Origin: Acidimicrobiaceae bacterium
Lineage (GTDB): Bacteria; Actinomycetota; Acidimicrobiia; Acidimicrobiales; JAUTXP01
NCBI GenBank assembly: GCA_030837965.1
Contig: JAUTXP010000064.1
Span: forward strand, 1-34,510
Direction: 5' to 3'
Length of the DNA stretch: 34,510 nucleotides
How positions within the stretch are numbered: the first letter of the stretch is position 1; the number at the start of each line of letters is the position of its first letter. A program made the translations under genes and the position numbers. The notes under the pieces are model-generated. The model did not search any database and was not told the origin of the DNA. It saw only the letters and a list, made by a program, of their open reading frames with translations. Shown here one piece after another: positions 1 to 34,510 of this stretch.

Positions 1-33
1 GGCCCTCCGCCGGGCCACCGCCGGAAGGCTCAT

Positions 34-64
34 CTTTTCCACAGCAGCAGGTGCTGTGGAAAAG
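34..64. repeat. 13-bp perfect inverted repeat upstream of ftsK
   Basis: Arms 34-46 and 52-64 (CTTTTCCACAGCA and its exact complement) enclose a 5-nt loop. Past one T/T mismatch the pairing resumes for 4 bp (29-32 with 66-69). It could be a terminator for an upstream gene, although no T-run follows. Each arm also contains TTTTCCACA, one base from the E. coli DnaA-box consensus TTATCCACA, so a protein-binding palindrome is the alternative. The structure is seen directly; its role is not. Confidence 0.6.
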
Positions 65-110
65 TTGAGAGCCCGGTGACGGTGGGGCTGGTGTTACGGT
101 TGTTGTCATT

Positions 111-2468
111 GTGACGACGAAGACCAAGCGCCGTCCCCCGGCCAAGAAGAAGCCCGCGACCCGCCGTCCGGCCGCCCGCAAGGGCGCCCGGCGCCCGGCC
201 AGAAAGGGCCCGTCGGCCGCAGCCCGTCTGCGCCAGGGGCTGGCGACCCACTTGGGCCGACAGTCCGACGACGTGTGGGGCATCGTGCTGATCGTGGCGG
301 GCCTGCTCAGCGCGCTGGGCATCTACGCAGACCTGACCGGGCCCGCGGGACATGCCATCAGGGACGGGGCCGGGGCCGTGCTCGGATGGGGCAGGCTGCT
401 GCTGCCGCTGGGCCTGATCGGCGTCGGGACGGTTCTGGTCCAAGGCCGCGGCAGGCACGAGCCCGCCCGGGCCGTCATCGGCTTCGCCTTCCTGGTTCTC
501 GCCGTCACCGGCCTGCTCCATGTGCACGACCCGTCCGCGCCGCGTGCGGACGCCGGCGGCTTGCTCGGCGCGGCGGTGGGAGGACCGCTGCGGTCCCTTC
601 TCGCCGCGTGGGGGGCGGGCATCGTCCTGGCCACCCTGGCCCTCCTGGCCGTGCTGATCCTGACCCGCACGTCGGTGCGCGCCGCCTGGCACCTGATCGC
701 CGACAAGTCGGCCAAGACCTTTTGGTGGGTTCAACGCCTGGGCGACGAGCGGCCCGATGAAGATGAGGCCGGGTCGCCCGCGAGCGCGAGGGCCCGCAAG
801 CCCCGAGCGGCCAAGGCCGGCGCGACGCCGGACGAAGCCGCGGCCATGGACGGCGAAGCCCCCGACAGCGCGGGCGGCGCTGACGCCCCGTCCGGGATCG
901 AGGTCAGCCTGCCGCCCCTTCCGCCCGCCGACACCGGCCACCAACTGGCCATCGAGCTGGGCCCGGCCGCGGCCAAGGGCCAATGGAAGCTCCCGCCCAT
1001 CAACCTGCTGACCAAGGGCACAGCCCAAGAGCTCGACCGACGCGCCCTGGAGTCACGAGGCCGGGTCCTCGAAGAGTCGTTGGCGGGCCATGGCGTGGAG
1101 ACCCGCCTGGTTGGCATGACCGTCGGCCCGACCGTCACGCGTTATGAGTTGGAATTGGGCGCGGGCGTCAAGGTGGCCCGCGTCACCAGCCTGCAAAAGG
1201 ACATCGCCTACGCCATGGCCGCGCCCGATATCCGGCTGCTGGCTCCTATCCCCGGCCGCTCCGCCATCGGCGTCGAGGTCCCCAACACCCATCGCCAGCT
1301 TGTGGCCCTCCACGACATCCTGGCCAGCGACGAGGCCCGAAGGGCCACCCATCCGCTCGAGGTGGCCATGGGCCGCGACATCGCGGGCAGGCCCGTGATG
1401 GAGAGCCTGTCGGCCATGCCCCACATCCTCATCGCGGGGGCGACCGGCGCGGGCAAGTCGTCGTGCATCAACAGCCTGCTCACGTCCATCCTCGTGCGGG
1501 CCACGCCCGACCACGTGCGCATGATCCTGATCGACCCCAAGCGGGTGGAGCTCAACCAGTACAACGGCTTGCCCCACCTGCTCACCCAGGTCGTCATCAA
1601 CCCGAAGAAGGCGGCCAACGCGCTGGCCTGGGCCGTGCACGAGATGGAGCGGCGCACCGACCTGCTGGCCGAGGTGGGGGTGCGGGACATCTCCGGCTAC
1701 AACGCGGCCTTCGACCGCGGCGACCTGACCGCCGACCCGGCCACGCCCGACTTGGGGCGCGCGGGCGCCCCGGGTGTGGTCTACGAGCGCCTGCCTTACA
1801 TCCTCGTGGTGGTGGACGAGCTCAACGACTTGATGATGGTGGCGGCGCGCGACGTCGAGAACTCGATCATGCGCATCGCCCAGATGGGCCGGGCCTTCGG
1901 CATCCATCTGGTCATTGCCACGCAGCGGCCTTCGGTCGACGTCATCACCGGCGTCATCAAGGCCAACGTCCCGTCCCGACTGGCGTTCGCCGTGTCCTCG
2001 CTGGCCGACAGCAGGGTCATCCTCGACCAGCCCGGAGCCGAGCGCCTGATCGGCAAGGGCGACATGCTCCTGCTCACGGCCTCGTCCTCAGTCCCTCGTC
2101 GCATCCAAGCCCCGTGGGTCAGCGAGGAGGAGGTCCGCAAGGTGGTGGGCCACTGGAAGCGACAGGCCCAGCCCAACTACGTCGAGGGTGTCGAGGGCGC
2201 GGACCATGCGGGGGCCAACGGCGGAAACGGCTTCGGCGACGACGATGACGACGACATGCTCGACCAGGCCATGGAGTTGGTGGTGCGGTCGCAGCTCGGC
2301 TCCACCTCGATGTTGCAGCGCAAGCTCCGGGTCGGCTTCGCTCGGGCGGGCCGGCTCATGGACCTGTTGGAGCAGCGAGGGGTGGTCGGGCCTTCAGAAG
2401 GGTCGAAGGCCAGGGCCGTGCTCATGACCCTCGAGGAGCTGGACGCCCGAAAAACCTCGGTGGAATAA
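111..2468 (+). CDS. ftsK: FtsK/SpoIIIE-family DNA translocase
   Basis: Septum-anchored ATP-driven DNA pump that clears and segregates chromosome termini at division. It has 785 aa from a GTG start. A very basic Lys/Arg/Pro/Ala-rich N-terminus (residues 1-50) is followed by four predicted membrane helices (about 55-74, 95-111, 121-138, 165-186). An acidic/Ala-rich linker runs to about 270. The motor has Walker A GATGAGKSS near 443 and Walker B ILVVVDEL near 564. An Asp run near 713 precedes the C-terminal winged-helix gamma domain (about 718-785), which in the family reads KOPS polarity sequences. The linker is shorter than in E. coli FtsK, as is usual for SpoIIIE-like actinobacterial proteins. 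TACGGT at 95-100 could be its -10 element. The family call is very secure. Confidence 0.96.
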   Translation: MTTKTKRRPPAKKKPATRRPAARKGARRPARKGPSAAARLRQGLATHLGRQSDDVWGIVLIVAGLLSALGIYADLTGPAGHAIRDGAGAVLGWGRLLLPLGLIGVGTVLVQGRGRHEPARAVIGFAFLVLAVTGLLHVHDPSAPRADAGGLLGAAVGGPLRSLLAAWGAGIVLATLALLAVLILTRTSVRAAWHLIADKSAKTFWWVQRLGDERPDEDEAGSPASARARKPRAAKAGATPDEAAAMDGEAPDSAGGADAPSGIEVSLPPLPPADTGHQLAIELGPAAAKGQWKLPPINLLTKGTAQELDRRALESRGRVLEESLAGHGVETRLVGMTVGPTVTRYELELGAGVKVARVTSLQKDIAYAMAAPDIRLLAPIPGRSAIGVEVPNTHRQLVALHDILASDEARRATHPLEVAMGRDIAGRPVMESLSAMPHILIAGATGAGKSSCINSLLTSILVRATPDHVRMILIDPKRVELNQYNGLPHLLTQVVINPKKAANALAWAVHEMERRTDLLAEVGVRDISGYNAAFDRGDLTADPATPDLGRAGAPGVVYERLPYILVVVDELNDLMMVAARDVENSIMRIAQMGRAFGIHLVIATQRPSVDVITGVIKANVPSRLAFAVSSLADSRVILDQPGAERLIGKGDMLLLTASSSVPRRIQAPWVSEEEVRKVVGHWKRQAQPNYVEGVEGADHAGANGGNGFGDDDDDDMLDQAMELVVRSQLGSTSMLQRKLRVGFARAGRLMDLLEQRGVVGPSEGSKARAVLMTLEELDARKTSVE

Positions 2469-2544
2469 GGGATTTCCAAGGCTCGACGCGAAAAGGGCCG
2501 CCCACACCGGACAAGCATGAGACGTTTTCTTCGGACAGACGCGA

Positions 2545-2574
2545 CGAGGCGCCCACGTCGTTGTGGGCGCCTCG
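2545..2574. terminator. Hairpin after ftsK
   Basis: Perfect 12-bp stem (2545-2556 with 2563-2574, CGAGGCGCCCAC) with a 6-nt loop, 77 nt past the ftsK stop. Two further hairpins follow: 2585-2592 with 2598-2605, and 2614-2619 with 2628-2633, the last overlapping the end of the minus-strand gene. Convergent placement suggests a bidirectional termination zone. There is no clear T-tract. Confidence 0.55.
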
Positions 2575-2623
2575 CTGATTTCGCCAGCCGCTGAACGAGC
2601 GGCTGTATTGAGTGGCCGCTGAA

Positions 2624-2953
2624 CTAGGCGGCCATGCTGCGGGGGCCGCTCATCGGATGGCGGACCTCCGGAGCATCCCCCTCGGACGAGCCGAGGAAGT
2701 GGAACACCGCTCGCCACACGGAGGTGGTGCCGGCCAAGATCAGGCCGGTGATCGCCGTGCCCATCCAGTCCTCCCTGAAGCCCGTCCTCCAGGCGTCGGT
2801 CACCGAGTAGTCGATGGCGAACGCACCGGCGACGGCCAGGGCCGACGTGATGAAGGAGTGGTAGCGGGTAAGCGCAGGTACCAGGTCCTCGAGCAGGTCG
2901 ACAACCTTGAACAGCGCCAGGCCAAGCAAGATGACGACTGCAAATGCGTACAT
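2624..2953 (-). CDS. Small three-helix membrane protein, function unknown
   Basis: 109 aa from the ATG at 2953, which has a GGAG ribosome-binding site 9 nt upstream; a longer upstream reading (to 3034) lacks such support. It begins MYAFAVVILLGLALFKVVDL, a first membrane helix with no charged lead. A second hydrophobic segment (about 37-52) and a third (about 70-88) follow, then a short polar tail. The size and topology resemble phage-holin or small integral membrane proteins, but I recognise no family motif. It converges on ftsK and diverges from homoserine kinase. Reality as a gene is supported by the ribosome-binding site, the hydrophobic pattern and the flanking hairpins; no function is claimed. 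Confidence 0.7.
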   Translation of the reverse strand: MYAFAVVILLGLALFKVVDLLEDLVPALTRYHSFITSALAVAGAFAIDYSVTDAWRTGFREDWMGTAITGLILAGTTSVWRAVFHFLGSSEGDAPEVRHPMSGPRSMAA

Positions 2954-3050
2954 GTTTTCTTCTCCTGACAGGAGGGTCGTGGTGCTCCCGTCGCCATGTC
3001 TGACCGGACACCGCTGGCAGAAGTAACAACGCAATTAGGCTCCCGCGACC

Positions 3051-3899
3051 ATGCGCGCCAAAGCCCCCGCGTCGTCGGCCAACCTGGGGCCTGGCTTCGA
3101 CACGCTGGCCTTGGCCCTGACCCTCTACGTCGAGGTCGAGGTGACCGAGGCCGACCGGCTCGTGGTGACGGCCGAGGGTGAGGGCGTCGAACTCCCCGCC
3201 GACGCCACCCATCTGGCGGCGCGCGTAGCGGCGAGCGTCGTCGGCCATGACCGCCTTGCCATCCACGTGCGGTCGGAGATCCCGGTGGGACGGGGCTTGG
3301 GCTCGTCGGCCGCATTGGCCGCGGCCGCAGCGGCGGCGGCGGGCGCACCGGACCCCTTGGCTGTGGCCGCCGAGGTGGACGGGCATCCCGAGAACGCGGC
3401 CGCGTCCGTGGCGGGCGGTCTGGTGACCGCCACCACCATTGAAGGACAGGCCGTCGTCACGCCGCTGCTCCTCGACGCGAACTTGGCCTTCGTGGTCCTC
3501 ATCCCCGATCGCACGCTGCCCACCAAAGAGGCGCGCGCCGCGCTTCCTTCGTCGGTGCCCCACAAGGACGCAGCCTTCAACCTGGGCCGCATGGGCCTGC
3601 TGCTGTCCGGCCTGGCCGATGCGACCCGCCTGCGACCCGAGGCCATGCACGACCGCCTCCATCAGCACCAGCGGGCGCCGCTGTTCCCGGAGGCCGACGC
3701 GCTGTTGGCCGGGCTGGTCGACGCGGGCGCGTCGGCATCGTGCTGGTCGGGGGCGGGGCCGACGCTGCTGGGCGTGTGCCTGCGCTCGGCCGCGGCCGAG
3801 GTGCGGGCCCGCGGCGAGGCCCTGTTGTCGGCCCACGGCGTGGCCGGAAAGGCGCTGGTCCTCGAGGCCGACCGGCAGGGCCTGACCGTCGTCGCCTGA
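3051..3899 (+). CDS. thrB: Homoserine kinase (GHMP family)
   Basis: Phosphorylates L-homoserine with ATP in the threonine branch of the aspartate pathway; cytosolic. It has 282 aa. The N-terminus carries the ThrB signature PASSANLGPGFD (residues 6-17). The GHMP ATP-loop PVGRGLGSSAA lies near 79-89 and runs into an alanine-rich helix. A C-terminal glycine-rich SGAGPTLLG loop (near 235) is as expected for GHMP kinases. The length is slightly below the usual 300 aa. TAGGCT (3036-3041) lies 9 nt before the ATG, so the leader would be only a few nucleotides. hom and thrC are not adjacent, so this is a stand-alone gene here. Confidence 0.92.
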   Translation: MRAKAPASSANLGPGFDTLALALTLYVEVEVTEADRLVVTAEGEGVELPADATHLAARVAASVVGHDRLAIHVRSEIPVGRGLGSSAALAAAAAAAAGAPDPLAVAAEVDGHPENAAASVAGGLVTATTIEGQAVVTPLLLDANLAFVVLIPDRTLPTKEARAALPSSVPHKDAAFNLGRMGLLLSGLADATRLRPEAMHDRLHQHQRAPLFPEADALLAGLVDAGASASCWSGAGPTLLGVCLRSAAAEVRARGEALLSAHGVAGKALVLEADRQGLTVVA

Positions 3900-3966
3900 G
3901 CATGTGGAGCCCATCCACGCCTGACCATCACCGGTTGCCACGCTCGCGTGGGCTACGGTCCTCGGC

Positions 3967-4119
3967 ATGGCTACGTACGAGGGCTACTGCGTCAAGTGCC
4001 GCGAGAAGCGGGAGTTCGACGGCGAGGTCAAGGAGATGGCCAACGGCCGTCGCGCCGCTCAAGGCACTTGCCCGGTCTGCGGAACGAAGATGAACCGCAT
4101 GCTGGGCAAGAACGGCTGA
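3967..4119 (+). CDS. DUF5679-type zinc-ribbon microprotein
   Basis: A 50-aa protein with two CxxC pairs (C8/C11 and C35/C38) in the order YCVKC ... GTCPVCGTKM, followed by a basic tail. This matches small DUF5679 proteins common in Actinobacteria and Chloroflexi, whose function is unknown; zinc binding is inferred from the cysteines. TACGGT at 3954-3959 ends 7 nt before the ATG and there is no Shine-Dalgarno, so a leaderless transcript is likely. A short palindrome, CCACGC-TC-GCGTGG (3938-3951), lies directly upstream of the -10 and could be an operator. Confidence 0.8.
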   Translation: MATYEGYCVKCREKREFDGEVKEMANGRRAAQGTCPVCGTKMNRMLGKNG

Positions 4120-4154
4120 CCCTTTCGGGCCAAGCCCGCGGATAGCTTTCGGGC

Positions 4155-4520
4155 GTGCCGTCCCAGCCGTCCCGCGAGCTCGTCGCACTCGCCAACCCTC
4201 ATCCCGGTCGGGACTACGAGGTCCGTTGCGAGACCCCGGAGTTCACCTGCGTCTGCCCCATGACGGGGCAGCCCGACTTCGCCACCGTGCGCGTCTCGTA
4301 CGTGCCCGGTGCGTCGATCGTCGAGCTGAAGTCGCTGAAGCTCTACTTGTGGAGCTACCGGAACGAGGGGGCCTTCCACGAGGACGTCACCAACCGCATC
4401 CTCGACGACCTCGTCGCGGCCATCGGGCCTCGACGCATGACGGTCACGACGGACTGGCTGGTGCGCGGCGGCATCCACACGGTGGTCGAGGCGACGCATG
4501 TCGGGGACGATCGGTCGTAG
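4155..4520 (+). CDS. queF: NADPH-dependent 7-cyano-7-deazaguanine reductase
   Basis: Reduces preQ0 to preQ1 in queuosine biosynthesis. It has 121 aa from GTG and belongs to the short, single-domain type I form. Visible signatures are [13 protein letters not shown] (30-42) with the nucleophilic Cys34 and the Asp of QPDF, then [16 protein letters not shown] (57-72) and [13 protein letters not shown], with the substrate-binding Glu near 76. TAGCTT (4143-4148) sits 6 nt before the GTG, suggesting a leaderless mRNA. No queC, queD, queE, queA or tgt occurs in the window, so its preQ0 source is encoded elsewhere or salvaged. Confidence 0.93.
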
Positions 4521-4562
4521 CCTGATGTCGTGGCCTTCAAGCCTGATGTCATGGCCTTCAAG
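4521..4562 (+). repeat. 21-bp tandem duplication at a gene start
   Basis: Two adjacent 21-bp copies (4521-4541 and 4542-4562) differ at one base, G4530 versus A4551. Each copy therefore contains its own possible start codon, GTG 4530 or ATG 4551, in the same frame (7 codons apart). Only the first copy is preceded by TAGCCT (4518-4523), which reuses the queF stop codon as part of a possible -10. Confidence 0.9.
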
Positions 4563-5006
4563 CGTGCGGCGTCCAAGATCGGGCTGCCGCTGCTCGGCCT
4601 GCTGATCGCCATCGGGCTGTCGACCGTGGTGGCCGCCACCTACCTGTCCATCACGCGCGACACCGGCGTCGGGTCGTTCACGCCTAGCGCGCTGCCCGCC
4701 GAAGAGGCAGTCACGACTACGACGGCACCCACCCCGGTGACCGGTCCCGACGTGCCGACCACCACGACCTCGGCGTTGGCTGTTCCTGGTCCCGCGTCAG
4801 GCGCCGCGACGTCGTCGGCACCTTCGCCTGCACCGCTGCGCAGCACGCCCCGGCCCACGGGCGCCTCCTCCCCGACCACCGCGGCGCGCGCCACGACCAC
4901 GACCACCGAGGACCGGCCGCCGCCTTCCACCACGACCACGACCCGCTGCGACAACTCGGGCAAAGGCAACTGCCGGGGCCGGGGCAGCGGAGGCGACGAC
5001 GACTAG
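4530..5006 (+). CDS. Membrane-anchored Thr/Ser/Pro-rich exported protein
   Basis: 158 aa. A short N-terminus leads into one hydrophobic segment (about 17-38, LPLLGLLIAIGLSTVVAATY), probably an uncleaved signal anchor. Residues 60-140 are dominated by Thr, Pro, Ala and Ser with many TTTT runs, typical of disordered wall-spanning or O-glycosylated stalks. The end has two cysteines (near 139 and 147) and an Asp cluster. No family is recognised. The start is ambiguous between GTG 4530, placed 6 nt after a possible -10 that overlaps the queF stop, and ATG 4551 in the duplicated copy. Confidence 0.65.
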   Translation: MAFKPDVMAFKRAASKIGLPLLGLLIAIGLSTVVAATYLSITRDTGVGSFTPSALPAEEAVTTTTAPTPVTGPDVPTTTTSALAVPGPASGAATSSAPSPAPLRSTPRPTGASSPTTAARATTTTTEDRPPPSTTTTTRCDNSGKGNCRGRGSGGDDD

Positions 5007-5044
5007 TTGGCGGCCGGCCGGCCGGCGGCGGCCGTGGCAGGTGA

Positions 5045-6640
5045 TCAGGCCGTGATCGGGATCTCCAAAAGCGCCGGGCCGCCCGCGTCCAGCGCGGCGC
5101 GCATGGCATCGCCGATGTCGTCGGCGTGGTCGATGCGCTGCCCGGGCACGCCCATGGACTGGGCCAGGCTGACGAAGTCGACCGGCGGGTCGTCCAGGTT
5201 CATCCCCACGTAGTTGCCGCTGCGGGCGGCCTCGTCCTTGCGTCCGTCGAGAGCCCGCTTGAGGATGAGGTACTGGCGGTTGTCGACCACCGCGAAGACG
5301 ACGGGCAACCGGTGGGCGGCCGCCGTCCACAAGGCCTGGGGCGAGTACATGGCCGAGCCGTCGCCCACCACGCACAGGACGGGCGCGTCGTCGAGGCCGA
5401 GGGACACGCCGACGGCCGCGGGCATGCCCCAGCCCAGCCCGCCGCCGCGTGCGAAGAAGTACCGGCGGGGCTCGGTGTTGCGGTGAAAGCCGCGCACATA
5501 ACTGCCGGTGGTGATGGCCTCGTCGACCACGGCCGTCTCTGGCGGGAGCGCGTGCAGCAGGGCATGGGCCGCGGCCATTGGATGCATGGGCGCTGGGCCG
5601 TAGCGGCCGAGCGCGGTCTCGGTGAGGTCGGACTGGTCGTTGGCCACCGCGGGGCGGGCGGTGAGCTGGGGCAGAAGAGCCTCGATGGTGGCGGCCGGGT
5701 CGCCGACCAGGGCCAGTCGGGCCGGATGGGTGCGGCCCAGGCGGGTCGGGTCCGGTGAGACGTGCAGCAGCTCGACGTGCTCGGGGACGGCCGGGCCCGG
5801 GGAGTAGGGGTAGACGAGGAAGGGGTGGGCGCCGATGGCCAGGACTGTGCGGTAGCGGCCCAGCACGCCTGCCATCGCCGTCGCCGTGGCGGGCAGCGGA
5901 CCTGCGAACAGCGGGTGGTGGTTGGGGAAGACAAGCGAGCTGTGCAACGACGCCGCGTGCACGACGCAGCCCAGCGTCTCCGCCAGTCGCACGGTGAGAG
6001 GCACGGCGTCGCTGGCCTCGTCGGCCACGACGATGGCCAACTCGCCCGCCTCGGTGTCGTTGAGGATCGCGGCCAACTGGGGCAGGTCGGCGGGCACGGT
6101 GCGCCGGTCGATGACCGACTTGGGCGGCACTGGCGCGTCGCCCTCCTCGTCGAGCAGGTCCATGGGCAGCGACACGAAGACCGGTCCGGTTGGCGGCGAG
6201 GCCGCGTCGTTGAAGGCCCGTCGCAGCACGGTGCCCAACTCGGCCAGGTTCAACGCCTCGTGGACCCGCTTGGCCACCGGCCGGGCCAGGCCGACGAGGT
6301 CGCCGCCCAGGAGGGGGTCGGTGAAGAGGTGGCGTCGATCCTGTTGGCCCGCGGTCACGACCAGAGGAGTGCCGTTGGCCACCGCGTTGGTGAGGTTGCC
6401 GATGGCGTTGCCCAGCCCGGCCGACGTGTGCAGGTTGACGAAGGCGGGCCTGCCCGTGGCCTGCGCGTAGCCGTCGGCCATGCCCACGACGGATGCCTCT
6501 TGCAGAGCCAGGACGTAGGTGATGTCGGGCCGGGCGGCCAGTGCGTCGATGACGGGCAGCTCGGTGGTGCCCGGATTGCCGAAGACGTGGGTGACGCCTT
6601 CGGAGTCGAGGACTTCGAGGAGGGCGTCCCTGCCTTTCAC
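5045..6640 (-). CDS. mdlC: Benzoylformate decarboxylase-like ThDP enzyme
   Basis: A thiamine-diphosphate 2-oxoacid decarboxylase of 531 aa, the size of Pseudomonas MdlC. The N-terminal pyrimidine-binding domain has FGNPGTTELP (20-29) and LALQEASVVG with the ThDP-activating Glu48. NLHTSAGLGN contains His71, equivalent to MdlC His70. NHHPLFAGPLP near 265-275 supplies the second catalytic His region. The C-terminal ThDP/Mg motif begins GDGSAMYS near 425 and ends VDNRQY. MdlC Ser26 is Thr here, so the exact substrate is uncertain; phenylglyoxylate or another aromatic 2-oxoacid is likely. The GTG start at 6640 overlaps the stop of the upstream gene (GTGA), implying translational coupling. Confidence 0.85.
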   Translation of the reverse strand: MKGRDALLEVLDSEGVTHVFGNPGTTELPVIDALAARPDITYVLALQEASVVGMADGYAQATGRPAFVNLHTSAGLGNAIGNLTNAVANGTPLVVTAGQQDRRHLFTDPLLGGDLVGLARPVAKRVHEALNLAELGTVLRRAFNDAASPPTGPVFVSLPMDLLDEEGDAPVPPKSVIDRRTVPADLPQLAAILNDTEAGELAIVVADEASDAVPLTVRLAETLGCVVHAASLHSSLVFPNHHPLFAGPLPATATAMAGVLGRYRTVLAIGAHPFLVYPYSPGPAVPEHVELLHVSPDPTRLGRTHPARLALVGDPAATIEALLPQLTARPAVANDQSDLTETALGRYGPAPMHPMAAAHALLHALPPETAVVDEAITTGSYVRGFHRNTEPRRYFFARGGGLGWGMPAAVGVSLGLDDAPVLCVVGDGSAMYSPQALWTAAAHRLPVVFAVVDNRQYLILKRALDGRKDEAARSGNYVGMNLDDPPVDFVSLAQSMGVPGQRIDHADDIGDAMRAALDAGGPALLEIPITA

Positions 6641-6894
6641 AGGTGCTCGGCCGCGGCGGCCTGCACGGCCTCGACGATGGGCTCCCACGCCGCGCCCGCG
6701 GTGCGGGTCACGGTGACGAAGTCGTTGACGCCGAAGATGGCAGCCACGCCGGGGGCCGCGAACACGGCTTGGGCGAACGGGTTGGACGCGGCCTCGGCCT
6801 CGCTGTTGAAGGACAGCGTGTCGGGCAGGGTCACGTCCAGTTGGAAGCGCAGGGCGTTCGGATTGGGGGACGGCGAGGGCTCGGCGGTGGCCAT
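6637..6894 (-). CDS. Nfu/NifU N-terminal-domain protein
   Basis: 85 aa matching the Nfu_N (PF08712-type) domain: NPNALRFQL near the start, SFNSEAEAASNPFAQAVFA, then PGVAAIFGVNDFVTVTR and a final helix. The CxxC-bearing NifU domain that binds Fe-S clusters in full Nfu proteins is absent and there are no cysteines, so it cannot itself hold a cluster. ATG 6894 is preferred over the upstream ATG at 6927 because TACGAT (6903-6908 on this strand) lies 8 nt before it. Its stop overlaps the next gene's GTG. A role with the downstream decarboxylase is inferred from the coupling only. Confidence 0.75.
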   Translation of the reverse strand: MATAEPSPSPNPNALRFQLDVTLPDTLSFNSEAEAASNPFAQAVFAAPGVAAIFGVNDFVTVTRTAGAAWEPIVEAVQAAAAEHL

Positions 6895-6902
6895 GGCCGC
6901 GG

Positions 6903-6941
6903 ATCGTAGAGGGGAGGGCCGGGCCACGCGGCCGGTACCCT
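6903..6941. promoter_or_regulatory. Divergent -10 elements for the nfu-like gene and rimO
   Basis: On the minus strand TACGAT (6908 to 6903) ends 8 nt before the nfu-like ATG. On the plus strand TACCCT (6936-6941) ends 8 nt before the rimO GTG. Neither gene has a Shine-Dalgarno. The 55-bp interval therefore probably holds two near-leaderless promoters back to back. Confidence 0.55.
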
Positions 6942-6949
6942 GGGTCGCC

Positions 6950-8236
6950 GTGCCCGCCGCCCGCCGCTACTGGGTCGAGACGTTGGGCTGTCCGAAGAAC
7001 CAAGTCGACTCCGACAAGGTCGAGGGCGGCCTCCTCGCCGATGGCTATGTGCGCGCCGCGGGGCCAGAGGACGCCGATCTCGTCGTGGTCAACACGTGCG
7101 CCTTCATCGATGCGGCCAGGCAGGAGTCGGTGGACACGGTGCTGGCCCTGGCCGACGCCAAGGCCGACGACGCCAGGCTGGTGGTCACCGGCTGCATGGC
7201 CGAGCGCTACGGCGGGGAGTTGGCCGCGGCCCTGCCCGAAGCCGATCTGGTGGCGGGCTTCGGCGTGCCCGTCACCATCACGCTGGGCCGCAAAGGCGTT
7301 GGCGTTGGCGCTGGCGCCGGCGTTGGCGCGGCGGCCGACGTGGCCAAGCTCGACCTGCTCAACCTGCCCCGGCCTGCGTCCAGCGCGCCGTGGGCCTATG
7401 TGAAGGTGGCCGAGGGCTGCGACCGGCTGTGCGGGTTCTGCGCCATCCCCTCGTTCCGGGGCAAGCAGCGCTCCCGCACCGACGCGGCCATCCTGGCCGA
7501 GGTCGACGCCTTGCAGGCCGTCGAGATCGTGCTCGTCGCCCAGGACCTGGCCTCCTACGGCAAGGACCAAGGGCGGGCTGGTGCCATCGTCGGCCTGGTC
7601 GACGCCGTGGCCCAGCGAGTGCCTCGCGTGCGGCTCCTGTATCTCTATCCATCGGACCTCAGCGACGCGCTCATCGACGCGGTCGGCGCCACTGGGGTGC
7701 CCTACTTCGACCTGTCGCTCCAGCACGTGTCCAAGCCCTTGTTGCGGCGCATGCGCCGATGGGGCGACGGCGACCGCTTCCTCGGCCGCATCGACGACAT
7801 CCGGTCGCGCTTTCCCGAAGCCGCCTTCCGGTCGAACTTCATCGTCGGCTATCCCGGTGAGACCGAGGCCGATCACGATCAGCTCCTGGCCTTCGTGCAG
7901 GAGGCCCAGCTCGACTGGTGCGGATTCTTCTCCTACTCCAAGGAGGACGGGACGTACGCGGCCGACCTCGACGGCGAGGTGCCGGCCGGGCTGGTACGTG
8001 ATCGACTGGCCGAGCTGACCGAGTTGCAGGACGGCATCACGGCCCGCCGGCGCCAGGACTTGATCGGCACGACCGTCGAGGTGCTGGTCGACCGGCCCGG
8101 CGTCGGCCGCACCCATCGCGAGGCGCCCGAGATCGACGGCGTCGTCCGGGTGCCGGTCGAGTTGGCCGTCGGCCGTTTCGCCAAGGTTCTCGTCACCGAC
8201 GCCGAGGGCCCCGACCTCGATGCCGAGGTGGCCTGA
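6950..8236 (+). CDS. rimO: Ribosomal protein S12 methylthiotransferase
   Basis: Radical-SAM enzyme that methylthiolates an aspartate of ribosomal protein S12. It has 428 aa from GTG 6950. The N-terminal UPF0004 domain carries LGCPKNQVDSD (C14), VVNTCAFID (C50) and VTGCMAERY (C82). The radical SAM cluster motif is C157-x3-C161-x2-C164 within EGCDRLCGFCAIP. CPKNQVDS and the YLYPSDL segment are RimO-like rather than MiaB-like. A TRAM-like C-terminus follows from about 360. A Gly/Val/Ala insert (116-128), encoded by a GGCGTT-type hexamer repeat, interrupts the linker before the radical SAM domain. It is followed closely by pgsA. Confidence 0.94.
   Translation: MPAARRYWVETLGCPKNQVDSDKVEGGLLADGYVRAAGPEDADLVVVNTCAFIDAARQESVDTVLALADAKADDARLVVTGCMAERYGGELAAALPEADLVAGFGVPVTITLGRKGVGVGAGAGVGAAADVAKLDLLNLPRPASSAPWAYVKVAEGCDRLCGFCAIPSFRGKQRSRTDAAILAEVDALQAVEIVLVAQDLASYGKDQGRAGAIVGLVDAVAQRVPRVRLLYLYPSDLSDALIDAVGATGVPYFDLSLQHVSKPLLRRMRRWGDGDRFLGRIDDIRSRFPEAAFRSNFIVGYPGETEADHDQLLAFVQEAQLDWCGFFSYSKEDGTYAADLDGEVPAGLVRDRLAELTELQDGITARRRQDLIGTTVEVLVDRPGVGRTHREAPEIDGVVRVPVELAVGRFAKVLVTDAEGPDLDAEVA
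7295..7330 (+). repeat. Hexanucleotide repeat inside rimO
   Basis: Six imperfect copies of GGCGTT (variants GGCGCT, GGCGCC, GGCGCG) encode an alternating Gly-Val/Ala stretch between the UPF0004 and radical SAM domains of rimO. Copy-number change by whole units would keep the frame. Confidence 0.8.
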
Positions 8237-8240
8237 CGGC

Positions 8241-8831
8241 ATGGCCACCACGCCCGTCCCCGAGCCCCGCATGACCCGGCCCGGCAGCTTCGGCCCGTCG
8301 GCCCTGCTGACGCCGGCCAACGCGGTGACCCTGGCCCGCCTGTTCATCACGCCCGTCCTGTTGGTGATGATCGTCAACGGCGGGGCCACATGGGCGGCCA
8401 CCGGCTTTTGGATCGTGCTGGCCTGCACCGACGGGGTGGACGGGTATCTGGCCCGGCGCCAGGGCACCACGTCGTCGGGCGCCTTCCTCGACCCGCTGGC
8501 CGACAAGTTCCTAGTGCTCGGGGCCATGTTCGCCTTGGTGGCCAAGGGCCTGTTCTGGTGGCTGCCGGTGGCGTTGATGGCCGTGCGCGAGACCGGCATC
8601 AGCGTGTACCGCAGTTATTGGGGGCGCAGGGGCGTGTCCATCCCGGCCCGAGTGGGGGCCAAGGCCAAGACGGTGGTGCAGGACGTGGCCGTCGGGTTCG
8701 CCCTGCTGCCGTTGACCACCGACGACCACCGGTGGATCGCCAACGCCTGGCTCTGGGGCGCGGTGGCCCTCGCCCTGTTCACGGCCGGGCAGTACCTGCT
8801 GGACGGCAGGCGGGTGGTTCGTGCGGTGTGA
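8241..8831 (+). CDS. pgsA: CDP-diacylglycerol-glycerol-3-phosphate phosphatidyltransferase
   Basis: Integral membrane enzyme making phosphatidylglycerophosphate from CDP-diacylglycerol. It has 196 aa from ATG 8241; GAGGTGG at 8224-8230 can act as ribosome-binding site, and an earlier ATG (8220) would overlap rimO. The CDP-alcohol phosphotransferase signature is complete: D64-x2-D67-G-x2-A71-R72-x7-G80-x3-D84-x3-D88 within TDGVDGYLAR and GAFLDPLAD. Hydrophobic helices lie on both sides. The pgsA-cinA-recA order matches other actinobacteria, supporting PgsA over other CDP-alcohol transferases. Confidence 0.9.
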   Translation: MATTPVPEPRMTRPGSFGPSALLTPANAVTLARLFITPVLLVMIVNGGATWAATGFWIVLACTDGVDGYLARRQGTTSSGAFLDPLADKFLVLGAMFALVAKGLFWWLPVALMAVRETGISVYRSYWGRRGVSIPARVGAKAKTVVQDVAVGFALLPLTTDDHRWIANAWLWGAVALALFTAGQYLLDGRRVVRAV

Positions 8832-10071
8832 GGTCGTGGCCGTGGGCACGGAGTTGCTGCTCGGCCAGATCGTGGACACCAACTCGTCGTGGATGGGCGA
8901 GCAGCTCGCAGCCGCGGGCATCGACTCGCACTACCAGACCAAGGTGGGCGACAACCTCGAGCGCATCGTCGCCGCGTTGCGCATCGCGCTGAGCCGCAAC
9001 GAGGCCGTCATCGTGTGCGGCGGCCTGGGCCCGACCCAGGACGACATCACCCGCGAGGCCATCGCCGCGGTGATGAACGTGCCCTTGGAGCGCGACGACG
9101 CCGTGGTCGAGCGCATCGCGGCCATGTTCAGCGCCCGGGGCCGGTCCATGGTGGAGAGCAACCTGCGCCAGGCCGACGTGCCCGTCGGCGCGGTGGTCAT
9201 CCCCCAGACCCGCGGCACCGCGCCCGGCCTCATCTGTCCGGTGGGGCACAAGGTCGTCTATGCCGTGCCGGGCGTGCCTCACGAGATGCAGGAGATGCTG
9301 GAGCGGGCCGTGCTGCCCGACCTCCAGGCTCGGGCGGGCACCCGGTCCACCATCGTGTCGCGGGTGCTGCGCACCTGGGGCCTGGCCGAGTCCACCTTGG
9401 CCGAGAAGGTCGCCCCCCGTCTGGACGCGCTGGACGCAGCGGGCGGCAACCCGACCCTTGCCTTTCTGGCCAGCGGCATCGAGGGGATCAAGGTCCGCAT
9501 CACGGCCAAGGCCCCCACTCGTGATGACGCGTTGGCGTTGGTCGAGGCCGAGGAGGCCGAGCTGCGGGGTCTGCTGGGCACCATCGTGTTCGGGGTGGAC
9601 GACGACACCATGGAGTCGGCCGTGGGCGCGCTGGTCGAGCAGTTCGGCCTGACCGTGGCCGTGGCCGAGTCGATGACCGGCGGCCTGGTCGCATCCCGCC
9701 TGGTCGAGGTGCCGGGCGCCAGCCAGTGGTTCAAGGGCGGCGTGGTGTCGTATGCGTCCGAGGTGAAGTACGACGTGCTGGGCGTGCCCGAGGGGCCGGT
9801 CGTGTCCGAGCCCGCGGCCGCGGCCATGGCCGAGGGCGTGGCCAAGCTGCTGGGCACCGACGTCGGCTTGTCCATCACCGGCGTGGCCGGACCGGCCGAG
9901 CAGGAGGGCCAGCCCGTCGGCACTGTGTTTTTCGGCGTGGCCATGGACGGACGCACCGACGTGGTCCACGTGCGCCTGCCGGGCGACCGGCCGCGCATCC
10001 GGCAGTACGCCGCCATCTCGTTGCTCGACATGTTGCGCCGCCGCCTGCTGGAGCGCGCTCCGGGCCCGTAG
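8821..10071 (+). CDS. cinA: CinA: competence/damage-inducible, nicotinamide-nucleotide amidase
   Basis: 416 aa from a GTG that overlaps pgsA by 11 nt. The N-terminal MoaB/MogA-like domain (about 1-170) has AVGTELLLGQIVDTN and CGGLGPTQDD, typical of the ADP-ribose pyrophosphatase part of CinA. The C-terminal amidase domain (about 255-410) has VAVAESMTGGLVASRLVEVPGAS with its catalytic Ser, then SITGVAGP and GTVFFGVA. The full two-domain architecture is present. In many bacteria cinA is co-transcribed with recA; here thpR and a recA-specific promoter region intervene. Confidence 0.95.
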   Translation: MRCEVVAVGTELLLGQIVDTNSSWMGEQLAAAGIDSHYQTKVGDNLERIVAALRIALSRNEAVIVCGGLGPTQDDITREAIAAVMNVPLERDDAVVERIAAMFSARGRSMVESNLRQADVPVGAVVIPQTRGTAPGLICPVGHKVVYAVPGVPHEMQEMLERAVLPDLQARAGTRSTIVSRVLRTWGLAESTLAEKVAPRLDALDAAGGNPTLAFLASGIEGIKVRITAKAPTRDDALALVEAEEAELRGLLGTIVFGVDDDTMESAVGALVEQFGLTVAVAESMTGGLVASRLVEVPGASQWFKGGVVSYASEVKYDVLGVPEGPVVSEPAAAAMAEGVAKLLGTDVGLSITGVAGPAEQEGQPVGTVFFGVAMDGRTDVVHVRLPGDRPRIRQYAAISLLDMLRRRLLERAPGP

Positions 10072-10124
10072 GTGTCGCCGCGCCGGCCTTCGCCTCCTGG
10101 CCACCCGCACATGGGTGTGGCGAT

Positions 10125-10730
10125 GTGAGCGACTCCGGACCGGACGAACTCGCACCCGCGGCCGCGCCGCGGCTGTTCGTAGCCGTGTGGCCGCGGCCCG
10201 AGGTCGTGGACGCCCTGGCCCGCCTGCCGCGCCCCGACGTGCCCGGCCTGCGCTGGACCGGGCCCGACCACTGGCACGTGACGCTCGTGTTCCTGGGCGC
10301 GTCGGACCTCTTGGCCACGCGGGCCGCGTTCCAAGCCATGCCGTTGGGGCCAGAGACGGTGACAGCCGAGCTCGGCCCCACCACCGAGCGGTTCGGCCGC
10401 ACGATCGTCCACATCCCCGTGGCCGGACTCGACGAGGTTGCAGCCGCCGTGCGTGCCGCACTCCCGGGCGACGAAGCCCGGCCCTTCCGGGGCCATACCG
10501 TCGAGCCCTTTCGGGGCCATGCCGTCCAGCCCCTCCAAGGCCATGCCGCCCGGCCCTTTCGGGGCCATCTCACCCTGGCCCGGGCCCGCAGTCGTCGCGG
10601 TGTCGACCTAGATGAAGTTGTCGGACTGCCGTTTACCGCCTCCTTTCTCGTCAGCGAGATCACACTCGTGTCCAGCGTCTTGGGCCACGGCCCCCCGAAG
10701 TACGAGGTCGTGGCCCGGCGGGCACTGTAG
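10125..10730 (+). CDS. thpR: RNA 2',3'-cyclic phosphodiesterase (2'-5' RNA ligase family)
   Basis: Two-histidine (2H) phosphoesterase acting on 2',3'-cyclic phosphate RNA ends. It has 201 aa from GTG 10125, the in-frame start nearest before RLFVAVWP, where the family fold begins. The HxTx motifs are H51-V-T-L and H148-L-T-L. Just before the second motif the usual RPFRGH segment is repeated: about 3.5 copies of an 8-residue unit (RPFRGHTV, EPFRGHAV, QPLQGHAA, RPFRGHLT) occupy about 120-150. This adds roughly 24 residues to the normal fold. It lies between cinA and recA; its stop is 6 nt from the -35 of the distal recA promoter. Confidence 0.9.
   Translation: MSDSGPDELAPAAAPRLFVAVWPRPEVVDALARLPRPDVPGLRWTGPDHWHVTLVFLGASDLLATRAAFQAMPLGPETVTAELGPTTERFGRTIVHIPVAGLDEVAAAVRAALPGDEARPFRGHTVEPFRGHAVQPLQGHAARPFRGHLTLARARSRRGVDLDEVVGLPFTASFLVSEITLVSSVLGHGPPKYEVVARRAL
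10481..10576 (+). repeat. 24-bp tandem repeat within thpR
   Basis: Four 24-bp units (10481-10504, 10505-10528, 10529-10552, 10553-10576), each starting GCCC(T/C)(T/C)(T/C)C and containing GGCCAT. Units 2 and 4 share a GCCCTTTCGGGGCCAT core. The last unit runs into the second HxT motif, so the real catalytic copy is the 3' one. Confidence 0.9.
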
Positions 10731-10735
10731 GGTCC

Positions 10736-10764
10736 TTGCTCGAACGCGTGTTCGGAATTACGCT
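10736..10764 (+). promoter_or_regulatory. Distal recA promoter with a LexA box in the spacer
   Basis: TTGCTC (10736-10741), 17 nt, TACGCT (10759-10764) form a good sigma-A-type promoter. The sequence CGAACGCGTGTTCG (10741-10754), a perfect CGAAC-N4-GTTCG actinobacterial LexA box, fills most of the spacer, so LexA binding would block it. The promoter begins just after the thpR stop. Confidence 0.85.
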
Positions 10765-10786
10765 GGTGTCATCTTCCCCGGCGATG

Positions 10787-10809
10787 TTGTTACACCCCCT
10801 CCGTAGGGT
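10787..10809 (+). promoter_or_regulatory. Proximal recA promoter, RecA-NDp/PafBC-like
   Basis: TTGTTACAC (10787-10795), exactly 8 nt, TAGGGT (10804-10809). The arrangement follows the mycobacterial LexA-independent damage promoter (consensus as I recall it: tTGTCRgtg-N8-TAnnnT). Transcription would start near 10816, about 35 nt before the recA ATG. The first 15 nt recur exactly in front of the LysM gene at 23076. Confidence 0.65.
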
Positions 10810-10850
10810 GGGCGCCGTTCCGAAAACACAACCCAGAGAGGGGACTCCTG

Positions 10851-11900
10851 ATGGAGCGTGACAAGGCACTCGACATGGCGCTCGGCCAAATCGAGAAGCA
10901 GTTCGGCAAGGGCTCGATCATGCGGATGGGCGAGAACACCCACATGAACGTGGAGGTCATCCCAACCGGGGCCATGTCGCTTGACCTGGCCCTGGGCGTG
11001 GGCGGCCTGCCCCGGGGGCGCGTGGTGGAGATCTACGGCCCTGAGTCGTCGGGCAAGTCGACGCTGGCCATGCATGTCGTGGCCGAGGCCCAGCGCAACG
11101 GCGGCATCTGCGCCTACATCGACGCCGAGCACGCCATGGACCCGGTGTACGCCAGGGCCATCGGCGTGAACATCGACGACATGCTGATCTCCCAGCCCGA
11201 CACGGGTGAGCAGGCGTTGGAGATCGCGGACATGCTGATCCGCTCGGGCGCCCTCGACGTGCTGGTGATCGACTCGGTGGCCGCGCTCACCCCCCGGGCC
11301 GAGATCGAGGGCGAGATGGGCGACAGCCACATGGGGCTCCAGGCCCGGCTCATGTCCCAGGCCCTGCGCAAGATCACGGCCACCCTGAGCCGGTCCAACA
11401 CGATCTGCGTGTTCATCAACCAGCTCAGGGAGAAGATCGGCGTGATGTTCGGCTCGCCCGAGACCACGCCGGGCGGACGGGCCCTGAAATTCTACTCGTC
11501 GGTGCGGCTCGACATCCGCCGCATCGAGTCCATCAAGGACGGCGTCGAGGTGGTGGGCAACCGCACGCGGGTGAAGGTGGTGAAGAACAAGGTGGCCCCG
11601 CCCTTCAAGCAGGCCGAGTTCGACATCATGTACGGCAAGGGCATCAGCCGCGAGGGCTCGGTGCTCGACATCGCCGTGGACCTGGGCATCGCCAAGAAGT
11701 CGGGTGCCTGGTACACGTACGAGGGCGAGCAGCTCGGGCAGGGACGGGAGAACTCCAAGCAGTTCCTGTTCGACAACCCCGAGGTGATGGTGGAGCTCAA
11801 CGACCGCATCCGCAAACAGTCCGGGCTGGACAAGGTGGCCGGAGACGTCCCGCTCGGCCAAGGGGCGGACGACGACGAGCCCTTGGTGCTCAAGGACTGA
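10851..11900 (+). CDS. recA: Recombinase RecA
   Basis: ATP-dependent strand-exchange protein and LexA/SOS co-protease. It has 349 aa, normal length, from ATG with a GAGAGGGG ribosome-binding site about 9 nt upstream. Walker A is GPESSGKST (near 63-71). [28 protein letters not shown] (Walker B and L1 entry) and the [20 protein letters not shown]2 region are all standard. The acidic C-terminal tail ends [10 protein letters not shown]. There is no intein and no adjacent recX. Two promoters of different class control it (10736 and 10787), paralleling the P2 (LexA) and P1 (LexA-independent) layout of mycobacterial recA. Confidence 0.99.
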
Positions 11901-11911
11901 CCCGTCACGGG

Positions 11912-11974
11912 GTGGGGCGCGTCGGGCTGCTGTCCTGACGCGCCCCGCGCCCCACTCGTGCGATTGGGGCGCGG
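11912..11974 (+). terminator. Overlapping alternative hairpins after recA
   Basis: Stem A: 11914-11923 pairs with 11937-11946 (GGGGCGCGTC, perfect, 13-nt loop). Stem B: 11945-11954 pairs with 11965-11974 (CCGCGCCCCA, perfect, 10-nt loop). A third option pairs 11912-11921 with 11946-11955. The third stem excludes both A and B, and A and B share two bases, so this is either a simple GC-rich terminator cluster or a switch. No T-run follows. Confidence 0.55.
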
Positions 11975-12060
11975 GTCTTGCCGCAGGCTCGGCTCGGCGT
12001 GTCGGCGGCTCGGCACAACCTAAAAGGCGCAAAACACCACCAACGACACCACCGGGACTA

Positions 12061-12182
12061 GGTTGACCCGCGGCAGCGGTCCGATTCCCTCCTTTTGGGC
12101 GGTATTTCCAACGGAGGAAGGAGGAGCTACGCCGAGCGTCGAATACCCGGCGTGACCAACTCGCCCGGCGGCTGGGGGGCAG
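12061..12182 (+). promoter_or_regulatory. Structured leader upstream of spoVS
   Basis: TTGACC lies at 12063-12068 but has no convincing -10 partner. CCTCCTT (12088-12094) is complementary to AAGGAGG (12118-12124) across a 23-nt loop. A second short pairing, CGCCG with CGGCG, follows near 12130-12152. The purine-rich Shine-Dalgarno-like block at 12113-12126 has no start codon within 20 nt, while spoVS has its own GGGG-type site at about 12174. A regulatory leader is inferred. Confidence 0.35.
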
Positions 12183-12521
12183 ATGGAAGTCCTCAAAGTT
12201 TCAAGCAAATCGAACCCGAACTCCTGCGCTGGCGCCATGGCTGGCGTCGTGCGGCAGGCGGGCGCGGTTGAGGTGCAGGTCGTCGGCGCGGGGGCGCTGA
12301 ACCAGGCCATCAAGGCCATCGCCATCGCACGCGGCTATCTGGCCCCGTCGGGCGTGGACCTGGTCTGCATCCCGACCTTCGCCGACATCCAGATCGACGG
12401 GCAGAGCCGCACGGCCATCCGCCTGCTGGTGGAGGACCGCCACAAGCGGATTCCGTCGTCGCTGGAGATGGGCCCCGGGCAAGAGACCGGCCTGGCCCAG
12501 ATCACCGAGCTGTCCGTCTAA
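12183..12521 (+). CDS. spoVS: SpoVS-family protein
   Basis: 112 aa. Residues 1-86 match the stage V sporulation protein S family closely: MEVLKVSSKSNPNSCAGAMA, GAGALNQAIKAIAIARGYLAP, SGVDLVCIPTFADI and RTAIRLLVE. SpoVS is an Alba-like small nucleic-acid-binding protein affecting septation and sporulation in Bacillus and present in many non-sporulating bacteria. About 26 extra residues (ending ETGLAQITELSV) extend beyond the usual 86. ATG 12183 is chosen because the conserved N-terminus starts there and GGGG precedes it. Its position directly after recA, where recX usually lies, suggests a link with DNA or septation functions (inference). Confidence 0.9.
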   Translation: MEVLKVSSKSNPNSCAGAMAGVVRQAGAVEVQVVGAGALNQAIKAIAIARGYLAPSGVDLVCIPTFADIQIDGQSRTAIRLLVEDRHKRIPSSLEMGPGQETGLAQITELSV

Positions 12522-12563
12522 CCCCGCCCCCACCCAACCGTTCTCCGGCGCAGTGCGCGTCGA

Positions 12564-12580
12564 GGCCGGCCGTTCCGGCC
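12564..12580 (+). terminator. Short GC hairpin between spoVS and miaB
   Basis: GGCCGG (12564-12569) pairs with CCGGCC (12575-12580) over a 5-nt loop, 42 nt after the spoVS stop and upstream of the miaB -10. It is a weak terminator candidate without a T-tract. Confidence 0.35.
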
Positions 12581-12606
12581 CGCGGGCCGACGCCTATCCT
12601 GACCGG

Positions 12607-13971
12607 GTGGCCCGCAAGTTCTTGATCCGCACCTTCGGGTGCCAGATGAACGAGCACGACAGCGAGCGCATCGCCGGTCTGCTGGCGGCCGAGGGCATGG
12701 AGCCCACTGAGGCGTTGGACGAGGCCGACGTGGTCGTGCTCAACACCTGCACCATCCGGGAGAACGCCGACAACAGGCTGTACGGGAACCTGGGCCACCT
12801 GAAGGCGCTCAAGGACCGTCACCCCGATCTGCAGATCGCGGTGGGCGGGTGCATGGCCCAAAAGGACCGCGGCCTCATCCAGGAGCGGGCCCCGTACGTC
12901 GACGCCGTGTTCGGCACCCACAACGTGGCCAATGCGGCCGACCTGCTGGCCCGGGCCCGGCGGGAGGGGCCGGTCATGGAGATCCTGGAGGAGTCGGCCG
13001 CCTTCCCCAGCGCCCTGCCCGCCCAGCGCGACCTGCCCTACAGCGCCTGGGTGACCATCCAGATGGGGTGCGACAACGCGTGCGCCTTTTGCATCGTGCC
13101 GTCGGTACGGGGCAAGGAGATCAGCAGGCCGTTCGATGAGATCGTGGCCGAGGTCGCGGGCCTGGCTGCGGCGGGGACCACCGAGGTCACGCTGCTGGGC
13201 CAGAACGTCAACTCCTACGGCCGGGACCTGACCAGGCGCAGGCCGCTGTTCGCCGACCTGCTGCGGGCCGTGGGCCAGGTCGAGGGCATCCGCAGGGTCC
13301 GCTACACCAGCCCGCACCCGAAGGACCTGCGGCCCGAGACCATCGAGGCCATGTCCGACGTCCACACCGTGTGCCCCCACCTCCACCTGCCCCTCCAGTC
13401 GGGGAGCGACCGGGTGCTGGCCGCCATGCACCGGGGCTACACGGCCGAGCGCTATCTGAACCGGCTGGCCGCGGCCCGGGTGGGCGTGCCCGACCTGGCC
13501 GTCACCACGGACGTGATCGTGGGCTTCCCGGGCGAAACCGACGCCGACTTCGAGCGCACCCTCGAGGTGGTGGCCGAGGCCGAGTACGACAGCGCCTACA
13601 CCTTCATCTTCTCGCCTCGTCCGGGAACGGAGGCGGCCGCGTGGGAGGACCGGTTCGTGCCCGCCGAGGTCACGGCCGACCGCTTCGAGCGGCTGAAGGT
13701 CGTGGTCGAGCGGTCGGCCCGGGCCAAGCACCACGGGCGCCTCGGCCGGGTCGAGGAGGTCTTGGTCGAGGGCCCGAGCAAGAAGGACTGGGCCGTGCTC
13801 ACCGGCCGCACGGCCCAGAACAAGCTGGTCCACTTCGCCGGGTCGGCGGCTGCGGGCAGCTACGCAGACGTGCGCATCACCGGCGCCGCGGCCCACTACC
13901 TGACGGGCGATCTCATGGAGGTCACGGCCCGACCCCGTCACCGAACCCGCATCCCGGTGGCGGCCGTCTGA
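12607..13971 (+). CDS. miaB: tRNA-2-methylthio-N6-dimethylallyladenosine synthase
   Basis: Radical-SAM methylthiotransferase converting i6A37 to ms2i6A37. It has 454 aa from GTG 12607, giving VARKFLIRTFGCQMNEHDSE. An upstream ATG (12553) would add 18 residues, but TATCCT (12595-12600) ends 6 nt before this GTG, making a leaderless start here more plausible. Auxiliary cluster cysteines are C12, C48 (LNTCTIREN) and C82 (GGCMAQKD). The radical SAM motif is C155-x3-C159-x2-C162 in GCDNACAFCIVPS. The C-terminal TRAM domain includes KLVHFAG. It heads an overlapping run with miaA, whose product makes its substrate. Confidence 0.95.
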   Translation: MARKFLIRTFGCQMNEHDSERIAGLLAAEGMEPTEALDEADVVVLNTCTIRENADNRLYGNLGHLKALKDRHPDLQIAVGGCMAQKDRGLIQERAPYVDAVFGTHNVANAADLLARARREGPVMEILEESAAFPSALPAQRDLPYSAWVTIQMGCDNACAFCIVPSVRGKEISRPFDEIVAEVAGLAAAGTTEVTLLGQNVNSYGRDLTRRRPLFADLLRAVGQVEGIRRVRYTSPHPKDLRPETIEAMSDVHTVCPHLHLPLQSGSDRVLAAMHRGYTAERYLNRLAAARVGVPDLAVTTDVIVGFPGETDADFERTLEVVAEAEYDSAYTFIFSPRPGTEAAAWEDRFVPAEVTADRFERLKVVVERSARAKHHGRLGRVEEVLVEGPSKKDWAVLTGRTAQNKLVHFAGSAAAGSYADVRITGAAAHYLTGDLMEVTARPRHRTRIPVAAV

Positions 13972-13982
13972 CCGAGGGCCGC

Positions 13983-14957
13983 ATTGATCGGCGCCCAGCC
14001 GAGCCCGAGCCCGAGTCCGAGGCCGAGGCCGGGGTCGACGGCGGCACGGGTGGCCGGCCCCGGCACCTGGCCCTCGTCGGCCCCACCGCCTCGGGCAAGT
14101 CGGCCCTGGCCCTGGAGGCGGCTCGGCGCCTGCCGGGGATCGAAGTGGTGTCGGTCGACTCCATGCAGGTCTATCGGGGCATGGACATCGGCACGGCCAA
14201 GCCCAGCGCGGCCGAGCAGGCCGAAGTGCCGCACCACCTGCTGGACGTGGCCGACCCGGGCGAGGAGTTCACCGTCACCCGGTTCCAGGCCGCCTTCCAA
14301 CAGGCCCTGGCCGCCATCGAGGGGCGCGGCCATCGGGCCCTGCTGGTTGGGGGGACCGGGCTGTATGTCCGAGCGGTGGTCGACGACCTGTCCCCGCCGG
14401 GGCAGTGGCCGGAGGTGCGGGCCGAGGTCGAGTCGGAGCAGGACACGTCGAGCCTTCATGCCCGACTGGCCGCGCTCGACCCGGACGCGGCGGCGCGCAT
14501 GGAGCCGACCAACCGCCGCCGAGTGGTGCGGGCCTTGGAGGTCACATTGGGCAGCGGGCGTCCGTTCTCGACCTTCGGCCCCGGCCTCGACGCCCATCCG
14601 CCCAGCCCATTCCGCATGGTCGGGCTGTGGCTGCCCCGGCCGGTGGTGGCCCAGCGCATCCAGGCCCGGGTCCAGGCCATGGTCGAGGCGGGCCTGCCCG
14701 ACGAGGTCCGGGCTCTGGCCAGTCGGCCCGACGGCCTGTCCCGCACGGCCCGGCAGGCCCTCGGGTACAAGGAGTTCCTCGACGGGATGGGTGCGGAGGA
14801 GGCGGTGGCCGAGACGGTGCGTCGGACGAAGGCGTTCGCCCGCAGGCAGCGGATGTGGTTCCGGCGCGACCCCCGCATCACGTGGTTCGGCGCGGCGGCC
14901 AATCCGTTCGCCGTACTTCCCGCGCTCCTGGGAGACTGGTCCCGATGCCTGTCCTGA
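13983..14957 (+). CDS. miaA: tRNA dimethylallyltransferase, start codon unclear
   Basis: Transfers dimethylallyl to A37 of tRNAs reading UNN codons. The body is canonical: P-loop LVGPTASGKSALALEAA, VVSVDSMQVYRGMDIGTAKP, PHHLLDVADP, VGGTGLYVRA, RRVVRALEV, and a C-terminal RQALGYKEF and FARRQRMWFRRD. The in-frame sequence upstream of the P-loop contains no ATG, GTG or TTG back to well inside miaB. Candidates are ATT 13983 (GAGG 6-9 nt upstream) or CTG 13968, whose CTGA overlaps the miaB stop; the true start is unresolved. A PEPESEAEA stretch from a GAGCCC-type hexamer repeat sits between these codons and the domain. From ATT it is 324 aa. Confidence 0.85.
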   Translation: MDRRPAEPEPESEAEAGVDGGTGGRPRHLALVGPTASGKSALALEAARRLPGIEVVSVDSMQVYRGMDIGTAKPSAAEQAEVPHHLLDVADPGEEFTVTRFQAAFQQALAAIEGRGHRALLVGGTGLYVRAVVDDLSPPGQWPEVRAEVESEQDTSSLHARLAALDPDAAARMEPTNRRRVVRALEVTLGSGRPFSTFGPGLDAHPPSPFRMVGLWLPRPVVAQRIQARVQAMVEAGLPDEVRALASRPDGLSRTARQALGYKEFLDGMGAEEAVAETVRRTKAFARRQRMWFRRDPRITWFGAAANPFAVLPALLGDWSRCLS

Positions 14958-15693
14958 AGCTCACCAAGCACCACGGTCTCGGGAACGACTTCCTGGTGCT
15001 GCTCGACCCGGACGGGAGCACGCCGGTGTCGGCCGACCTGGCGCGTGCGGTGTGCGACCGGCACCTGGGCGTCGGGGCCGACGGGCTCATCAGGGCCCGG
15101 GTCGGGCCTGCGCCCGCCGACCTCACCTTCGAGCTGCGCAACGCCGACGGGGGCGAGGCCGAGATGAGCGGCAACGGCATGCGCTGCATGGTCCAGGCTG
15201 CGGTCGACGCCGGATTGGTGGCCGGGCCGCGGTTGACGGTGGCCACGGTGACGGGCCTGCGGGCGGTCTCCGTCGAGCCCGAGTCGCGCCCCGGGCTTCG
15301 GCAGGTCAAGGTGGACATGGGCCCGGCCAAGGTGGAGGACCACCCGTCGGGCACGCTGGTGGACATGGGGAACCCCCACGTGGTGATCCTCGACCAGGAC
15401 TGCTCCTGCGACTTGGAGGCGCTGGGCCGCGAGCACCCCGACCTCAATGTGGAGCTGATATCGGTGCGGGGCGTGGATCGCATCGACCTGCGGGTGTGGG
15501 AGCGCGGTGTGGGGGCGACGCTGGCGTGCGGGACCGGGAGCTGCGCGGCCGTGGCCGCGGCCCAGCGCTGGGGCATGGTGGGGCCGCGGGTGACGGTGCA
15601 CAATCCGGGTGGCGACGTGGTGGTGGAGTCGGAGGGCGAGACGATGTTCCTCACCGGGCCGACGCAGTTCGTGGCCCGGGTGGAGGTGGTGTT

Positions 15694-15697
<4 letters not shown>
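14945..15697 (+). CDS. dapF: Diaminopimelate epimerase with Ser at the first catalytic Cys
   Basis: Interconverts LL- and meso-diaminopimelate for peptidoglycan and lysine. It has 250 aa and its ATG overlaps miaA by 13 nt. HGLGNDFLVL (10-19), CDRHLGVGADGL (37-48) and NADGGEAEM (66-74) mark the N-terminal half. The active-site loop reads EMSGNGMRC, so the family's base Cys (C73 in E. coli, CGNG) is Ser75 here. The second catalytic Cys is intact (ACGTGSC, C195). A neighbouring Cys81 exists but is six positions away. At about 250 aa it is shorter than most DapF proteins. The pathway neighbours dapC, dapD and dapE argue that it is functional. Confidence 0.9.
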
Positions 15698-16976
<1,279 letters not shown>

Positions 16977-16980
<4 letters not shown>

Positions 16981-18095
16981 GCGCGGCCAGTCCTACCGGC
17001 TTCGAGCCGCCGGTCTATCCGTACGAGCGTCTGGCCGGTGCGCGGGCCGCGGCCGAGCAGCTCGACGGCGGCATCGTCGACCTGTCCATCGGCACTCCCT
17101 GCGACCCGCCGCCTGCGGCCGTGGTGGACGCCTTGTCGTCGTCCGGCGCGGAGCGGGGCTACCCCATGTCGGTGGGCAGCGCCCGCTACCGGGAGGCGGC
17201 CGCCGGTTGGATGGCCCGGCGGCTCGGCGTCGAGATTCCCGCCACCGACGTCTACGCCTGCGTCGGGACCAAGGAGTTCGTGGCCACGCTCCCGCAGTGG
17301 CTGAAGCTGCGCACGCCGGACCGGGACACCGTGCTGTATCCAGCCGTGTCCTATCCCACGTACGAGATGGGGGCCACGCTGGCGGGCTGTCGGGCCGTGG
17401 CCGTGCCCATGGACGACAGGGGTGGGCTGGACCTGGCCGCCATCGCCGCGCAGGACGCGTCCCGGGCCTTGGTCCTGTGGGTGAACACGCCGGGCAACCC
17501 GGCCGGCCAAGTCGAGGACCTGGCCGCCGCGGCCGCATGGGGCCGGTCCCATGGCGTGCCCGTGTGCAGCGACGAGTGCTACGTCGAGTTCACGTGGGCA
17601 GGCCCGCCCCGCACCATCTTGCAACACGGGGCCGACGGCGTGATCGCCCTCCACTCGGTCTCCAAGCGCTCGAACCTGGCCGGCCTGCGGGCGGGCTTCT
17701 ACGCGGGCGACCCGGCCTTGGTCCACTACCTGGGCGAGGTGCGCAAGCACGTGGGGATGCTGGTGCCCGGGCCGGTGCAGGCCGCCGCGGCCGTGGCCTT
17801 GGACGACGACGCTCACGTGGACGAGCAGCGGGAGCGCTACTTCGACCGGCTGGAGCGGTTCCGGGAGATCCTGGCCAAGCTCGACGTGTTCGTGAGCCTG
17901 CCCGCGGGCGGCTTCTACCTGTGGGCCGAGGTGGACGACGCCTGGGCCTTCACCGACCGCCTGGCCCGGGAGGGCGGAGCCCTCGTCAGCCCAGGCGAGT
18001 TCTACGGACCCGCGGGCGCGGGGCATGTGCGCGTCGCGCTGGTGCAGCCCATGGAACGGCTGGAGCTGGTGGCCCAGCGCCTGGGCTTGTCCTGA
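16977..18095 (+). CDS. dapC: Succinyldiaminopimelate aminotransferase (DapC type)
   Basis: PLP-dependent fold-type I aminotransferase, 372 aa, converting N-succinyl-2-amino-6-ketopimelate to N-succinyl-LL-DAP with glutamate. Features: DLSIGTPCDPPP near the N-terminus, VLWVNTPGNPAGQ, CSDECYVEF, and SVSKRSNLAGLRAGF with the Schiff-base Lys near 230. VRVALVQPMERL contains the carboxylate-binding Arg region. A related general class I aminotransferase cannot be excluded by motif alone. However, the 4-bp overlap with hflX, the proximity of dapF, dapD and dapE, and the similarity to actinobacterial DapC make this the best call. Confidence 0.88.
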
Positions 18096-18152
18096 GGGCC
18101 CGCCCGACGCCCTTGCCGACGCGCCTGCTGTGGCTTAGCCCGCGCTGCTGAT

Positions 18153-18797
18153 TCAACCGCGGGCGCGGCGGAAGACGGACCACGTCCCCCAGCCTGCGGC
18201 CGCGGCCACCCCGTCCCACTCGCCGGGCAACGCCGCCTCCACTGACTCGGCGTCCAGATAGATGGGCGTGGTGTCGCCCATGGCCGACACCCACACCACG
18301 GCCCCGTCCGGCCTCAGGACGCGGTCGGCCTCGGCCGGGAACAAGAACATGTTGATCATGACCAGCACGGCCACCGACGCCGTCGGCACCGGCAGCGTCG
18401 ACCCGTCGGCCAACACGCGCCAGGCGGGCGCGGCCGGCGCGCGCCGGAGCATCTCGAACGACAGGTCCATGGCCACCACCACTGGCCCCAAGTGCTCGGT
18501 CAGGTGGGGGGTGAACGTGCCCACACCCGAGCCCAGTTCGATGCACACGCCGGGGGCGAACGGCCCGCCCCGCTTGAGCGCGTCGAGGGCGGCCTCATGG
18601 CGGTTGGCCGCATCCCGCGAATGCCACTCGGGGGCCAGGCCGTCGAACAGCTCGGCCACCTTGCCCCGGCGGTCGTCGGTCCAGCCGCCGGGCTCGAACG
18701 CGATCTGCCGGGTGACTGCCCGGATGGGGTGGTCGGGGCCAGCGATCTCCGGCCGGTCGGGTGGAGCCGGGATGACGGTGGGCAGGTGCCGGAGCAT
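18153..18797 (-). CDS. Class I SAM-dependent methyltransferase
   Basis: 214 aa. The SAM-binding motif I is CIELGSGVGTFTPHL (near 85-99), followed by VVAMDLSFEMLRRAP (motif II acidic residue) and VLADGSTLPVPTASVAVLVMINMFLFP, a methyltransferase-11-type core. RVLRPDGAVVWVS is the usual post-motif strand. The substrate cannot be told. The first ~55 residues contain a WTDDRRGKVAELFDGLAPEW segment common in small-molecule methyltransferases. ATG 18797 has TACGGT 6 nt upstream on this strand. It diverges from dapD over 45 bp and converges with dapC. Confidence 0.85.
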   Translation of the reverse strand: MLRHLPTVIPAPPDRPEIAGPDHPIRAVTRQIAFEPGGWTDDRRGKVAELFDGLAPEWHSRDAANRHEAALDALKRGGPFAPGVCIELGSGVGTFTPHLTEHLGPVVVAMDLSFEMLRRAPAAPAWRVLADGSTLPVPTASVAVLVMINMFLFPAEADRVLRPDGAVVWVSAMGDTTPIYLDAESVEAALPGEWDGVAAAAGWGTWSVFRRARG

Positions 18798-18803
18798 CCC
18801 GCC

Positions 18804-18835
18804 ACCGTAGGACTGCGGGACGCAGCCGTTAGCCT
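18804..18835. promoter_or_regulatory. Divergent leaderless-type -10 elements
   Basis: Minus strand: TACGGT (18809 to 18804) ends 6 nt before the methyltransferase ATG. Plus strand: TAGCCT (18830-18835) ends 7 nt before the dapD ATG. No Shine-Dalgarno is seen for either gene, so both transcripts probably begin at or within 1-2 nt of the start codon. Confidence 0.55.
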
Positions 18836-18842
18836 CGACCCC

Positions 18843-19670
18843 ATGGCCGACCTGCAAGCCCAGATCGAGGAGCTGTGGGACCGCCGGGCCGACCTGGCCT
18901 CGGGCGACCACGACGCCATGGCCGTGGTCCGAGAGGCCATCGACCTGCTCGACCGCGGGGAGGCTCGGGTGGCCGAGGTCGACCCCGCCACCGGCGAGGT
19001 CGTGGTCCACCAATGGCTGAAGCAGGCCATCCTCTTGCTGTTCAGGCTGTCGGCCATGGAGACGGTCGAGGTCGGGCCGTACGAGTACGCCGACAAGATC
19101 CCGCTCAAGCGCGGGTACCAGGCCGCGGGCGTGCGCGTGGTGCCGGGCGCGTCGGCCCGTTGGGGCTCGTTCCTCGACCGGGGGGTGATCCTCATGCCGA
19201 GCTACGTGAACATCGGGGCCCGGGTGGGGGCCAACTCCATGGTCGACACGTGGGCCACCGTCGGGTCGTGCGCCCAGATCGGCGAGAACGTGCACCTGTC
19301 CGGCGGCGTGGGCATCGGCGGGGTGCTCGAGCCGCCCCAGGCCGCACCCGTGATCATCGAGGACGACGTGATGATCGGCAGTCGCTGCATGGTGGTGGAA
19401 GGGGCCCGCGTCGGCCGGGGCGCGTTCCTTGGCGCGGGCGCCATCCTGGCCCGCTCCATCCCGGTCATCGACGCCGAGACGGGCGAGGAGCTGAGCAGGG
19501 GCGTGGTGCCGCCCTGGTGCGTGGCCATCCAAGCCAGCAGGCCGCGGGCGTTTGCGGGCGGCGAATTCGGGTTGCCCTGCATCCTCGTGATCAAGCGTCT
19601 GCCCGAAGGGGAGCGCCACGACAAGGCCGCGCTCAACGACGTGTTGCGGGCCCACGGCGTATCGGCGTGA
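18843..19670 (+). CDS. dapD: Tetrahydrodipicolinate N-succinyltransferase, E. coli-like form
   Basis: Acylates tetrahydrodipicolinate with succinyl-CoA, the first step of the succinylase DAP route. It has 275 aa, almost the length of E. coli DapD. HQWLKQAILLLFRL, VVPGASARWGSF, MPSYVNIGARVG, MVDTWATVGSCAQIGENVHL and SGGVGIGGVLEPPQA match the E. coli-type enzyme nearly word for word. The left-handed beta-helix hexapeptides continue to about 225, and the end is a short C-terminal domain. Most studied actinobacterial DapD proteins (e.g. mycobacterial) are a longer, divergent type. It is coupled to dapE by a GTGA overlap. Confidence 0.94.
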   Translation: MADLQAQIEELWDRRADLASGDHDAMAVVREAIDLLDRGEARVAEVDPATGEVVVHQWLKQAILLLFRLSAMETVEVGPYEYADKIPLKRGYQAAGVRVVPGASARWGSFLDRGVILMPSYVNIGARVGANSMVDTWATVGSCAQIGENVHLSGGVGIGGVLEPPQAAPVIIEDDVMIGSRCMVVEGARVGRGAFLGAGAILARSIPVIDAETGEELSRGVVPPWCVAIQASRPRAFAGGEFGLPCILVIKRLPEGERHDKAALNDVLRAHGVSA

Positions 19671-20752
19671 CCGCGGCCGACCTGCTCGGCTTGACCGCGA
19701 CGCTGGTCGACATGCCTTCCGTCAGCCACCACGAAGGCGCCATTGCCGACTGGGTCGAGGGCCGTCTTCGGTCCGTGCCCTGGCTCACGGTGGACCGGGT
19801 GGATGCCAACGTGGTCGCCCGTACCACCTTGGATCGCGGGTCGCGGCTGGTGATGGCCGGGCACCTCGACACGGTCCCGCCCAACGGCAACGAGAGGGCC
19901 CGCCTCGAAGGCGATGTGTTGTGGGGCCTGGGCGCGGCCGACATGAAGTCCGGCTGCGCCGTCTTCTTGGACCTGGCCTGCACGCTGACCCAGCCCGCCG
20001 TCGACGTGACCTATGTGTTCTACGAATGCGAGGAGGTTGCGCAACAGCACAACGGCCTGAACAAGCTGCTGGTCCAGCGGCCCGACCTGCTGGCCGGCGA
20101 CGCGGCCATCCTGGGCGAGCCGACCGGGGGCGTGGTGGAGGCAGGCTGCCAAGGCGTGCTGCGGGTGGAGGTGACGCTGGTGGGGGAGCGGGCCCACACG
20201 GCCCGGCCGTGGATGGGGCGCAACGCCATTCACCGGCTGGGCCCGCTGCTCGACCGTGTCGCCGGGTTTCCCGAGCGCCGCCCCGTCATCGATGGCTGCG
20301 AGTTCCGCGAGGCGTTGCAGGCCGTGGCCGTGACCGGCGGCGTGGCAGGCAACGTCGTGCCTGACCGTGTGGTTGTGCAGTTGAACCATCGTTTTGCTCC
20401 TGATCGCTCGCCGGACGAGGCCTTCGCCGGCATTCGGACGTTGGTGGCCGACACGGTGGACGAGACGGCGGGGGACAGCATCGAGGTCGCGGACCAGTCC
20501 GCGGCCGCGCCGCCTTCGCTCGACCATCCGCTGCTGGGCGCGCTGGTCGAGCGCACGGGCCAGCCGCCGCGCGCCAAGCTGGGCTGGACGGACGTGGCCT
20601 TCTTCGCGGCCCACGGCGTCCCGGCCACCAACTTCGGGCCGGGCGACCCGACCCTGGCCCACACCGCGGGCGAGCGCGTCACCCGCGACGAGGTGGAGGC
20701 AGTGCACGCCGCACTCTTGAGCCTGCTGACCGCTCACGGGCTGACCCACTGA
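19667..20752 (+). CDS. dapE: Succinyl-diaminopimelate desuccinylase
   Basis: Zinc/cobalt M20 peptidase-family hydrolase releasing succinate from N-succinyl-LL-DAP. It has 361 aa from a GTG overlapping the dapD stop. Metal and catalytic motifs: MAGHLDTVP (His and Asp), WGLGAADMKSG (bridging Asp), YECEEV (catalytic Glu plus metal Glu), ILGEPTGG (metal ligand) and FGPGDPTLAHTAGERV near the C-terminus (last His). The dimerisation domain lies about 175-290. Length and motifs resemble the actinobacterial DapE. With dapD, dapC and dapF it completes the steps from tetrahydrodipicolinate to meso-DAP. Confidence 0.94.
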   Translation: MTAADLLGLTATLVDMPSVSHHEGAIADWVEGRLRSVPWLTVDRVDANVVARTTLDRGSRLVMAGHLDTVPPNGNERARLEGDVLWGLGAADMKSGCAVFLDLACTLTQPAVDVTYVFYECEEVAQQHNGLNKLLVQRPDLLAGDAAILGEPTGGVVEAGCQGVLRVEVTLVGERAHTARPWMGRNAIHRLGPLLDRVAGFPERRPVIDGCEFREALQAVAVTGGVAGNVVPDRVVVQLNHRFAPDRSPDEAFAGIRTLVADTVDETAGDSIEVADQSAAAPPSLDHPLLGALVERTGQPPRAKLGWTDVAFFAAHGVPATNFGPGDPTLAHTAGERVTRDEVEAVHAALLSLLTAHGLTH

Positions 20753-20799
20753 GCGACTGACCGACGGGCGGCTGAGCGCTTACGCCGACCTGCGGCGCG

Positions 20800-22182
20800 T
20801 CAGCCGGGCTTGGGTCTGATCGATCCCGCAGCCAGCACCGCCGCGCCCGCCAAGAGCACCGCGGCGAGCGCGGCCAGCAGCCATGGTCGACGATCCCTGC
20901 CGCTGTGGCCTTGACGGCCTGTGGTGGCCACCGGCCCGGCCCGTGCCGGTGCCGCGCTGGTCGTGCTGTCCGGGGTCGGCGCAGCCACAGGCACGTCCAC
21001 CGATCCTGCTGGTGGCATCGACACGCCTGACCCGGCGGGCGCGGCGATGCTGGTGGTCGAACGGGCTCGTGTGACCGCCGTGGTCGGCGTGCGACCGGCC
21101 GTGCCCGGCGACGGGCCTGTCCCTGCGGCCGGAGCCGTGCATTCGCCCCCCGCCCGCAGTCCTCCGGGAGCGGGGTGCAGGCCGGCTACCGCGGCTTTGA
21201 GGTCGAGGGCGCCGTGCCCATAGGTGGTGTCGTCGCCCTTGTCGCCGATGTCGCGAGCCGTGGCCAGCAGGCGATCCACCGTCTGCTGCGGCGACAGGCC
21301 CAACGAGCGGAGGATGGCCGCCGCCCCCGCCACTTGGGGTGCCGCCATGGACGTGCCCGCGGCCAAGGCATAGCTGTTGCGTTGGCCTGACGCCCACCAC
21401 GTGGACAGGACGTTGTCGTCCGGCGGCCCGTCACCCGCCCCGCCCGGCGCGGCCAGGCCCCACTTGGCCGCGCCGACGGTGCTGGCGTACGTGGCCTTGG
21501 TCCCGTCCCGTTTCAGGGCGGTGACCACCACCGCAGGCTCGTTGCGGAAGTTGGACGAGGTGATGAAGGACGAGTTCGGGTCGCCGCTGTTTCCAGCGGC
21601 CACCACCACGACCGACCCCTTGTTCCAGGCGTCGTTGATCGCAGTTGCGAATGACGGGCCGAGGACGGCCAATGCGCCGGTGTCGCCCAGGGAGAGGTTG
21701 ATGACGGTGGCGCCGTGGTCGGCCGCGTACTCGATCCCGGCTTCGACCGACCCCTTGCCGTTGGTGTCTGTCGTCGTGTGGCCCGAGGCATCGAAGACCT
21801 TGACCGGCATGATCCGGGCGTCGGGCGCGACACCGGCCACACCGTGCCCGTTGTTGGTGGCTGCCCCGGCGATGCCCGCCACATGGCTGCCGTGGCCGAC
21901 GTCGTCCTGGGGAGGCCGGTTCGAGTCGACGAAGTTGGCGCCCGCCACGACCTTGGTCTGAAGGTCCTCGTGCTGGAGATCGACGCCCGTGTCGACCACG
22001 GCGATGGTGGTGCCCGCGCCCGTCCCCGTCGCCCATGCGTCCGGCGCGCCGATGGCGGGGAGGGCCCACTGTCGGCACAGCCCGGGGTCGTTCACCGTGG
22101 CCCGGGCGGGCCCGGGCGCGACGAGCAGCAAGGTCAGCGGCCCGAGGAGCAGGCCGATCCGAGCCGTTCGTGCCAGACGCAC
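20800..22182 (-). CDS. Subtilisin-like (S8) serine protease, exported and membrane-anchored
   Basis: 460 aa from GTG 22182. A signal peptide (LGPLTLLLVAPGPARA, to about 28) leads into an S8 catalytic domain. Triad: Asp64 in AVVDTGVDLQ, His97 in DVGHGSHVAGI, and Ser near 280 in AGTSMAAPQVAG; the oxyanion Asn is in VVVAAGNSGDP. After about 330 a Pro/Ala/Thr-rich linker leads to one membrane helix near the end (PWLLAALAAVLLAGAAVLAAG) and a short basic tail. The layout resembles mycosins, but no type VII secretion genes are present. Substrate unknown. It lies 67 nt downstream of lexA on the same strand with a hairpin between. Confidence 0.9.
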   Translation of the reverse strand: MRLARTARIGLLLGPLTLLLVAPGPARATVNDPGLCRQWALPAIGAPDAWATGTGAGTTIAVVDTGVDLQHEDLQTKVVAGANFVDSNRPPQDDVGHGSHVAGIAGAATNNGHGVAGVAPDARIMPVKVFDASGHTTTDTNGKGSVEAGIEYAADHGATVINLSLGDTGALAVLGPSFATAINDAWNKGSVVVVAAGNSGDPNSSFITSSNFRNEPAVVVTALKRDGTKATYASTVGAAKWGLAAPGGAGDGPPDDNVLSTWWASGQRNSYALAAGTSMAAPQVAGAAAILRSLGLSPQQTVDRLLATARDIGDKGDDTTYGHGALDLKAAVAGLHPAPGGLRAGGECTAPAAGTGPSPGTAGRTPTTAVTRARSTTSIAAPAGSGVSMPPAGSVDVPVAAPTPDSTTSAAPARAGPVATTGRQGHSGRDRRPWLLAALAAVLLAGAAVLAAGSIRPKPG

Positions 22183-22194
22183 GCGGCCATTGTC

Positions 22195-22212
22195 CCCCGA
22201 CCGGCGTCGGGG
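22195..22212 (-). terminator. Hairpin between lexA and the S8 protease gene
   Basis: Perfect 7-bp stem (22195-22201 with 22206-22212, CCCCGAC/GTCGGGG) with a 4-nt loop, 38 nt past the lexA stop and 12 nt before the protease start. It is probably a lexA terminator; partial readthrough into the protease gene is possible. Confidence 0.5.
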
Positions 22213-22249
22213 TTTCGGTCGGCGATGCGAAGCGCCTTGGGGTGCGCCG

Positions 22250-22882
22250 TCAGAGGCGGCGCAGGACGGTGACGACCTTGCCGAAGATGGTGACGTCGCC
22301 CGCGTCGAACTCCATGGGTTCGAGCCGTTTGTTTGCTGGAAGCAGGACAACCTTGTTGCCCTTTCGTGAGAACGTCTTCACGGTGGCTTCCTCGCCAGGG
22401 ATCCCGGCGGCCACGATATCGCCCTTGCGGGCTTCGGAGGTCTGTCGCACCACGACGAAGTCGCCGTCGAGGATGCCTGCGTCGATCATCGAGTCCCCTC
22501 GGACTCGCAGCATAAAGAGCTGGCCCTCACCGGTGAAGTCAGCCGGGATGGGCAGCAGTTCCTCGATGTTCTCCTGGGCCAAGACGTCGGTGCCTGCAGC
22601 CACGTCGCCCACCAGGGGCACGAGGCGCGCAGGCCTGCGCTCGGCCATGCCCCCTGAAGCCGGGTCCCACCGCACCTCGATAGCCCGGGGCTTGGTCGGG
22701 TCCCGCCGCAGATAGCCCAGCCGCTGCAACGTGGCCAGGTGGGCGTGGACGGTGGAGGACGAGGTCAAGCCGACGGCCTCGCCGATCTCGCGCACGGAGG
22801 GCGGAAAGCCACGTTCCTGCTGCTGGCGCGCGATGAACTCCAGGATCTCCTGGCGCTTCCCCGTCAGCATGGTCTCGGCCAC
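22250..22882 (-). CDS. lexA: SOS repressor LexA
   Basis: DNA-damage-response repressor that self-cleaves with RecA filaments. It has 210 aa from GTG 22882, which has AAGGAGG just upstream; ATG 22870 (206 aa) is the alternative. The N-terminal winged helix spans KRQEILEFIARQQQERGFPP through SSTVHAHLATLQRLGYLRRD. The autocleavage Ala-Gly pair is in GDVAAGTDV. The S24 catalytic dyad is Ser in RVRGDSMIDAGI and Lys in EEATVKTFSRKG. It is autoregulated: two LexA boxes lie in its promoter and leader. The lexA, LysM gene, nrdR order is the mycobacterial Rv2720-Rv2719c-Rv2718c arrangement. Confidence 0.97.
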   Translation of the reverse strand: MAETMLTGKRQEILEFIARQQQERGFPPSVREIGEAVGLTSSSTVHAHLATLQRLGYLRRDPTKPRAIEVRWDPASGGMAERRPARLVPLVGDVAAGTDVLAQENIEELLPIPADFTGEGQLFMLRVRGDSMIDAGILDGDFVVVRQTSEARKGDIVAAGIPGEEATVKTFSRKGNKVVLLPANKRLEPMEFDAGDVTIFGKVVTVLRRL

Positions 22883-22896
22883 GCGGCCTCCTTGTC

Positions 22897-22954
22897 CGAA
22901 CGTCTGTTTGCGACACCGTAACAGCCCGTTGGGCGCATGCCAAACATTTGTTCG
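22897..22954 (-). promoter_or_regulatory. lexA promoter with two LexA boxes
   Basis: On the minus strand, TTGGCA (22943 to 22938), 17 nt, TACGGT (22920 to 22915) forms a strong promoter with a predicted start near 22908. The LexA box at 22941-22954 (plus strand CAAACATTTGTTCG) overlaps the -35. A second box at 22897-22910 (CGAACGTCTGTTTG) covers the first transcribed bases. Each deviates from CGAAC-N4-GTTCG by one outer base. Confidence 0.85.
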
Positions 22955-22962
22955 ATTTTTTC

Positions 22963-23013
22963 TTGACGTTGGGCCCCGACCGTGGGCATGCTGGCTACCC
23001 GAACAGCCGTTCG
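22963..23013 (+). promoter_or_regulatory. LexA-controlled promoter of the LysM gene
   Basis: TTGACG (22963-22968), 18 nt, CATGCT (22987-22992). A perfect LexA box, CGAACAGCCGTTCG (23000-23013), lies at the predicted transcription start. The shared box at 22941-22954 sits just upstream of the -35. Confidence 0.75.
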
Positions 23014-23075
23014 ATAAGTCGGCAAGCGCCCGGGCGACGATCCCGGCGAGGGGCGCCGGGATCGGCGGGACGTAG

Positions 23076-23098
23076 TTGTTACACCCCCTCGTTACAAC
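23076..23098 (+). promoter_or_regulatory. Second LysM-gene promoter, RecA-NDp/PafBC-like
   Basis: TTGTTACAC (23076-23084), exactly 8 nt, TACAAC (23093-23098), then 6 nt to the ATG. The first 15 bases are identical to the element in front of recA (10787). The last -10 base is C instead of T. Transcription from it would be leaderless. Confidence 0.6.
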
Positions 23099-23104
23099 GG
23101 GGCC

Positions 23105-23542
23105 ATGAACACGCAGCAAGGAGTCGAGATGGTTGCACTGCCTCAGCCTCGGATGCATCGGCATCTGCGGCTGGTCACGGACGACGAAGTTCTGGGCGGG
23201 ATCGAGGGCGGGATGGCGAGCGGGCGGGGGGCCGACCTGGCCTTCCTGCGGCGGAGGATCGCGGCGGTGGCCTTGGCCGTTGCGTTGCTGATCGCCGTGG
23301 GCCTGGCCTTGGGCCGGGCAGGCAACGCGGCCGAGCGGGCCGCAACGGTGCCGATGGAGCAGGGCGAGGTGGCCGCCCTGCCCATCGCGCAGGGCGCGTA
23401 TGTCGTGCAGCCGGGCGACACGCTGTGGAAGATCGCACGGGCCCTTCAGCCCACGGGCGACGTGCGGCCCCTTGTCGCCCAGTTGGGACGGGTGCGCCAC
23501 GGCGCGCCCCTTCGAGTGGGGGAGCGGATCATGCTGCCGTAG
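23105..23542 (+). CDS. SOS-induced LysM membrane protein, probable division suppressor
   Basis: 145 aa: a 47-residue cytoplasmic N-terminus, one membrane helix (about 51-70, RIAAVALAVALLIAVGLALG), a short linker and a C-terminal LysM domain (99-145) beginning YVVQPGDTLWKIARAL. The position between lexA and nrdR, divergent from lexA, matches mycobacterial Rv2719c (ChiZ). The architecture matches the wider group of SOS division inhibitors (YneA, DivS). It has both a LexA-box promoter and a LexA-independent damage-type promoter. It should bind peptidoglycan near the septum and delay division during DNA damage; this is inferred from synteny, domains and regulation. Confidence 0.85.
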   Translation: MNTQQGVEMVALPQPRMHRHLRLVTDDEVLGGIEGGMASGRGADLAFLRRRIAAVALAVALLIAVGLALGRAGNAAERAATVPMEQGEVAALPIAQGAYVVQPGDTLWKIARALQPTGDVRPLVAQLGRVRHGAPLRVGERIMLP

Positions 23543-23631
23543 CGGAGCGGACCCGGAACGGGCCCGGGGTGGGCAGGGACAGCGCACGGCGGCGGCCGAT
23601 GGTGGCGGCTGTGACGGCTAGGGTCGTCGCC

Positions 23632-24099
23632 GTGCGCTGTCCTGCATGCTCGGCGCTCGACGACAAGGTCGTCGACTCGCGAACTGCTGAGGATGGGGCG
23701 GCCATTCGACGCAGGCGGGAGTGCCTGATGTGCGGGTGGCGGTTCACCACGTTCGAGCGGCTGGAAGAGGTGCCGGTCATCGTGGTGAAGCGGTCCGGGC
23801 ACCGCGAGCCCTTCGACCGGGCCAAGATCGTCGCCGGCCTGCGGGCCGCGACCAAGAACAGGCCAGTCCTGCCCCAGCATCTCGAAGCCCTTGCTGGGCA
23901 GGTGGAGGAACAGCTTCGGCTGGAAGGACAGGTGACCAGCCAGCAGGTCGGGGTGGCCGTGCTGGAGCGCCTGCGTGATCTGGACGACGTGGCGTATGTG
24001 CGATTCGCCAGCGTGTACAAGGGCTTCGAGGACGTGGGCGACTTCACCAGGGAGTTGCACCTGTTGACCAAGTCAACCGAGCCCAAGCAGCCGACCTAA
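23632..24099 (+). CDS. nrdR: Ribonucleotide reductase transcriptional repressor NrdR
   Basis: Zinc-ribbon plus ATP-cone repressor of ribonucleotide reductase genes. It has 155 aa from GTG 23632, giving the classic VRCPACSALDDKVVDSR N-terminus. Zinc cysteines are C3, C6, C31 and C34 (CLMCGWRFTTFER). The ATP-cone follows from VIVVKRSGHREPFDRAKIVAG to about 140. An ATG at 23599 would add 11 residues, but TAGGGT (23619-23624) ends 7 nt before the GTG, favouring a leaderless start. No ribonucleotide reductase gene is adjacent. Confidence 0.95.
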   Translation: MRCPACSALDDKVVDSRTAEDGAAIRRRRECLMCGWRFTTFERLEEVPVIVVKRSGHREPFDRAKIVAGLRAATKNRPVLPQHLEALAGQVEEQLRLEGQVTSQQVGVAVLERLRDLDDVAYVRFASVYKGFEDVGDFTRELHLLTKSTEPKQPT

Positions 24100-24497
24100 C
24101 TCGGGCGGCGGTGGGGCCCGAGGCTGGAGTTTGCAGGGGCTGCTCGGCCGGGCAAGCGACAAGGCACCGGTGCAGGTCAGTGCAGGTCGGTCGTTTCGGG
24201 CCCGGTCGGGCGTGGTGGGTCTCGGGTGTCCGTTGTCCCGGGTGACGCTGCGGGAAGAACCGGGAGCGGTGATGGTCGAGGCGGCTGGCCGACCGGCTGG
24301 CGCAAGGTCTCCCGGGCGTTTGGTATCGGGCCTCGCGGCGGCGAAACAGTGGCGGGCCTGCGTCGTTGCCGATCCGCCACCGCTCATTCCGACTGGAACG
24401 ATCGGCCCCGCCCCCGGCAAGCCCACCGCCCCCTATCGCAGGTCCCGCCCCCCAGCGGAGACCCGCCCCCAGATCGTGCGCCGACGCCGACGCCGTG
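24100..24497. other. 398-nt intergenic region after nrdR
   Basis: I find no convincing gene here; open frames on both strands lack family motifs and run into real genes. It starts with a hairpin directly after the nrdR stop (24100-24106 with 24116-24122, CTCGGGC, 9-nt loop), a probable nrdR terminator. Further in are a 10-bp perfect palindrome GCACCGGTGC (24164-24173), a tandem TGCAGGTCAG/TGCAGGTCGG (24171-24190), and four spaced C-tracts at 24408-24470 (separate entry). A cobalamin riboswitch was considered because nrdJ often follows nrdR, but no B12 box is visible. Confidence 0.5.
24408..24470 (-). repeat. Four CCGCCCCC blocks at 18-19 bp spacing
   Basis: CCGCCCCC occurs at 24408-24415, 24426-24433, 24445-24452 and 24463-24470. 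On the minus strand each is GGGGGCGG. The block starts 28 nt after the stop of the minus-strand cNMP-binding gene, so it would lie in that mRNA's 3' region. The G-runs could form a G-quadruplex or act as spaced protein sites. Confidence 0.6.
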
Positions 24498-24950
24498 TCA
24501 GTGCGTGGGCGCCGACTCGCTTTCTCGCAGGCGCTCGGCCAGCCCCCGCATGACCTTGCGGGCCACGGCCGGGTGGTCGGCGAGCAGGCCTACGAACGAA
24601 CGTGCGTCGAGAACAAGGAGGTGCAGCGGTGTGACGGCAGTGACGGTGGCCGAGCGCGGGCCTCGGTCGAGCAGCGACATCTCGCCGAAGAAGGCGCCTG
24701 GCCCCAGGTAGGCGAGGTGCTGGCCTCGCAGGGTGGCTTCGGCGCGGCCTGCGGCGATGACGAAGAACTCCCGGCCTGGGCTGCCTTCGTGGCAGAGGAC
24801 CTCGCCGGTGTCGACCTGGAGCTCTTCGACCAGGGCTGCGATCCGGGCCACCTCCTTCTGGTTGAGGCCCGCGAACAAGGCGACGCCGCCGATGAGGTCG
24901 TGCTTGGCCGATTTCGACGTCAAGAGCATGTACGCATCATCCGCGCCCAT
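24498..24950 (-). CDS. Cyclic-nucleotide-binding domain protein
   Basis: About 150 aa comprising one CRP-type cNMP-binding domain and no DNA-binding helix-turn-helix. It opens LIGGVALFAGLNQKEVARIA. The beta-barrel has GEVLCHEGSPGREFFVIAAG and the phosphate-binding cassette FGEMSLLDRGPRSATV, with the Glu and Arg that contact cAMP. The C-terminal helix ends VMRGLAERLRESESAPTH. ATG 24950 is chosen (ATG 24929 is also possible); an upstream extension to 25049 looks non-coding. It could be a stand-alone cAMP sensor or regulatory subunit. A membrane adenylate cyclase is encoded in the same window (31696-33297). Confidence 0.85.
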   Translation of the reverse strand: MGADDAYMLLTSKSAKHDLIGGVALFAGLNQKEVARIAALVEELQVDTGEVLCHEGSPGREFFVIAAGRAEATLRGQHLAYLGPGAFFGEMSLLDRGPRSATVTAVTPLHLLVLDARSFVGLLADHPAVARKVMRGLAERLRESESAPTH

Positions 24951-24996
24951 CGAGCTCAGTTCTACGTACGAGTGCACAGAACGGGTGAGTTGTTGG

Positions 24997-26163
24997 TTAC
25001 AGCCTGCCGTTGGCAGGGGCCACGACCTCCACGTCGACCTGGGAGACACCCACGCCCAGGGCCCGGGCCGCGGCCGCGCTCAGGTCGAGGACTCGCCCAT
25101 CGACGTATGGCCCGCGGTCGTTGACCAACAGCAGCACTCGCACCCCGTTGCGGCTGACCACGATCAGGGTGCCAAGGGGCAGCGTGCGGGAGGCGGCCGT
25201 CCAGCCGTCCTCGTCGTAGATGGCCCCGCTGGCTGTGGGCCGTCCGTTGAATCCGGGCCCGTACCACGAGGCCTGGCCTGAGAACTGCTCGCCCGTGGGC
25301 GCGATCGCATTCGGGAGCGGTCCGGCAGGCAGCACGCCGAAGGGATGGCGCTGCATGACGTCGGCTTGTCGGCGGGTGGCCTCGCGGTGTCGAGGTAGGA
25401 GGCCGGACCCGTCCGCGCCGCCTGCTCGGGCCTGGCCCAAGGCGTCCGAGGCGGACCGGGCCGCGGCGGCGACGGCTCGGCGTCGAGCGTCGGCGGCAGC
25501 CTGCTGGGACGCGGCCTCCTCGGCGGCCACGCGGGCCGCGAGCTGCTTGGCGTCGTCAGCCGCGACGAGTCGGTCGAGTTCAGCGCGGGCCCGGTCGAGG
25601 TCGACGGCCACGGCCCGTAGGCCTTGGCGGGCCTGGTCGGCCTGGTCTTCTCGCTGGGCGGCGGCGGCCGAGGCCGTGCGCAGGCTGGTGAGCAGCTCGC
25701 GCTCCTTGCGGGCCGTCACCTCGAGATAGACGCTCGGCGCAGCCAGGTCGGTCGCGGCCGACGAGCCCAGTCCGGTGCCATGGATATAGGCCCGGACAGC
25801 CCGGGCTCGAACGCGCTGGCGCACGGCCGACGCCTTGTCGCTGAGGCGATCGTGCTCGAGCTGGGCCGCGACCACGTTGGCCTCGGTGTCCTCCATGCGG
25901 TCCGTGAGGTCGGCGATGCGAATGAGGACGTCGGTGCGTCGGGCCCGGGCGTCTGACGGGGTCGCCCCGACCGGGGCGGTTGTGGCGGACGAGGCTGCAT
26001 CGGCGGGTCGGGCTGCGGCCGCGGGTCGGGCGCCGAGCCCGGGGAGAACGAGGGTCGCCGCCGTGCAAACGAGCGCGCCACCCCATCGCCGCGCCCGCAA
26101 AGGCGCACGGAGGGTGTGTGGTCGGCGGCCCGCGCCGGCCTCGGCGGCGGCATGGCGTCGCAT
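24997..26163 (-). CDS. Exported coiled-coil protein with RlpA-like double-psi barrel
   Basis: 388 aa. An Arg-rich N-terminus and hydrophobic segment (about 30-52, ALVCTAATLVLPGLGARPAA) suggest export. Residues about 75-250 form an Ala/Arg/Glu-rich coiled coil, as in PcsB-like peptidoglycan-hydrolase regulators. The C-terminus (about 300-388) is an RlpA-type double-psi beta-barrel: GQASWYGPGFNGRPTASGAIYD, AASRTLPLGTLIVV, LLVNDRGPYVDGRVLDLS. It has the conserved Asp of NDRGPY; RlpA proteins bind or cleave denuded glycan at septa. The N-terminal start is uncertain between ATG 26163 and the adjacent GTG 26166. Confidence 0.85.
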   Translation of the reverse strand: MRRHAAAEAGAGRRPHTLRAPLRARRWGGALVCTAATLVLPGLGARPAAAARPADAASSATTAPVGATPSDARARRTDVLIRIADLTDRMEDTEANVVAAQLEHDRLSDKASAVRQRVRARAVRAYIHGTGLGSSAATDLAAPSVYLEVTARKERELLTSLRTASAAAAQREDQADQARQGLRAVAVDLDRARAELDRLVAADDAKQLAARVAAEEAASQQAAADARRRAVAAAARSASDALGQARAGGADGSGLLPRHREATRRQADVMQRHPFGVLPAGPLPNAIAPTGEQFSGQASWYGPGFNGRPTASGAIYDEDGWTAASRTLPLGTLIVVSRNGVRVLLLVNDRGPYVDGRVLDLSAAAARALGVGVSQVDVEVVAPANGRL

Positions 26164-26257
26164 CACTAGTGTTCGTCGGCACCGGCGGACGCTGGTTTGA
26201 GGGAAAACGGCTGGATCGGCAGAAACCCCCGCATGTGCAGCCGGGCCCGGCGGACGT

Positions 26258-26410
26258 GCGAACCGACCACGGAAGCACGGAAGCACCAACGAGCACCGAC
26301 CACAGAGCACCAACCAGCACCGACCGAGCACCCAGCACCAACGACCACCGAAGCACCAACCAGCACCCAGCACCAACGACCACGAAGGCCCACGAGGGAA
26401 GGGGAACAGA
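26258..26410 (+). repeat. T-free GCACC-rich leader upstream of pfk
   Basis: 153 consecutive plus-strand bases contain no T. The core (26281-26380) carries nine GCACC words, most as AGCACCAAC or AGCACCGAC, including a near-exact repeat of CAGCACCAACGACCAC. Any RNA from this strand would be uracil-free up to the start codon. The sequence ends in a GGAAGGGGAA ribosome-binding site. Confidence 0.85.
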
Positions 26411-27438
26411 TGAGGGTCGGTGTCCTGACCGGCGGCGGCGACTGCCCCGGCCTCAATGCCGTCATCCGCGCTGTCGTCCGCAAGGGCGAACGCCTGGGCG
26501 ACACCTTCGTCGGCTTCGCCGACGGCTGGAAGGGAGTTGTCGAGAACAAGACCCTGCCCCTCGACGTGGAGCGCTGTCGCGGCATCCTGCCCAAGGGCGG
26601 GACCATCCTCGGCTCCTCCCGCACCAACCCCTACAAGCTCGACGGCGGGCCGCAGCGGGTGCAGGACACCCTTCACGCCAACGGCGTCGACGCCCTGGTG
26701 GCCATCGGCGGCGAGGACACCCTCGGCGTGGCCAACAAGCTGTGGGCCGACGGCGTGCAAGTGGTGGGGGTGCCAAAGACCATCGACAACGACTTGTCGG
26801 CCACCGAGCTCACCTTCGGGTTCCACACCGCGGTCCAGATCTGCGTCGACGCCATCGACCGCCTCCACACCACGGCTGAGTCGCACGACCGGGTCATCGT
26901 GTGCGAGGTCATGGGCCGCCACGCGGGCTGGATCGCCACCTACGCCGGCATCGCGGGCGGGGCCGCGGAGATCCTGATCCCCGAAGAGGAGTTCGACATC
27001 AACGAGGTGGCCGACTACATCAAGCGCCGCCACGAAGCGGGCCGCTACGCGTCGATCGTGGTGGTGGCCGAGGGGGCCAAGCCCAAGGAGGGCACCATGG
27101 CCACCACGTCGGGCGAGGTCGACGCCTTCGGCCATGTGCGCCTAGGCGGGATCGGCAACCTGGTGGCCGAGCAGCTCGAACGGCTCACCGGCTTCGAGAC
27201 CAGGGTCACCATCCTCGGCCACGTGCAGCGGGGCGGCACGCCCACCGCCTTCGACCGGGTCCTCGCCACCCGCTTCGGAATCTCCGCAATCGAGGCCGTG
27301 CACGACGGCGCCTTCGGCCAGATGGTGGCGTTGCGGGCAGGCGAGATCGTACGCGTCCCGCTGGCCGAGGCGGTGGCCGAGTTGAAGACGGTCGACCCCG
27401 AGCTGTTCCAGCACGTGGCCGTGCCCTTCTTCGGTTGA
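26410..27438 (+). CDS. pfp: 6-phosphofructokinase, pyrophosphate-dependent type
   Basis: 342 aa group III phosphofructokinase. Start ATG 26410 has a strong GGAAGGGGAA site, and TGGGDCPGLNAVIR follows directly. Two residues distinguish phosphoryl donors: the ATP enzyme has Gly at E. coli positions 104 and 124. Here IGGEDTLG gives Asp103 and VPKTIDNDL gives Lys123, the combination of PPi-dependent enzymes such as that of Amycolatopsis methanolica, which is also about 340 aa. The fructose-6-phosphate sites (TIDND, MGRHAGWIA, HVQRGGTPTAFDR) are intact. A PPi enzyme would make this glycolytic step reversible. An in-frame N-terminal extension is possible but has no support. Confidence 0.92.
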   Translation: MRVGVLTGGGDCPGLNAVIRAVVRKGERLGDTFVGFADGWKGVVENKTLPLDVERCRGILPKGGTILGSSRTNPYKLDGGPQRVQDTLHANGVDALVAIGGEDTLGVANKLWADGVQVVGVPKTIDNDLSATELTFGFHTAVQICVDAIDRLHTTAESHDRVIVCEVMGRHAGWIATYAGIAGGAAEILIPEEEFDINEVADYIKRRHEAGRYASIVVVAEGAKPKEGTMATTSGEVDAFGHVRLGGIGNLVAEQLERLTGFETRVTILGHVQRGGTPTAFDRVLATRFGISAIEAVHDGAFGQMVALRAGEIVRVPLAEAVAELKTVDPELFQHVAVPFFG

Positions 27439-27456
27439 TCCTCGATTGATCGTCGG

Positions 27457-28818
27457 GTGATCCGCGTCTGGCGCATCACCGCGGCGGACAGCGAGCGGGA
27501 CCAACGCCGGGCCGCGGCCGCGCTGCGCGGACTCGGCCTCCACCACGGCGATCGCGTTGCCCTGATCCTGCCCAACTCCCCGGCGCTGCTGGCTGTGATC
27601 CTCGGGGCGTTGCGAACCGGCGTCGTGCCCGTGCTGCTCCACCCCGGCCTGCTGCCCGCCGAGCGGTCCGTTCTGCTCGACGACGCCGACCCGCAGTTGG
27701 TTGTCGACGACGAAGCCGGCCTCACCGCCCTGCTCGACCGCCCTCACAACCACGGCGCATGGCCAGAACTCAGCGACGTCCCGCTGGCCCGCCCCATGCA
27801 TTACACGTCGGGCACATCGGGTCGGCCCAAGGGCGTGTGGTCGGGCGTGCTCGACGAGGCCGACGCCCGCGCCCTGTTCGACGATGAGGCCGGGATCTGG
27901 CGCTTCACGCCCGACGACACGACCCTCATCTGCTCGCCCCTCTACCACTCGGCGGCGGTTCGTTTCAGCGCGACCACGCTCCTCAGCGGTGGCAGCGTCG
28001 TGCTGGTCGAGCGGTTCGACGCGAACACGGTCGGCCAGGCCATGGCCGAGCACGGGCCCACGGCCGCCTTCATGGTCCCCGCCCATCTGCAACGGCTGTT
28101 CGCGCTCGCGTCCCAACCCGCGCTGGACTCGTTCCGACTCGTGGTCCACGCGGGCGCGCCCTGCCCCGAGCCGCTCAAGCGCCGGGCCATCGAGGCCTTC
28201 CCTGCGGGCTCCGTGTGGGAGTTCTACGGCTCGACCGAGGGCCAGTTCACCGTCTGCCCGCCGCAGGACTGGCTGGCCCATCCCGGTACGGTCGGCCAGG
28301 CCCGACCCCAGCGGTCCCTGGAGATCGACGCCGACGGGCAGGTGTGGTGCCGGGCCCCGGCCTTCGCCCGATTCAGCTATTGGCGGGACCCGCACAAGAC
28401 GGCCTCGGCCTGGAACGCAGACGGCACCGCGTTCACGGTCGGCGACGTCGGGAGGCTGGACGACGCGGGCTTCCTCTACCTCGACGGCCGCCGGGACGAC
28501 CTCGTCATCAGCGGCGGCGTCAACGTGTATCCGGCCGAGGTCGAGCAGGCCATCGCCGCCCTGCCCGGCGTGGCCGAGGTCGCCGTGTTCGGCGTGCCCG
28601 ACGAGCGCTGGGGGCAACGGGTGTGCGCCGCGGTCGTCATCGACCCGGCCGCTTCGCCAGTCGTCACCGCGGACGACGTGCGCCTGCACGCCCGGTCGAC
28701 CCTTGCCACCTACAAGTGCCCGAAGGACGTCTACGTGGTCGGGCCGGACGACCTGCCTCGCACCATCACCGGCAAGGTGCGCAGGACGGCTGTCGCCCAA
28801 CGCCTCGGCTTGGGGTAG
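27457..28818 (+). CDS. AMP-dependent acyl-CoA synthetase/ligase
   Basis: ANL-superfamily adenylating enzyme, 453 aa, activating a carboxylate via an acyl-AMP. The phosphate loop is MHYTSGTSGRPKGVWSG; the aromatic/adenine motif is WEFYGSTEGQF; the hinge Asp/Arg is in VGDVGRLDDAGFLYLDGRRDDLVISGG; the catalytic C-terminal Lys is in RTITGKVRR. It is about 50 residues shorter than typical acyl-CoA ligases because the N-terminus is abbreviated: it starts at GTG 27457 and reaches RVALILPNSP by about residue 33. The acid substrate cannot be predicted. It lies 18 nt after pfp and 11 nt before an SDR, likely one transcript. Confidence 0.85.
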   Translation: MIRVWRITAADSERDQRRAAAALRGLGLHHGDRVALILPNSPALLAVILGALRTGVVPVLLHPGLLPAERSVLLDDADPQLVVDDEAGLTALLDRPHNHGAWPELSDVPLARPMHYTSGTSGRPKGVWSGVLDEADARALFDDEAGIWRFTPDDTTLICSPLYHSAAVRFSATTLLSGGSVVLVERFDANTVGQAMAEHGPTAAFMVPAHLQRLFALASQPALDSFRLVVHAGAPCPEPLKRRAIEAFPAGSVWEFYGSTEGQFTVCPPQDWLAHPGTVGQARPQRSLEIDADGQVWCRAPAFARFSYWRDPHKTASAWNADGTAFTVGDVGRLDDAGFLYLDGRRDDLVISGGVNVYPAEVEQAIAALPGVAEVAVFGVPDERWGQRVCAAVVIDPAASPVVTADDVRLHARSTLATYKCPKDVYVVGPDDLPRTITGKVRRTAVAQRLGLG

Positions 28819-28829
28819 AAACCCCGATC

Positions 28830-29693
28830 ATGGGCAACGAAAGCACCGACAGCAACCGCAACGACCGCGCTGACAAGACCGTCCTGACCACGGGCGCCAA
28901 CTCCGGCATCGGGCTGGCGACTGTGCTGGAAGTGGCCAAGCGGGGCTACCGCTCCGTCGGCACCGTGCGCTCCGAGGACAAGGCCGACGTGGTGGCCAAG
29001 GCCGCGGCCGACGCGGGCGTGTCCGTCGAGACCGTCCTGCTCGACGTCACCGATGCCCAGGGATGCGAGCGTGTCGTGCGCGAGGTGGGGACGCTCTACG
29101 GCCTGGTCAACAACGCGGGCTACGGGCAGGTCGGCGCGGTGGAGGACGTCGACGACGACGAGGCCCACCACCTCATGGAGACCATGGTCTTCGCGCCCAT
29201 GCGCCTGGCCCGACTGGCCCTGCCCGGCATGCGCGCCCATGGCGGCGGCCGGATCGTGAACGTCTCGTCCATCGCAGGCCGCACCACGGCGCCGTTCGCA
29301 GGCTGGTACCAAGCGGCCAAGCACGCGTTGGAGGCGTTGTCCGACGCGCTGCGGATCGAGGAGGCGGGCAGCGGCGTCAAGGTCGTGCTGGTCGAGCCGG
29401 GCGGGTTCAAGACCGGCATCTGGGAGGAGTTCGAGCGCGACATCGCCAAGCGGGCGTCGTCCGGCTCCCGCTTCACCGATGCGTACCACCGGTCGCTTCG
29501 GGGCCAGCGTCTGCTCGAGCGGATGATGGGCAATCCCGAGCAGTGCGCCCGCGTCATCGCCGCCGCCATCGACAGCCGCTCGCCGCGTGCCCGCTACCTC
29601 ATCGGGATGGACGCCCAGGCCATGAACCTGGCCGACTCGCTGACCCCCACCTTCGTCAAGGACAGGGTCATCCGCCTCGGGCTCGGGATCTAG
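28830..29693 (+). CDS. Short-chain dehydrogenase/reductase
   Basis: Classical SDR, 287 aa: cofactor loop TTGANSGIG (20-28), an LVNNAG motif, NVSSIAGRTTAPF with the catalytic Ser, and WYQAAKHALEAL with the YxxxK pair. VRSEDK after the second strand suggests NADP(H) preference. The substrate is unknown; the neighbour on the same strand is an acyl-CoA ligase. A small hairpin, GGGGT-AGAA-ACCCC (28812-28825), spans the preceding stop and lies just before the ATG. The 3' end overlaps the convergent inositol monophosphatase gene by 26 bp. Confidence 0.9.
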   Translation: MGNESTDSNRNDRADKTVLTTGANSGIGLATVLEVAKRGYRSVGTVRSEDKADVVAKAAADAGVSVETVLLDVTDAQGCERVVREVGTLYGLVNNAGYGQVGAVEDVDDDEAHHLMETMVFAPMRLARLALPGMRAHGGGRIVNVSSIAGRTTAPFAGWYQAAKHALEALSDALRIEEAGSGVKVVLVEPGGFKTGIWEEFERDIAKRASSGSRFTDAYHRSLRGQRLLERMMGNPEQCARVIAAAIDSRSPRARYLIGMDAQAMNLADSLTPTFVKDRVIRLGLGI

Positions 29694-30480
29694 CTGCCTC
29701 CAACAAGGCGCACAGGCCTTCGAACAACGGGGGCGGGGCGGCCACCACGGTTCCGTCCTCCTGCCTGGCTACCAAGGCCCCTGCCTCGGTCGCCACCACC
29801 GCGCCCGCGGCCAGGTCCCACGGCTGCAGGCCCCGCTCGAAGAAGCCGTCGAGCCTGCCTGCGGCCACCCAGCACAAGTCGAGCGCGGCTGCGCCCGCCC
29901 GCCGAATGTCCCGGACCGATGGAAGCACGAACGCCAGCTCGTCGGCCTGTCGGCGCCTGTTGGCCGCGTCGTAGCTGAACCCGGTGCCAACCAACGCGGT
30001 GGCCAGGTCGGGCGCCATCGACGGGCGGTCGATGACGAGGGGCGCGCCGTTGAGCCACGCGCCGCCGCCCCGCCGGGCCGAAAAGGTCTCGCCGTGCACG
30101 GGGTCGTGGACCACGCCGACCATGGGCACGCCGTCCACCTCGGCCGCGATGGACACGCCGTAGGCGGGGAAGCCGTACAGGTAGTTGGTGGTCCCGTCGA
30201 GCGGGTCGACCACCCATCGCACCCCGCTCACGCCGGGCGACGCTGTGCCTTCCTCGCCCAGCACCGCGTCGTGGGGCCGGCGCCTGCGCAGCCCCTCCAC
30301 GATGAGGGCCTCGCTGGCCCTGTCCATCTCGGTGACCATGTCCGTGCGGGTCGACTTCGTCTCGACCGTGGTCCTCGCTCTCGCCTCACCCTCGCGCAGC
30401 GCCCGCCCGGCCGACAGGGCCAGGTCCACGGCGATGGCCAGCAGGTCCTCGGTGTCGGCCGGCCCGGACGTTGTTGTCAC
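29668..30480 (-). CDS. Inositol monophosphatase family protein
   Basis: Mg-dependent Li-sensitive-type phosphatase, 270 aa. Metal-site motifs: ETKSTRTDMVTEMD, VLGEEG (Glu), the signature WVVDPLDGTTNYLYGFP, and GLQPWDLAAGAVV (second signature Asp). Substrates in the family are inositol-1-phosphate, histidinol phosphate or fructose-1,6-bisphosphate; the sequence alone does not decide. The start is GTG 30480, with TAGACC (30492 to 30487) 6 nt upstream on this strand, overlapping the -10 of the divergent ltaE gene. Only 22 bp separate the two start codons. Confidence 0.9.
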   Translation of the reverse strand: MTTTSGPADTEDLLAIAVDLALSAGRALREGEARARTTVETKSTRTDMVTEMDRASEALIVEGLRRRRPHDAVLGEEGTASPGVSGVRWVVDPLDGTTNYLYGFPAYGVSIAAEVDGVPMVGVVHDPVHGETFSARRGGGAWLNGAPLVIDRPSMAPDLATALVGTGFSYDAANRRRQADELAFVLPSVRDIRRAGAAALDLCWVAAGRLDGFFERGLQPWDLAAGAVVATEAGALVARQEDGTVVAAPPPLFEGLCALLEAARSRARGG

Positions 30481-30496
30481 ACCCCAGGTCTACCCT
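30474..30496 (+). promoter_or_regulatory. RecA-NDp/PafBC-like promoter of ltaE
   Basis: TTGTCACAC (30474-30482), exactly 8 nt, TACCCT (30491-30496), then 6 nt to the ltaE ATG. It has TTGTCA rather than TTGTTA, so it is closer to the mycobacterial consensus tTGTCRgtg-N8-TAnnnT than the recA or LysM copies here. It overlaps the start codon and -10 of the divergent phosphatase gene, so the two could interfere. Confidence 0.6.
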
Positions 30497-30502
30497 TCCG
30501 CC

Positions 30503-31519
30503 ATGCCCTCGTTGGTCGACCTCCGATCAGACACAGTGACCCGCCCGACGGCGGCCATGCGCCGGGCCATGGCCGACGCCGACGTGGGCGACGACGTCTA
30601 CGGCGAGGACCCAACCGTCAACGCCCTTCAAGAGGCCTTCGCCGAGCGGGTCGGCATGGAGGCCGCGCTCTACGTCCCATCGGGGACGATGGGGAACCAG
30701 CTCGCCCTTCGGCTGCTCACCCAGCCGGGCACCGCGGTGGTGGCGGGCAGGCGCCAGCACGTGGTCGTGTACGAGAACGGCGCGGGAGGGCGCAACGCGG
30801 CCATCCAGTTCCATGCCGTGGACGATGACGACGGCACCATTTCACCTGACGACGTGGCCTGGGCCATCGCCGCGGCCGACCACCACTATCCACGGCCCAG
30901 CCTGGTGTGCATCGAGAACACCCACATGCCCGCCGACGGGGCCTTCTGGCCCTTGGAGCGGTTGAAAGCGGTGCGGGCCGCGGCGGGCGACCTGCCGTTG
31001 CACATGGACGGCGCCCGCCTGTTCCATGCCGAGGTGGCTTCAGGAGTGCCGGCGCGGGACTACTGCGCCGAGGCCACGACGGTGATGTGCTGTCTGTCCA
31101 AGGCGCTGTGCGCGCCCGTCGGGTCATTGCTGGCGGGCCCGGCCGAGGTCATGGCCGACGCTCGGCAGGAGCGCCAACGCCTGGGCGGGGGCATGCGACA
31201 GGCCGGCGTCATCGCGGCCGCCGGGTTGGTGGCCCTCCAGTCGATGGTCGAGCGACTGGCCGAGGACCACGAGCGGGCCCACACCCTGGCCCAAGCCGTC
31301 GCCGAGCGCTGGCCCGCGGGCGGATGCGATCCCACACGCGTCCGCACCAACGTGGTCACGTGGTCCCACGCCGACCCCGAGGCGGTCCTGCACCACCTGC
31401 GCCAACATGGCGTGCTCGCCGGGACGATCGCCCCCGGCCTTCTTCGGCTGGTCACCCACAACGACGTCGACGACGCCGGCGTGGAACAGGCGAGGGGGGC
31501 GCTCATGACCGCCCCATAA
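30503..31519 (+). CDS. ltaE: Low-specificity L-threonine aldolase
   Basis: PLP enzyme splitting L-threonine or allo-threonine to glycine and acetaldehyde. It has 338 aa. Family landmarks: LVDLRSDTVTRPTAAMR at the N-terminus, DDVYGEDPTVNALQE, YVPSGTMGNQLAL, CIENTH, LHMDGARLFHAE and CLSKALCAPVGSLL with the PLP Lys. The leaderless-type start (TACCCT 6 nt before ATG) is part of a damage-promoter-like element, the unusual point about this gene. A related beta-eliminating lyase activity cannot be excluded. Confidence 0.92.
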   Translation: MPSLVDLRSDTVTRPTAAMRRAMADADVGDDVYGEDPTVNALQEAFAERVGMEAALYVPSGTMGNQLALRLLTQPGTAVVAGRRQHVVVYENGAGGRNAAIQFHAVDDDDGTISPDDVAWAIAAADHHYPRPSLVCIENTHMPADGAFWPLERLKAVRAAAGDLPLHMDGARLFHAEVASGVPARDYCAEATTVMCCLSKALCAPVGSLLAGPAEVMADARQERQRLGGGMRQAGVIAAAGLVALQSMVERLAEDHERAHTLAQAVAERWPAGGCDPTRVRTNVVTWSHADPEAVLHHLRQHGVLAGTIAPGLLRLVTHNDVDDAGVEQARGALMTAP

Positions 31520-31695
31520 CCCACCGACCTGCGCGTGGTTTGCGTCCGGCACCACCGACGCGCGGCCTCGCGCCTCCATCCCCCGGGGCCCTTCCGCATT
31601 TGGGCGTCGTTGGCCACCGCGGCGGTGGTCGATGCCGCCCAGATGAAGGGGGCTGCGGCCAAGGAGAAGGGTGGAGGCGTGGGGCCGGGCTGGGC
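31520..31695. other. Convergent gap between ltaE and the cyclase gene
   Basis: 176 nt with no convincing gene, no strong hairpin and no recognised motif. A plus-strand open frame through it (from 31535) continues antisense into the cyclase gene and is best treated as chance. Confidence 0.5.
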
Positions 31696-33297
31696 CTACG
31701 CGGGTGTGTACGCGCGCGTGGGCCTGCCGCGGCCGCGCAGCTCGAACTGGCCCACCAGGGCCCAGTCGCGCCCTTCGGGGCCCGCGGCCCGCACCGCGTC
31801 CTCGCCCGCCAGCAGCCGGCCGGGGTGGGTCTTGGCCAGCTCGGTGAGTCGGGCCGCCTCGTTCACGGGGTCGCCGATGACCGTGTACTCATAGCGCGCC
31901 TCGGTACCGATGTTGCCTGCCACGACCGTGCCTGACGACACGCCGATTCCGGCGTCCAGTGCCCCGCGCCCCGGGCCGGGCGAGGCCCGCAGTCGGGCCA
32001 GGTCGTCGCGCAGGGCTCGGGCTGCCCGCAGGGCGCGGGCCGCGTGGTCGGGCTGGTCCGCGGGCGCACCGAAGACGCACAGGGCGCCGTCGCCTTCGAA
32101 CTTGTTGACCCAGCCGCCCTCGGCGGCCACGGCCCGCACGACGGCGTCGAAGAGCGCGTTCAAGGTGTCGACCACCTCGCGGGCCGGCCGCTCGACGGCC
32201 AGGGCGGTGGACCCGATGAGGTCGACGAACAAGGCCGAGGCCTCGCGCTGCTCGCCGCTCAGCCCGGCGCCGCGGTGGAGGGCCTGGCGGGCCACCTCGT
32301 CGCCCACGTGGCGGCCGAACAGATCGCGCAGGTGCTGTCGCTCGCGCAGGCCCGCGACCATGCGGTTGATGCCGGCCTGCAACAGGCCGACCTCGCCGCC
32401 GTCGTCCACGGTCACCTCCACGTCGAGGTGGCCCGCCTCGACGCGCCCGACCGCGGCCCGCACCTGTTCGAGAGGGTCGCTCACCGACCGGGCCGCGACA
32501 TACATGGAGGCGAACCCGCCCAGCACGCCCGCGGCGGCGAGGAAGGCGACCCCGCCCGCCGGGTTCTGGGCATGGCCCGGGCCCTCCACGGCCAGGGCCA
32601 CACCGAGGAGGGGCACGGCCGAGCCCAAGGCCCACGACAACAGGAGTCGGGGGCGCACACCGAGGTAGCGGCGCTGGGCGGGCGGCGCGCCCGCGAGCAC
32701 CAGGGCGAACACCGGCCGCAGCGTGCGCTCGACCAGGAGATAGGTCAACAGGCTGGTGGTGAACCCGCCCAGCAGGATGCCGACGCCGGTCCTGGCCACG
32801 ACTGCCCCGGGTTGGCCGAAGGTGGAATTGAGAGTGGAGAACACGACGGCCGCGCCCAGCCAGGCGGCCATCGAGAAGGCGGCCAGTCGGAAGGGCTCGC
32901 GCAACGCGGTGTCGCGCTCGGCCGCGGTGGGCGGGCGGTCCGCGTTCACCCAGCCGTACCGGCGGGCCAGCACTCGCCTGGTCAGCACCGTGGCCACGGG
33001 CAGGGTGGCGATGAGGTAGAGCACGAAGGCGATCAGCGAGACCTCGTGCCGATGGGCGCCGCTGACCGCGGCCGTGTCCTGGGGCGGCGACACCTTGTCG
33101 AAGAACACGAACATCAACACAGCGCCGACCAGGTTGGCCACGCCCACTCGGGCCCAGGTGAGTCCGATGATGCGGACCGAGGACAAGGCGAGCGACGACG
33201 ACGACGCCGTCGAAGGGTCCACCGTCGAAGGGTCCACCGCACCGTCCAGTGGGCGGGCGGGCGTGAAGGCCTGCTGGTGTGTCGCCCCATCGGCCAC
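31696..33297 (-). CDS. Membrane-bound class III adenylate cyclase with HAMP domain
   Basis: 533 aa from GTG 33297. After a Ser-rich N-terminus there are about six membrane helices in two groups (roughly 45-135 and 150-275). A HAMP linker (about 290-345: DPLEQVRAAVGRVEAGHLDV) leads to the cyclase domain (about 365-520). Catalytic residues look complete: metal Asp in ALFVDLIGST, Lys and second Asp in VNKFEGDGALCVFG, adenine-specifying Asp in YTVIGDPVNEAARL, and the transition-state Asn and Arg in the same segment. This matches the mycobacterial Rv1318c/Rv3645 type. TACCGT (33309 to 33304) lies 6 nt before the start. Confidence 0.92.
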   Translation of the reverse strand: MADGATHQQAFTPARPLDGAVDPSTVDPSTASSSSLALSSVRIIGLTWARVGVANLVGAVLMFVFFDKVSPPQDTAAVSGAHRHEVSLIAFVLYLIATLPVATVLTRRVLARRYGWVNADRPPTAAERDTALREPFRLAAFSMAAWLGAAVVFSTLNSTFGQPGAVVARTGVGILLGGFTTSLLTYLLVERTLRPVFALVLAGAPPAQRRYLGVRPRLLLSWALGSAVPLLGVALAVEGPGHAQNPAGGVAFLAAAGVLGGFASMYVAARSVSDPLEQVRAAVGRVEAGHLDVEVTVDDGGEVGLLQAGINRMVAGLRERQHLRDLFGRHVGDEVARQALHRGAGLSGEQREASALFVDLIGSTALAVERPAREVVDTLNALFDAVVRAVAAEGGWVNKFEGDGALCVFGAPADQPDHAARALRAARALRDDLARLRASPGPGRGALDAGIGVSSGTVVAGNIGTEARYEYTVIGDPVNEAARLTELAKTHPGRLLAGEDAVRAAGPEGRDWALVGQFELRGRGRPTRAYTPA

Positions 33298-33303
33298 GGG
33301 CGA

Positions 33304-33342
33304 ACGGTACAACCCGGGACCGCTCCAGCCCGCCGGTACGCT
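33304..33342. promoter_or_regulatory. Divergent leaderless-type -10 elements
   Basis: Minus strand: TACCGT (33309 to 33304), 6 nt before the cyclase GTG. Plus strand: TACGCT (33337-33342), 6 nt before the PIG-L deacetylase ATG. The start codons are 51 bp apart and no Shine-Dalgarno is visible for either gene. Confidence 0.55.
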
Positions 33343-33348
33343 CCGAAC

Positions 33349-34059
33349 ATGGCCGAGCTCGTCGACCGCGCCCCGGCCCGAGCCTTGGCCGTCTACGCCC
33401 ACCCCGACGACCCGGAGGTCTCGTGCGGCGGGACCCTGGCCCGATGGGCCGAGGCCGGGGCGCAGGTGCATGTGGTCGTGTGCGCGGCCGGAGACAAGGG
33501 GTCGGCCGACCCGGGGACGGTGCCGAGCGAGCTGACGGCGCGGAGGTCGGCCGAGGTGGCGGCCGCGGGCCGGGCCCTGGGCCTGGCCGGTCACCATCTG
33601 CTGGGCCTGCCCGACGGCGAGGTCGACAACACCCTCGACCTGCGCAGGCGCCTGGTCGAGCTCATCCGCCACGTCCGGCCCGAGGTCGTCGTGTGCCCGG
33701 ACCCCACCGCTGTCTTCTTCGGCCGCAGCTACTTCAACCACCGCGACCACCGCGAGGTCGGGTACGCGACCTTGGATGCGGTGTCGCCCGCGGCGGCCAA
33801 CCCGCACTACTTCCCCGACGCCGGGCCGCCTCATCAGGTCAGGGCCGTCTATCTGTCGGGCACGCTCGACCCGGACGTGCTGGTGGACATCACGGCAAGC
33901 ATCGAGGCCAAGGCCGAGGCCCTGCTCCACCACGAGAGCCAGCTTGGCGACGCGGGCGAATGGATGCGCCAGGTGGTGCGCCAGCGGGCCGAGGACGCGG
34001 GCCGGGCTGCGGGGGTGGCCTACGCCGAGTCGTTCCGGCTGCTCCAACTGGCCGACTGA
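33349..34059 (+). CDS. PIG-L/LmbE family N-acetylglucosaminyl deacetylase
   Basis: Zinc deacetylase fold, 236 aa. The metal motif AVYAHPDDPEVSCGGTLARW (about 14-33) has the His-Pro-Asp-Asp core. A second metal His is in FNHRDHREVG. Relatives act in mycothiol synthesis or use (MshB, Mca) and on other N-acetylglucosaminyl compounds. At 236 aa without the MshB-specific extension it is a general LmbE-type member whose substrate is uncertain. DUF2277 follows 17 nt downstream with its own -10 element. Confidence 0.88.
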   Translation: MAELVDRAPARALAVYAHPDDPEVSCGGTLARWAEAGAQVHVVVCAAGDKGSADPGTVPSELTARRSAEVAAAGRALGLAGHHLLGLPDGEVDNTLDLRRRLVELIRHVRPEVVVCPDPTAVFFGRSYFNHRDHREVGYATLDAVSPAAANPHYFPDAGPPHQVRAVYLSGTLDPDVLVDITASIEAKAEALLHHESQLGDAGEWMRQVVRQRAEDAGRAAGVAYAESFRLLQLAD

Positions 34060-34076
34060 CGCCTACCGTCTTGGCC

Positions 34077-34295
34077 ATGTGCCGGAGCATTGTGACGTTG
34101 CGTGGAGACGAGCAGGTCGGCGCGGACGAGGTGCGGGCCGCGGCCTTGCAGTTCGTGCGCAAGGTGAGCGGGTACCGCAAGCCGTCCAGGGCCAACGAGG
34201 CCGTGTTCGACCAGGCCGTGGACGAGATCGCCGGATCGGTGGACCGACTGCTGGCGGGCTTGACTGCGCCCGGGTCCCACCGCGCCTCCGCCTGA
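34077..34295 (+). CDS. DUF2277 protein
   Basis: 72 aa. It begins MCRSIVTLRG and contains EVRAAALQFVRKVSGYRKPS followed by ANEAVFDQAVDEIAGSV, the DUF2277 pattern. These small helical proteins are common in actinobacteria and have no known function. TACCGT (34064-34069) ends 7 nt before the ATG, and it lies just past the PIG-L deacetylase gene. Confidence 0.88.
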   Translation: MCRSIVTLRGDEQVGADEVRAAALQFVRKVSGYRKPSRANEAVFDQAVDEIAGSVDRLLAGLTAPGSHRASA

Positions 34296-34311
34296 CCCTC
34301 CCGCCTCCGGC

Positions 34312-34358
34312 TTCTCGTCGCACTGTGTCCCGGTCCTCGGGACACAGTGCGGCGAGAA
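34312..34358. terminator. 20-bp inverted repeat, bidirectional terminator
   Basis: 34312-34331 pairs with 34339-34358 over 20 positions (one T-G wobble) with a 7-nt loop; the outer ends are TTCTCG and CGAGAA, and the core is CGCACTGTGTCCC. It lies between DUF2277 (+) and the end of a minus-strand gene, as expected for a shared terminator. Confidence 0.75.
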
Positions 34359-34400
34359 AGGCACGACGCGGTGGGGTCGGTGGGGCGGCCGCGGCGCTGG

Positions 34401-34510
34401 CTACGTGGGCGGGGACGAGGACGTGGGCGGGGGGGCTGCACCGTTCTGCTCGGCGCGGTTGCGTCGCCACTCGCCCATGGCCCGCAAGGTCAGCACGGCC
34501 ACCACGGCCA
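34401..34510 (-). CDS. C-terminal end of an unidentified protein (runs off the window)
   Basis: The minus strand entering from the window edge reads open for 36 codons to a TAG at 34401-34403. The visible end is hydrophobic (AVVAVLTLRAMGEW), then basic (RRNRAEQNG), then a Pro/Ser/Thr tail (APPPTSSSPPT). This looks like the last membrane helix and cytoplasmic tail of a membrane protein. It ends 42 nt from the strong inverted repeat at 34312-34358, which fits a gene terminating there. Family unknown. Confidence 0.45.
   Translation of the reverse strand, partial: AVVAVLTLRAMGEWRRNRAEQNGAAPPPTSSSPPT

Follow-up and report, generated by a model that had tools for sequence, protein, structure and literature searches.

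The interval between lexA and a small LysM gene in an Acidimicrobiaceae genome is very probably the regulatory region of a two-input DNA-damage division checkpoint, in which both LexA and PafBC would control a LysM inhibitor of the ChiZ/DivS/YneA type. It lies on a contig of 34,510 nucleotides (JAUTXP010000064.1; the window in the following) from an assembly that is 97.9% complete and 4.2% contaminated. The Acidimicrobiia, to which this bacterium belongs and to which the nearest relatives of its LexA also point, are a large, mostly uncultured class of poorly known soil and water actinobacteria.

We infer that LexA and PafBC bind in this interval, that damage induces the LysM gene and that division is then arrested, as follows. 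LexA on boxes 1 and 2 (Table 1) would repress lexA itself, and LexA on box 3 would repress the upstream LysM promoter; cleavage of LexA, stimulated by RecA, would release both. Independently, PafBC activated by single-stranded DNA would recruit the housekeeping RNA polymerase to TTGTTACAC-N8-TACAAC, and transcription would begin on the LysM ATG or immediately beside it. The product, matching ChiZ/Rv2719c in position and topology, would be a single-pass membrane protein whose extracellular LysM domain restrains septal wall synthesis until completion of repair.

Table 1 Genes, LexA boxes and predicted promoter elements of the lexA-LysM and recA regions (positions in the window)
Feature	Position	Strand	Remarks
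LexA box of recA, CGAACGCGTGTTCG	10741-10754	unstranded	perfect match
PafBC-type element of recA, TTGTTACACCCCCTCCGTAGGGT	10787-10809	+	
recA	10851-11900	+	TIGR02012, E 6.8e-172
lexA	22250-22882	-	GTG start 22882, Shine-Dalgarno AAGGAGG; TIGR00498, E 4.6e-68
LexA box 1, CGAACGTCTGTTTG	22897-22910	unstranded	1 mismatch
Predicted lexA -10, TACGGT	22915-22920	-	8/12 with TTGGCA, spacer 17
Predicted lexA -35, TTGGCA	22938-22943	-	overlapped by box 2
LexA box 2, CAAACATTTGTTCG	22941-22954	unstranded	1 mismatch
Predicted LexA-controlled LysM promoter, TTGACG-N18-CATGCT	22963-22992	+	8/12; weak alone
LexA box 3, CGAACAGCCGTTCG	23000-23013	unstranded	0 mismatches; over start region of the TTGACG-N18-CATGCT promoter
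PafBC-type element of LysM gene, TTGTTACAC-N8-TACAAC (-26 motif and -10)	23076-23098	+	full sequence TTGTTACACCCCCTCGTTACAAC
LysM gene (145 aa)	23105-23542	+	PF01476, E 3.2e-5
Second in-frame ATG (23129) with Shine-Dalgarno AAGGAG	23118-23131	+	equals ortholog N-terminus (M9 A11 P13)
nrdR	23632-24099	+	TIGR00244, E 2.6e-50

LexA boxes and promoters in the lexA-LysM interval

An earlier, sequence-only reading of this DNA had named LexA boxes at 22897, 22941 and 23000, and a scan for CGAAC-N4-GTTCG with at most one mismatch located all three. Shuffled versions of the 222-bp interval held a mean of 0.026 boxes, and even two boxes were reached in none of 2000 shuffles. The clustering extends to related loci: three to six boxes were present in 78 of 80 lexA-LysM intervals (relatives together with the window; 0.025 per locus in shuffles), while one of the remaining loci carried two boxes and the other a single one. 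The LysM gene thus has a LexA box in its promoter region, as does a LexA-regulated (SOS) gene, and both the box statistics and their conservation in related loci support its predicted control by LexA, which had likewise been proposed.

The same reading had each box block a promoter. Each box does lie at a predicted promoter or its start region, but the order of the lexA pair had been swapped: since lexA lies on the minus strand, the box at 22941 overlaps the lexA -35 and the box at 22897 covers the lexA start region. The TTGACG-N18-CATGCT promoter is situated 113 nt 5' of the LysM ATG; the PafBC-type element follows 63 bp downstream of the box at 23000 and is not covered by it. As the sigma-70-like sites are modest (8/12) and a stricter sigma-70 scan of the lexA-LysM interval returned no promoter, the boxes are more secure than the individual promoters.

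The CGAAC-N4-GTTCG boxes before lexA, recA, a DnaE2-type polymerase and ruvC are the same as those of the actinobacterial LexA/RecA SOS regulon, with no essential difference. Perfect boxes (in L115, L118, L121 and L125) precede the genes for the DnaE2-type error-prone polymerase, a UvrC-like exonuclease, a spore-photoproduct-lyase-like radical SAM protein and ruvC.

The LysM protein and its likeness to division inhibitors

The LysM protein has a predicted cytosolic N-terminus, an RRR motif with a transmembrane (TM) helix at about residues 52-70, which hydropathy supports, and an extracellular LysM domain at about residues 97-145. AlphaFold returned a confident LysM beta-alpha-alpha-beta fold (helices 107-114 and 121-131 between the strands, pLDDT about 95) together with a long helix spanning residues 40-79. 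The top Foldseek matches were mostly LysM proteins, with E values that are not significant because the LysM domain is short. Orthologs share the short N-terminus, the RRR-flanked TM helix and the LysM domain (Pfam LysM in 21 of 25 aligned members). Their conserved N-terminus corresponds to M9, which has its own AAGGAG, so that the true start may be either 23105, which would be leaderless, or 23129; the gene may also have both a leaderless and a led start. Downstream lies nrdR, possibly co-transcribed with the LysM gene, and 18 of 27 relatives showed an NrdR signature in this flank.

A single TM helix followed by an extracellular LysM domain, as predicted here for the product of a gene beside lexA, is characteristic of proteins of the ChiZ/YneA type. 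Inhibitors of this type stop division upon expression and bind components of the divisome such as FtsW, FtsI or FtsQ. ChiZ/Rv2719c and DivS inhibit division (PMC3989709), and in YneA the TM segment targets FtsW while the LysM domain blocks septal synthesis (PMC13396833). YneA of Bacillus subtilis and DivS of Corynebacterium glutamicum are SOS-induced division inhibitors encoded near lexA (PMC13396833, PMC3989709). YneA has the same TM-plus-LysM layout as the LysM protein and no PafBC input has been described for it; the comparison with YneA and DivS draws on LysM, layout and place near lexA. At lexA-Rv2719c (chiZ) of Mycobacterium tuberculosis, too, a LysM membrane protein gene adjoins lexA in a LexA-controlled region, and the PafBC input and division inhibition predicted here are reported there. 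In that species the target of PafBC is the rv2719c operon rather than lexA (PMC8151990); dual control of Rv2719c by LexA and PafBC has thus already been reported, and the two-input circuit as such is known. The Acidimicrobiia locus differs in its PafBC element (TTGTYACAC here, TTGTCRGTG there), in having three or more LexA boxes and in belonging to a different, large clade.

By analogy with ChiZ/Rv2719c, DivS and YneA, and in view of its topology and of the gene order lexA-LysM-nrdR, the LysM protein may well suppress division. It could alternatively aid wall repair or remodelling during damage, as an anchor or a hydrolase partner, rather than inhibit division, given that many proteins unconnected with division bind peptidoglycan through LysM domains and that ChiZ has been described as a wall hydrolase (PMC3989709). 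We consider this unlikely, as no catalytic domain was found in the protein, its 145 residues comprise a TM helix and LysM only, the layout is the same as that of YneA (PMC13396833), and the place beside lexA and nrdR is conserved.

A PafBC-type element before the LysM gene, recA and repair genes

The sequence-only reading had also placed TTGTTACAC-N8-TACAAC 6 nt before the LysM ATG, with 15 bases in common with an element of recA. Both observations were reproduced: the element ends 6 nt 5' of the ATG at 23105, and the first 15 bases of the two elements are identical. The recA element lies 32 bp downstream of a perfect LexA box. At up to three mismatches the LysM element was the sole match in the window (0.03 expected). 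Its -10, TACAAC, is without the final T of TAnnnT, and TACAAC recurs in four relatives. A third element in the window, TTGTCACAC-N8-TACCCT (30474-30496), is separated by 6 nt from the ATG of the following gene, which is threonine-aldolase-like and not a repair gene.

Among 78 lexA loci, the window included, TGTYACACC was directed towards LysM in 37 and towards lexA in none (shuffled mean 0.28), and in most related loci bearing the element the LysM start codon follows 6-8 nt past the -10; roughly one in two of the related intervals has no clear element. In 24 relatives with usable sequence upstream of recA, the LexA box preceded this gene in 23 and the element in 14. This conservation, together with the recurrence of the element before a repair regulon, supports the view that the second promoter is of a damage type. 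The element matches the LexA/RecA-independent PafBC architecture, so that the LysM gene would answer two pathways. The earlier description of the LysM protein as an SOS effector agrees with the LexA boxes; the second promoter would add an input from outside the SOS response.

Across the genome, TTGTYACACCC-N6-YAnnnT gave 21 exact matches, compared to none for the reversed control. When up to one mismatch to TTGTTACAC-N8-TAnnnT was allowed, 26 sites were obtained, and at 19 of these an open frame had its start codon 6-9 nt after the -10, compared to 7% at random positions (P = 4e-17). This spacing puts the transcription start on or beside the start codon, and the mRNAs are therefore probably leaderless. 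As assigned by pattern searches alone, the regulon comprises repair-type genes (sbcD, followed by an SbcC-like gene, recA, uvrB, radA and lhr), nuclease genes (two PD-(D/E)XK nucleases, an RNase-H-like exonuclease and a staphylococcal-nuclease homologue, SNase) and a gene for an AddB-like protein, which was identified by eye and gave no match in a family search. It also includes the DNA-uptake genes comEA, followed by comEC (L203:50-2351), comM/YifB (L204:3694-5205) and comF (L096:864-1493), which suggests control of DNA uptake by damage in this genome. After comM, where we expected a DprA-like gene, the frame tested (L204:2821-3681) had no family match. Non-repair genes downstream of the element encode a threonine-aldolase-like protein, a glyoxalase and several unknowns. 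The element thus occurs before DNA-repair genes, some of them also with SOS boxes, as PafBC promoters do, and on the sequence evidence it is a genome-wide damage-regulon promoter. The LexA and TTGTYACAC regulons have recA and the LysM gene in common.

Two motif dialects and the proposed assignment to PafBC

The mycobacterial PafBC (RecA-NDp) promoter reads tTGTCRgtg-N8-TAnnnT (PMC5656591); PafBC acts by sigma adaptation at the -26 motif and is activated by single-stranded DNA (PMC11804915). The element shares with this promoter the TTGT core, the 9+8+6 spacing, the TAnnnT -10 at most sites, and recA as a target paired with a LexA box. It differs in the last three letters of the motif (CAC here, GTG there), in the C-rich spacer after the motif and in a regulon that includes comEA-comEC, comF and comM. 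With CAC in place of GTG it departs from the mycobacterial consensus and is thus a variant rather than a member of it. The exact form TTGTCRGTG-N8-TAnnnT was found neither in this genome nor in the 13 Acidimicrobiia of a phylum-wide sample; at one mismatch, 11 near matches occurred in this genome against 5 in the control. In the sample, this form was concentrated in 11 genomes from outside the Acidimicrobiia (148 matches), probably of Streptomyces and Mycobacterium lineages, which had only 0-2 TGTYACACCC matches each. The motif of M. smegmatis has been reported not to be conserved in S. venezuelae (PMC9380542).

Both PafBC subunits are encoded in the genome. PafB has WYL and WCX domains and M. 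smegmatis PafB as its best solved match (9fnd, E 3.9e-24), and PafC has an HTH_PafC domain (E 1.3e-26), with a match to PafC 7p5x (E 1.6e-31); NCBIfam contains no model naming PafB or PafC proteins. The two genes are adjacent and divergent from the element-bearing sbcD. Across 148 Acidimicrobiia genomes, the density of the element was 2.15 per Mb where PafC was present (control 0.035; 796 matches in 369.5 Mb from 121 genomes, reversed control 13) and 0.36 per Mb where it was absent (control 0.20; 9 matches in 24.9 Mb from 21 genomes, reversed control 5), with some counts inflated by a non-coding repeat in one PafC-bearing family (f34). The losses of PafC cluster in two lineages, one of them with genomes of 1 Mb, and the association therefore does not represent many independent events.

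In one relative (G080, L145-L172), more than 30 copies of TGTCACACCC-N6-TAnnnT occurred, mostly without a convincing gene after them; we rejected these as regulon sites, as they are mostly a non-coding, apparently family-specific repeat. Two others (G003 and G102) carry the element before AddB-like, sbcD and lhr genes. In the same two (L144-L171) it is repeated before a multicopy DUF222/HNH family, reminiscent of the mycobacterial 13E12 repeats.

PafBC binding to TTGTYACAC is predicted from sequence, and some of the downstream genes are not repair genes, which would also fit a site for another regulator or a general class of leaderless housekeeping promoters, with damage induction through the LexA boxes alone. 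Such an explanation appears quite improbable, since the element has only about 20-30 copies in this genome, with a strong bias to repair genes, has the architecture and core of the PafBC promoter, is nearly absent from genomes without PafC and is mutually exclusive with the mycobacterial form across the phylum. Although the C-rich spacer is low in complexity, a likeness of the recA and LysM elements by chance or as simple GC-rich sequence can practically be dismissed, as the excess over the reversed control, the position before start codons and the conservation of that position in relatives all speak against it.

PafBC control thus remains our preferred reading of the element. On a wider scale, the case is evenly balanced that the DNA address of PafBC changed within Actinomycetota, with TTGTYACAC in Acidimicrobiia and some other classes and TTGTCRGTG in some of the genomes that do not belong to the class, while PafBC in Acidimicrobiia, acting mostly through leaderless mRNAs, directly drives comEA-comEC, comF, comM, radA and the division brake and so couples damage to transformation and a pause in division. 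What appears to be new is the TTGTYACAC dialect, together with its spread and the PafBC control predicted for DNA-uptake genes; a literature search returned nothing relevant on PafBC and competence genes, on damage responses of Acidimicrobiia or on the string TTGTCACAC.

These findings would extend the two-input LexA and PafBC damage checkpoint from mycobacteria to the Acidimicrobiia, whose damage regulon the TTGTYACAC motif allows to be read from sequence. The dialect also supplies a reason why PafBC regulons elsewhere can escape searches that use the mycobacterial form. If the motif is that of PafBC, the switch between TTGTYACAC and TTGTCRGTG would serve as a natural experiment on the change of specificity in a sigma-adapting activator. 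Damage-induced DNA uptake, finally, becomes directly open to testing in these bacteria through the PafBC control predicted for their competence genes.
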